Virus record (IMG/VR): IMGVR_UViG_3300046733_000717
Span: 1-42,993 of that record
Strand: one strand, 5' to 3'
Length of the DNA stretch: 42,993 nucleotides
DNA from: a virus
The position numbers and the translations under genes were made by a program. Below the pieces are notes generated by a model. The model saw only the letters and a list, made by a program, of their open reading frames with translations, searched no databases and had not been told where the DNA came from. How positions within the stretch are numbered: position 1 is the first letter of the stretch; each line of letters begins with the position of its first letter. Below are positions 1 through 42,993 of this stretch, in pieces.

Positions 1-209
1 TGTTAGAAGAAAAATTAAATAGACTAGAGTCTAAAGTAGACTCTCTGACAGAAACAATGAGTAAGATGGCAGAAAAACAAACTGCCTCAACTTTATCTAG
101 CAATAAGCTAGTTATTGGTGCTGCCGCAACGGTTATTGCAGGATTGCTTTCCACTGTGGTATTATTACTACTAAATTTACAAACAGTAACACCATTGGTA
201 GGTGGATAA
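1..209 (+). CDS. Small coiled-coil plus C-terminal membrane-anchor protein (5' end at window edge)
   Basis: The frame is open from the window edge to a TAA at 207-209. The first two window bases (TG) would complete an ATG or other NTG start, so probably only one base is missing and the protein is about 69 residues. The first 30 residues are charged and heptad-like (LEEKLNRLESKVDSL), followed by one hydrophobic helix (LVIGAAATVIAGLLSTVVLL) close to the C-terminus. The layout suits a small tail-anchored phage membrane protein. A holin-like or virion-associated role is possible, but no family was recognised. Confidence 0.6.
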   Translation, partial: LEEKLNRLESKVDSLTETMSKMAEKQTASTLSSNKLVIGAAATVIAGLLSTVVLLLLNLQTVTPLVGG

Positions 210-212
210 TAT

Positions 213-500
213 ATGTTACTAAACGAGGCATATAACACAGTTGTTACAGAAGCAAAAGTAGTTTTTGCCAAACGTGGACAATCAGTAACGAGAAAATTTC
301 GTTGCACTGTAGGACCACGTAAAGGAAGGGTTGTTGCAAATCCTAGTCAATGTGCAGCCCCAATAAATCTTAAGAAGAGATTTATTTTAAAAAGAACAAA
401 AGCCGCCAAAGGTGCTAGGATGAATAAGAAGGCGCAAAGAACAAAAAGACTAAGCCCAGCTAGTCGTATTGTTGCAAGGTTAAATAAGGCAAGAGGATGA
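213..500 (+). CDS. Small, very basic conserved phage protein
   Basis: A 95-residue protein dense in Lys and Arg from residue 22 onward, with a Cys/Gly/Pro-rich centre (RKFRCTVGPRKGR) and a basic C-terminal half (KRTKAAKGARMNKKAQRTKR). The composition suggests nucleic-acid contact, for example an internal virion or DNA-packaging-associated protein, but this is inference. Its stop overlaps the next start by four bases (ATGA), so the two are probably translationally coupled. It resembles short basic proteins I associate with marine T4-like phages, without a firm family name. Confidence 0.6.
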   Translation: MLLNEAYNTVVTEAKVVFAKRGQSVTRKFRCTVGPRKGRVVANPSQCAAPINLKKRFILKRTKAAKGARMNKKAQRTKRLSPASRIVARLNKARG

Positions 501-1006
501 ACATTTTAAATAACAGTACTATTGATACAGTAATAGATTTTGCAAACGTAAAGTTTGGAATGGAACTAACAAAAGAACAAGTTGTTGGTCAATTAAAAGG
601 ATTATCTTTTTCACAAACTTTAAAATTACTAAGCACAATGAAAAACGATGACGGCAATGGCTTCTCAGAAATTATAGATTTAAGTTCTGTCTCAGAAGCA
701 TACGGAACAGTAGCTACGGCACAGCCAAGCAGAGCAACAATTAGATCACAAGGATCGGGTGTAGAACAAAGACGTGCAAACATTTCTAATCAAGATGCGA
801 ATAGAGATGCAAAAGGTACTCAAAGATTTACAGCAGGTTCTAACAAACAACCAACTGGACAAGCTGGTCCAAGAGCTAGCAATAAAACAGATCCAGATGA
901 TGATCAAAGAAATCAAAACGCGGCCGGCGTTGCACAAAACAGCAACCAATCGGCCTATAACGCACAAGAAATTGAACGCCTAAAAAAGGCAGCCGGGATA
1001 GCATAA
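497..1006 (+). CDS. Uncharacterised protein with disordered Gln/Asn-rich C-terminal half
   Basis: 169 residues. Residues 1-65 look folded and helical. Residues about 70-155 are low-complexity, rich in Gln, Asn, Ser, Gly and Asp, and probably disordered. The C-terminus ends in a short helix (EIERLKKAAGIA), a terminal-motif style seen in structural or core proteins of marine T4-like phages. It is coupled to both neighbours by 4-base and 1-base overlaps. A prohead-core or assembly role is a guess from context; no catalytic motif is visible. Confidence 0.55.
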   Translation: MNILNNSTIDTVIDFANVKFGMELTKEQVVGQLKGLSFSQTLKLLSTMKNDDGNGFSEIIDLSSVSEAYGTVATAQPSRATIRSQGSGVEQRRANISNQDANRDAKGTQRFTAGSNKQPTGQAGPRASNKTDPDDDQRNQNAAGVAQNSNQSAYNAQEIERLKKAAGIA

Positions 1007-1215
1007 TGAAAAGCATTGAAACTCCGGGCGGAATCCCAACATTTTTATCACTACACGAAAGCGAGATGTACGAAAATTTATTAGAACGTACATGCAAAGA
1101 AGATTTATCTGAACGTGAGTGTTACCTAATTCAAAGCCTAATTAACAAAAATATTGTTAAGAAAATAGTGGAGAATAACAAAGTATATTTTGAACGAATG
1201 AAAGGGAGCCTATAA
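1006..1215 (+). CDS. Small uncharacterised helical protein
   Basis: 69 residues, starting on the last base of the upstream stop codon and ending the same way on the next start. Three helices with a basic tail (LIQSLINKNIVKKIVENNKVYF) give a small winged-helix-like pattern, but this is too weak for a functional call. It sits inside the run of probable virion or core genes. Confidence 0.5.
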   Translation: MKSIETPGGIPTFLSLHESEMYENLLERTCKEDLSERECYLIQSLINKNIVKKIVENNKVYFERMKGSL

Positions 1216-1832
1216 TGCCAACAAAAGAAACGCAAGGAATGATGGACATCATTAATAAACTTAATGAAGCTACAAACAAAGAACCAACAGCACATCAAAA
1301 ATTAAAATCACAAAGAAATACACCAACACCAAACGTAATTGCAGGAGTAAGCAAAGACGCACAAGGTATGTTAGAAATATTACAAAAACTTGACGAAGCT
1401 ACACATAAAGCTACTGAAGAAATTATTGAAGAATCTCATAACGATATTACTTTATCAGCAGTTACTAAAAAAGGTGATAGTGTTACAGTGGGTGAATTTG
1501 AAGTTGTATTAGAAAAAGCTATGCTTATTCCTGGTATGACTAAAACGTTCTATAATATTAAAGAAGGCAATGAAATTATATACAAACAAATAGCACTGTT
1601 CGAAACAGCTATGGGTATTGTAAAAGGTTTATTATTTGGGAAAGATACAAAAGTTGAAAGACTATTAGATTTAGATAACAGATATTCTAGTGCTTTAGCA
1701 GAAGCAGCCACGTTCAAAATGAAGGCAAAATCACTTACAGAGTCAAGTAAGATAGATATTGCTATGGCAAAACAAGGATCTGCACTGCAAAAGATGAAAA
1801 CTATCAAAAATCAAATCAAAAGTAGCCTTTAA
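1215..1832 (+). CDS. Uncharacterised protein with two N-terminal KLxEAT repeats
   Basis: 205 residues. Two copies of the same linear motif lie near residues 5-21 (TQGMMDIINKLNEATNK) and 47-63 (AQGMLEILQKLDEATHK), separated by a polar linker. The remaining part (about 85-205) looks folded, ending in a Lys-rich helix. Repeated short helical motifs on flexible linkers fit a scaffold or core protein that docks repeatedly on a partner. That role is inferred, not shown. Confidence 0.55.
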   Translation: MPTKETQGMMDIINKLNEATNKEPTAHQKLKSQRNTPTPNVIAGVSKDAQGMLEILQKLDEATHKATEEIIEESHNDITLSAVTKKGDSVTVGEFEVVLEKAMLIPGMTKTFYNIKEGNEIIYKQIALFETAMGIVKGLLFGKDTKVERLLDLDNRYSSALAEAATFKMKAKSLTESSKIDIAMAKQGSALQKMKTIKNQIKSSL

Positions 1833-1833
1833 G

Positions 1834-1841
1834 CATAAATA
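1834..1841 (+). promoter_or_regulatory. T4-late-like promoter motif (CATAAATA)
   Basis: CATAAATA lies 35 bases before the ATG at 1877, with a GGGG Shine-Dalgarno-like run between them. It matches the TATAAATA core of T4 late promoters at seven of eight bases and recurs upstream of many genes here. Assignment is by motif only. Confidence 0.4.
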
Positions 1842-1876
1842 CAATATATAATAAAAAACCTAGTGGGGTATTGAAC

Positions 1877-2641
1877 ATGGAATTAAAACAATTACAAGTG
1901 AACAAACTAACCAAGTTAGATAATGTTCTAAAAGAAGTATTTGGTATGCAGTTTGACTTTGGTGCAGGTAATGCAAAATTAACCAAAGTAAAAACAGTTA
2001 CTGAAAAGAAAATCAACGCATTACGTGAAAGCGGCGTTGAAGTTAACGATAAACAATATCAGAAGTTATTGTTAGTATTAGAAGGTATAGACACAGTTAT
2101 GAAAAACAATCCAATTTTGGAAAGTGAACTTGATCAAGCTGAAGTACTTTTAGCGGCAAAGCAAATGGCAGACGATCTACAAAAAATGGCTGAAAATTTA
2201 GCTAGCATGCAAGTAGAAGAATTAATGAGCATCACTAACGCAATGAAAGAAGAAGTTGGTGTAGCAGAAGCAGATGCATTTAACACATCTGCAGAAACAG
2301 CAATTAGTTCAGCACTTGAAGCAGTTAAGACAGCAAATCAGCAAGTTGCTGATGCAGTTTTAGTAGCACAAGGCCAAGCACCAGAAACAGATATGTCAAT
2401 GGACACAGGTCCAGAACTTGATGCACCAGCAGATCCAGAAATGGATATGGATGCAGCAATTGAACCTGCGGCAGACGACTTTGAAGGCACTGATGCAGCA
2501 GACGCTGATACCGATATAGACGGCAGAGAAATGAAAGAAGACTCATATCTAAATGCACTACGTATGGTAAAAGAAGCACAAGCAGACGGCAAGATAAACA
2601 AAGAAGTATTAAAACAAGCATTTGCGGCACTGAAGAAGTAA
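1877..2641 (+). CDS. Acidic helical protein, possible prohead-scaffold type
   Basis: 254 residues from ATG 1877. I prefer this over an in-frame TTG at 1871 because the GGGG run ending near 1868 is well placed for the ATG. Residues 1-150 are helical and mildly charged. Residues about 170-215 are strongly acidic and Ala/Met/Asp rich (repeats of the DxDAADAD type). The C-terminus is a basic helix (KEVLKQAFAALKK). An acidic linker with a basic terminal helix is typical of scaffold or core proteins such as T4 gp22, but I cannot establish homology. Confidence 0.55.
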   Translation: MELKQLQVNKLTKLDNVLKEVFGMQFDFGAGNAKLTKVKTVTEKKINALRESGVEVNDKQYQKLLLVLEGIDTVMKNNPILESELDQAEVLLAAKQMADDLQKMAENLASMQVEELMSITNAMKEEVGVAEADAFNTSAETAISSALEAVKTANQQVADAVLVAQGQAPETDMSMDTGPELDAPADPEMDMDAAIEPAADDFEGTDAADADTDIDGREMKEDSYLNALRMVKEAQADGKINKEVLKQAFAALKK

Positions 2642-2645
2642 TGCT

Positions 2646-2972
2646 ATGAGATACGCTGATCTATTTGAGATATCACAAGTAGATGCAAAAGTTATTGATC
2701 TACTTTCAATTCTGAGTAGCGAAGGAGTGGAGAGCATTCCTCTAGATTCGCTAGTTAAAGAACTGGTGGCTATGGGAATTGATGCAGACGCTGAATCATT
2801 ATTCGATGAAATTCAGAATCTTCCAATTGTAAATAATGTTAAAGATGGTATAGTATATTTTAATACTGCCAGCTTGGGAGCCAGTAACATGAATAAAGTA
2901 GATCCAGAAAAGAATAAGAAAAAAGTTAAAGCAATGGCTAAGAAGCAAGTAGATAAAGAGTTAGACAAATGA
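2646..2972 (+). CDS. Uncharacterised small protein with Lys-rich tail
   Basis: 108 residues starting five bases after the previous stop. Residues 1-75 carry a helical, winged-helix-like pattern (VIDLLSILSSEGVESIPLDS, then a beta-like GIVYF). Residues 85-108 are Lys-rich and probably disordered. The last codon region overlaps the next start by four bases (ATGA). No family recognised; context is the virion-gene run. Confidence 0.5.
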   Translation: MRYADLFEISQVDAKVIDLLSILSSEGVESIPLDSLVKELVAMGIDADAESLFDEIQNLPIVNNVKDGIVYFNTASLGASNMNKVDPEKNKKKVKAMAKKQVDKELDK

Positions 2973-3583
2973 GTGTAGGATTAAACGCAGCACAAGCAAG
3001 AGCCAAAGCATCACAAGACATGATTGTGTACAAAGAAACACAATCTATTATGGAACAAGTTATTTCACAAAGTGCTTTAGGCAAGTTTGAAGGATATGTA
3101 GACGATGCAACTACAATGACAAATTCAACTCCTACAACAGTTAAAATAGGTACAGTTAGCAACCCCACAATAACTAACGGCGATACCTTTATTTTCAATT
3201 CAAATACAATAACATTAGGAACATCTGGTACAACACTTAATGCTATTATTGCAGATATCAACGATGCAAACATTCAAGGTTTAACAGCCACCAAAGATTC
3301 AGGGTACTTAGTAATAACAATTGAAGGTTCAACTACATCATGGAATTATGAAATTGGTGCAGGAACAGCAAATACTGCTTTAGGATTTTCAACAGGAACA
3401 TATAGTATAACAAACCCAACTAGTGTTAATTATTTTAATGTATGGCAAGGTACACTTACAGATCGTGGATTACAAAATCAAATGGAAACAGTAATCAAAC
3501 ATTTTCAAAATTTAGGATATAAAATTGAAAGACTTACAAACCCAGCTACTAGTAAGACATTAAGATGGTACATTTATTGGTAG
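2969..3583 (+). CDS. Probable virion structural protein
   Basis: 204 residues. An N-terminal helix (residues 1-45) is followed by a Thr/Asn/Gly-rich beta region (about 50-150, for example SNPTITNGDTFIFNSNTITL) and a C-terminal segment (NQMETVIKHFQNLGYKIERL) ending in aromatic residues. Composition and pattern fit a tail, neck or head-decoration protein of marine T4-like phages. The 3' end overlaps the next gene by 19 bases. No enzymatic motif is visible. Confidence 0.55.
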   Translation: MSVGLNAAQARAKASQDMIVYKETQSIMEQVISQSALGKFEGYVDDATTMTNSTPTTVKIGTVSNPTITNGDTFIFNSNTITLGTSGTTLNAIIADINDANIQGLTATKDSGYLVITIEGSTTSWNYEIGAGTANTALGFSTGTYSITNPTSVNYFNVWQGTLTDRGLQNQMETVIKHFQNLGYKIERLTNPATSKTLRWYIYW

Positions 3584-4317
3584 GCAAAAAAGTTGCCTTT
3601 ATAGGTGATAGTTTCTCAGCATATTGGCAAACAGAAGTAGAAAAACATAGTTGGACTTATCAACTAGCACAAAAATTCCCACAACATCAATATTATAATT
3701 ATGCACACGGAGGCCGTGGACACGACTACTATGAATGGTGTTTATTGGATGCAAAATTGCGTGGAATTGATATTATTTTTACTAACAGAACATTTAAACA
3801 ACGAGTGTCAGAATTTGGTAGCATTGGCAATTTTGAATTTGAAGAAACTGCAATTGATAGTAATTACATAACATTAGATGGTCCTGCTCACATTTGGTAT
3901 TCGATTCATAGAAAATCTGGAATGTTTAGAAATACACAAGATAAGTATCCAAAAAATATAGAATCTAATATTACTCAATCATTAGAACGTAAAAGTACAT
4001 CAGATGTATATCATTCTTGGAATGATAAATGGTACGATAATGTAGATAAATTATATAATTTTAAACATATTATTAAATTAGAATTATTACGTATGGTAGA
4101 TAACCCAGAGTTACATACAGCAGAAGTTGAATTATATAAACATTTTGTACCTGGCGGAGAACAAGTATTTAATGATGATACTAAAGTCCATATGAAAGCA
4201 GCATACGATAGTGGAATAACAGTAGCACCTGATGATAATCATTGGTCGTTGCTTGGTAACGAATGGGTGTTAAATAATTTTATTTTAACTACGAAAACCA
4301 TTGACATACTGTCTTAA
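3565..4317 (+). CDS. SGNH/GDSL-hydrolase-like protein
   Basis: 250 residues. The N-terminus has a beta strand then GDSFSAYW, matching block I of SGNH hydrolases (nucleophile Ser in GDS). HGGRGHDYYEW near residue 50 may be the Gly-containing block II. DDNHWSLLGN near residue 225 matches block V, where Asp and His complete the triad. The block III Asn is less clear (IDIIFTNRT). Such enzymes remove acyl or acetyl groups from glycans or lipids, and in phages often act on receptor polysaccharide. Substrate unknown. A TTG at 3577 is an alternative start. Confidence 0.65.
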   Translation: MVHLLVGKKVAFIGDSFSAYWQTEVEKHSWTYQLAQKFPQHQYYNYAHGGRGHDYYEWCLLDAKLRGIDIIFTNRTFKQRVSEFGSIGNFEFEETAIDSNYITLDGPAHIWYSIHRKSGMFRNTQDKYPKNIESNITQSLERKSTSDVYHSWNDKWYDNVDKLYNFKHIIKLELLRMVDNPELHTAEVELYKHFVPGGEQVFNDDTKVHMKAAYDSGITVAPDDNHWSLLGNEWVLNNFILTTKTIDILS

Positions 4318-4329
4318 TAGTAGTATACT
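4301..4329 (+). promoter_or_regulatory. sigma70-type promoter placing the next gene on a leaderless transcript
   Basis: TTGACA at 4301-4306, a 17-base spacer and TATACT at 4324-4329. The -10 lies in the palindrome TAGTATACTA. Only six bases separate the -10 from the ATG at 4336, so the expected transcription start falls on or next to the start codon. No Shine-Dalgarno sequence is visible. Confidence 0.75.
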
Positions 4330-4335
4330 AAACAC

Positions 4336-5025
4336 ATGCTAAAAATCAAAAGTCCTTACCCATATAAAGAATTAAAACGAACTAGTGTAGATGGAAAACG
4401 TCTATATGAGAACCCTTGGGGCGATCCTGTTCCGAGTGTTACTACTATTTTAAGTGCTACACAGCCTGCTGAAAAACGTGCAGGATTAGCGGCCTGGAGA
4501 AAAAGAGTAGGCACAGAAGAAGCACAACGTATTACAACAACTGCTGCAAATCGTGGAACAGTTATGCACAATATATTAGAACATTGGGCATTAGGAGAAT
4601 ACGAAACATATAACCCAGGAAACAACATAGTACATAAACAAGCTAAAGCAATGGCACAGGTAGTTGTGGATAACATTGAAAATGATGTTGATGAGATATG
4701 GGGAACTGAAGTTAATTTATGTGCCGCTGGTTTATATGCTGGTACAACTGACTTAGTTGGTGTTTATAAAGGGCACCCAACTATTATGGACTTTAAGCAA
4801 ACAAACAAACCTAAAAAACGTGAGTGGATTGAAGATTATTTCTTACAAGGAGCCGCATACGCAAATGCACACAATGAGATGTATGGCACTGATATTAGCC
4901 GTATTGCTATCTTTATGTGTAGTGGTGATTGTCAATGGCAACTGTTTGAAAGTGACCCAACAGATTTTAAAGATTGGGAATTAAAGTGGGCTCAACGTTT
5001 AGAGAAATTCTATAAGCTGTCATAA
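4336..5025 (+). CDS. PD-(D/E)XK family exonuclease
   Basis: 229 residues. The N-terminal part holds PSVTTILSATQP and RGTVMHNILEHW (His and Gly of the RecB-like nuclease motif I), followed by GTTDLVGVYKGHPTIMDFKQ near residues 135-155, which supplies the Asp...Asp-x-Lys metal-binding core. QGAAYANA is the trailing Gln-containing motif of RecB/Cas4-type nucleases. Role: DNA degradation or recombination, probably cytoplasmic and early. A strong early-type promoter lies immediately upstream, and the start codon coincides with the predicted transcript start. Confidence 0.8.
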   Translation: MLKIKSPYPYKELKRTSVDGKRLYENPWGDPVPSVTTILSATQPAEKRAGLAAWRKRVGTEEAQRITTTAANRGTVMHNILEHWALGEYETYNPGNNIVHKQAKAMAQVVVDNIENDVDEIWGTEVNLCAAGLYAGTTDLVGVYKGHPTIMDFKQTNKPKKREWIEDYFLQGAAYANAHNEMYGTDISRIAIFMCSGDCQWQLFESDPTDFKDWELKWAQRLEKFYKLS

Positions 5026-5028
5026 ATA
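5021..5028 (+). promoter_or_regulatory. T4-late-like promoter motif (CATAAATA)
   Basis: CATAAATA overlaps the stop codon of the nuclease gene and precedes the mini-gene at 5056 by 27 bases, with AAGGA between them. Motif-based assignment only. Confidence 0.35.
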
Positions 5029-5055
5029 TATTAATACAAGGAACAACAAAGAAAC

Positions 5056-5112
5056 ATGTCACTATTGAAATTTGATACTAGACTAGTTTTTCTGGCCCTG
5101 TTGACACATTAA
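5056..5112 (+). CDS. Candidate 18-residue leader-type peptide
   Basis: ATG at 5056 opens an 18-codon frame (MSLLKFDTRLVFLALLTH) preceded by AAGGA at about 5039. Its stop overlaps the ATG of the next gene (TAATG), and it lies in a different frame. It may be a real short peptide or a translational-coupling leader. Confidence is limited by its length. Confidence 0.4.
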   Translation: MSLLKFDTRLVFLALLTH

Positions 5113-5546
5113 TGAAAGACATATGGCAACTACCACTAAAGTCTAGACTCCGGATGTGGAGGACTCTAAGAAAAGAGATACAGGCTTTAGATGACTTACT
5201 TCCTAAACTTGAGGTTGTAATGCAGTTCTGGAAGATGGCACCCATTAGTGTTAGGGCAATTGATCCGTATAACGAAGGTACCTGGCCAAACCCATGGGAC
5301 CTATTACACATAAACGAATATGACGAGAACGTTGTTTCGTTGGGAATTGCGTATACTTTGCATTACAGTGATATTCCATGTAGAATATTACTAGTACAGA
5401 GTGTAGAAAAAAGTGAGATTAAATTGATTGTTTTAGTTGACAATTGTTATATTTTAAACTATAATTACGATATAATAGACAACCCAAAACTAATCAATAA
5501 ACTAGATGTATTAAAGGATATAGATATTAGTGCATTAAGCAAATAG
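5112..5546 (+). CDS. Uncharacterised protein, 144 aa
   Basis: Residues 1-50 are helical and basic (LKSRLRMWRTLRKEIQAL). The centre has NPWDLLHINEYDENVVSLGI, followed by alternating hydrophobic strands to the C-terminus (KLIVLVDNCYILNYN). It is soluble with no signal peptide. The start is fixed by the TAATG overlap with the upstream mini-frame. It lies between the nuclease and the reductase operon; no family recognised. Confidence 0.55.
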   Translation: MKDIWQLPLKSRLRMWRTLRKEIQALDDLLPKLEVVMQFWKMAPISVRAIDPYNEGTWPNPWDLLHINEYDENVVSLGIAYTLHYSDIPCRILLVQSVEKSEIKLIVLVDNCYILNYNYDIIDNPKLINKLDVLKDIDISALSK

Positions 5547-5603
5547 TTATTGATTGACATTACATGTTAAATACGTAGCTATTTTAACAAGAACGGAATA
5601 CAG

Positions 5604-7928
5604 ATGAGCAAAGATCAAATAGAAATTATAAAAAGAGATGGTACTACCGAGGTACTTGATTTAGAAAAAATGCACAAGGTTGTATTTTATGCATGCGAAG
5701 GTATTACTGGCGTTAGTGCTAGTGAAGTAGAAATTAAAAGTCATTTGCAGTTTTATGATGGAATTGAAAGTACAAATATTCAAGAAACATTAATTAAAGC
5801 CGCAGCTGATCTTATTAACGAACAAACACCAAACTACCAATGGGTAGCAGGTAGATTAATTAATTACCATTTAAGAAAAAATGTATATAATTCATTTGAT
5901 CCAGAACATTTAAGTGTTATTGCACATAGAAACGTTGAGCTTGGTGTATACGATGAAAGTTTTTTTTCCGTTTATACAGAAGATGAAATTGATCAATTAA
6001 ACAATTACATTAAACATGATCGTGATGAAAATATTTCTTACGTTGGAATGGAACAGTTCCGTGGTAAGTATCTTGCTCAAAATAGAGTAACAGGACAGAT
6101 ATTTGAAACTCCGCAAATTGCGTACATGATGATCTCAGCTACATTGTTTAGTAACTATCCAACAGAAACTAGAATGAAGTATGTAAAAGAATATTACGAT
6201 GCTATTAGTAATTTTGATATTAGTTTACCTACACCTATTATGGCAGGACTTAGAACACCTCAAAGGCAATTTTCTAGTTGCGTTCTTATAGAAACAGATG
6301 ATAGTCTTGACAGCATTAATGCTACAGCTGCCAGCGTTGTTAAATATGTTTCACAAAAAGCAGGAATTGGAATTGGTGCAGGTAGTATTCGTTCAATAGG
6401 AAGTCCTATTAGACGAGGCGATGCAACACATACAGGTGTTATTCCATTTTATAAATTATTTCAAAGTGCAGTTAAATCATGTTCACAAGGTGGTGTTCGT
6501 GGTGGAGCGGCAACACTGTATTATCCTATTTGGCATTTAGAAGCAGAAGAATTACTTGTATTAAAAAATAACAAAGGTACAGAAGACAATCGTGTAAGAC
6601 ATATGGACTATGGAGTTCAGTTTAATAAACTAATGTATGAGCGTTTGTTAACTGGTGGAGATATTACTTTATTCTCACCTAGTGATGTTCCAGGTCTATA
6701 TGAGGCCTTTTTTAACGATCAAGACAAGTTTAAAGAATTATATGAAGAAGCAGAACGTACAGTAACTAGAAAGAAAGTTATGCCAGCGGCAGAACTATTT
6801 GGACAGTTTATGGAAGAACGTAAAAACACAGGACGTATCTACTTAATGAATGTAGATCATGCAAATACACATGGAGCATTTTTAGAAGATATTGCACCAG
6901 TAAAACAAAGTAACTTATGTTGTGAAATCAACTTACCTACTAAGCCTCTTTCTTCGTTTAGCGATAATGAAGGTGAAATTAGTTTGTGTACATTAAGTGC
7001 AATCAATTGGGGTAATGTTAGATCACCAGATGACTTTGAACGTATAGGTAGATTAGCAGTACGTGGTTTAGACGAGTTATTAGATTATCAAAATTATCCA
7101 GTATTAGCGGCAGAACTTAGTACAATGAAAAGACGTCCATTAGGTATTGGCATTATTAACTTTGCATTTTGGCTAGCTAAGAATGATTTAAATTATCAAG
7201 ATATTGATAAAAAAGGTTTAGCCTTAATTGATACATGGGCAGAAGCATGGAGTTATTACTTAATTAAAGCAAGTGCAGATTTAGCAATTGAAAAAGGTAA
7301 TATTTCAGGTGTTAACGAAACAAAGTATGGACAAGGCATTACACCAAATATGACATACAAAAAAGAATTAGATGAATTAATTCCACATAAAGAACGTATG
7401 CCTTGGAAAAGTCTACGTAAGCAATTACAAAAGACCGGAATACGTAACAGTACACTAATGGCACTTATGCCTGCTGAAACATCAGCACAAATTAGTAACA
7501 GCACAAACGGTATTGAACCACCACGTGCATTTGTTAGTGTTAAGCAAAGTAAACATGGAGTACTAAAGCAAGTGGTTCCTGGTTATCCACGCTTAAAGAA
7601 CAAATATGACCTACTATGGAGCCAACGTAGTCCAGAAGGTTACTTAAAAATTATGGCAGTATTACAAAAGTATATTGATCAAGGCATTAGTGTTAATACA
7701 AGCTATAACCCAGAATTTTATGAAGAAGAAAAGATACCAATGAGTGTTATGCTACAACATCTTGTAATGTTTTACAAGTATGGTGGCAAACAATTATACT
7801 ATTTTAACACATATGATGGTCAAGGTGAAATTGACTTTGATAAGAAGAATGCTGAGCAGATGCTTGGTAGAGATGAATTTAACACGGACGAAGAGTATGA
7901 TGACTACTGCGAAAGTTGTGTGATATAA
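5604..7928 (+). CDS. nrdA: Ribonucleoside-diphosphate reductase class Ia, large subunit
   Basis: 774 residues, full length for NrdA. Residues 1-90 form an ATP-cone (IKRDGTTEVLDLEKMHK), so dATP feedback control may be retained. Active-site motifs are present: SSCVL (first redox Cys), SNLCCEINLP (radical Cys with Asn and Glu), LCTLSAINWG (partner Cys), and a C-terminal redox tail ending CESCVI. The enzyme reduces NDPs to dNDPs with NrdB, using glutaredoxin or thioredoxin electrons. It leads an nrdA-nrdB-grx cluster, a standard T4-like arrangement for phage DNA synthesis. A weak GTTAAATA late-like motif lies at 5566-5573. Confidence 0.97.
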   Translation: MSKDQIEIIKRDGTTEVLDLEKMHKVVFYACEGITGVSASEVEIKSHLQFYDGIESTNIQETLIKAAADLINEQTPNYQWVAGRLINYHLRKNVYNSFDPEHLSVIAHRNVELGVYDESFFSVYTEDEIDQLNNYIKHDRDENISYVGMEQFRGKYLAQNRVTGQIFETPQIAYMMISATLFSNYPTETRMKYVKEYYDAISNFDISLPTPIMAGLRTPQRQFSSCVLIETDDSLDSINATAASVVKYVSQKAGIGIGAGSIRSIGSPIRRGDATHTGVIPFYKLFQSAVKSCSQGGVRGGAATLYYPIWHLEAEELLVLKNNKGTEDNRVRHMDYGVQFNKLMYERLLTGGDITLFSPSDVPGLYEAFFNDQDKFKELYEEAERTVTRKKVMPAAELFGQFMEERKNTGRIYLMNVDHANTHGAFLEDIAPVKQSNLCCEINLPTKPLSSFSDNEGEISLCTLSAINWGNVRSPDDFERIGRLAVRGLDELLDYQNYPVLAAELSTMKRRPLGIGIINFAFWLAKNDLNYQDIDKKGLALIDTWAEAWSYYLIKASADLAIEKGNISGVNETKYGQGITPNMTYKKELDELIPHKERMPWKSLRKQLQKTGIRNSTLMALMPAETSAQISNSTNGIEPPRAFVSVKQSKHGVLKQVVPGYPRLKNKYDLLWSQRSPEGYLKIMAVLQKYIDQGISVNTSYNPEFYEEEKIPMSVMLQHLVMFYKYGGKQLYYFNTYDGQGEIDFDKKNAEQMLGRDEFNTDEEYDDYCESCVI

Positions 7929-7939
7929 GGATTAACAAC

Positions 7940-9067
7940 ATGTCAATATTAAACGTAAATAACGAAAAATACCATACTGAAGCAAACGCATTTCTAGACG
8001 GAGATCTTGGGTTTCAGCGATACGATACTGTTAAGTATAAACAGTTCGATAAACTTACAGATAAGCAGTTAGGTTTCTTTTGGAGACCTGAAGAAGTTGA
8101 TGTAAGTAAAGACTCAAAAGATTTTAAAGACTTAACTGACCATGAACAGCATATTTTTACAAGTAATCTTAAAAGACAAATTCTTTTAGATAGTGTACAA
8201 GGTAGAGCACCAGTTGAAGCATTTGGTCCTATTACTAGTTTACCAGAACTTGAAAACTGGATTATCACATGGACATTCAGCGAAACAATTCATTCACGTA
8301 GCTATACACATATTATTCGTAATATCTATAATAATCCTACAATAGTATTTGATGAACTAGCAGATAGTAAAGAAATTGTAGAATGTGCAGATGACATTTC
8401 TAAATATTATAATGACCTTATTGAGTATTCACAGTACTATCAATTGTTAGGTGAAGGAACACACAAAGTTAATGACAAAACAATTGAAATTAGTTTGTAT
8501 GATCTAAAGAAGAAAATTTGGATGTGTGCAAATAGTGTTAACGTATTAGAAGGCATTCGTTTCTATGTTAGTTTTGCTTGCTCTTGGGCATTCGCAGAAC
8601 TTAAGAAAATGGAAGGTAATGCTAAAATTATTAAATTTATTGCACGTGATGAAAATGTTCACTTAGCAAGTACACAATATTTACTTTCAAAAGTATTAAC
8701 AAAAGAAGATCCAGACTTCCTAAAAATTGCAGAAGAATGTAAAGAAGAAGTTTCACAAATGTTTGTTGATGCAGTTGAGCAAGAAAAAGAATGGGCTAAC
8801 TATCTATTTAAAGACGGTAGTATGATTGGTCTTAATGCACAACTATTACACGATTACATTGAATGGATTTGTTGTAAACGTATGACAGCATTAGGAATGA
8901 AATGTCCATATACAACACCACAAGCAAACCCACTACCATGGACAGCTAAATGGATTAGTGGAGCAGAAGTACAAGTAGCACCACAGGAAACAGAAATTAG
9001 TAGTTATGTTATTGGCGGTGTTAAAAAAGACGTATCAGAAGATACATTTTCAGGAATGAGCTTATAA
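7940..9067 (+). CDS. nrdB: Ribonucleoside-diphosphate reductase class Ia, small subunit
   Basis: 375 residues from ATG 7940, preceded by AAGGA at 7927-7931. An in-frame TTG at 7916 inside nrdA is rejected. Di-iron and tyrosyl-radical residues are present: DHEQH (Asp region), ETIHSRSYTHI (Glu, His and the radical Tyr), EGIRFY (Glu) and ARDENVHLAST (Glu and His). It supplies the stable radical to NrdA. Length and motifs indicate an active enzyme. Its TAA overlaps the glutaredoxin ATG by one base. Confidence 0.97.
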   Translation: MSILNVNNEKYHTEANAFLDGDLGFQRYDTVKYKQFDKLTDKQLGFFWRPEEVDVSKDSKDFKDLTDHEQHIFTSNLKRQILLDSVQGRAPVEAFGPITSLPELENWIITWTFSETIHSRSYTHIIRNIYNNPTIVFDELADSKEIVECADDISKYYNDLIEYSQYYQLLGEGTHKVNDKTIEISLYDLKKKIWMCANSVNVLEGIRFYVSFACSWAFAELKKMEGNAKIIKFIARDENVHLASTQYLLSKVLTKEDPDFLKIAEECKEEVSQMFVDAVEQEKEWANYLFKDGSMIGLNAQLLHDYIEWICCKRMTALGMKCPYTTPQANPLPWTAKWISGAEVQVAPQETEISSYVIGGVKKDVSEDTFSGMSL

Positions 9068-9318
9068 TGATAACAATTTACGGCAAAACAGCATGTCCTT
9101 ATTGCGTAAGAGCTAAAGCACTATGCGAGTCACGTGGATTTGCTTACGAATACAAGCAACTAGACGAAGACTTTACAAGAGAAGATGTTATGGAAACCTT
9201 TCCAGGTGCCAGAACATTTCCACAAATAATCATATCCGGTAATAAAATTGGTGGGTATGATCAAATGATTAAGTACATTGAAGATACAAACTACAATGGA
9301 ACTGGTCATTCACTATAA
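9067..9318 (+). CDS. grx: Glutaredoxin
   Basis: 83 residues, full size for a monothiol/dithiol glutaredoxin. The redox motif CPYC is at residues 11-14. The cis-Pro motif appears as TFPQIIISG, and GGYDQM is the glutathione-binding GG-D motif. It probably reduces the NrdA C-terminal cysteines with glutathione. It overlaps nrdB by one base, so all three genes are likely co-translated. Confidence 0.93.
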   Translation: MITIYGKTACPYCVRAKALCESRGFAYEYKQLDEDFTREDVMETFPGARTFPQIIISGNKIGGYDQMIKYIEDTNYNGTGHSL

Positions 9319-9328
9319 AGGATAATAT

Positions 9329-9634
9329 ATGTTAATAGAAACACCTTACACTAACGGCGATGTAGTAAGTATAAAACTTTCTTCAGGTGAAGAAATGATC
9401 GCACGTTTAGACTCAGAAAACGATACTAACGTTATAGTATCAAAACCTTACATACTAATTGCCGCCCAGAATGGGATGGCGTTAGCACCTTATATGTTTA
9501 CAGTTACTCCAGATACTAAGATCAAATTAAAGATAAATAATATTATATGTGTAGTTAAATCTGCAAAAGATGCAAGCGACATGTATATTAAACAAAGTAC
9601 AGGATTAACAGTAGCAAATGCCTCAGGTACATAG
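9329..9634 (+). CDS. Small beta-rich, Sm-like fold candidate
   Basis: 101 residues after AAGGATAATAT. The pattern GDVVSIKLSSGEEMIARL then NVIVSKPYILI resembles the Sm1-type strand order (short curved beta sheet opening with a Gly-Glu turn). Downstream strands KIKLKINNIICVVK support a small beta barrel. It could be an Sm-like RNA-binding protein or merely a small barrel in baseplate assembly, given the PAAR and collagen genes downstream. The fold call is tentative. It overlaps the PAAR gene by 17 bases. Confidence 0.55.
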   Translation: MLIETPYTNGDVVSIKLSSGEEMIARLDSENDTNVIVSKPYILIAAQNGMALAPYMFTVTPDTKIKLKINNIICVVKSAKDASDMYIKQSTGLTVANASGT

Positions 9635-9902
9635 AAACGGAGATTCTAGAATATGCGGTGCAAGTACAAATGCACTAGCACATAAGAATATCCATGTAAA
9701 TACACAACCAATTAGCGTTGACGGTGATACAAATAGTCACGGCGGCGGTAGTCTTGGTGCTAGATGTAAAAATGTATTTGTAGGTGGAAAATTAGTTGTA
9801 CTAAATGGCAACCCAGCCGGTGCAGACAATCTTTGTCCTATTCCTCCACATTGTGGACCGGATGCAAGCTCTGGTAGTCCAGATGTGTACATAGGACAAT
9901 AA
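9618..9902 (+). CDS. PAAR-motif tail-spike tip protein
   Basis: 94 residues, the typical size. It shows the PAAR pattern: N-terminal MPQVHRNGD, repeated Gly/His segments ([19 protein letters not shown]), [10 protein letters not shown], and a late PPHCGP supplying metal-binding His and Cys. PAAR proteins form the sharp cone on the tip of the central tail spike and bind a metal ion. The neighbouring collagen-repeat gene supports a baseplate or tail context. Confidence 0.85.
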
Positions 9903-9904
9903 TA

Positions 9905-11467
9905 ATGGCAAACGATTTTGTAGATGGCTTAAAAGACGCAAGTGATTATATCAATAGAACAACTGTTGACATTCCTACTGGTGCTGATATAGACCTAAAT
10001 TCTGGTACTGTAACAGCTCAAACACAAGCGTACAGCTTGAAAGAAATCATTTGTAGCCTACTAGCCGGAAACGGCATAAAACTCCCAAATTTGCAAATAT
10101 GCTTAAAAATTAACATAGGTAGATTAATACCTGAGATACCTGCAGGCTTGGAAGATTTAAGAGATGCATTACAAGAAGCAGAAAATGCATTAGACGAATT
10201 TATAGCACACACTAACATTGATAATGCACTAGGAAGATTAAACGCAGCCATAGCAGAATTTGCGGCTATTGCTAATATGATTAACTTCTGTGGTACACCA
10301 GTTGTTCCACGTGCTATTCCAAATGTATTAAAAGATGCAATGGGAAGTTTTACAGGTGCTGGTAAAGATATACTTGATACATTAGGTCAAATTGCAGATG
10401 GCGATATTGGTGGATGTATTGGCACTGATGGTAAATTTAATCCAAACTTATTTACAGGTGGACTATTACAAAAACTAGGAGGACAACTTAACAACCTAGC
10501 AAATTTACCAGATGCAGTCAAAAATAATATTATAAATGATTTGAATGCATTTAAAAATGATATTGGAAACTTAATTGAATTTGAAAACAATTTTGCAGGT
10601 ACAGAATCAGGCGGACAAGGTGGTAGTTTATTTGCACCTCAAGAAAGAACTAATACAGGTGTTGGTGTTGCAATAGATACAGATAACATGACACTTGCAA
10701 AAAGTCAACAGTATGCAAGTAACTTACAATCAGTTTATAATAGCTTAAAAGGTTATGATGTTGATAGTGATGGGAACAATATATTCCATTATCTATTAGA
10801 ACCTGAAATGATTAATAGGTTAGAAAATGATGGTGACCCAACAGTACCATTATCTGAAAGAGAACCAATATACGATCATTGTAATAGAGTTATAGGTTAC
10901 ACTGAACGTAATACACAAACAGTACAAGAAGCCAGTTCTGGAAGTCCTAGAATTGCACAATCACAACCAGGTATGTCCGGATTAGCAGAAACTGGAACAA
11001 AAGTTACAGCTTCACCTGCATCTACTACAAATTTAAATGCGGAAACACCAACAAGTAGTGATTCTTCGGGAACAGGTGCAACTGGACCAACTGGACCAAC
11101 TGGACCAACCGGTGCAACAGGTGCAACAGGTGCAACAGGACCAGCCGGTGCTAACGGAGTAGATGGACAAAATGGTACAAATGGAGTAAATGGACAAGAT
11201 GGTGCTCAAGGACCACAAGGACCAACTGGTGCTCAAGGACCACAAGGACCAACTGGTGCAACAGGTGCAACAGGACCAGCGGGTGCAACAGGACCAGCAG
11301 GAACACCAGGAACACCTGCTATTGCAGAAAATGGTACTACATCACAAAGACCTAGTAGTCCAGTACCTGGGCAATTCTTTTTTAATACAGATACGGCTAT
11401 GTTTGAAGGGTGGAATGGAACAACATGGGTACAGTTAGTACCATCACAATTCCAACAAACCCCATAA
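9905..11467 (+). CDS. Tail/baseplate structural protein with collagen-like domain
   Basis: 520 residues. Residues 1-340 are helical to mixed, with many Asn and Ala and no enzymatic motif. Residues about 391-471 are 27 uninterrupted Gly-X-Y triplets rich in Thr, Pro, Ala and Gln. The C-terminus ([20 protein letters not shown], then [10 protein letters not shown]) is a beta-rich segment of the type seen at fibre ends. The collagen part should form a trimeric rod. It starts three bases after the PAAR gene, so it probably works at the same tail structure. Confidence 0.8.
11075..11317 (+). repeat. Collagen-like Gly-X-Y coding repeat (27 triplets)
   Basis: 243 bases encode 27 consecutive Gly-X-Y triplets, dominated by GAT, GPT, GPA and GPQ units. 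The DNA itself is internally repetitive (ggtgcaacaggtgcaacagg type), so length variation by slippage between related phages is plausible. Confidence 0.9.
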
Positions 11468-11522
11468 TTTACTAGAATCTTTAAATAATCTATAAAAAAC
11501 ACTAAAAAATAACATTTCTTGG

Positions 11523-11551
11523 TTGACAAAAGTTCATCTTACTAGTATATT
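11523..11551 (+). promoter_or_regulatory. sigma70-type promoter
   Basis: TTGACA at 11523-11528, a 17-base spacer and TATATT at 11546-11551. The -10 is inside the inverted repeat TACTA-N6-TAGTA (11540-11555). The spacer contains CATCTTACT, resembling half of the palindromic operator in the 20.6-23.6 kb promoters. Predicted transcript start is about 55 bases before the ATG at 11614. Confidence 0.7.
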
Positions 11552-11613
11552 AGTACTTAATAGGAAGTAAAAGTAAGGCTAATAGAAACACAAATAATGG
11601 TTAAAATATAATT

Positions 11614-11895
11614 ATGAGAGCAACAGAATACAAAGATGGAGTAAAACGCATTAAAGCTAAAATCGAAGTTCCAATGAGTGAACAAGATGTAAGCAATTAT
11701 GTAATTAGTGCTCTTACGAGTAACGCAGTTGATTTAACAACAGTACAGAAACTTAACAAACGTGAATTGCTACAACTAGCAAAAGAAGAAGTTAGGGTAA
11801 AAGGTACTAATTCAGTAATTACTGAAACAGTTGATAATGATACAAAGGTTATAGTAAGAAACTACGTGAAACAAATGTTTCCGGAATTACAATAA
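11614..11895 (+). CDS. Uncharacterised protein, 93 aa
   Basis: The N-terminal half is a beta strand followed by a helix (RIKAKIEVPMSEQDVSNYVI). The second half is helical then beta (KRELLQLAKEEVRVKG, then TKVIVRNYVKQMFPEL). It is the first gene after an early-type promoter and is coupled to the next small gene by a one-base overlap. No Shine-Dalgarno is evident; upstream bases are TATAATT. No family recognised. Confidence 0.5.
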   Translation: MRATEYKDGVKRIKAKIEVPMSEQDVSNYVISALTSNAVDLTTVQKLNKRELLQLAKEEVRVKGTNSVITETVDNDTKVIVRNYVKQMFPELQ

Positions 11896-12071
11896 TGGGT
11901 GACACTTCAACCGACTTATGGTATGAAGATATTAAGCACGATGATATTCTAGATATGCTAGAACATCTTAAAGAATCTAGAGTTGATCCTTGGACAGATG
12001 ATTTCGAAACAAAACTAGGTATTGATATTTTACCAAAAGTTATACAAATAAAAGAATCCGTTTTTAGTTGA
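11895..12071 (+). CDS. Small acidic protein, 58 aa
   Basis: ATG at 11895 overlaps the preceding TAA. The 58-residue product is acidic and helical (LWYEDIKHDDILDMLEHLKE, then VDPWTDDFETKLG). It is supported by translational coupling, phage-like composition and direct abutment to the tRNA promoter region. Function unknown. Confidence 0.55.
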   Translation: MGDTSTDLWYEDIKHDDILDMLEHLKESRVDPWTDDFETKLGIDILPKVIQIKESVFS

Positions 12072-12077
12072 TAAATA
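12070..12077 (+). promoter_or_regulatory. T4-late-like motif before tRNA-Thr
   Basis: GATAAATA lies 18 bases before the first base of tRNA-Thr and overlaps the end of the preceding stop codon. It may add late transcription of the tRNAs. Confidence 0.35.
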
Positions 12078-12095
12078 AAAACGTAACTTAACTAT

Positions 12096-12171
<76 letters not shown>

Positions 12172-12180
12172 GATACTTAG

Positions 12181-12265
12181 GCCCTTGTGGTGGAATTGGT
12201 AGACACGCAGGTCTTAGGAACCTGTGTCGCAAGACGTGAGAGTTCGAGTCTCTCCGAGGGCACCA
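12181..12265 (+). tRNA. tRNA-Leu (anticodon TAG)
   Basis: 85-nt class II tRNA with a long variable arm. Acceptor GCCCTTG pairs with CGAGGGC. The anticodon stem CAGGT/ACCTG carries loop CTTAGGA, giving TAG. CCA is encoded. It sits nine bases after tRNA-Thr. Confidence 0.95.
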
Positions 12266-12369
12266 ATAGAAGGAGAAACGGCAATTGGACTGCCGGGCTG
12301 AAACATGCTATATATTAGGACACACAAAGAGAAGAAGAACAAAAAGAGAAAGTACGAAAGGATTTTAAA
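12266..12369 (+). other. Short non-coding gap with one hairpin
   Basis: The 104 bases contain a stem CGGCA/TGCCG around a 7-base loop (about 12279-12295), then a purine-rich stretch before the ATG at 12370. No open frame or promoter is clear. It may be a tRNA-processing spacer or a leader. Confidence 0.3.
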
Positions 12370-12573
12370 ATGAAACAACATCTACTAGAAGCATTAAAAG
12401 CTCACGCAGAAGGACAGATTGCAAAACATAAAGCTAATGTCCATGTGTATTTAAATCAGTCAGTAGGTATAGGTGAACATCCAGATATTATTGATGCAAT
12501 TGAAGAACAATTGGGTTTAATTGCAAAATATGATGATCATCTTGAAGTATTGAATAAATACTTTGAAGAGTAA
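12370..12573 (+). CDS. Small conserved helical phage protein, 67 aa
   Basis: The product is almost wholly helical: LLEALKAHAEGQIAKHKANV, then a short loop GIGEHPDI, then a second helix ending in LEVLNKYFEE. I recognise this two-helix layout as a small protein of T4-like marine phages, but know no function. It lies between tRNA-Leu and tRNA-Ala. Confidence 0.65.
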   Translation: MKQHLLEALKAHAEGQIAKHKANVHVYLNQSVGIGEHPDIIDAIEEQLGLIAKYDDHLEVLNKYFEE

Positions 12574-12581
12574 AATTTAAT

Positions 12582-12657
12582 GGGGGTATAGCTCAGTTGG
12601 GAGAGCGATTGCTTTGCAAGCAATAGGTCATCGGTTCGATCCCGGTTACCTCCACCA
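12582..12657 (+). tRNA. tRNA-Ala (anticodon TGC)
   Basis: 76-nt cloverleaf. Acceptor GGGGGTA pairs with TACCTCC (one G-U pair). The anticodon loop TTTGCAA gives TGC, and the T-loop is TTCGATC. CCA is encoded. It ends 13 bases before the next protein start. Confidence 0.94.
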
Positions 12658-12670
12658 AATAGGACAATTA

Positions 12671-13555
12671 ATGAAATTAGCAATATATCAAAATAATTTA
12701 GGAAGTGCATCAGGAATACATTGGTGGCTTTCACAAGAAATGAATATTGGGCCAGAAGTATACTCGTTTACAGATGGGTATCTTCGACCTCAACATAATC
12801 ACATCGGCGGCATAGTTATTGAAGATGGAAACCATCCGTTACATAAACAGTTTAATGATTCTTTTGAAGAACTAGATAAAACTGAATATGGAACTGTTGA
12901 CCCATTTGCAAAACTTGAAGATGTTATAAAAGACTTTGATACAGCTATTTGGAGTAACTATAGTGGAAACTTAGCTAACCCAGATAATATTATTAAAGCA
13001 GATAAAACAATCTTAGTTGACAATACAATAGAAGAACAGCTATTTTTCTATATTACAAACTATGCGTTTGCATGGATTGAAACAGCAGATGATGTTACTG
13101 AGCAATCAGAATCATGGGCTAATGAACATAGTCATATTGAAGGTTGGAAAGAAGAATGGTTTGGAAAGTATCATAAAGAGTATCTTAAAGCATGGGAAGA
13201 TGGTAAGCTAAAGTATATGTGGCAATTAAATTTTGCACATCACGATTTAGCAGACAATCTAAACAAGTATGATAACAATGTTATCTTAGGAGAACCAGAA
13301 GATCATGAAAGACTATTTTTACAAAAACGTCAGGAACTGACAGACGCATATTCGCAGGATACGCAATTCTCGTATGCAAATAATGAAGTAGATCATATAG
13401 TAGTAGATGACAATTGGTATACAAGTCCTACTGTTATTACAGATTATCTAGGCATAATGAGTTCGTTTAGATTGAAGAAGTTTTTACTTGATTATGTAAA
13501 AATGTATAAACGTAAAAAAGGTTTGTACAACACACAATTTATAAAATATTTATAG
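12671..13555 (+). CDS. Uncharacterised protein, 294 aa
   Basis: Start ATG 12671 follows AGGAC; a longer frame running back into tRNA-Ala is rejected. The N-terminus (MKLAIYQNNLGSASGIHWWL) looks like a first Rossmann-type strand and loop. The middle is acidic and Trp/His rich (WIETADDVTEQSESW, GWKEEWFGKYHKEYLKAW). It has no signal peptide or membrane segment. It may be distantly glycosyl- or sulfotransferase-like, but I see no decisive motif. Confidence 0.5.
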   Translation: MKLAIYQNNLGSASGIHWWLSQEMNIGPEVYSFTDGYLRPQHNHIGGIVIEDGNHPLHKQFNDSFEELDKTEYGTVDPFAKLEDVIKDFDTAIWSNYSGNLANPDNIIKADKTILVDNTIEEQLFFYITNYAFAWIETADDVTEQSESWANEHSHIEGWKEEWFGKYHKEYLKAWEDGKLKYMWQLNFAHHDLADNLNKYDNNVILGEPEDHERLFLQKRQELTDAYSQDTQFSYANNEVDHIVVDDNWYTSPTVITDYLGIMSSFRLKKFLLDYVKMYKRKKGLYNTQFIKYL

Positions 13556-13567
13556 GAGAATAGGCTT

Positions 13568-13981
13568 ATGGCATATTCGGCAAAAGTGTTAGACCATTAT
13601 AATAACCCACGAAATGTAGGTAAAATGGATGCTAATGCTACAAACGTAGGAACAGGTATGGTAGGAGCTCCTGCTTGTGGTGACGTAATGAGGTTACAAA
13701 TTAAAGTAACAGAAGATGGTATTATAGAAGATGCAAAGTTTAAAACATATGGATGCGGCAGTGCAATTGCTAGCTCAAGTATGGTGACAACTATGCTAAA
13801 AGGTATGAATTTAATACAAGCTAGTGAAATTAAAAATACAACAATAGTTGAAGAATTAGCATTACCTCCAGTTAAGATTCACTGTAGTGTATTAGCTGAA
13901 GACGCAATTAAAGCTGCGGTTAGAGATTATCAAGGTAAAAACCCTGATGATGTTGATGGCAACTATTATGAATTAAAATAG
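13568..13981 (+). CDS. iscU: Iron-sulfur cluster scaffold protein IscU
   Basis: 137 residues, full length (E. coli IscU is 128). The protein follows the bacterial sequence closely from MAYSAKVLDHYNNPRNVG. All cluster ligands are present: Cys and Asp in GAPACGD, Cys in KTYGCGSAIASSS, and His-Cys in PPVKIHCSVLAEDAIK. The LPPVK motif needed for HscA chaperone binding is intact. It would assemble Fe-S clusters with host IscS. GGAG precedes the start. The closeness to cellular IscU suggests acquisition from a host. Neither IscS nor IscA is in the window. Confidence 0.93.
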   Translation: MAYSAKVLDHYNNPRNVGKMDANATNVGTGMVGAPACGDVMRLQIKVTEDGIIEDAKFKTYGCGSAIASSSMVTTMLKGMNLIQASEIKNTTIVEELALPPVKIHCSVLAEDAIKAAVRDYQGKNPDDVDGNYYELK

Positions 13982-13998
13982 CATAGATATATTAAATA

Positions 13999-14006
13999 CA
14001 TAAATA
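13999..14006 (+). promoter_or_regulatory. T4-late-like promoter motif (CATAAATA)
   Basis: CATAAATA, followed after eleven bases by an AGGAG Shine-Dalgarno and the ATG at 14025. It also overlaps a longer TTAAATACATAAATA tract. Assignment by motif only. Confidence 0.4.
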
Positions 14007-14024
14007 ACTGTATAGGAGAATATT

Positions 14025-14459
14025 ATGAAAAAACTAATAACAATATTATTTTGTGCGGTTATAGCATTTCCATCTTTTGCAAAAGATATTGTAATGGAAG
14101 TATATGACTTTGAAATCACAAGAGTTATTGATGGAGACACGGTTGCATTTAGAGCAGACTTTCTGCCAGCACCACTTAAACAGGAATTAAGTATTCGTGT
14201 TTATGGAGTTGATACACCTGAAAAAGGTTGGAGAGCTGAATGTGAAAGAGAAGCCGCATGGGGTGAAAAAGCCTCACAATTTACTAAAGATAAACTTAAC
14301 GCATCTACAACGCTACAAGTAGCAATTGCTAAATGGGATAAGTTTGGTGGCAGAGTGTTAGGTGATATTATTATTGATGGTAAAAGTTTAAGACACATGC
14401 TTCTTGATAATGGATTTGCTAGAGAATATTACGGCGATAAAAAAGAATCTTGGTGTTGA
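14025..14459 (+). CDS. Secreted staphylococcal-nuclease-like (thermonuclease) protein
   Basis: 144 residues. Residues 1-19 form a Sec signal peptide (KKLITILFCAVIAFPSFA) with probable cleavage after the Ala. The nuclease core follows: RVIDGDT (calcium Asp), IRVYGVDTPE (catalytic Arg, Asp and Glu) and KFGGRVLGD (second catalytic Arg), so it looks active. It would act in the host periplasm or outside, perhaps on competing DNA or RNA. It ends ESWC. The downstream tRNA promoter -35 overlaps its stop codon. Confidence 0.85.
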   Translation: MKKLITILFCAVIAFPSFAKDIVMEVYDFEITRVIDGDTVAFRADFLPAPLKQELSIRVYGVDTPEKGWRAECEREAAWGEKASQFTKDKLNASTTLQVAIAKWDKFGGRVLGDIIIDGKSLRHMLLDNGFAREYYGDKKESWC

Positions 14460-14484
14460 CAAATACTTAAAGACAACTTATAAT
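14456..14484 (+). promoter_or_regulatory. Consensus sigma70-type promoter for tRNA cluster
   Basis: TTGACA at 14456-14461, a 17-base spacer and TATAAT at 14479-14484, a perfect consensus match. The expected start is about 14491, a few bases before tRNA-Asp. The -35 overlaps the upstream TGA. Confidence 0.85.
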
Positions 14485-14496
14485 ACTAACTAATAA

Positions 14497-14573
<77 letters not shown>

Positions 14574-14576
14574 TAT

Positions 14577-14651
14577 GGTCCCTTCGTCTATCGGTTAGGA
14601 CGCCAGGTTTTCATCCTGGAAAGAGGAGTTCGATTCTCCTAGGGACTACCA
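14577..14651 (+). tRNA. tRNA-Glu (anticodon TTC)
   Basis: 75-nt cloverleaf three bases after tRNA-Asp. Acceptor GGTCCCT pairs with AGGGACT, anticodon stem CCAGG/CCTGG with loop TTTTCAT gives TTC. CCA is encoded. Confidence 0.94.
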
Positions 14652-14663
14652 CTTACAACAAGT

Positions 14664-14740
14664 GGCTCTGTAGCTCAGTTGGTTAGAGCATCCGACTCAT
14701 ATTCGGAAGGTCAGTAGTTCGAATCTACTCAGAGCTACCA
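14664..14740 (+). tRNA. tRNA with CAT anticodon (Met elongator or Ile2)
   Basis: 77-nt cloverleaf. Acceptor GGCTCTG pairs with CAGAGCT, and anticodon stem TCCGA/TCGGA holds loop CTCATAT, giving CAT. It lacks the initiator hallmarks (three G-C pairs, C1-A72). Whether it is Met elongator or lysidine-modified Ile2 cannot be decided by eye; a second CAT tRNA lies at 42468. Confidence 0.9.
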
Positions 14741-14742
14741 AA

Positions 14743-14750
14743 CATAAATA
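14743..14750 (+). promoter_or_regulatory. T4-late-like promoter giving a leaderless start
   Basis: CATAAATA is followed by exactly five bases (ACAGT) and the ATG at 14756, with no Shine-Dalgarno. A T4 late promoter starts transcription about six bases after this box, so the mRNA would begin at or beside the AUG. Confidence 0.55.
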
Positions 14751-14755
14751 ACAGT

Positions 14756-14998
14756 ATGAAAATAAGATACTACAAAGACATAGATGGTTTTCGTTGGTTA
14801 GGTTTTATTTTAGCTATGGCAAGTGCTTTTTTACTTAGTGGTGGACAAGCAGAGTATCAATGGATGGGTTGGGGTATAGCCTGTTTTAGTTGTAGCATCT
14901 GGGTATATATGGGATACAAAGACAAAGACATACCAAGAGCATTAATGGAACTAATGTACTTTGCTTTAGCTGTTCGTGGTGTTATAAACTGGATATAA
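14756..14998 (+). CDS. Small three-helix membrane protein, 80 aa
   Basis: After a short cytoplasmic-type start (MKIRYYKDIDGFRW), hydrophobic segments span residues about 15-29, 37-54 and 63-79. A charged loop (GYKDKDIPRA) separates the last two. It is an inner-membrane protein of unknown function. It follows the tRNA group and is preceded by a five-base-spaced TAAATA box. Confidence 0.6.
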   Translation: MKIRYYKDIDGFRWLGFILAMASAFLLSGGQAEYQWMGWGIACFSCSIWVYMGYKDKDIPRALMELMYFALAVRGVINWI

Positions 14999-15001
14999 TA
15001 A

Positions 15002-15694
15002 ATGAAACAAATTGAATGTCACGTGTGTTTACATACACAAGGATTTTACGGAAATACATTTTTATGGTTATTCAACCTGCACAAAGAGTTTGCCTTAGCA
15101 CCTTTACGTCCTAGATTTACAGTAAAGAAAATTACTGAAGATGGTGAATACAATGACAAAGGTGACGGAGACTTTTTTCATTTCAGACCCGATGATTATC
15201 ACAGATGGTTTATTAAAGATATGTCATGGGAAACACATGTTAATAATGTGTTACAAGAACAAGCAAATACTAAATGGCGAGATAAAACAGAATTTACTAA
15301 ACTGTTAGTAAAGCCAGAAATACATTCACCACAAAGATTCGTTAGCTTAGGTCATATGGACATCATAAGTACTAATGTAATATATCATTTATCCACACCT
15401 TTAGAAAATACAGAATTTTATGAAAAAATAACAAGGCGACTAATGTTATTGAATACAGTAGACGAGAGTCAATACGAAGAAATTTATAGAAACACTATAG
15501 AACAAAAAAACAAAAGTGATAGAGCAGTTAATATTATTAAAGAAAATCATACTGTAGTTGAAGTTGATGTTGATAAATTACTTTTTAAATATGATCAACA
15601 AGAGTATGAAAAAGTTATAAAACATTTAGGTACTGAACCTTTACATAAATGGAAAAAGAAACTAATGTACGCAAAGGAAACTATAAATGAATAA
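15002..15694 (+). CDS. Uncharacterised protein, first of a paralogous pair
   Basis: 230 residues. The opening IECHVCLHTQGFYGNTFLWL matches the downstream neighbour (IECHLLMHTACLSGNFFLYF). The C-terminal part also matches: VDKLLFKYDQQEYEKVIKHL with LGTEPLHKW, against GKLLFDLDENEYALLLKKI with IGGEPLANW. The xG-x-EP-L-x-x-W ending resembles the C-terminal end of phage sulfotransferase-like proteins, but no P-loop is evident. The two genes overlap by eight bases and probably arose by duplication. Confidence 0.55.
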   Translation: MKQIECHVCLHTQGFYGNTFLWLFNLHKEFALAPLRPRFTVKKITEDGEYNDKGDGDFFHFRPDDYHRWFIKDMSWETHVNNVLQEQANTKWRDKTEFTKLLVKPEIHSPQRFVSLGHMDIISTNVIYHLSTPLENTEFYEKITRRLMLLNTVDESQYEEIYRNTIEQKNKSDRAVNIIKENHTVVEVDVDKLLFKYDQQEYEKVIKHLGTEPLHKWKKKLMYAKETINE

Positions 15695-16457
15695 AGCAGA
15701 AGATATTGAATGCCACTTGCTAATGCATACAGCTTGTTTAAGTGGTAACTTCTTTTTATATTTTATATCCTTACATGACGATTTTTTAACCGCAGACTGT
15801 TATGGCATTGATAAACGCATTGACAAGTTCTGGGGACAAAAAGCAGACGAAACATTACACCTTGCAGTTGAAAGACATAACTTATGGCAAGGTGCAATAG
15901 GAACATCTAGAAATACAACACATGATAATCAAGACAAATTGTCATGGAAAGAACATGTTATATTTTCTGCTATCACAGCAGCTAATCATCCACATGAACG
16001 CAATTCAGCAACGTTTACTAAAATATGTTGCAAACCAAACTTGTTACACAATGTTAAAGAAGGTTGGAAAGAAGGAGCAATTCATCAATTGCTAGAAACA
16101 GTACTTCCTAAATGTTTATATCTTCCAGACGTATCTAGCAGTGAACACTTTGATATATTTTTAGAAAGAGCAAGAAGATTAAGACCGTACAAAGACAAAG
16201 ATGGTCAACCAGAAACATTTCAAGATACTGGTGTGGAAATAAATAAAAAATTCTTAATTGATCAATTAGAAGGTCAACGAGAAAAGATGGACGAATTAAA
16301 AACATTATTAGATGTGCATGTTATTGATGCAGGTAAATTATTATTTGATTTAGATGAAAACGAATATGCATTATTGTTAAAAAAGATTGGTGGAGAACCA
16401 CTGGCTAATTGGAAAGAAGTAATTAAGGATTATACTAAATTAGTATATAAAATATAA
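15687..16457 (+). CDS. Uncharacterised protein, second of a paralogous pair
   Basis: 256 residues, paralogous to the gene before it over both termini. The middle differs and includes SWKEHVIFSAITAANHPHER, comparable to SWETHVNNVLQEQANTKWRD in the paralog. The repeated His/Cys pattern near the N-terminus (ECHLLMHTACL) could bind metal or nucleotide, but this is speculative. The ferredoxin-NADP+ reductase gene follows immediately. Confidence 0.55.
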   Translation: MNKAEDIECHLLMHTACLSGNFFLYFISLHDDFLTADCYGIDKRIDKFWGQKADETLHLAVERHNLWQGAIGTSRNTTHDNQDKLSWKEHVIFSAITAANHPHERNSATFTKICCKPNLLHNVKEGWKEGAIHQLLETVLPKCLYLPDVSSSEHFDIFLERARRLRPYKDKDGQPETFQDTGVEINKKFLIDQLEGQREKMDELKTLLDVHVIDAGKLLFDLDENEYALLLKKIGGEPLANWKEVIKDYTKLVYKI

Positions 16458-16458
16458 T

Positions 16459-17241
16459 ATGGCAGCACACAAAGAAACAGTTTTATCAGTAACACATTAC
16501 ACAGACACATTATTTCATATCACAACTACTCGAGACAGTAGTGTACGATTTAGAGATGGTGAATTTATGATGATTGGATTAGACAACTGGTCAGAAAAAC
16601 TACAAAAGAATAAACCTATAATGAGAGCTTATTCATTAGCAAGTCCCAACCATCAAGAAACACTAGAATTTTATAGTATCAAAGTACAAGACGGTCCACT
16701 TACAAGTAGATTACAACATGTTAAGGTTGGTGATGAAATATTAATTAATCCTAAAGCAGTAGGCACACTAGTACACGCAAATTTAAAACCAGGACGCAAT
16801 TTGTACCTACTAGCTACTGGAACAGGAATCGCTCCCTTTATGAGCATTATACGCGGCGTAGAGACGTATGAACATTACAGTAGGGTAATTGTAGTATGGG
16901 GCACTAGAATAGAAAAAGAACTAGCCTTTAAAGATCTTATTGAAAGCCTAAACACTGATGAAATATATCGTGAAGTAACTGAAGGAAAACTTAGAACATA
17001 TTTCACATGTACACGTGAGCCTTATGAAAATGAAGGCAGAGTAACAACAGCAATGTATGAAGGTAAAGTACAAGACAAATTATGTTTGCCACCAATTGAT
17101 GCAGAACATGATAGAGTTATGATATGTGGGTCAATGCCAATGAATTTAGAATTAAAAGAATATTTAGAAGCTGAAGGTTTCACTGAAGGTGATAGTAAAA
17201 CACCAGGGGAGTTTGTGTTAGAAAGAGCCTTTGTAGGATGA
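16459..17241 (+). CDS. fpr: Ferredoxin/flavodoxin-NADP+ reductase
   Basis: 260 residues, the usual bacterial Fpr length. RAYSLASPN near residue 55 is the FAD-binding RxYS motif. LATGTGIAPFMSIIRG near residue 115 is the NADP-binding glycine motif. MICGSMPMNLELKEYL is the conserved C-terminal CG motif, and the end (FVLERAFVG) follows the bacterial subclass with a C-terminal extension. It transfers electrons between NADPH and ferredoxin or flavodoxin. No ferredoxin is in the window, so it likely uses a host or distant phage partner. It overlaps the oxygenase gene by four bases. Confidence 0.92.
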   Translation: MAAHKETVLSVTHYTDTLFHITTTRDSSVRFRDGEFMMIGLDNWSEKLQKNKPIMRAYSLASPNHQETLEFYSIKVQDGPLTSRLQHVKVGDEILINPKAVGTLVHANLKPGRNLYLLATGTGIAPFMSIIRGVETYEHYSRVIVVWGTRIEKELAFKDLIESLNTDEIYREVTEGKLRTYFTCTREPYENEGRVTTAMYEGKVQDKLCLPPIDAEHDRVMICGSMPMNLELKEYLEAEGFTEGDSKTPGEFVLERAFVG

Positions 17242-17945
17242 GAACTGCTGAACAAAAGAAAGCTATCACTGATAGATATGAACCAGCAAAATTACATAAA
17301 GGTGTAGTAAATCAAGGATTCATTGATTACTTACTTAACCAATATCACAATTCAGAACAAATTGTAAAATATAAAGAAATAGGATCAAAAGGTCCTGTAG
17401 TAATGAACTATAGCCCAGATAGACAAAAATATGAATCTTGGTTCACACCAGTACAAAACTTTGTAGATCATTTAATTGGCGACAATATGGTTTGGGGTAG
17501 TAATATATTTAGAGTTGAAAGACCTCACATAGTTCATAATGATGATTACCACGAAAAGATATATGATATCTTTAAAACAGTAGTTATTCCTTTGGAAATA
17601 TCAAAGCCAACTAATTTTATTGTATTTGATCAATATTATTTAGATGGTCCTATTAAGTGTTTCAGAGGATATCCAAAAGTACCTGAAAGTTTTTATAATA
17701 AGAGTTTAACTGATTATTCTAAAATAGAAGGGTTTACAGATATTCCATTTAACAAACAAATATATGATGAATATCTAACACATGTACCATATGAAGCTTT
17801 ACATGGACTTACAGTAGAATCAATTGTACGTTGGCAGCCCGGCGATGCAATTACGTTTGATATGGGTAAATTACATAGTGCAGTTAACTTCAATGCTCAT
17901 GGTATTGATTACAAAATTGGGTACAGTATTTTTACTGGTAAATAG
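17238..17945 (+). CDS. 2-oxoglutarate/Fe(II)-dependent oxygenase-like protein
   Basis: 235 residues. HNDDYHEK near residue 107 supplies the HxD iron motif. GDAITFDMGKLHSAVNF near residue 200 supplies the distal His in the typical strand-turn context, followed by KIGYSIF, where Lys may bind 2-oxoglutarate. The fold is a double-stranded beta helix. Substrates could be a nucleic acid, protein or small molecule. It is translationally coupled to fpr, and an electron-transfer link is possible but not shown. Confidence 0.7.
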   Translation: MRTAEQKKAITDRYEPAKLHKGVVNQGFIDYLLNQYHNSEQIVKYKEIGSKGPVVMNYSPDRQKYESWFTPVQNFVDHLIGDNMVWGSNIFRVERPHIVHNDDYHEKIYDIFKTVVIPLEISKPTNFIVFDQYYLDGPIKCFRGYPKVPESFYNKSLTDYSKIEGFTDIPFNKQIYDEYLTHVPYEALHGLTVESIVRWQPGDAITFDMGKLHSAVNFNAHGIDYKIGYSIFTGK

Positions 17946-18055
17946 TAATAGCAGGTAGCAAACATGGCCCGGCAGAGATTCAATGCTTGCATGTCAACAC
18001 CGTAGGACAGTGCCAGCGGACAGCTAACCCTGTGTTTTATTAGAAGAGGTGACAG
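17946..18055 (+). other. GC-richer non-coding spacer, possibly structured
   Basis: The 110 bases between the oxygenase and 18056 are visibly richer in G and C than their surroundings (GCCCGGCAG, CCAGCGGACAG) and hold short complementary arms (ATGC-TT-GCAT; ACAG...CTGT). No convincing open frame exists. It could be a leader RNA for the next gene, which has a strong AGAGGTG Shine-Dalgarno. Confidence 0.35.
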
Positions 18056-18310
18056 ATGAGCTTAATAGGACATAACAGTAATAAGAAAACAAAGTTAATA
18101 ATTGATATATCAGACATTTACGACAGACGAGCTCGTAAACAAAAAGAACTAGATTATTATACAAAGGAAATTGATAAGTTAATGCTTAAATTAGGAATGA
18201 TACAACACGAAATAGGCGTTAATGAAACAATTATTAGATTAATAGAAAACGAACAAATACTTGACTTGCAGGAAGCAATTCGAGAAAAAAGAAAAAACTT
18301 AGAGGATTAA
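18056..18310 (+). CDS. Small coiled-coil protein, 84 aa
   Basis: After MSLIGHNSN the protein is mostly heptad-like helix from residue 20 (RRARKQKELDYYTKEIDKLM...) to the charged C-terminus (AIREKRKNLED). A strong Shine-Dalgarno precedes it. Function unknown; small coiled-coil proteins of this kind occur in T4-like marine phages. The following gene starts on the base after the stop. Confidence 0.6.
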   Translation: MSLIGHNSNKKTKLIIDISDIYDRRARKQKELDYYTKEIDKLMLKLGMIQHEIGVNETIIRLIENEQILDLQEAIREKRKNLED

Positions 18311-19060
18311 ATGAATACACTATACTTAGTATGCAGTCATAGTTGCATAAGCCAAATGGAAGTTCCATATTTGCTTAATAATAGTCCTATGTTACATGGA
18401 GAAAGCCAAGCAGGTGAACACTGGGCAAGTTATGAATTAAATGGACAAGAAATTGATCATGAACCAGGCAACCTAGGTAAAATACGTGTACATGATGACT
18501 ATTGGAATATATCAGAACAAGATAAACAATGGTACAATTATAACGTTAGAAATACTATGAATATTTCAAATGATCAGTTAGACGGATTACTTAATTTAAT
18601 TGAAACAAAAAGTATTGCCGTACTACTACATGCACAAAATTATAATGACATTTGGAAATGGAGTAGAGGTATACCAGTAATATTAATTAGAACAAAAATT
18701 GATGAATGGGAAGGTAACATTGTTAGTTGGGCAGCACGTGAGTACAACTATTTAATGGAAGACGATCGTAATGCAAACTATAGCAATGATGACCATACTT
18801 GGAAACCAACAGAAGAAATTGTTGATAACTTTATTGCTAAAAAACAATTCAATAATGAAATTGACGAAGACAGTGGTGATATTATACTAGGTCAAAGTCA
18901 ATGGTCTACAATTGATGGACTCAATACGTTATGGGATACAGTGGGTATTGATTCTCCAGATCAAAATTGGATACATCAATATTATGAAGATTTTCAAAAT
19001 CATCAAGAAATAAATCAAGAACTAGCAAAGGAGATAACTGATGCCTACAATAAAAGATAG
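18311..19060 (+). CDS. Uncharacterised protein, possible sulfotransferase-like relative
   Basis: 249 residues. The N-terminus NTLYLVCSHSCISQMEVPYL could be a first strand with a degenerate nucleotide loop. The middle has GIPVILIRTKIDEWEGNIVS, a strand-and-helix pattern seen in sulfotransferase-like proteins. The C-terminus (LWDTVGIDSPDQNWIHQYY) shares the xG-x-x-x-x-W ending with the proteins at 15002 and 15687. No complete PAPS motif is seen, so function is open. It overlaps the next gene by 20 bases. Confidence 0.5.
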   Translation: MNTLYLVCSHSCISQMEVPYLLNNSPMLHGESQAGEHWASYELNGQEIDHEPGNLGKIRVHDDYWNISEQDKQWYNYNVRNTMNISNDQLDGLLNLIETKSIAVLLHAQNYNDIWKWSRGIPVILIRTKIDEWEGNIVSWAAREYNYLMEDDRNANYSNDDHTWKPTEEIVDNFIAKKQFNNEIDEDSGDIILGQSQWSTIDGLNTLWDTVGIDSPDQNWIHQYYEDFQNHQEINQELAKEITDAYNKR

Positions 19061-19421
19061 GGACGAAGTAGTTTTATTTTCAGACCCAATTAAAATTTAC
19101 TTATTTAAAGATATAGCAAGGGTTAAGATTTCATTTAAAGTAACTGACTACGTTGTTATTGCTAGGGAGATCCTACAAAAAGACTTTGAAACAATATTAG
19201 AAAATTGGGACAAAGGTGAAGGTATTCAAGGATTGGAAATGAAAGGCGATGGTAAAATTTGGTGGTATCATAGTAAATCGGGTCCACGACCTGAATGTGA
19301 ACCTGCTAGTTTTGCAGCCGTTAATTTTAATAGATTTAGTTTTAGATTTTCTATTGACACAATGAACAAATTAAAAGAAACATACGAGCATCAAAAAAAT
19401 AACTTGATGCATTGGGATTAA
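19041..19421 (+). CDS. Uncharacterised protein, 126 aa
   Basis: Start ATG 19041 follows GGAG, inside the previous gene. The protein has an N-terminal beta region (VVLFSDPIKIYLFKDIARVK), a central acidic-aromatic part (GDGKIWWYHSKSGPRPECEP) and a final helix. No family recognised; soluble. Confidence 0.5.
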   Translation: MPTIKDRDEVVLFSDPIKIYLFKDIARVKISFKVTDYVVIAREILQKDFETILENWDKGEGIQGLEMKGDGKIWWYHSKSGPRPECEPASFAAVNFNRFSFRFSIDTMNKLKETYEHQKNNLMHWD

Positions 19422-19424
19422 TTT

Positions 19425-20531
19425 ATGCGTAAACAGTTAGACCAGCTATTAAAACAAAATAAAAAAATATCTATAGGTTGGTTAGTGCATGATAAAAATG
19501 ATCCATTTGTAACTGGCTTTTCTAGAAACTTATTTGAGTACTATTATGTATTATTAGAGAATTCAAACTTTAAACAGTTTGTCGGAGTAAGTGAAGAAGA
19601 TTTACAAATACAAAGCGATGGAGATGGATTTGAAACTGTATTAATTATTAGACAAGGTTTAGTATTTCCAAACATTGATCAATTTATGGAATTTATTAAT
19701 GAACAAAACTTTGAAGATTTTGACATTGTACTTGCAGAAAGTTATAGAGAACATATCTTAGATTTTAATAAGACAAATACTGCTAATAGGTCAGAACTAA
19801 CAAAAATGCTTAACACTGAAGTTTCATTTGTAGCAAATACTGATAATCCAGAAATAGCAAAACAATATATGTATAGTCCAGGTCCTGGGCAAACATTTAA
19901 TAAAGTAATAACTTCATCGGGTGGATTAAATCCAATACTATATCCATATTCGCTTAATATGAGCGAAGGTTCAACAGTTGAATTAAGAGATATTAGTAAT
20001 GTAGGATTATTAAATGCAAGTCGTTGGATTACAGAATGGGATGGAACAGATTGTGCTTCATTTGTTAAAAAACTTATAGACAGTACTAGTGTGGATGGAA
20101 CTACATGGATAGTACGTGGTGGTAAACATAAAGAATCTATGCAGGATTTATTAGACCAACAAGAAGGTTTTAGCGAGTGGTTTAAGAATGTATTTCCAAC
20201 ATTAAAATACAAGTATATACGACATGATTTCTTTAATGGATTACAAACCAGAGATTTAGTAGGTGACTTAGAAAACACTGAAGGAAACATCTATATACAT
20301 TTAAGTAATATATTTCATTATCAAGCTACTGCATTCTACTACAATTTAGAAGATAGAATAGAGTGTTTGAATGATATAATAAGACGCATTAATAACTCAA
20401 ATATTGGCCATAGAGTAATGCTAACTTATATGGATCCACAGATGCAAAAACCACCAAAAGGAACATGGGTAAAAGACATTCCTTTACAAGAATTACACGA
20501 TAAATTCCGTGTTTTTCCTTGGCAAAAATAA
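19425..20531 (+). CDS. Uncharacterised protein, paralog of the reverse-strand protein at 40069-41427
   Basis: 368 residues. Landmarks shared with the 452-residue paralog are an N-terminal IGWLVHD/LGWLLND strand, (I/M)(R/K)QG(L/I)V, SSGGLNPI versus STCGGLSPI near residue 163, WDGTD versus WDGTN near residue 205, and a C-terminal FPWQ. The GGL-P motif followed by beta-alpha-beta with an Asp (VELRDIS / LFCYDQD) looks Rossmann-like, possibly methyltransferase-type, but is not diagnostic. The gene is followed by a rho-independent terminator. Confidence 0.6.
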   Translation: MRKQLDQLLKQNKKISIGWLVHDKNDPFVTGFSRNLFEYYYVLLENSNFKQFVGVSEEDLQIQSDGDGFETVLIIRQGLVFPNIDQFMEFINEQNFEDFDIVLAESYREHILDFNKTNTANRSELTKMLNTEVSFVANTDNPEIAKQYMYSPGPGQTFNKVITSSGGLNPILYPYSLNMSEGSTVELRDISNVGLLNASRWITEWDGTDCASFVKKLIDSTSVDGTTWIVRGGKHKESMQDLLDQQEGFSEWFKNVFPTLKYKYIRHDFFNGLQTRDLVGDLENTEGNIYIHLSNIFHYQATAFYYNLEDRIECLNDIIRRINNSNIGHRVMLTYMDPQMQKPPKGTWVKDIPLQELHDKFRVFPWQK

Positions 20532-20551
20532 TAAAAAAATTAAATTAATTT

Positions 20552-20580
20552 AAAAACCCTTGTTTTATAAGGGTTTTTTT
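20552..20580 (+). terminator. Rho-independent terminator
   Basis: AAAAACCCTT and AAGGGTTTTT arms flank the loop GTTTTAT, followed by a T run. The same stem-loop recurs at 23576. It ends the 18-20.5 kb transcription unit just before a new promoter. Confidence 0.9.
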
Positions 20581-20603
20581 ATGACTTTTTTTAACTTATC
20601 TGG

Positions 20604-20632
20604 TTGACAAGCAAGACGTCTTACTGTATACT
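20604..20632 (+). promoter_or_regulatory. Promoter with palindromic operator, copy 1
   Basis: TTGACA at 20604-20609, a 17-base spacer and TATACT at 20627-20632. The spacer contains the perfect palindrome AAGACGTCTT (20613-20622). Downstream, TATACT-GTA-AGTATA forms a second inverted repeat over the -10 and initial transcript, then AGTTAATAAAAAACAGGAG leads to the gene at 20669. Confidence 0.88.
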
Positions 20633-20668
20633 GTAAGTATAGTTAATAAAAAACAGGAGTTAAAAAAC

Positions 20669-21073
20669 ATGGCATATATTACAAGCAAAGATGTAAAAGC
20701 AGTTAGAGAAGCACTTAAAGCTGAATTTGGTAAAAAGTTTAAATTTGGTGTTACTAAGCAACATCATTCAAGCGTAAACATTACTGTTAAATCAGGACCT
20801 GCACCACTTGATACTTATGAGATGAAGAATCAAAGAGGTGATATGATGGCTAGCAATGGTCATTTTCAAGTAAATCATTATCATACACATATGTATGGTG
20901 AATTCCAAGGTTTCTTTGATAGGCTTTCAGAAATTGCACATACTGCACCAGGTTTAGCAGGTGGTAGAAAATGGTTTGATGATAGTGATGCAATGACAGA
21001 TTATTTCAGTACTGCATATTATGTTAATATCAGTGTTGGACAATGGGATAAACCTTACGTACAAACTTCTTAA
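20669..21073 (+). CDS. LPD29-like accessory protein
   Basis: 134 residues. The N-terminus VREALKAEFGKKFKFGVTKQ with SVNITVKSGP matches the style of the LPD29 domain (large polyvalent-protein-associated; helix, then Lys-Phe strand, then strand ending in GP) found in phage and plasmid accessory proteins. The C-terminal half is Tyr/His rich (VNHYHTHMYGEFQGFF). It is the first gene after operator-promoter copy 1, which suggests early, regulated expression and a host-takeover or counter-defence role. Those roles are inference. Confidence 0.55.
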   Translation: MAYITSKDVKAVREALKAEFGKKFKFGVTKQHHSSVNITVKSGPAPLDTYEMKNQRGDMMASNGHFQVNHYHTHMYGEFQGFFDRLSEIAHTAPGLAGGRKWFDDSDAMTDYFSTAYYVNISVGQWDKPYVQTS

Positions 21074-21084
21074 GAAAGGAAAAA

Positions 21085-21432
21085 ATGATAGAATATAAAA
21101 AAGACAACCCACACAAGGAAATAGGTAAACAAAAGTTTAGAGTTAAAACTTATTACACGGCGTGGGTTGAATATGATGTTATTGCTGATAATAAAGACGA
21201 AGCTATGGACAAAGTAATTGAACATGGTGGAATTGAGAAAATAGATTGGCAAGATGGTTGTTTAGGTGATGCAGAAGTTTATGCATGTGACCACAATTTT
21301 GTAGAACATGGTGATACAGTAAAAGTAGAAGAATGTGTACCATATGAAGATACAGATATTGACACTGGTGAAGAAATGTTAAATTACGAAGATCCAGATT
21401 GGACTTCAGATGAATATAGATGGAAAAAGTAA
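21085..21432 (+). CDS. Uncharacterised acidic protein, 115 aa
   Basis: The start follows AAGGAAAAA. The N-terminal part forms strands and a helix (KFRVKTYYTAWVEYDVIADN, then DEAMDKVIEHG). The C-terminal half is strongly acidic (EDTDIDTGEEMLNYEDPDWT). It is probably co-transcribed with the LPD29-like gene. An acidic small protein in an early accessory block could be a nucleic-acid mimic, but nothing specific supports that. Confidence 0.55.
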   Translation: MIEYKKDNPHKEIGKQKFRVKTYYTAWVEYDVIADNKDEAMDKVIEHGGIEKIDWQDGCLGDAEVYACDHNFVEHGDTVKVEECVPYEDTDIDTGEEMLNYEDPDWTSDEYRWKK

Positions 21433-21551
21433 TGAAAAGTAAAAGTATTATAATTGTATTGTTAGTTATATCGGCAGTTTATATTGTTATAGATTCTAAA
21501 AATAAAACAGATGCACTTAACTATAAAAACTCATTTATAGAAGTAGATTAA
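21432..21551 (+). CDS. 39-residue single-pass membrane peptide
   Basis: ATG at 21432 shares its first base with the previous TAA. Residues 5-21 (SIIIVLLVISAVYIVI) form a membrane helix with a short basic N-terminus and a polar C-terminal tail. Coupled translation and a clean hydrophobic profile support a real micro-protein; function unknown. Confidence 0.5.
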   Translation: MKSKSIIIVLLVISAVYIVIDSKNKTDALNYKNSFIEVD

Positions 21552-21555
21552 AAGG

Positions 21556-21584
21556 TTGACAAGTAAGATGTCTTACTGTATACT
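21556..21584 (+). promoter_or_regulatory. Promoter with palindromic operator, copy 2
   Basis: TTGACA at 21556-21561 and TATACT at 21579-21584 with a 17-base spacer. The spacer is filled by AGTAAGA-TG-TCTTACT, perfect 7-base arms. It is identical to copy 3 except one spacer base and lies exactly 240 bases before it. Confidence 0.9.
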
Positions 21585-21614
21585 GTAAGTATAGTTAATA
21601 AAAAAAGGAACATT

Positions 21615-21791
21615 ATGAAAACATTTACATTTGAAGCTATGGGTAGAACATTTACTGCAAAAGCAGAAAACGGATTAGACGTGATGGAAGATGCTAACAA
21701 AGCTATATTGTGGCCTAATTGGAAAGACGGAATGTGGGACCAAGTAAGTGAAACAAAGTTTGTTTGGGTATTGGGTAACTTTTTTGATTAA
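21615..21791 (+). CDS. Small protein, 58 aa, behind operator-promoter copy 2
   Basis: ATG 21615 follows AAAGGAACATT. The protein is MKTFTFEAMGRTFTAKAENG at the N-terminus, then a helix and a Trp-rich end (LWPNWKDGMWDQVS, FVWVLGNFFD). It is a monocistronic unit with its own promoter on each side. Function unknown. Confidence 0.65.
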   Translation: MKTFTFEAMGRTFTAKAENGLDVMEDANKAILWPNWKDGMWDQVSETKFVWVLGNFFD

Positions 21792-21795
21792 AAGG

Positions 21796-21824
21796 TTGAC
21801 AAGTAAGAAGTCTTACTGTATACT
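21796..21824 (+). promoter_or_regulatory. Promoter with palindromic operator, copy 3
   Basis: TTGACA at 21796-21801, a 17-base spacer and TATACT at 21819-21824. The spacer holds AGTAAGA-AG-TCTTACT. Downstream GTAAGTATAGTTAATAAAA matches copies 1 and 2. It drives the 21861 gene and probably the ligase. Confidence 0.9.
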
Positions 21825-21860
21825 GTAAGTATAGTTAATAAAAAACAAGGAGAAGTAAAT

Positions 21861-22199
21861 ATGTATGAAGTAGCAGAGTTAAAGTTAATTGTTGAAAAAG
21901 CTAAAGCGGCGGCACAGACTGCATCTTTAAAATTTTTAAATGAAACATTACAAGGTAAAGATAATTATCCTTGTGGGTTTGCTTGGGTTAATATTTACGG
22001 TGTTAAAGGTAATACCAAATTAGGTAGAAATCTAAAAGCCGCAGGTGTTAAACAAGATTACACTAAAGCATTTCAAATCTATAATCCAGGTGGTGTTAGT
22101 GTTCAAAACGTTGATGTTAAAGAAGCCGGTGCACAAGCGGCCGCTGAAGTGTTTGAACAATATGGTTTCAAAGCATATGCTGGTTCAAGGTTAGACTAA
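21861..22199 (+). CDS. Conserved small phage protein, 112 aa
   Basis: Recognisable features are GFAWVNIYGVKGNTKLGRNL (GxAWV with following basic residues), the middle IYNPGGVSVQNVDVKEAGA, and the C-terminal YGFKAYAGSRLD. This pattern recurs in many tailed phages as a small protein of unknown function, often with the family I assign at 23676. It is preceded by a good Shine-Dalgarno (AAGGAG) and operator-promoter copy 3. Confidence 0.65.
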   Translation: MYEVAELKLIVEKAKAAAQTASLKFLNETLQGKDNYPCGFAWVNIYGVKGNTKLGRNLKAAGVKQDYTKAFQIYNPGGVSVQNVDVKEAGAQAAAEVFEQYGFKAYAGSRLD

Positions 22200-22354
22200 T
22201 GCAAAAAATGGATCAAGCTACCATTGAGTTGTACGAACGCAGAATAGATGCTTGTGTTCGTACTGCTAAACAAGCTGAAAAAGGCAGTTGGGCAGAAAAG
22301 TTTTGGATGCAAACTGCAAATACAATTCTTAAAAAACTTCGTAGGAATACTTAA
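22199..22354 (+). CDS. Small basic helical protein, 51 aa
   Basis: It overlaps the upstream stop and the downstream ATG by one base each (TAATG at both ends). It is one or two amphipathic basic helices (IELYERRIDACVRTAKQAEK, then WMQTANTILKKLRRNT). Coupling on both sides supports translation. It may be a partner or coupling device for the ligase; function unknown. Confidence 0.6.
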   Translation: MQKMDQATIELYERRIDACVRTAKQAEKGSWAEKFWMQTANTILKKLRRNT

Positions 22355-23493
22355 TGAAAAATATAATTAAATTACCAACTCTTTTTAAACGTGATACAAC
22401 CGGCAAGATTCGTATGTGGGAAGTTGAATATGCCGAAGGAATCCTAATAGGATTAGAAGTTACTGATCAAGGCAGTGCAGGTACCAGAACAATTAGTGGT
22501 CTAGTTGATGGACAAAAAGTCACTAGTGAATGGAATCTAAGTACTCCAAAAAATGTTGGTAAAGCAAATGAAACAACCAGTTTAAGTCAAGCACAGGCAG
22601 AAGCCCAAGCATTATGGGCAAAGCGTTCAGAAAAAGAGTATTTTGAAGATGTTAACGCCATCGACTCTTATGAAAAATTTAAGCCAATGCTTGCACATGA
22701 TTACACTAAACGTCCACAGGAATCAGGTTGGAGTCAGCCTAAGCTAGATGGTATTCGTTGTGTAGTTGATAAAAATGGCATGTGGACACGTGCTGGTAAA
22801 CCTATTACAAGTTGCCCACATATTTGGGAATCACTTAAAGGTTACATGGAGCAGAATCCACATCACATACTAGATGGTGAACTTTATAATCATGAACTAA
22901 AAGCAGACTTTAATAAGATTACAAGTTTGGTTCGTAAGTTAAAAAGCACACCAGAAGATATTGCAGAAGCCGAAAGTCTTGTACAATATCACGTGTATGA
23001 TATGTTTGATAGTGTAGTACCTAATATGAAGTTTACAAATCGTGTTAAGCAAGCATATTGGGCTAACAACGAATATGTTAAAATTGTATCTACTGATTAC
23101 TGTGAAAACCAAGCACAATTAGATGAACAATATAGTATGTACATGGAGCAAGGCTACGAAGGACAGATGGTACGTAATGATACTTCATACGAAAGCAAGC
23201 GAAGCAAAAACTTGCTAAAACGTAAAGAGTTCATTACAGAAGAATTTACTGTTATTCAAATGTTAGAAGGACAAGGCAATTGGTCCGGACATGCTAAACG
23301 TTTTGTTCTTAGGGATAAAGAAGGTAAAGAATTTGGTAGTGGAATTAGAGGACAACAAGCACAGTTATCAAAATTGTGGGAATCTAAGAATGCACCGAAT
23401 TGGGCTACATGTAGATACTTTGAATTAACGCCAGATGGTGTTCCACGTTTTCCGGTTATAGTAGACTACGGATATGGTGAAAGAAGCGACTAG
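22354..23493 (+). CDS. ATP-dependent DNA ligase with N-terminal WGR-like extension
   Basis: 379 residues. Motif I is QPKLDGIRC near residue 130 (adenylated Lys), motif III DGELYN, motif IV YEGQMVRND and motif V KNLLKRKEF, so all catalytic residues are present. A C-terminal OB-fold region follows (GQGNWSGHAKRFVLRDKEGK...). Residues 15-85 resemble a WGR-like domain (RMWEVEYAEGILIGLEVTDQ). It seals nicks in phage DNA replication and repair. This intact ligase contrasts with the degenerate T4-type copy at 35407. Confidence 0.9.
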   Translation: MKNIIKLPTLFKRDTTGKIRMWEVEYAEGILIGLEVTDQGSAGTRTISGLVDGQKVTSEWNLSTPKNVGKANETTSLSQAQAEAQALWAKRSEKEYFEDVNAIDSYEKFKPMLAHDYTKRPQESGWSQPKLDGIRCVVDKNGMWTRAGKPITSCPHIWESLKGYMEQNPHHILDGELYNHELKADFNKITSLVRKLKSTPEDIAEAESLVQYHVYDMFDSVVPNMKFTNRVKQAYWANNEYVKIVSTDYCENQAQLDEQYSMYMEQGYEGQMVRNDTSYESKRSKNLLKRKEFITEEFTVIQMLEGQGNWSGHAKRFVLRDKEGKEFGSGIRGQQAQLSKLWESKNAPNWATCRYFELTPDGVPRFPVIVDYGYGERSD

Positions 23494-23570
23494 TGACGGT
23501 ATTTGACGTGTTTATAGGCGTGATTATAGCCAACTATGCATTAGGTTTTATTAATCTTTTTTTAAATTAA
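23493..23570 (+). CDS. Possible 25-residue hydrophobic peptide
   Basis: A GTG overlapping the ligase stop codon opens a frame encoding a nearly continuous hydrophobic helix (VFDVFIGVIIANYALGFINL) that ends just before the terminator. It could be a membrane micro-peptide. The non-ATG start and short length make it uncertain. Confidence 0.3.
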   Translation: MTVFDVFIGVIIANYALGFINLFLN

Positions 23571-23575
23571 TTTAG

Positions 23576-23600
23576 AAACCCTTGTTTTATAAGGGTTTTT
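23576..23600 (+). terminator. Rho-independent terminator, second copy
   Basis: AAACCCTT and AAGGGTTT with loop GTTTTAT followed by T residues. Stem and loop match the terminator at 20552. It is again followed within 20 bases by TCTGGTTGACAA of the next operator-promoter. Confidence 0.9.
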
Positions 23601-23615
23601 ATTTGACTTTTCTGG

Positions 23616-23644
23616 TTGACAACCAAGACATCTTATCATATACT
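23616..23644 (+). promoter_or_regulatory. Promoter with operator, divergent copy 4
   Basis: TTGACA at 23616-23621, a 17-base spacer and TATACT at 23639-23644. The operator is partly degraded (CCAAGACATCTTATC), while the downstream TATACTGTAAGTATAGTTAA is fully conserved. It drives 23676 and the alarmone hydrolase. Confidence 0.85.
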
Positions 23645-23675
23645 GTAAGTATAGTTAAACAAAAGGAGTTACAAA

Positions 23676-24011
23676 ATGCAAACACAAATAGAAACACTAA
23701 AAGGTAAAATTAAAGCAGATTACATTAATTGGACTACTGCTGGTGGTACAAAAGAATTGTCAGGTTACTTTAAAGAAACTGTTGATAATTTTGATGATAG
23801 TATCACTGTTAAAACAGGTAAAAAATATATCAAGATCATACGTGATAATGGTGTATGGGGTTTCATTGTTAACACAGACGATGACAAATTGTTTAAAAAA
23901 GGTGATATCCTTAAAGCCGCAGGTTACAATGCACCAGCTAGGAATGCCGCACGTGGTAACGTATTTGAAGATTACAGTGTAGCATGGACTGGTCCACATT
24001 ACTTAAAATAG
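23676..24011 (+). CDS. Conserved small phage/plasmid protein, 111 aa
   Basis: After AAAGGAG. The pattern TGKKYIKIIRDNGVWGFIVN then KGDILKAAGYNAPARNAARGN is recognisable: a KYxKI strand, a GF(I/V) strand, a G-D-(I/V)-x-KxA turn and an AR-GN end. It occurs widely in tailed phages without known function. It is first in the copy-4 transcription unit, so probably early. Confidence 0.65.
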   Translation: MQTQIETLKGKIKADYINWTTAGGTKELSGYFKETVDNFDDSITVKTGKKYIKIIRDNGVWGFIVNTDDDKLFKKGDILKAAGYNAPARNAARGNVFEDYSVAWTGPHYLK

Positions 24012-24021
24012 GAAAGTAACT

Positions 24022-24534
24022 ATGACACTCATAGAAAAAGCACAACTTTTCGCAACTGTGGCTCACGCCGCAGTTGGTCAGAAGAGAAAATACAGCGGAG
24101 ACGATTATATCGTACATCCAGTTAGAGTTGCCAGAATCGTTAAAGAGCATGGCGGAACTGATGAGATGATTGCCGCGGCATTGCTACATGATGTCATTGA
24201 AGATACTCATGTATCACCTGCATTGATTGCTGAAGAATTTGGATGGGTTGTATTTAAGTTGGTTCTTGAATTAACTGATACTAGTAAACCTGAAGATGGT
24301 AACAGGGCAGTACGTAAAGGCATAGACGCTAAACGTCTTGGAATGGCAAGTGAGCAAGCACAAATTATAAAGCTAGCTGACTTAATTGACAACAGTGCAG
24401 ATATCGTAGCAAATGATCCTAGCTTTGCAAAAGTTTTTCTTAAAGAAAAAGCAAATCTTTTGGATATAATGACTAAGGTACAAACGCACTCACTCCATGC
24501 AATTGCATTGGGTGCAGTAAAAATGGAAGGATAA
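24022..24534 (+). CDS. Small alarmone hydrolase (HD-domain (p)ppGpp hydrolase, MESH1/SpoT type)
   Basis: 170 residues, close to the stand-alone MESH1-type size. An HD-domain order is visible: AHAAVGQKRKYSGDDYIVHP (metal His and HP), ALLHDVIEDT (HD pair and ED) and IIKLADLIDNSADI (distal Asp in KLAD). These are the metal- and guanosine-site motifs of RelA/SpoT hydrolase domains; no synthetase domain is present. It would degrade (p)ppGpp, or possibly dephosphorylate NADPH as shown for MESH1, relieving the stringent response during infection. It shares the copy-4 promoter. Confidence 0.82.
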   Translation: MTLIEKAQLFATVAHAAVGQKRKYSGDDYIVHPVRVARIVKEHGGTDEMIAAALLHDVIEDTHVSPALIAEEFGWVVFKLVLELTDTSKPEDGNRAVRKGIDAKRLGMASEQAQIIKLADLIDNSADIVANDPSFAKVFLKEKANLLDIMTKVQTHSLHAIALGAVKMEG

Positions 24535-24536
24535 AT

Positions 24537-24749
24537 ATGTTTATGGACATCGAAATAACATTATTAATGTGCGCCTTTGTAATCGCATGTGCTTATTTTA
24601 ATTATAAGAGTGGGTACAAAGAAGGTGTAATGAAAGGCATGGAAGAAACATTAAAGATGCTTGAAGCAACTGGTTATATTAAAGTGGTTGAAGATGCAAC
24701 TGGCGAAACTGAAATTAGAAAAGTGCCAGAAATCAAAAATGAACTTTAG
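24537..24749 (+). CDS. Small membrane-anchored protein, 70 aa
   Basis: The N-terminal hydrophobic helix (ITLLMCAFVIACAYFNYKSG) is followed by a cytoplasmic-type charged tail (GYKEGVMKGMEETLKMLEAT). Met 3 at 24543 is an alternative start. Its 3' end overlaps the next gene by 11 bases. Function unknown. Confidence 0.55.
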   Translation: MFMDIEITLLMCAFVIACAYFNYKSGYKEGVMKGMEETLKMLEATGYIKVVEDATGETEIRKVPEIKNEL

Positions 24750-25551
24750 TGATCATTCATATGAAATATTAGATAATTATCAGCAACAAGGTATTTGGCC
24801 TATTGCTGATAATTCATTATTGTCTGGTAAGTATAATAACAGATTTGCAGTAGCAAAACGTTTATTTGATAAACTTGATAATAGTTATTTTACTAGACAT
24901 AATACCCAACAAGATATAAGTAGTTGGGAAGATCCAAATATACCAAACAAGAGTTTTTCTAAAATACATTCGGGAAATGTTTTTAGTTATGATAGCGATT
25001 ATATGGCAAGCCCAGAACATTGGGAACTAGAAAATCCTACAGAATTCGTACAAAGACAAAAACTGTATGTATACGATTGGTCAACAAAATTAGATGATGA
25101 AGATTTTGATTATTTCGTAGATATACACAATGATTTTAAACCTGTATTAGATCATTACTTAAATGAGTGCTATTCAGATCAACGAGATTTGTGGAAAGAA
25201 AACCTTTACAAATTAATGATTATACAGTATAATACTAGTAATGCTACAAAAGAAAATATAGTTGAACATCGTAAATGGAACACTGAACGTTTTGGTGATG
25301 AACATTTTGATGAAACATTAGGTGGATTACACTTAGGTGAAAACTATTCAGAATTTAGAGCATTAAATACAAAGACAAACAAATGGGAAATTATAAAAGA
25401 ACTTACTAAAAATAAACAGATGTGGATGTTCGGAGAACATTCTCAACTAAGTGGATGGATTCCTACTACACATGGAATGATACATAATCCACAACAAGAT
25501 TTAGAAGAACGATACAGTATAATTTTTGATTTACAAGCAAGATACAAATAG
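24739..25551 (+). CDS. Probable 2-oxoglutarate/Fe(II) oxygenase-like protein
   Basis: Start ATG 24739 is chosen because upstream in-frame sequence lies inside the previous gene. 270 residues. [19 protein letters not shown] gives an HxD motif in a beta context. The C-terminal [13 protein letters not shown] and then ERYSIIFDL supply a distal His and an Arg in the spacing of the 2-oxoglutarate oxygenase fold. It is unlike the oxygenase at 17238 in sequence. The iron site is plausible but not certain. It precedes clpP by nine bases. Confidence 0.55.
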
Positions 25552-25559
25552 GAGATAAA

Positions 25560-26147
25560 ATGATAATACCAACAGTAATTGAGAGTACAGGAAGAGGCGA
25601 ACGTGCATATGACATCTATAGTCGTTTGCTAAAAGATCGTATCGTAATGCTTAATGGCGAAGTTAATGACCATACTGCAAACCTAGTAGTTGCACAGATG
25701 CTATTTTTAGAATCACAAAATAGTTCAGAGGATATTAACTTTTATATTAATAGTCCAGGTGGTGCAGTAACCGCAGGATTGGGCATATATGATACAATGC
25801 AGTTTATTAAATCTTCTGTAAGTACAATTGTAATGGGACAAGCATGTAGCATGGGTAGTTTCCTTGCTATGGCAGGCGAACCAGGCAAACGTTTAGTATT
25901 GCCAAATTCACGTACAATGATTCACCAACCAAGTGGTGGTGCAGGTGGACAAGCAACTGATATGCAAATTCAAGTTGATGAGATTCTTAAGATGAAAAAG
26001 AACCTAACACAAATTTATGTTAATCATAATAGTGCAGGTAAAACATTTGAACAATTAGAAGCGGCAATGGAACGTGATAATTTTATGTCAGCACAAGAAG
26101 CCGTAGATTTCGGCCTAGCTGATAAAGTTGTTACAAGAAAAGCATAA
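25560..26147 (+). CDS. clpP: ATP-dependent Clp protease proteolytic subunit
   Basis: 195 residues, strongly like bacterial ClpP. Ser is in [11 protein letters not shown], His in MIHQPSGG, and Asp in the region [18 protein letters not shown], giving a complete catalytic triad. The protein opens [18 protein letters not shown], which aligns with the mature E. coli N-terminus, so no propeptide needs removal. It should form two stacked heptamers fed by ClpX, encoded at 29439. A strong Shine-Dalgarno (AGGAG) precedes it. Confidence 0.97.
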
Positions 26148-26183
26148 TCTTTATCATTATATAATATATATTGTGTTTGTTAA

Positions 26184-26190
26184 CTAAATA
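26184..26190 (+). promoter_or_regulatory. T4-late-like promoter giving a leaderless start
   Basis: CTAAATA is followed by exactly five bases (CAAGT) and the ATG at 26196. No Shine-Dalgarno is present. Confidence 0.5.
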
Positions 26191-26195
26191 CAAGT

Positions 26196-26885
26196 ATGAA
26201 AATACATGATATATTAGAACGTGAGCAGGTACTAGAAGGTCCAAATGATCCTCACATATTTAAAGCAGTATTCTTAGCAGGTGGACCTGGCTCGGGTAAA
26301 AGTTATGTGGCAAACAAACTATTATCAGGAACAGGATTAAAATCTGTTAATAGTGATGATGCATATGAATACCTAGCACATAAACACAATTTTGATTTGA
26401 CTGACCCTGAAGCAATTTCAAGTGACAAAGGTCAGGAACTTCGTAACCGTGCTAAAGAGATTACTAAGACAAAAGAAGGATTATATCTAGATGGACGTCT
26501 TGGATTAATAATTGATGGTACAGGAAAAAACGTACAAAAAGTAGCTGAAACTAGTAAGCAGTTACAAAAATTGGGATACACAACTATGATGCTATTTGTT
26601 AACACAAGTGAAGATATTGCTCAAGAACGTAACCAGCAAAGGAACCGTAGATTGGCAAGTAACATTGTAACAATGATGTGGCAAAAAGTGCAAGAAAATA
26701 TCATGAAGTTTCAACAAGTATTTGGAGCGGCCAATTTCCATGTAGTTGACAATAGCGGAGGTTTGGAAGATCCAGATCGTAAAGAAAATTTCGACCAAGT
26801 ATATCGTGAAGTTCGTAAATTTCTTTCACAGGCACCAACCGGTCGAGCGGCAAAATTATGGCTTGCTAATTATAGCAAAACATAG
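26196..26885 (+). CDS. P-loop kinase, zeta-toxin/polynucleotide-kinase-like
   Basis: 229 residues. FLAGGPGSGKSYVANKLL near residues 27-44 is a Walker A motif. NSDDAYEYL follows as the kinase Asp region, and IIDGTGKN as a Walker B-like strand with substrate Thr. LFVNTSEDIAQERNQQRNRR is an Arg-rich lid. The layout is that of zeta-toxin and related small kinases, known in marine T4-like phages with no settled substrate. The 3' part may contain an alpha-helical cap. Confidence 0.75.
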   Translation: MKIHDILEREQVLEGPNDPHIFKAVFLAGGPGSGKSYVANKLLSGTGLKSVNSDDAYEYLAHKHNFDLTDPEAISSDKGQELRNRAKEITKTKEGLYLDGRLGLIIDGTGKNVQKVAETSKQLQKLGYTTMMLFVNTSEDIAQERNQQRNRRLASNIVTMMWQKVQENIMKFQQVFGAANFHVVDNSGGLEDPDRKENFDQVYREVRKFLSQAPTGRAAKLWLANYSKT

Positions 26886-26915
26886 TATATTAACTAAACA
26901 ATATAATAATAAATA

Positions 26916-26934
26916 CTATACAGTTTAAGTATAG
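26916..26934 (+). repeat. Inverted repeat upstream of nuclease gene
   Basis: CTATAC-N7-GTATAG, with AGTTTAA between the arms. The right arm context (AAGTATAG) matches the conserved block after the operator-promoters at 20.6-23.6 kb. It may be a regulatory site for the gene at 26961. Confidence 0.45.
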
Positions 26935-26960
26935 CTGTTTAACTAATGTGAAAGATTCTT

Positions 26961-27314
26961 ATGTATACATACAACGCAAAATTAATTAGAGTAATAAACG
27001 GTGACACATTAGACCTAGAAATTGACCTAGGTTTTGATTTAAATATAAAACAACGTTTAAAACTTTATGGAGTGGATACTCCAGATAGCAGATCTAGTGA
27101 CCTTGTAGTAAAACAAAAAGGTTTAGATGCTAAACAACGACTAATGGATCTTTTACCTAAACAGTTCGAAGTCACAACTATCCTTAACAAAAGAGGAAAG
27201 TACGGTCGTATTCTTGGAACAATTAAAATCCGAGATGAAAAAAATAATGAAATCAACATAAATGAATTATTGGTTGACGAAGGGCATGCCATTCGTTACA
27301 ATATAGGAAAATAA
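26961..27314 (+). CDS. Cytoplasmic staphylococcal-nuclease-like protein
   Basis: 117 residues, no signal peptide. The core is RVINGDTLDLEIDLGF, KLYGVDTPD and KRGKYGRILGTI. Compared with staphylococcal nuclease, the Arg35 position is Lys (KLYGVD) and Glu43 is Asp (TPD), whereas Arg87 is kept (YGR). Activity may therefore be reduced or altered. Its paralog at 14025 is secreted and has the standard residues, so the two copies probably serve different compartments. Confidence 0.8.
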   Translation: MYTYNAKLIRVINGDTLDLEIDLGFDLNIKQRLKLYGVDTPDSRSSDLVVKQKGLDAKQRLMDLLPKQFEVTTILNKRGKYGRILGTIKIRDEKNNEININELLVDEGHAIRYNIGK

Positions 27315-27315
27315 T

Positions 27316-29010
27316 ATGAGGTATTTTGGATATTGGACAATCTTTGTAGCATTATCAATAAGTGCAGTGGCGGCCTACTACAGCATTGTTGGTCTTGTCG
27401 CAATTTTTGCCAGTGCCATAGTACCAATTATTATTATGGGTACCGTACTAGAAATTGGTAAACTAACGTCAGCGGTGTGGTTACACCTACACTGGCGACA
27501 GGCACCCATTCTTATTAAGACATATCTCTCGGTAGCAGTGGTATTGCTTATGTTTATTACAAGCATGGGTATATTTGGATTTCTTAGCAAAGCACACATA
27601 GAACAAACGAGCCTTGCTACTGAGAATGTCGCTCTTATAGAACGTATTGATACAAGTATTAATAGAGAAAAACTAACTATACAAAAATCAGATGATAAGA
27701 TTATTAAACTTGAAACACTAGATACATCTATTGATGATGATTTGCAACAAAAAATACGTGAAGAAACAGATAGAATTAACAATGCATATGTAGGTGTCCA
27801 ACCATCAATTGATGAACAAAATCAAATTATTAAAGAATTCAAAGACGAATCTAAAGTAGCACAATTACCATTTGAGAATCAGATAAAAAATATAGATACT
27901 CAATTAAATCTCATTGAGCAGTATATTGCTAATGAAGAAATTAAGAAGCTACAAGGATTAATAGGAGCTTCGCAGGATGGAAGATATGGTTCTAAAACTG
28001 CTAAAGCAATTAAGGAGTTTAGAGAACTTAAAGCTAAAGATAGACAAGTAGCTATCTTTCAATTAAATAAAATTAGAGACAACAACGATGATCAAGTTAT
28101 CAAAGACGCTAGAACAGAAATTAAAAGATTACGAGCATTAGCAGAACAACAAATTGCTGACTCAAATGAATTAATTACTAGACTTAGAGCTCAACTTGGA
28201 CAAGGACAGCAAGACGATAGTACAGACCAAATACTAGCACAACGTAGTATTATAACTGATGCTACTGCAAATTTAGATAGTTTATATGAAGAAAAATTTA
28301 AACTAGAAGGTGAGAGCAGAGCATTGGAAGCAGAAGTTGGTCCTGTTAAATATATTGCTGAACTAATTTATGGATCAGATCCAACTAGAAGCATGTTAGA
28401 AGATGCAGTTAGATTTGTGATATTATTACTTGTTTTGGTTTTTGACCCACTAGCTATTGTACTTGTGATATCAGGTATAACGTTAGTAGAAAGGTTTCCC
28501 AGGCCTAGCAAGACCGAAATAAATACAATATATGAAGAAACAAAAGAAGACGAAATGGGAGTCGACGAAGATGAACCCAGCACTCAAGAAGATGATATTA
28601 GTGATAAAGAAGACGAAACGATTAGCCCCGAGCCTATTGTACAAGATGAAGTTCCTACAGAAAAGGTAGAAATTTTTACAGACAAAGAAGGCAAGGAGTA
28701 TACTATCAACGAAAAAGGTCACAGAGAATATCTTCTAGATTCTCAACAATACGATTTGAACAACAATTCAAAAAAGATATTAAAAAAAGACAAACAAGAA
28801 CTAGTGAATAAGATAGTAGCGGAAATGCGTAGCACAGGAAGTTGGCCAGGAAGTGGACATTTACAAACTGAAGGTGTTATTAAAAAGAAAATTGAAGATA
28901 TTTTTGCAGACGATGCATCATTAGAATTAAAAGAATTAATCTCAAGAGCTGACCAAACAGTTCTTACACAAGTATACAAAGAAATGATCAAAGATACAAA
29001 TGACAATTGA
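27316..29010 (+). CDS. Large membrane protein with coiled coil and peptidoglycan-binding motif
   Basis: 564 residues. Hydrophobic helices are near residues 6-28, 32-50 and 68-90, and again near 370-395. Between them (about 95-355) lies a long coiled-coil region that includes LQGLIGASQDGRYGSKTAKA, matching a PG_binding_1 motif (DGxYGxxTxxA). The C-terminal part (about 400-564) is acidic then helical. It may anchor in the inner membrane and reach the cell wall, as in lysis or exclusion functions. I associate this N-terminal layout with T4-like marine phages. Confidence 0.65.
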   Translation: MRYFGYWTIFVALSISAVAAYYSIVGLVAIFASAIVPIIIMGTVLEIGKLTSAVWLHLHWRQAPILIKTYLSVAVVLLMFITSMGIFGFLSKAHIEQTSLATENVALIERIDTSINREKLTIQKSDDKIIKLETLDTSIDDDLQQKIREETDRINNAYVGVQPSIDEQNQIIKEFKDESKVAQLPFENQIKNIDTQLNLIEQYIANEEIKKLQGLIGASQDGRYGSKTAKAIKEFRELKAKDRQVAIFQLNKIRDNNDDQVIKDARTEIKRLRALAEQQIADSNELITRLRAQLGQGQQDDSTDQILAQRSIITDATANLDSLYEEKFKLEGESRALEAEVGPVKYIAELIYGSDPTRSMLEDAVRFVILLLVLVFDPLAIVLVISGITLVERFPRPSKTEINTIYEETKEDEMGVDEDEPSTQEDDISDKEDETISPEPIVQDEVPTEKVEIFTDKEGKEYTINEKGHREYLLDSQQYDLNNNSKKILKKDKQELVNKIVAEMRSTGSWPGSGHLQTEGVIKKKIEDIFADDASLELKELISRADQTVLTQVYKEMIKDTNDN

Positions 29011-29449
29011 TAACGATAGTTACACAGTAACAGCCCCTGATTTAATGCTAACGGAACATGGAATAGGAATATGTATTTCTAGTACCGATGAAGTATTAAT
29101 AACAGAAATAAAAGAACTGTTTGAAAAGTACATAGCTACAAGCGTGGTATTTTTTGTGCAAAACAAAAAAACATCATCATCTACATTGCCATGGATATGG
29201 AATGTGTCCAATACGTGTGACTTTATGATAGTTGATGTAGACACTTGTGCTTGGGAAGATATTATGGCAGCACTTTTAAAATCACAGCAACATCAAAATA
29301 CAGTGTTGTTTTATAGTGATAAGTACAAGAGAAGAGAAACAGTAAAATTGATAAACGCCACAGGAACTAACCTTGTAGTGCGTTCAATACATGACATTAA
29401 TAATTTTGTAAGGTTACAAATGAATCCAGAGTATTTTGATGAAAAGTAA
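29000..29449 (+). CDS. Uncharacterised protein, 149 aa
   Basis: The pattern alternates strands and helices (GIGICISSTDEVLITEIKEL, then VVFFVQNKK, DFMIVDVDTCAWEDIMAALL, TVLFYSDKY), a small Rossmann-like alpha/beta layout similar to a receiver domain. No phospho-acceptor cluster is clear. It overlaps clpX by 11 bases, so it is translated with it and may act with the Clp machinery; that is inference only. Confidence 0.55.
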   Translation: MTIDNDSYTVTAPDLMLTEHGIGICISSTDEVLITEIKELFEKYIATSVVFFVQNKKTSSSTLPWIWNVSNTCDFMIVDVDTCAWEDIMAALLKSQQHQNTVLFYSDKYKRRETVKLINATGTNLVVRSIHDINNFVRLQMNPEYFDEK

Positions 29450-30650
29450 TTTACCACATTGTAATTTTTGTGGCAAAGACACTACACAAATAAGCAAGTT
29501 ATTAGCAGGAGAAAACAATATCCATATTTGTAGTGGATGTGTTGAATTCTGTTATAGCATAGTTAAGAATGATAAAGTTCAAGTAACTGATGCACTAAGT
29601 AAAAAGAAAGTTCTTCCTACACCAAGAGCAATTCATAAATTTTTAGACGAACATGTTATTAGTCAAGATCATGCTAAAAAGACTTTGAGTGTAGCAGTGT
29701 ATAATCATTATAAAAGAATAACTTCTAAAACAAAAACCAAGTTACAAAAAAGTAACGTATTAATTGCAGGTCCAACTGGAACTGGTAAAACGTTAATGGC
29801 ACAAACACTTGCTAAGTTACTTAATGTACCAATGGTAGTAACTGATGCAACCACAATAACTGAAAGTGGATATGCTGGAGATGATTCAGAAGTGCTAATA
29901 CACAAATTGTTTCAAGCAGCTGACTATGATATAGAATCAGCTCAACATGGTATTATATATGTTGACGAAATTGATAAGAAAGCTAAACGTAATGACTATG
30001 TTAGCTTGAGTAGAGACGTATCCGGAGAAGGAGTCCAACAGAGCCTTTTAAAGCTCATGGAAGGTACTATAGTAACGGTTCCGAACAAACCGCAACATAA
30101 CCCGGAGAAAGTGGATATTGACACCAGTGAGATACTATTTGTAGTAGGTGGAGCCTTTGTTGGTCTACAAGATGTTGTGGTTAATCGCCTAGGTAAGTCG
30201 AAGATAGGATTTAACGACGGTTTAGACGCCGATGTAGAACAGTGGGAAACACACTTACAAACACGTGATTTAGTAAAATATGGACTTATACCTGAATTTG
30301 TAGGTAGACTACCATCTGTAAACGTCCTTAGCCCTTTAAATAAGAACGATCTTGTAAAAATACTAACTGAACCCACTGATAGTATAATAGATCAAATAAA
30401 AGAGCTTTTTTTACTTGACAAAATACAAATAGAGTTTACAATAAAAGCATTAGAGGAAGTTGCAGGCATTGCAATTAAAGAAGATATAGGTGCCAGAGGT
30501 TTACGTAAGATATTAGATGAAAAACTCTTGGAAACGCAGTATATGTTACCAGAATTATATAGTCAAGGAATAAGAAAAATTATTATAAATGAACAAGTTA
30601 TTTCTAGGAACGCACAGCCACAATACATTAAAGGTGACAATGCAGAATAG
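29439..30650 (+). CDS. clpX: ClpX, ATP-dependent unfoldase
   Basis: 403 residues from ATG 29439 (an in-frame TTG at 29436 is less likely). The zinc-binding domain is present (CNFCGK near residue 8 and CSGCVEFC near 32). ATPase motifs are GPTGTGKT (Walker A), IIYVDEIDK (Walker B), the pore loop GYAGDD (GYVG in E. coli), KIGF (IGF loop for ClpP docking) and GARGLRKI (sensor 2). It unfolds tagged proteins for ClpP. The IGF motif indicates partnership with ClpP. infC overlaps the end by 11 bases. Confidence 0.97.
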   Translation: MKSNLPHCNFCGKDTTQISKLLAGENNIHICSGCVEFCYSIVKNDKVQVTDALSKKKVLPTPRAIHKFLDEHVISQDHAKKTLSVAVYNHYKRITSKTKTKLQKSNVLIAGPTGTGKTLMAQTLAKLLNVPMVVTDATTITESGYAGDDSEVLIHKLFQAADYDIESAQHGIIYVDEIDKKAKRNDYVSLSRDVSGEGVQQSLLKLMEGTIVTVPNKPQHNPEKVDIDTSEILFVVGGAFVGLQDVVVNRLGKSKIGFNDGLDADVEQWETHLQTRDLVKYGLIPEFVGRLPSVNVLSPLNKNDLVKILTEPTDSIIDQIKELFLLDKIQIEFTIKALEEVAGIAIKEDIGARGLRKILDEKLLETQYMLPELYSQGIRKIIINEQVISRNAQPQYIKGDNAE

Positions 30651-31161
30651 AAATTATAAAAAACGTGAAGAAAAACCTTTTGTTGTTTCAAACGAAAGGA
30701 TAAGACACAAAGAAATTAGAGTATCAGCTGAACACATGGAAAGCCAGGTCATGTTAACTGCAGATGCTTTAAAAGAGGCCAGATCGTTAGGTTTAGATTT
30801 GATACTAGTTGCTGATAAAGCATCACCACCAGTATGTAAAATAACTGATCTTAATAAACATCTGTACTCAATAAAACAAAAAGACAAACTGGCAAAGAAA
30901 AAACAACGAGAGAGCGTTGTAGAAACCAAAGAAATACGCATGGGTCTAAATATTGATACGCATGACTTAGAAACAAAAGCCAAAGCGGCTCGTAAGTTTT
31001 TGGATAAAAATAACAAACTAATGGTTACGGTGTTATTAAGAGGTAGAGAACGTGGCAGACAGGACATGGCAAGAGAATTGCTAAATACATTTGCTCACTT
31101 ATTAGAAGTAGAGTATGAACAAATATCCTCACAGAATAACAGAGTAACCGGGAAAATATAA
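30640..31161 (+). CDS. infC: Translation initiation factor IF-3
   Basis: 173 residues from ATG 30640, overlapping the clpX stop by 11 bases; a longer frame into clpX is rejected. N-domain SNERIRHKEIRVS aligns with the bacterial NxxIR motif and the linker-proximal PPVCKITDLNKHLY is clear. C-domain KEIRMGLNIDTHDLETKA and LLRGRERGR match the 30S-binding face. The C-terminus stops at NNRVTGKI, a little short of the cellular MIMVLAP end. Bacterial infC often starts with AUU for autocontrol; this one uses ATG, so it would escape that control. Confidence 0.94.
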   Translation: MQNRNYKKREEKPFVVSNERIRHKEIRVSAEHMESQVMLTADALKEARSLGLDLILVADKASPPVCKITDLNKHLYSIKQKDKLAKKKQRESVVETKEIRMGLNIDTHDLETKAKAARKFLDKNNKLMVTVLLRGRERGRQDMARELLNTFAHLLEVEYEQISSQNNRVTGKI

Positions 31162-31166
31162 AAACT

Positions 31167-31415
31167 ATGGCAAATAACAATTATAGAGATAAAGAGAAAA
31201 AAGGCGGAAACGGATTAACCGTTGAAGTTAGAAACAATAACGTTGAACAAGCACTTAGAAGATTAAAAAAGATGATTGCTAAAGATGGTATTATGCAAGA
31301 AGTACGTGACCGTAAACACTTTATAAGTAATACGGAAAAAAGACTTAAAGCAGAAGCAGCTGGTAAAGCTAGACATCGTAGACGTATTGCTAAAGACGGC
31401 TTTACAAATAATTAA
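31167..31415 (+). CDS. rpsU: Ribosomal protein bS21
   Basis: 82 residues. The core VEVRNNNVEQALRRLKKM and the basic helix KHFISNTEKRLKAEAAGKAR with RHRRR are diagnostic of bS21. The protein binds the 30S platform near the anti-Shine-Dalgarno end of 16S rRNA and could replace the host protein on ribosomes during infection. It follows infC after five bases. The N-terminal Asn/Lys/Gly extension of about 18 residues is unlike the shortest cellular forms. Confidence 0.95.
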   Translation: MANNNYRDKEKKGGNGLTVEVRNNNVEQALRRLKKMIAKDGIMQEVRDRKHFISNTEKRLKAEAAGKARHRRRIAKDGFTNN

Positions 31416-31420
31416 AGAAT

Positions 31421-31442
31421 TTTATGCACATCTGTGCATAAA
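31421..31442 (+). repeat. Perfect 22-base palindrome after rpsU
   Basis: TTTATGCACA-TC-TGTGCATAAA has two perfect 10-base arms. It may be a stem-loop ending the clpX-infC-rpsU transcript or a protein-binding operator. Its right arm overlaps a CATAAATA late-like box (31437-31444), linking it to the hsp20 promoter. Confidence 0.7.
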
Positions 31443-31456
31443 TAACAATGTATAAT
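31437..31456 (+). promoter_or_regulatory. Probable hsp20 promoter region
   Basis: CATAAATA (31437-31444) followed by TATAAT (31451-31456); the -35 region is weak. The 70-base leader contains GGGACGCCGAAAGGGTTCC and a good AAAGGAG Shine-Dalgarno before the ATG at 31528, and could fold. Confidence 0.45.
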
Positions 31457-31527
31457 AGAACTGATTTCTTTATACATGGGACGCCGAAAGGGTTCCGAAT
31501 AATCTTGCTTAACAAAGGAGAAAAATT

Positions 31528-31953
31528 ATGACTAGATTAACAACACTAAACCTACCAGACTTTTATAAAGCCACTATCGGTTTTGATAAGATGTTTGATG
31601 AGATGCAAAATGCATTTTCAGCTAATCCAACAGGCGGCTATCCACCATACAATATTGTAAAGGAAAGTGATAGTAGCTACACGATTAGTTTAGCAGTTGC
31701 AGGGTTTAACAAAGACGAACTAACAATTAAACAAGATGGAAACGTATTATCAATTTCAGCAGAAAAGAAAGAAACTGATGATAAAGTTGAATATCTACAC
31801 AAAGGTATTGGAACTAGAAATTTCAATAGAGAATTTAGTTTAGCTGATTACGTAGAAGTAACATCTTCTAAACTAGATAACGGAATCTTAGTAGTTACAT
31901 TGGAACAGAATATTCCAGACGAAAAGAAACCAAGAACAATTAACATTGATTAA
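31528..31953 (+). CDS. hsp20: Small heat-shock protein, Hsp20/alpha-crystallin family
   Basis: 141 residues, typical size. The alpha-crystallin domain runs from about residue 43 to 133, with YNIVKESDSSYTISLAVAGF at the start and SKLDNGILVVTLEQNIP (GxLxV strand) near the end. The C-terminal IxI-like motif is TINID. It acts as a holding chaperone, and Hsp20 is common in T4-like marine phages. Its position between bS21 and ClpS places it in the protein-quality-control block. Confidence 0.95.
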   Translation: MTRLTTLNLPDFYKATIGFDKMFDEMQNAFSANPTGGYPPYNIVKESDSSYTISLAVAGFNKDELTIKQDGNVLSISAEKKETDDKVEYLHKGIGTRNFNREFSLADYVEVTSSKLDNGILVVTLEQNIPDEKKPRTINID

Positions 31954-31963
31954 AAGGTAAAAT

Positions 31964-32266
31964 ATGGCACAAGCATCACATGACGAAGTAGCAGAAATCA
32001 CTAAATTAAGTAGTCCACCCAAGTTTAATGTAATTCTACTTAATGACGACAGTACTCCGCAAGACTTTGTAGTTATTGTTTTACAACAAACTTTTAATAA
32101 AACATTAGAAGACGCAAAGGCTGTGATGCTTGATGTCCACGAAAAAGGCCGTGGTATCGCAGGTACATATAGTTATGAAGTAGCTGAGCAAAAATGCGTT
32201 GAAGCTATTACAGAAGCTAGACGAAATGGATTTCCATTAGACGTCACGTTAGAAAAAACAGAATAA
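31964..32266 (+). CDS. clpS: ClpS adaptor protein
   Basis: 100 residues. The family is evident from PPKFNVILLNDDSTPQDFVV, VMLDVHEKGRGIAGTY, and the C-terminal FPLDVTLEK. The N-degron pocket residues NDD and His (DVHEKG) are kept, while the E. coli gate Met40 is Gln here (STPQDF). ClpS normally hands N-end-rule substrates to ClpA. No ClpA is visible, so it probably redirects a host ClpA or works elsewhere. Confidence 0.95.
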   Translation: MAQASHDEVAEITKLSSPPKFNVILLNDDSTPQDFVVIVLQQTFNKTLEDAKAVMLDVHEKGRGIAGTYSYEVAEQKCVEAITEARRNGFPLDVTLEKTE

Positions 32267-32275
32267 AGTAAATAA

Positions 32276-32845
32276 ATGAAAATAGCAATCACGCAACGTG
32301 TGATTGACTTTCGAAACGGTCCATACGACAGCTTAGATCACGGATTCTATGACATGTTCTCTGGACACACATTAAGACCAATTCCAAATAACTTAGAACA
32401 CTATCAAACAGATATCGTAGTTAAAAGTGATTTAGTAGTATTTACAGGTGGTAACAGCATGGTACCTGGTAATTGGCAATATAATGAAAACCGTTTAAGA
32501 GTAGAAAAGCACACGTTAGATTTAGCCAAGCTCTATAATAAACCAATATTAGGAATTAGCAGAGGAAGTCAATTCCTTAATGTAAGTTTCGGCGGCAAAA
32601 TTGCACTAAATGGTAGACACAAGCAAGATCATAATGTATACTACAATGGTAGTGAAGTAGAAGTTTGTAGTAGACACGAAGAAATATTAAGTAAAATACC
32701 TTATGGTGCAACATCATTAGCAACAGACGAAGATGGAAATTGTGAGAGCTGGAAACTAGATAACATTATAACAGTACTATGGCACCCTGAACGAATGAAT
32801 ACACATTGGTTGCCATACGAAGCATACGGAGTATTAGGATTATGA
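32276..32845 (+). CDS. Class-I glutamine-amidotransferase-like (PuuD-type) protein with Ser at the nucleophile site
   Basis: 189 residues. The GATase fold is recognised by DLVVFTGGNSMVPGNW (oxyanion-type GG), GISRGSQFLN near residue 101, and LWHPER near residue 170 (catalytic His and Glu). The elbow is GICRGxQ in PuuD-like enzymes, so the catalytic Cys is replaced by Ser. This may abolish amidotransfer or create a serine hydrolase-like form. It overlaps the cytidylyltransferase by four bases, implying a linked pathway. Confidence 0.8.
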   Translation: MKIAITQRVIDFRNGPYDSLDHGFYDMFSGHTLRPIPNNLEHYQTDIVVKSDLVVFTGGNSMVPGNWQYNENRLRVEKHTLDLAKLYNKPILGISRGSQFLNVSFGGKIALNGRHKQDHNVYYNGSEVEVCSRHEEILSKIPYGATSLATDEDGNCESWKLDNIITVLWHPERMNTHWLPYEAYGVLGL

Positions 32846-33258
32846 GAATAGGATTTACATGTAGTACATTTGACTTGTTACACGCAGGTCATATAGGCAT
32901 GCTTAGAGAAGCAAAAGCAAACTGTGATGTTTTGATTGTAGGATTACAAAGTGATCCAACTATTGATCGCCCAGATACAAAGAATAAACCCATACAAACA
33001 ATGGTAGAACGTTATGCACAACTTAATGCATTAAAGTTTGTAGATGAGATTGTACCGTATCAAACTGAACAAGATTTAATGGATATATTAGAACTGTTTC
33101 AGTTAGACGTTAGATTCTTAGGTGACGAATATAAAGAAAAAGAATTTACTGGAAAAGACATATGCCGTAAGCGTGGCATTGAGCTACACTTTAATAAAAG
33201 AGATCACAGATTCAGTACAACAGATTTAAGAAAAAGGGTATGCAATAATGAGAATTGA
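32842..33258 (+). CDS. Cytidylyltransferase-family nucleotidyltransferase (TagD-like)
   Basis: 138 residues from ATG 32842 (ATGA overlap). [18 protein letters not shown] near residue 7-24 contains the HxGH nucleotide-binding motif. [12 protein letters not shown] follows, and STTDLRKR near the C-terminus is the family STT motif. It would join CTP or ATP to a phosphorylated alcohol or acid, as in glycerol-3-phosphate or sugar-phosphate activation. Together with the preceding GATase-like gene it may modify a surface glycan or make an unusual nucleotide. Substrate not determinable. Confidence 0.85.
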
Positions 33259-34378
33259 TCAAGACATAAAATTAGACTACAGTGACGTTTTAATTCGTCC
33301 AAAGCGTAGTACATTAAGTTCACGCAAACAAGTAAGACTTGAACGCAAGTTTAAATTCAGAAACAGCAGACACGAATACGAAGGTATTCCTATTATGGCT
33401 GCTAACATGGATGGTGTCGGAACATTTGAAATGGCAGATGAACTTGCTCAACAAAATATATTTACATGTTTAGTAAAAACATATTCATTGGAAGAACTTG
33501 TAGACTTTTTTAACAATGATTATCCAGATAATAGAAGAACACAAAACATTGCTATGAGCATTGGTACAGGAACAATAGACTTTGATAAGTTAGAAGCCGT
33601 GTACAATAAAGTAAGCAATAAACTAAAATATGTATGTATGGATATTGCAAATGGTTACAGTGATCACTTTGCACAACATGTTAAAAAAGTTCGTAATGCA
33701 TTTCCTAATTTAGTAATTATAGCAGGTAATGTAGTTACTGGAGAAATGACAGAGGAGTTAATTTTAAGTGGAGCAGATATTGTTAAAGTCGGAATTGGAC
33801 CAGGAAGTGTGTGTACAACAAGAATCCAAACAGGAGTCGGGTATCCGCAACTTAGTGCAGTCATTGAGTGTGCAGATGCGGCGCATGGACTTGGTGGACA
33901 TATTATCGCTGATGGCGGCTGTACTTGTCCTGGCGATGTGGCTAAGGCTTTTGCTGGCGGCGCCGACTTTGTAATGCTTGGTGGTATGCTTGCTGGCCAT
34001 AATCAAGGCGGTGGTGACGTAATTACTCGATACTATGAAACTAATGAACTAGAATATCAAGTTGGCGAGCATTTGGCCAATCGTGTACATAAAGTAGAAG
34101 AAAAAAAGTTTGTGCAGTTTTATGGAATGAGTAGTGATGCGGCAAACACTAAACACTTTGGTGGATTAAAAGATTATCGAAGTAGTGAAGGACGTGAAGT
34201 ACTTGTACCATATCGTGGTGACGTTGCTAACACACTTCAAGACTTATTAGGCGGATTGCGTAGTACATGTACATACGCAGGTGCAATGAAACTTAAACAA
34301 CTTAGCAAATGCACTACGTTTGTTCGTGTTAACAATCAGTTTAACAAAACATACGAAAGCACAACAACTAAGACGTAG
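33248..34378 (+). CDS. guaC: GMP reductase
   Basis: 376 residues. It tracks E. coli GuaC closely from [20 protein letters not shown]. The active-site loop [20 protein letters not shown] has the catalytic Cys; [20 protein letters not shown] and [12 protein letters not shown] are also conserved. Relative to GuaC there is an insertion of about 20 residues after LAGHNQGG (near residues 257-285). The reaction is GMP + NADPH to IMP + NH3, which would help convert guanine nucleotides toward adenine pools suited to AT-rich DNA. It overlaps the preceding gene by 11 bases. Confidence 0.95.
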
Positions 34379-34645
34379 TCAGTTATGCGTTTAAAGCATT
34401 TCGTATATGCTTATAGTGCAACAATACTTACTTACTTTTTAGAGGTCTATTTGATAAATAGATGTGTAATAAGAAAAGCGACCTCAGCTTAGAAAAAATG
34501 AGTGGCACTCGGGAAAGACCAGGGCATAACCCATGCCTTACAAGTGGCGCAGTGGCAACATAGGCGCAGTGGTAGCAGCCAGGAGAGACTGGCAAAACAA
34601 ATGGATGCTTTCCCAAAAACATCCACACATAAACGGAGAATGAAA
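34379..34645 (+). other. Non-coding leader with several hairpins
   Basis: About 267 bases without a convincing gene. A GATAAATA late-like box lies at 34453-34460. From about 34500 the sequence is GC-richer and folds locally: GGCAT/ATGCC, GCCAG-GAGAGA-CTGGC, and TGGATG...CATCCA just before the Shine-Dalgarno. It also contains a direct repeat GGCGCAGTGG (twice, eight bases apart). It may be a regulatory leader RNA for the genes from 34646. Confidence 0.5.
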
Positions 34646-34852
34646 ATGACAAAACACTTTTTTAGTGGCCTGTCATGGATATTTGGTGGAAACCCACGTG
34701 CGGCTATTGACCAAAATCTATTGACTTACGCCAAAACAGAATACGGAAAAGACTGGTCGTATGCGTATGAACACATGCTAGCCAACAATGGTCAGCCACC
34801 TAAGTATAGAGCTGACTTATCTACTAACAAAAACCTTACAGGATGGATCTAA
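34646..34852 (+). CDS. Small protein, 68 aa, downstream of structured leader
   Basis: Start ATG 34646 is set by GGAG eight bases upstream; an ATG at 34640 is too close, and a frame open back to 34502 would translate the structured leader. Features: TKHFFSGLSWIFGGNPRAAI, YAKTEYGKDWSYAYEH. No family recognised. It likely forms an operon with the next three small genes. Confidence 0.55.
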   Translation: MTKHFFSGLSWIFGGNPRAAIDQNLLTYAKTEYGKDWSYAYEHMLANNGQPPKYRADLSTNKNLTGWI

Positions 34853-34854
34853 CA

Positions 34855-35076
34855 ATGACTACAGCAACAGTATATCAAACAACATGCAAATTATGTGAAG
34901 TAATAGGCGTAAAAATTAGTGCAGTATTTGCACGTATGATTGAAATGAGTGAACAAGCAGGCAGATCAAAAGCCGCTAGTGAACTTGCAAGACAAGGATA
35001 TCATAAAGAAGCAAAAGCATTGATGTTAGAACTAAACGAAGTACGTAACGAAATACAAGCGAGAAGAAAAAAATGA
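34855..35076 (+). CDS. Small protein, 73 aa, related to the DUF1127-type neighbour
   Basis: From ATG 34855 with AGGA upstream; an ATG at 34843 in frame is possible. The N-terminus MTTATVYQTTCKLCEV pairs with MTTLTLSKTYCTICDT in the next gene, each with a CxxC. The C-terminal helices (SKAASELARQGYHKEAKALM) resemble a diverged DUF1127 segment. It is probably a paralog of the next gene. Overlaps it by four bases. Confidence 0.55.
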   Translation: MTTATVYQTTCKLCEVIGVKISAVFARMIEMSEQAGRSKAASELARQGYHKEAKALMLELNEVRNEIQARRKK

Positions 35077-35327
35077 CTACATTAACACTATCAAAAACTT
35101 ATTGTACAATTTGTGATACAGTTAAAAATGCTTTTAACGCAGTATTAGAAGCAAGAGCAAAACGTTCAAGTCGTAATGCAACTTATAAAGCTCTACAACA
35201 ACTAAGTAATGCAGAATTAAATGACATCGGAATTTGCAGAGGCGATATTAATTATATTGCTAACGGTGGAACAGTATACAGAGGAAGATTTGGTTATACA
35301 ACAGACAAAGAAAACGAGTTAGTATAA
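35073..35327 (+). CDS. DUF1127-domain small protein, 84 aa
   Basis: The DUF1127 signature is visible near residues 45-67: a basic run (SRNATYKALQQL) then SNAELNDIGICRGDI, which matches the L-x-ELxDIG-x-xRxDI core. DUF1127 proteins of alphaproteobacteria are short RNA-linked or regulatory proteins. An N-terminal CxxC (CTIC) precedes. The gene probably came from an alphaproteobacterial host. Confidence 0.78.
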   Translation: MTTLTLSKTYCTICDTVKNAFNAVLEARAKRSSRNATYKALQQLSNAELNDIGICRGDINYIANGGTVYRGRFGYTTDKENELV

Positions 35328-35377
35328 TGTGGCCTTACACTGACGACGAACTTGAGTTTATTAATAAACCAAAATAA
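35327..35377 (+). CDS. Candidate 16-residue peptide MWPYTDDELEFINKPK
   Basis: ATG shares a base with the previous TAA. The product starts MWPYTDDELEF, a style of tiny conserved peptide I associate with T4-like marine phages. Translational coupling supports it; its length keeps confidence moderate. Confidence 0.4.
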   Translation: MWPYTDDELEFINKPK

Positions 35378-35393
35378 AGTATAGTTTTAATCG

Positions 35394-35401
35394 CATAAAT
35401 A
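35394..35401 (+). promoter_or_regulatory. T4-late-like promoter giving a leaderless start
   Basis: CATAAATA is followed by exactly five bases (GTTGT) and the ATG at 35407. No Shine-Dalgarno is visible. AAAGTATAGTTTTAA just upstream matches the block conserved in the operator-promoters. Confidence 0.55.
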
Positions 35402-35406
35402 GTTGT

Positions 35407-36381
35407 ATGAGCAAAGTACATCTATTATCAGAAATTATACAAAACTTAACTGTAGCACCTTCGCAAGAAGATAAACTAGACATTCTAGAACAATACAGCA
35501 AAGAAGTTATATTGAAGCGGGTTATAAGTATTTCTTATAACCCGTGGATCAATCTTAACATGTCAGATTTTACACCAAAGCGTATGGGTAAAAAGTTTGG
35601 CATGGGCATTGCAAAATTCACTCACATCATAGACGATATCATCCAGGAAAAATATACTGACAAAGAAAAGTATTTTTCATGTAATATGGCAATGCAACAT
35701 ATGAATCAATATGATGCTCCAATATTTGTATCAGTTATCAGACAAGATCTAGACTTAGGTTTAGAAATAGATACAATCAATAAAGTATGGCCTGGATTAA
35801 TAATGGGCTATCCTATTAGTACACCTTCCACAATAGATTACAAAACATTTAAATTATTTCCAGCATCTGTACAGCAATGTTCTAGAGGTTTACGTGTTAA
35901 CATTATTATACACAATGATGTAGTTACTTACAATGATAAAAATGGTAATGCAATATCGGGTTGGGATATGTATGATCAACAATTTAAAAACCTAGCACAA
36001 GGGCAAAGTACTGTATATGATGGACACGCAGTTGTAGCAAATGGTCCTAATATTGTAGAAACTGATAATGAAAAAGTATTAGAAGCACAACCAGAAGATA
36101 TTAAGTTTATGCTATGGGATGTAATACGCTATGATGGATTTATTGAAGGTAAAGACACACGTATTGGATACAACTGGCGTTATAATGGATTGGAACATAT
36201 GTGTATACTTGCTATAGAGAAAAATCCACAACCATGTTATTCTGTTTCTAAAGCAGAACTTGTAGGTAGTCAAGAACAGTTAGAACTTACAATTAATAAA
36301 ATAGGATCTTGTGTTGTTAAAAGTTTAGATGGTACGTGGAAACATGGTATTGATGACACGCAACTTATTTACGAGAAATAA
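35407..36381 (+). CDS. Degenerate T4-type (gp30-like) DNA ligase, probably inactive
   Basis: 324 residues. Homology to T4 ligase is read from KLDILEQYSKEVILKRVISI, RQDLDLGLEIDTINKVWPGL, FKLFPASVQQCSRGLRV, FMLWDVIRYDGF and LDGTWKHGIDDTQLIYEK. The nucleotidyl motif KxDG is CSRG, so the adenylated Lys is lost. Motif III DGEL is DGHA and motif IV EG is changed. The protein ends where motif V begins, so the OB domain is missing (T4 ligase is 487 aa). The frame is fully intact, which suggests a retained non-catalytic role. Confidence 0.75.
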   Translation: MSKVHLLSEIIQNLTVAPSQEDKLDILEQYSKEVILKRVISISYNPWINLNMSDFTPKRMGKKFGMGIAKFTHIIDDIIQEKYTDKEKYFSCNMAMQHMNQYDAPIFVSVIRQDLDLGLEIDTINKVWPGLIMGYPISTPSTIDYKTFKLFPASVQQCSRGLRVNIIIHNDVVTYNDKNGNAISGWDMYDQQFKNLAQGQSTVYDGHAVVANGPNIVETDNEKVLEAQPEDIKFMLWDVIRYDGFIEGKDTRIGYNWRYNGLEHMCILAIEKNPQPCYSVSKAELVGSQEQLELTINKIGSCVVKSLDGTWKHGIDDTQLIYEK

Positions 36382-37120
36382 TCTTCTTAATATAATGAGC
36401 ACCTAAATGATCGTAAAGATTATCAAAGAATTGAAACTTACTCCAAGCTCTACATCTTCCACGTAGTTTATCTTTTAAACGCTGAAAGTAACTCATGTTA
36501 TTACTAATTTTATTAGTATAAGACATGTAGTATAATTCACCTATATGATGATAATATCCAAATGGTGGAACTTGTGGAACAATGTCATTGTTATTAACAA
36601 AACGATATGCTTCTATATCTTTAAATTGTTCTCCCCATTCTTTATTTCCAGTTCTAGGACATCCATAAGTATAAAGCACTTGATTAGCACCTAATGCATG
36701 AAATCTACTTGTACATATAGTTGCCATTGCGGCTCCTAAACTATGTCCAGTAATTACAAGTTTTTTAGTAGTTACTTTTTTACCTAACCATTTTCTAATG
36801 TTAGGATAAAGTTTATCTAATTCACCTTTGAATCCCGAATGTACATGTCCTTTAGTTTCTGCATCTGCAGGCCATGCTTTAATATCAGCAATAATATCAC
36901 TAAATTGCGTAGGTTCTGTTCCTCTAAATGCAATTACAATATAGTCATGCATTGTAATTCCATATGCTTGTGCATTACCTACTTCAAAGAATTTTAAATT
37001 TGTATGTTTTATTTTTTTATCAGTTAAAAACTTTTTCATTGCATCTGTATCTTCGTAAGCATATTCGCAAATCCATGCACATAATTCTGCTAGGTCCCAA
37101 TTTATAGTTTTATTTTTCAT
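36365..37120 (-). CDS. Class 3 lipase-like hydrolase
   Basis: 251 residues. VITGHSLGAAMATI holds the nucleophile Ser in GxSxG. YGCPRTGN, NNNDIVPQVPP (catalytic Asp) and a C-terminal YDHLGAHYI (His) complete the class 3 lipase pattern, and DYIVIAFRGTEP is the usual oxyanion-side strand. No signal peptide is seen. It could attack host lipids at lysis or modify membranes. It lies on the reverse strand, converging with the ligase remnant (17-base overlap). Confidence 0.87.
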   Translation of the reverse strand: MKNKTINWDLAELCAWICEYAYEDTDAMKKFLTDKKIKHTNLKFFEVGNAQAYGITMHDYIVIAFRGTEPTQFSDIIADIKAWPADAETKGHVHSGFKGELDKLYPNIRKWLGKKVTTKKLVITGHSLGAAMATICTSRFHALGANQVLYTYGCPRTGNKEWGEQFKDIEAYRFVNNNDIVPQVPPFGYYHHIGELYYMSYTNKISNNMSYFQRLKDKLRGRCRAWSKFQFFDNLYDHLGAHYIKKIISRK

Positions 37121-37421
37121 GAATTAATTTCTCCAGTCTGTGTGTAGGAATACGTGTATTATAAATATATCTCCATACTTTGCCTCTTCCATTATCAACT
37201 TCAAATATAGTTTCTCTATATCCTATACTAATAATAGTTGCTTTTTCACCATCTAAGAAAACACTATCACCAGGTTCAAAACCCGGCTTCATTTTCCAAC
37301 GAAGGCTTGCTACTAGATCACTAACAAGATCTTTAACCCACAGTGCTACTATTCCAGTAAACACTAAGCCTAGAATTGGTGATATAAATTGCTGAAAATG
37401 TAATACTTCTGATTCTAACAT
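37110..37421 (-). CDS. Membrane protein with MscS-like beta domain
   Basis: 103 residues. One or two hydrophobic helices (residues 12-36, ISPILGLVFTGIVALWV) precede a beta domain: FEPGDSVFLDGEKATIISIG, then TIFEVDNGRGKVWRYIYNTR. The GD-x-V-x-(I/L)-x-G and the following IG-x-R-x-T are the MscS beta-domain pattern. The multi-helix pore region of full MscS is absent. It overlaps the lipase by 11 bases, so the pair may act together at the envelope. Confidence 0.65.
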   Translation of the reverse strand: MLESEVLHFQQFISPILGLVFTGIVALWVKDLVSDLVASLRWKMKPGFEPGDSVFLDGEKATIISIGYRETIFEVDNGRGKVWRYIYNTRIPTHRLEKLIHEK

Positions 37422-37455
37422 ATTATAACTATTTATTAAAAAATTACAAAAACAC

Positions 37456-37484
37456 TTGACTTTATATAAAAAACACCATATAAT
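37456..37484 (+). promoter_or_regulatory. sigma70-type promoter for peroxiredoxin
   Basis: TTGACT at 37456-37461, a 17-base spacer and TATAAT at 37479-37484. The start is about 25 bases before the ATG at 37517, which is preceded by TAGGAGA. The upstream AATAAATAG on the reverse strand may be the promoter for the opposite gene. Confidence 0.75.
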
Positions 37485-37516
37485 TACGTTAATTGATCAA
37501 CTATAGGAGAATATCA

Positions 37517-38050
37517 ATGAATGAAATTACGACTGTACCATCAGTATCATTTAGAGTTAGGGTCCCAGACGAGAATGCTGAATCTAACAATTGTGAAATC
37601 ATGCCTTCAACATGGGCAGATCTAACTACTGATGAAATTTTTAATAACAAGAAAGTTATTGTGTTTAGTTTGCCAGGTGCATTTACACCTACTTGCTCTA
37701 CATTTCAACTTCCAGGATTTGAGCTAGATGCACAAAAATTCTATGATAAAGGTGTAGACGCTATTTACTGTATTAGTGTTAATGATGCCTTTGTTATGAA
37801 TGCATGGCGTGATGCACAAAATCTAAAAAACGTCAAAGTTATTCCAGATGGGAATGGCGACTTTACTAAAGGTATGAATATGGATGTTACGTTTAATAAT
37901 CGTGGCTTTGGTATGCGTAGTTGGCGTTATGCAATGATTGTTGATAACGGAACAATTACACAGATGTTTACTGAACCAGGAAAAACAACAGATTCAGATC
38001 CAGATCCATATGGTGAAACTTCCCCTGATAATGTATTTGCATCTCTATAG
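37517..38050 (+). CDS. Peroxiredoxin (Prx5/AhpC-TSA-like)
   Basis: 177 residues from ATG 37517 with AGGAG upstream; a TTG further upstream is rejected. FSLPGAFTPTCSTFQLPGF near residues 48-66 holds the peroxidatic Cys in PxxxTxxC and the conserved Pro of the Prx5 subfamily. GFGMRSWRYAMIVDNG supplies the catalytic Arg. It reduces peroxides with thiol donors, possibly the phage glutaredoxin. A role in oxidative-stress defence during infection is likely. Confidence 0.92.
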   Translation: MNEITTVPSVSFRVRVPDENAESNNCEIMPSTWADLTTDEIFNNKKVIVFSLPGAFTPTCSTFQLPGFELDAQKFYDKGVDAIYCISVNDAFVMNAWRDAQNLKNVKVIPDGNGDFTKGMNMDVTFNNRGFGMRSWRYAMIVDNGTITQMFTEPGKTTDSDPDPYGETSPDNVFASL

Positions 38051-38059
38051 GAGTAACTA

Positions 38060-38554
38060 TTGAAAGTTATTAAAGATTCAATTGAAAACTTTTTTAAGTG
38101 GGTATCTAATAGTGAGTTAGTTGAACTAACTGACATAGATTGTTCTGAAGATCCAGTAAGGCCTAAATTAGACTTGGAATTTAGAACATCATTTGGTAGA
38201 AAAATATTTGGTCTAAAAGCTAATAATGAAATACAAGGCATTATATGTATTGCGTATTGTAATGATATTCCACAAAGTGAAAGAGAATTAAACCTATTAA
38301 GTCAGAATGCTAACTTACTTAACAATGCAGATATAGCAGTCGCATATACTGTATGGTCACGTAAGAAAGGCGCTGGCAGAGAAATTGTAACTAAACTAAA
38401 AGAATATTATAAAGACAGAGATGATATTAAACGTTTAGTTACACTTTCGCCACTTACACCAATGGCTACACATTTTCATATTAGCAATGGTGCAAAGTTA
38501 GTACAACATAATTCAGATACACAAAATTTTGAATATATCCAAAATAAAGGTTGA
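38060..38554 (+). CDS. GNAT-like acyltransferase, TTG start
   Basis: 164 residues starting at TTG 38060, seven bases after AGGAG; no nearby ATG fits. The C-terminal half AVAYTVWSRKKGAGREIVTK, then RLVTLSPLTPMATHFHISNG and FEYI follow the acetyl-CoA-binding (R/Q-x-x-G-x-G) and beta-bulge pattern of acyltransferases. The substrate is unknown. Its TGA overlaps the -35 of the tmRNA promoter. Confidence 0.65.
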   Translation: MKVIKDSIENFFKWVSNSELVELTDIDCSEDPVRPKLDLEFRTSFGRKIFGLKANNEIQGIICIAYCNDIPQSERELNLLSQNANLLNNADIAVAYTVWSRKKGAGREIVTKLKEYYKDRDDIKRLVTLSPLTPMATHFHISNGAKLVQHNSDTQNFEYIQNKG

Positions 38555-38581
38555 CAGAATATCAACAAGAGTGTATAAATA
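38551..38581 (+). promoter_or_regulatory. tmRNA promoter, combined early and late elements
   Basis: TTGACA at 38551-38556, a 17-base spacer and TATAAA(TA) at 38574-38581. The last eight bases are a perfect T4 late TATAAATA box, so one site may serve both sigma70-type and late transcription. The predicted start is about 38587. Confidence 0.75.
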
Positions 38582-38586
38582 TAACT

Positions 38587-38894
38587 TGTAACGTTGAAGC
38601 AATTCAAACGCTATTCAGGACCTCGGGGCAGTACCGAGCGACTCCACCAAAAGCACTTGTAGATGAGATATTGGATCACTGCTTGCGAGTGCTTTTGATG
38701 GGGTCGAAATAGGATCGACTGGTAGTTAATAGAGTATGTGGAGTTATCCGGATCTAAGCACGGTTATCGCGAAGAAACTTTATAATTGCAAATAACAATT
38801 ATGCGCCAGCAATGGCATTAGCGGCTTAGTTTAACTAAGCACGTAGGGGTGGGTACTACCTGGCAACAGAAGTGCCTCCATTAACGAAGATGGG
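38587..38894 (+). ncRNA. ssrA: Circularly permuted two-piece tmRNA (ssrA)
   Basis: The acceptor piece comes first and ends CGACTCC-A-CCA (38639-38649), preceded by a T-arm-like CTCGG/CCGAG. An intervening segment has AAAAGCACT...AGTGCTTTT arms for processing. The coding piece begins GGGGTCG (38700-38706), pairing with CGACTCC. The tag frame is GCA at 38788 to TAG at 38829: ANNNYAPAMALAA, so the tag is AANNNYAPAMALAA with the charged Ala. GCTTAG-TTTAA-CTAAGC is the stop-codon hairpin. This arrangement is typical of alphaproteobacteria. Outer ends are approximate. Confidence 0.93.
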
Positions 38895-38919
38895 ACCATT
38901 TATAAATTAAGGAACATTT

Positions 38920-39516
38920 ATGAAAAATATAATCATTACAGCAGCAATGGCTGCCTTTATCTCGTCTACGGCAATCGCAGACGATTATGATAATACATCA
39001 TTAACAATGGCTGCCGAAGGCTCTGTTTATGGTGTTGAGTTATCAACAAACGATACTACAAGATCAGTAAGTGTGTATAACACTAACGGTTCTTTAGATT
39101 TGGGCGTACAGTTATCAGATAACGGTACAAACAGAGATTACAATGTATCTGTTGGTAAAACTATCGAAATGCCACTAGGTTCAGCTGAAACTACACTTGC
39201 AACAGCATATGTATCAGGTGAAGCTGAATACAATTGGGGCGATAGCTTTACTAAAAGTGAAATTCATTTAACGCCAAAAGTTGGAGTTAAAACAAGTATC
39301 GCTAACTTTACACCATACGGTGAATTAGGCTACGGTCTAAAATCAATCGAAGGTGATTACACAGATATCAATAGAGATACACCATTTGCAGAAATTGGTA
39401 CATCACTAAGATTAACTGATGCTACTTCATTAAAAGCAGGCATCAAGCAATCAATGAATAACGATTGGGACAAAACTGATCGTGAAGTTGGTGTTAAATT
39501 AACTGTATCGTTCTAA
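38920..39516 (+). CDS. Phage-encoded outer-membrane beta-barrel protein
   Basis: 198 residues. A Sec signal peptide (KNIIITAAMAAFISSTAIA, residues 2-20) is followed by alternating beta strands with Thr/Ser/Asn turns and no long helices. The C-terminus VKLTVSF ends in Phe with the outer-membrane beta-signal pattern. It would be exported and inserted by the host Bam machinery. Phages can use such proteins to change permeability or block other phages. It is 25 bases from the tmRNA end, with AAGGAAC before the ATG. Confidence 0.75.
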   Translation: MKNIIITAAMAAFISSTAIADDYDNTSLTMAAEGSVYGVELSTNDTTRSVSVYNTNGSLDLGVQLSDNGTNRDYNVSVGKTIEMPLGSAETTLATAYVSGEAEYNWGDSFTKSEIHLTPKVGVKTSIANFTPYGELGYGLKSIEGDYTDINRDTPFAEIGTSLRLTDATSLKAGIKQSMNNDWDKTDREVGVKLTVSF

Positions 39517-39528
39517 TTTTATAAGGTT

Positions 39529-39557
39529 TGCGGGCGCCTTCGAACAAAAAGCCCGCA
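39529..39557 (+). terminator. Stem-loop after the beta-barrel gene
   Basis: TGCGGGC and GCCCGCA arms around a 15-base loop. No T run follows, so it is a weak or factor-assisted terminator, or a 3' stabiliser. Confidence 0.55.
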
Positions 39558-39579
39558 CATTTCCAATACATTTTTAAGG

Positions 39580-39610
39580 TTGACTTTTAGTCTCATTATG
39601 TTATTATAAT
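39580..39610 (+). promoter_or_regulatory. sigma70-type promoter for tRNA-Arg
   Basis: TTGACT at 39580-39585 and TATAAT at 39605-39610 (19-base spacer, or 18 if the hexamer is TTATAA). The -10 lies at the centre of the perfect 14-base palindrome GTTATTATAATAAC (39600-39613). Confidence 0.6.
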
Positions 39611-39618
39611 AACTTAAT

Positions 39619-39695
39619 GGACCCGTAGTTCAGCTGGATAGAATGCCTGTCTACGAAACAGGAGGTCAAAGGTTCGAATCCTTTCGGGTCCGCCA
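39619..39695 (+). tRNA. tRNA-Arg (anticodon ACG)
   Basis: 77-nt cloverleaf. Acceptor GGACCCG pairs with CGGGTCC, anticodon stem CCTGT/ACAGG with loop CTACGAA gives ACG (to be read after A-to-I editing), discriminator G, and CCA is encoded. Confidence 0.95.
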
Positions 39696-39701
39696 AAATT
39701 T

Positions 39702-39709
39702 AATAAATA
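39702..39709 (+). promoter_or_regulatory. T4-late-like promoter giving a leaderless GTG start
   Basis: AATAAATA is followed by exactly five bases (TACTT) and the GTG at 39715. No Shine-Dalgarno is present. The same TAAATA-N5-start spacing occurs at 14756, 26196 and 35407. Confidence 0.5.
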
Positions 39710-39714
39710 TACTT

Positions 39715-40092
39715 GTGACACATATTGTACATAAGCACATTATAATTAGAGCGGAAGTGCTTAATCCGCCAAGTGATGAAACTCACACTAGCAACCAAGT
39801 AAAAACTCTGATCGAAGATATAGGTATGAAGATACTTATGGGGCCATTTGCAAAATATGTAGATATGGTTGGTAACAGAGGACTTACAGTTGCAACAATT
39901 ATAGAAACCTCACATATAGTATTGCACACATGGGACGAATGCGATCCTGCATTAATGCAATTAGACGTTTATACTTGTGGACCATTTGATCCTGAAATAG
40001 TATTTAAATGGCTTGAACAATACAACCCAATAAAAATAGATCACAAATATATTGATAGGGAATTTGGTTTAGAAATCTTGCCAAGGAAATAG
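39715..40092 (+). CDS. speD: S-adenosylmethionine decarboxylase-like protein (SpeD)
   Basis: 125 residues from GTG 39715; a longer frame back into tRNA-Arg is rejected. ATIIETSHIVLHTWDECDPA contains the processing Ser-His of AdoMetDC (ESH is TSH here), with LDVYTCG supplying the catalytic Cys and the later Asp. The enzyme self-cleaves at that Ser to form a pyruvoyl group, giving decarboxylated SAM for spermidine. The Glu-to-Thr change before Ser may affect cleavage. It overlaps the reverse-strand gene by 24 bases. Confidence 0.83.
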   Translation: MTHIVHKHIIIRAEVLNPPSDETHTSNQVKTLIEDIGMKILMGPFAKYVDMVGNRGLTVATIIETSHIVLHTWDECDPALMQLDVYTCGPFDPEIVFKWLEQYNPIKIDHKYIDREFGLEILPRK

Positions 40093-41427
40093 TTTTTTTA
40101 AATACGGATATGTCGTCTGACCTTTAATTAATAAAGTATCAAAACCTTTCCATATAATTCTTCCATTACATCCTTCAAGGTATGTTATCATATCTCTTTC
40201 ACATTTAAGTCTTATGTTTTGTGAATACAATACTGCATTAACTTCGTAATTGTATGCATTACTACTATCAATAAAAACTTTCTCGTTTTCATTTAATCTG
40301 TTAACTTCAGAATCTAAAAGCATTTGTAATTTATTAATATTCATAACATCTAACCTCTTAAAGTCAACTTTAAATGATTGTGCTTCTTTCCTCCACCAAT
40401 CAATAAAGTCTTGTCCTAGGTCTTTTAAATATGAATCTACTATTTTTAAATTTTCAGGTCTTGTAAAAAACATTGATTGTATGTAATGATCTAATGTATA
40501 TTGTGTAACAAATTGTTCCCAATTAGTTCCATCCCAATTTTTAAATATATGACTTTGCATATGTAATGCTAATACATCTTGATCGTAACAAAACAAACGA
40601 CCATTTGGTTTTAAACCTTGTATGTATGCATTTATAATAGGACTTAGTCCACCACATGTACTAAACACAGCTCCACACACTTGATCTTTTCTAATAGTAT
40701 CTAAATCTTCTGTATTTGCAGAATACCATCTTGTTACCCAACACTCTGCACCAATCATATGAAACTTTTCATAATGATCCATCATCTCACCATATACATA
40801 TTCTTTTTGATGGCGTAAATGTTTATCCCATACAGCTACTTTTTTGCCTTGTGATAATGCAGTGTTTAATAAGTTCCAACCTGTGTGTTGTCCTACTACA
40901 TTAACTTCTTCATCCGTAGCACTAATTGATACTGGATTATATGTTTGATGATCACTTAATGTTTCTGTAGAACGTTCTACTTTAGTAGCTGTCCATTCAA
41001 CATCATCTAGTCTTTCTCCAAAGAAAGGTTTACCTGACTCAGCCCACCATTCAAGATCTATCCACATACATTGTGGATGTAGTTGCCACCATGCTTCTTC
41101 TCTGTCTAATATATGTCCTACAATAACACAGTCTTTGAATTCGTTGCCCCAATAGGGTTTTGTTTCTTCAATAAAGTCTTGTAAAACAATTCCTTGTTTC
41201 ATAATCATAATGCTCGTGAATCCATTATCTAATCCTTGTTGACATAAGTCTACAAAATCATATGATGATACTTGTTTTATTTTTCTATATTTAATAGAAT
41301 AAAAGTCTAACAAATTAGCAGTAGTTGCTTCTACAGTTTTGTCTTTTATCCTGTCGTTGAGTAGCCATCCTAATCCGCAATCCTGTGGAAGTTTATCAGG
41401 CCCATGTGGTAATACAAAATTTTTCAT
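40069..41427 (-). CDS. Uncharacterised protein, 452 aa, paralog of 19425-20531
   Basis: The Shine-Dalgarno AGAGG lies nine bases before the start (reverse strand). Shared landmarks with the 368-residue paralog include LGWLLND, MKQGIV, a CGGLSPI motif, NWDGTNWEQF and a C-terminal FPWQ. The longer N-terminal and central insert (WWQLHPQCMWIDLEWWAESG...) is unique. The central Rossmann-like segment (GRLFCYDQDVLAL) might bind a nucleotide or SAM. No function is recognised. The gene is monocistronic, opposite to speD. Confidence 0.6.
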   Translation of the reverse strand: MKNFVLPHGPDKLPQDCGLGWLLNDRIKDKTVEATTANLLDFYSIKYRKIKQVSSYDFVDLCQQGLDNGFTSIMIMKQGIVLQDFIEETKPYWGNEFKDCVIVGHILDREEAWWQLHPQCMWIDLEWWAESGKPFFGERLDDVEWTATKVERSTETLSDHQTYNPVSISATDEEVNVVGQHTGWNLLNTALSQGKKVAVWDKHLRHQKEYVYGEMMDHYEKFHMIGAECWVTRWYSANTEDLDTIRKDQVCGAVFSTCGGLSPIINAYIQGLKPNGRLFCYDQDVLALHMQSHIFKNWDGTNWEQFVTQYTLDHYIQSMFFTRPENLKIVDSYLKDLGQDFIDWWRKEAQSFKVDFKRLDVMNINKLQMLLDSEVNRLNENEKVFIDSSNAYNYEVNAVLYSQNIRLKCERDMITYLEGCNGRIIWKGFDTLLIKGQTTYPYLKKLFPWQDF

Positions 41428-41445
41428 AATTTTCCTCTGTTGGTG

Positions 41446-41474
41446 TTGACTTTGTGAGTGTTTTGTTTTATAAT
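41446..41474 (+). promoter_or_regulatory. sigma70-type promoter P1
   Basis: TTGACT at 41446-41451, a 17-base spacer and TATAAT at 41469-41474, with AATAAATA overlapping downstream. It lies about 150 bases before the gene at 41597 and shares TGTTGAC-N-TTGTGA with P2. Confidence 0.65.
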
Positions 41475-41543
41475 AAATATCATTAACAAAGTATATTACT
41501 ATTTACCATCTGTAATAAACTAGTAAATAAGACAAAAAAGATG

Positions 41544-41572
41544 TTGACATTGTGAACATTAGATGTTATATT
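41544..41572 (+). promoter_or_regulatory. sigma70-type promoter P2
   Basis: TTGACA at 41544-41549, a 17-base spacer and TATATT at 41567-41572. The -10 is inside ATGTTA-N6-TAACAT (41563-41580). It leads to the gene at 41597 with GGAG before the ATG. Confidence 0.72.
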
Positions 41573-41596
41573 AGTAACATAAATTAAGGAGCGGAT

Positions 41597-41818
41597 ATGA
41601 TTAGTAGTAGACAAATAGTAGAAATCTTAAATGATGAGATCAGTAAAGAAAACGATGAATCAGTCCGTACAGCACTAAGAAAAGTTAAGGACAGAATTGA
41701 GATTCTAGAAGAAATTGAATACGTTAACATGTACAAACAGCCCGTATACGATGAAACTGAATCAAAAAGTAAAACAAAGCGAAAGGCTGCTGAAGAATTT
41801 GATAAGTTGTTTAAATGA
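41597..41818 (+). CDS. Small charged helical protein, 73 aa
   Basis: Largely helical (QIVEILNDEISKENDESVRT...) with a Lys-rich end (KSKTKRKAAEEFDKLFK). It is preceded by GGAG. Overlaps the next gene by four bases. Function unknown, from the P1/P2 unit. Confidence 0.6.
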   Translation: MISSRQIVEILNDEISKENDESVRTALRKVKDRIEILEEIEYVNMYKQPVYDETESKSKTKRKAAEEFDKLFK

Positions 41819-41997
41819 CAATAGTAGACTATAGCGAAGTTCTAAACAAAATTGAAGTACTTACGGAAACAGTAGAAGTGATCCGGAGTCGTATACAAGA
41901 ACACGACACCGGACACTTATACACAACAATAAGTACATTAGAAGAATATATACAAGAGCTAAACAAGCAAATAAAAATCCTCGAAACAACAGAGTAA
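41815..41997 (+). CDS. Small coiled-coil protein, 60 aa
   Basis: Two heptad-like helices (VLNKIEVLTETVEVIRSRIQ, then LEEYIQELNKQIKILETTE). It is coupled to the upstream gene by an ATGA overlap. Likely oligomerises; function unknown. Confidence 0.55.
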   Translation: MTIVDYSEVLNKIEVLTETVEVIRSRIQEHDTGHLYTTISTLEEYIQELNKQIKILETTE

Positions 41998-42000
41998 AAC

Positions 42001-42288
42001 ATGAAACTTAAAGATCTTAAAATGGTGGAAACCAAATTTCCAAACGGCGTAAAAGCAACTGTACAGTTTGGACCTCATTACGAATTAAGTATTATTAAAA
42101 ACGAAATGTCTTATGGCGGGAAAAGTGGACTATACGAAATCGGTGTCTTTTTAGATAACGAAATGGTAGCACTACCAAGTATTACTGAATCAGGTGATAC
42201 TGTCAGAGGATACCTCACCGAAGAAAAGGTAGACTTTATCATAGAGTCTATGTCAAGCCTCACAAAGAGAGAACCTACACAAAGATAA
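42001..42288 (+). CDS. Uncharacterised protein, 95 aa
   Basis: Mixed alpha/beta: MKLKDLKMVETKFPNGVKAT, HYELSIIKNEMSYGGKSG, YEIGVFLDNEMVALPSITES. Similar to short accessory proteins of marine T4-like phages by style, without a family call. It precedes four tRNAs. Confidence 0.5.
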   Translation: MKLKDLKMVETKFPNGVKATVQFGPHYELSIIKNEMSYGGKSGLYEIGVFLDNEMVALPSITESGDTVRGYLTEEKVDFIIESMSSLTKREPTQR

Positions 42289-42296
42289 ACAGTTAT

Positions 42297-42373
42297 CCGC
42301 TCTTAGCTCAGCTGGATAGAGCAACTGCCTTCTAAGCAGTAGGTCACAGGTTCGAATCCTGTAGAGCGGGCCA
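42297..42373 (+). tRNA. tRNA-Arg (anticodon TCT)
   Basis: 77-nt cloverleaf. Acceptor CCGCTCT pairs with AGAGCGG, anticodon loop CTTCTAA gives TCT, CCA encoded. It reads AGA, common in this AT-rich genome. Confidence 0.95.
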
Positions 42374-42378
42374 ATTTA

Positions 42379-42462
42379 GCCTCCTTGATGGAATGGTAGA
42401 CATAACAGACTTAAAATCTGTGGCCATATGGCGTCCCGGTTCGAGTCCGGGAGGAGGTACCA
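42379..42462 (+). tRNA. tRNA-Leu (anticodon TAA)
   Basis: 84-nt class II tRNA. Acceptor GCCTCCT pairs with AGGAGGT, anticodon stem ACAGA/TCTGT with loop CTTAAAA gives TAA. CCA encoded. Reads UUA, the most AT-rich Leu codon. Confidence 0.95.
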
Positions 42463-42467
42463 AAGAT

Positions 42468-42544
42468 ACTCTTGTAGCATAGCGGTCTAATGCCACCCGC
42501 TCATAACGGGTCGATCACAGGTTCGAATCCTGTCGGGAGTACCA
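42468..42544 (+). tRNA. tRNA with CAT anticodon (Met or Ile2)
   Basis: 77-nt cloverleaf. Acceptor ACTCTTG pairs with CGGGAGT (two G-U pairs). Anticodon stem ACCCG/CGGGT with loop CTCATAA gives CAT. Lacks the initiator G-C pattern orientation. Its identity differs from the CAT tRNA at 14664, so one may be Met and the other Ile2. Confidence 0.9.
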
Positions 42545-42562
42545 AGAAAGAAGAAGAAGGAA

Positions 42563-42637
42563 TGGAAAGTAGCATAACGGTAATGCAGTTGTTTTTGGTA
42601 CAAAAGATTATAGGTTCGAATCCTATCTTTCCAGCCA
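42563..42637 (+). tRNA. tRNA-Gln (anticodon TTG)
   Basis: 75-nt cloverleaf. Acceptor TGGAAAG pairs with CTTTCCA, with a U1-A72 pair as in bacterial tRNA-Gln. Anticodon loop TTTTGGT gives TTG; the first stem pair is a mismatch. CCA encoded. Confidence 0.88.
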
Positions 42638-42652
42638 ATAAAAGGATAGTCA

Positions 42653-42993
42653 ATGTATAAAGTAACAGCATGGTTTAAAGATAAAAAAATATCACAAGAA
42701 TTTCACAATGTACTTGATGCTATTGAATATAGAGATGATGTGGACGCACATTATCCAACAAAGGTAATATTTAGAAAGGTAATATCAATGAGAGAATTTA
42801 TTTACAACAGTTGGAACGTAGTTATGGATCATGAAAAGAATCCACTATGTAACATTCCAGATTTCAGCACACGGCACATGATTATGCAAGTATTAGCATG
42901 GATGTGGTGTATTGTGTTTGCTATTATTGTAGGTAGCATGTGGGCAGGAGTAGTTAGTATGATGCTACACGCATTACTGTTAGCCGCAGTTGC
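42653..42993 (+). CDS. Membrane protein, 3' end beyond window
   Basis: The frame is open from ATG 42653 (AAAGGA upstream) to the window end, at least 113 residues. The first 45 residues (MYKVTAWFKDKKISQEFHNV) look like one small domain. A second in-frame ATG at 42788 begins MREFIYNSWNVVMDHEKNPL, a segment that seems to form an independent conserved protein start. Hydrophobic helices follow (VLAWMWCIVFAIIVGSMWAG). The N-terminal 45 residues may be a fusion, or 42788 may be the true start. Confidence 0.55.
   Translation, partial: MYKVTAWFKDKKISQEFHNVLDAIEYRDDVDAHYPTKVIFRKVISMREFIYNSWNVVMDHEKNPLCNIPDFSTRHMIMQVLAWMWCIVFAIIVGSMWAGVVSMMLHALLLAAV

Follow-up and report, generated by a model that had tools for sequence, protein, structure and literature searches.

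The locus studied here raises the question of whether a tmRNA gene carried by a marine virus works for that virus, where such a gene comes from, and which protease would dispose of the proteins that it tags. tmRNA frees stuck ribosomes and marks unfinished proteins for destruction, which is normally carried out by the ClpX/ClpP protease, and permuted tmRNA genes give rise to a two-piece mature RNA. The window, i.e. the whole stretch of 42,993 nt that was analysed, is the linear IMG/VR virus record IMGVR_UViG_3300046733_000717. A first-pass annotation, made from the letters alone, had proposed a permuted tmRNA of the alphaproteobacterial type at 38587-38894. The type was upheld by ARAGORN, by two Rfam models and by covariation; the span was close, with Rfam placing the complete, circularly permuted gene at 38547-38882 on the plus strand instead. 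The covariance-model check that the annotation had suggested favoured the permuted form: RF01849 (alpha_tmRNA) scored 114.5 bits over 38547-38882 (E 1.1e-30, gathering score 50) and RF04321 (tmRNA_permuted) 101 bits (gathering score 47), and none of the one-piece tmRNA models in Rfam rose above its own cut-off in the window. ARAGORN called a permuted tmRNA (tmRNA*) at 38556-38920 with the encoded tag ANNNYAPAMALAA. The features of the gene, all on the plus strand, are as follows.

38551-38579 (+): promoter-like TTGACA-N17-TATAAA just 5' of the tmRNA (sequence and exact pattern search)
38588-38649 (+): acceptor (3' tRNA-like) piece, 5' end approximate, ending in an encoded CCA (RF04321 and RF01849 alignments)
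38622-38638 (+): T-arm of the acceptor piece, 100% paired, with double changes
38639-38645 (+): acceptor 3' strand CGACTCC, then A at 38646 and CCA at 38647-38649 (sequence)
38650-38699 (+): intervening segment of 50 nt, predicted to be removed on maturation (sequence, covariation, minimum free energy)
38649-38657 / 38688-38696 (+): intervening-segment hairpin AAAAGCACT/AGTGCTTTT (sequence, covariation, minimum free energy prediction)
38700-38882 (+): coding (5' tRNA-like and mRNA-like) piece, 3' end approximate (sequence, ARAGORN, Rfam, covariation)
38700-38706 (+): GGGGTCG, the 5' start of the coding piece (sequence)
38748-38750 / 38761-38763 (+): pseudoknot-1 stem, within the coding piece
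38788-38829 (+): tag reading frame ANNNYAPAMALAA-stop, ORF 38788-38826 (sequence, ARAGORN, homologous tags in relatives)
38788-38790 (+): resume codon GCA (sequence)
38827-38829 (+): tag stop codon TAG (sequence)
38824-38829 / 38835-38840 (+): hairpin over the tag stop codon, within the coding piece

The acceptor piece, ending CGACTCC-ACCA, lies 5' of the coding piece, starting GGGGTCG, just where the annotation had put them, and the CCA at 38647-38649 accordingly precedes the GGGG at 38700. The pairing of GGGGTCG with the acceptor end, on which that reading had been staked, is complete: all seven pairs of the stem CGACTCC/GGGGTCG form, including the G3-U70 pair of alanine tRNAs, and together with the CCA this gives a tRNA-Ala-like acceptor stem. 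The tag frame begins with an alanine resume codon and has an Ala-Ala end, both in the ARAGORN call and in relatives. The tag predicted earlier, AANNNYAPAMALAA, is the encoded ANNNYAPAMALAA preceded by the alanine of the charged tmRNA, and is correct in that convention. From what is established for permuted genes, the mature tmRNA of the window would be in two pieces.

Support for this structure was assessed in an alignment of 18 phage tmRNA homologues, in which the acceptor stem, the T-arm, P2, the intervening-segment stem, pseudoknot 1 and the stop-codon hairpin were scored against controls with the partner strand slid by 1-3 columns. At these helices 95.9% of cells were paired, compared with 32-45% (maximum 44.9%) in the slid controls; 21 of 39 pairs had changed on both sides, compared with at most 7; and the covariation score was 0.374, compared with at most 0.080. 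Covariation was seen in the acceptor stem, the T-arm, P2, the intervening stem and pseudoknot 1, and the G3-U70 pair was invariant (18/18). The complementary stem that had been noticed between the two pieces is real, as 6 of its 7 counted pairs covary, and the precursor of the window folds more stably than its shuffles (z -2.82).

The TTGACA and a [TC]ATAAAT element are retained upstream of most of the tmRNA homologues. The TTGACA-N17-TATAAA of the window is absent from the output of a consensus promoter scanner because its -10 ends in A, whereas the scanner's rule needs a final T. Copies of GGTTGACA accompanied by a sigma-70-like -10 are found repeatedly in the window. Reading TATAAATA as a T4 late promoter was rejected, since this 8-mer is rare, with 3 copies in the window, and the TTGACA with 17-nt spacing is conserved. 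Elsewhere, near-identical promoter-like repeats (GGTTGACAAG...GTATACTGTAAGTATAGTTAA) are spread over ~3 kb (20540-20667, 21546-21605, 21780-21845 and 23562-23676), and are repeated in the sister contig G002 too.

The 50-nt intervening segment of the window holds no ORF, whereas in related phages the segment is long and contains a small one. Its length is 204-205 nt in L088, L098, L138 and L173, 266 nt in L071, 332 nt in L186, 264 nt in L093, 156 nt in L145 and 142 nt in L296, the tmRNA of phage Melnitz. The ORFs of L071 and L186 are diverged homologues (alignment score 160 versus a shuffled mean of -20, sd 11; dN 0.40, dS 2.1), and the 62-aa ORF of L088 is 67% identical to the Melnitz gene directly upstream of the Melnitz tmRNA. 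Small genes thus seem to be nested inside the removed part of the tmRNA gene.

The carrier is a fragment of a large T4-type marine phage. The 204-kb sister contig G002 matches nearly the whole window at 89-91%, a T4-type terminase is encoded by G002 and two other relatives, and the terminase of a 222-kb relative (G022) is ~54% identical to those of PA5oct-like jumbo phages. The window encodes a class I ribonucleotide reductase, DNA ligase, IF-3, a GMP-reductase-like protein, peroxiredoxin, ClpP, ClpX and 11 tRNAs. Two genes match the phage ATP-dependent DNA ligase family phrog_114 (22354-23493 and 35407-36381), the second more weakly and without a Pfam match, and a class 3 lipase gene (36365-37120, minus strand; PF01764, 2.1e-24) lies opposite to most genes. 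The protein genes that bear on the tmRNA are these.

25560-26147 (+): phage ClpP, without a propeptide (PF00574, 1.2e-79; alignment to E. coli ClpP in the PDB)
29436-30650 (+): phage ClpX (PF06689, PF07724; PDB alignment; 12 relatives aligned)
30589-31161 (+): IF-3 translation initiation factor homologue with both domains (PF05198, PF00707)
38920-39516 (+): outer-membrane beta-barrel-like protein, Phage_OMP (PF24653, 5.9e-10), consistently located just downstream of the tmRNA in relatives

This neighbourhood is conserved. All 22 IMG/VR relatives of the Phage_OMP gene have a permuted tmRNA, which stands directly upstream of that gene in the 12 relatives mapped in detail. By blastn the window tmRNA had no match at 1e-5 among 50,697 phage records, and isolates were therefore compared via covariance models; two other phage tmRNAs matched Rhodobacter phage RcRudolph, only over ~60 bases at 81-84% identity.

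The tag is conserved as well, and follows the motif ANxNYxP[E/A]MA[LMI]AA. A DNA pattern search found this motif in at least 119 viral contigs, but at only 2 loci when run on 84,980 cellular genomes, each of them on a phage contig binned into a MAG. These contigs carry endolysin, T4-type reductase and glutaredoxin genes, and at one of the loci (L070) a similar signal-peptide protein is encoded directly 3' of the tmRNA. In the collections searched the motif is therefore viral, and, as phage genes are present on both contigs, the two MAG matches were rejected as a guide to the host order. A common tag is expected by construction in the viral set that the pattern retrieved, whereas the set found through the neighbouring Phage_OMP gene is independent of it, and shows the same motif except in one clade with AEDNFAIAA. 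Apart from that clade, the tags keep a fixed 13-residue design, mostly ending A-[LMI]-A-A. The annotation had recommended a comparison with host tmRNA tags; cellular tmRNAs were compared here, and the sampled alphaproteobacterial tags (ANDNEMALAA, ANDNYAEARLAA, ANDNYAPVALAA and others) differ from that of the phage.

The annotation had also taken the gene to support an alphaproteobacterial host or source. The alphaproteobacterial type of the gene stands, but it is a weak pointer to the host. The scores of phage tmRNAs are 92-145 bits (RF01849 or RF04321), compared with 183-313 bits (RF01849) for the listed full-length cellular alphaproteobacterial ones. In a tree built without the tag, a single branch (support 99/92) separates the 43 phage tmRNAs from the 51 cellular ones, and no phage tmRNA groups with the sampled cellular sequences of a host order; a wider tree that includes Melnitz has the same split, but its support is weak (89/31) and some of its branches are long. 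The cellular set sampled alphaproteobacteria without singling out named Pelagibacterales, so that a donor could lie inside that order. Phage Melnitz has an alpha-type tmRNA, and its host is a gammaproteobacterium, OM43 (PMC9004378). Taken with the phage-side scores, the tree and the tag, this makes the gene class look like a long-standing phage lineage that does not name its host; an alphaproteobacterial host is plausible. Relative to G002, the tmRNA of the window is a mosaic, with ~80% identity over 38600-38800 compared with 86-93% immediately 5' of this stretch and 96-98% over 38800-39100, and its body is nearest to that of other phages (91-92%). The drop of the body to ~80% against G002 (L293), between flanks at 86-98%, is an apparent case of recombination between phages inside the gene (38550-38830). 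A MAG of an alphaproteobacterial order (G030) has its own tmRNA and two further permuted ones (L274 and L275), which group with the phage tmRNAs on long branches and probably come from phage contigs.

The probable reading of these observations, which we hold with good confidence, is that the virus has a functional permuted tmRNA of its own, of the alphaproteobacterial type. Its expression, two-piece maturation, charging, use of SmpB and tagging are inferred from the workings of permuted tmRNAs in bacteria. The gene's own sigma-70-like promoter, probably an early one, would drive a single precursor, from which host RNase P and the enzymes that process tRNA 3' ends would excise the hairpin between the pieces, and the acceptor and coding pieces would stay joined by the acceptor stem. 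The host alanyl-tRNA synthetase would charge the RNA via G3-U70 and host SmpB would bring it to stalled ribosomes, where A-ANNNYAPAMALAA would be added and the ribosome freed. In an infection with much mRNA decay, the tmRNA could thereby keep ribosomes available. The tagged fragments would be degraded, most likely by the phage ClpX/ClpP and perhaps by host ClpXP too, and their amino acids returned.

Two other accounts deny the gene this function. It could be a passenger, i.e. a host ssrA gene or fragment gained at an integration site, retained by chance and unused, as ssrA is often used as a phage integration site and prophage fragments of it are known (PMC9004378, PMC11915505). We regard this as highly improbable, given that the gene is whole, that its promoter-like sequence is conserved and compensatory changes run across divergent phages, that it is retained in 22 of 22 relatives, that relatives carry a T4-type terminase, and that in the tree it falls with the phage tmRNAs, apart from the cellular ones, and is not nested near one cellular donor. 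Only slightly less improbable is a decoy that binds SmpB, alanyl-tRNA synthetase or ribosomes and blunts host trans-translation. Inhibitory phage-borne tmRNA forms are known, with the endogenous tmRNA reportedly inhibited by a tag-less form from phage DS6A (PMC11915505), and the partner SmpB was not found in six relatives, including the 204- and 222-kb contigs, whereas ten control genomes were positive; an smpB gene could sit in unsequenced parts of these genomes. A decoy would have no need of a tag frame, of the context of its resume codon or of an Ala-Ala terminus, all of which are conserved.

Which protease would act on the tagged proteins is more evenly poised. Both phage proteins have the hallmarks of their families: in PDB alignments ClpP keeps the catalytic Ser, His and Asp of E. 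coli ClpP and is 82-97% identical in relatives, and ClpX has an intact zinc finger, Walker A/B motifs and IGF loop in the 12 relatives aligned. ClpX is encoded by 15 of 18 relative contigs and ClpP by 14 of 18; in the window they lie ~9 kb and ~13 kb from the tmRNA (about 8-13 kb upstream), and by this spacing the remaining contigs end too near the tmRNA to show them, so that every relative contig long enough encodes both. Nine further viral contigs were retrieved by their tag, and seven of these encode ClpX. A ClpX query matches 184 of 50,697 phage records, a comparison set unmatched for genome size or kinship, and the co-occurrence with the tmRNA may reflect shared phage ancestry and not coupling.

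In E. coli ClpX, the ssrA tag is contacted by positions in GYVG, T199 and RKH, and the R228A substitution makes the enzyme less specific for ssrA (PMC7652416). The phage ClpX lacks these E. coli-type contact loops: across the 12 aligned relatives its pore-1 loop is GYAG instead of GYVG (V154 to A), T199 is S, and RKH is replaced by [QTK][HS]N in a loop 3 residues shorter. With RKH lost and GYAG at the tag-contact positions, the phage protease may not read the phage tag. The same changes favour an account that shares the working tmRNA and differs only in the protease, in which the phage ClpXP acts on other substrates, such as host regulators, and tagged fragments go to host proteases. We consider this a tentative possibility, somewhat short of an even chance, as ClpX, ClpP and the tmRNA occur together in every relative where all are visible and the loop differs in the one clade with a different tag. 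With the tmRNAs L042-L045 (tag AEDNFAIAA), the ClpX of L047, L052 and L054 has PQSN at the RKH region instead of the P[QTK]HN of the others; the tag and its reader may be matched, on the evidence of one clade only. That the phage's own ClpXP degrades the tagged fragments of a working tmRNA is close to evenly balanced in our judgement. The fuller proposal of an own tag-and-destroy pathway, in which a virus-lineage tmRNA would add a tag unseen in cellular genomes and a phage ClpXP with altered loops would be matched to it, keeping host and phage streams partly separate, is unlikely, more so than the use of ClpXP on other substrates.

Phage tmRNAs of the permuted two-piece kind are already published. 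Buchholz et al. (2022) described the two-piece tmRNA of Melnitz and 53 two-piece phage tmRNAs, 50 of them aquatic, and suggested that they serve to maintain ribosomes or to recycle host proteins (PMC9004378); a tmRNA database lists 79 bacteriophage tmRNAs (PMC11915505). Less expected is the pairing with a full ClpXP set, and a narrow literature search found no paper on the joint tmRNA-ClpX-ClpP set. New here are the viral tag motif, the split between phage and cellular tmRNAs, the co-encoded ClpX and ClpP, and the alteration of ClpX at tag-contact residues. Covariation, the tag motif and the constant neighbourhood indicate that the permuted tmRNA of this marine T4-like group is not a stray host capture, and the co-encoded protease makes it a concrete example in which tagging and degradation may both be phage-encoded. 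The finding also counsels caution, as an alpha-type tmRNA on a virus contig is a poor basis for naming a host.

Compared with known systems, the closest likeness is to Methylophilales phage Melnitz and the pelagimyophages (PMC9004378), marine T4-like phages with a permuted alpha-type tmRNA. Melnitz scores similarly with RF01849 (106.7 bits, and 114.5 bits for the window), but its tag is ANDNYVPVDYALAA in place of ANNNYAPAMALAA, its tmRNA has a glutamine riboswitch at the 3' end whereas the window has no riboswitch match in Rfam, and it lies on a long branch, at most ~66% identical to the phages compared here. The cellular alphaproteobacterial tmRNA (RF01849, Caulobacter type) shares the gene order, the T-loop GGCRGUA, G3-U70, the resume region and the two-piece acceptor-stem pairing, and differs in its full-length scores, its tags and its side of the tree. 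Huge phages are alike in genome size (over 200 kb) and in carrying a tmRNA alongside translation genes (IF-3, tRNAs); those of Al-Shayeb et al. (2020) encode tmRNA, SmpB and IF-3 (PMC7162821), whereas SmpB was not found in the six relatives searched here, whose tmRNA is of the permuted alpha type. With bacterial ClpXP, the phage proteins share the zinc finger, the AAA+ motor motifs, the IGF loop and the ClpP triad, but the phage ClpX has GYAG in pore 1 and is without the RKH motif.
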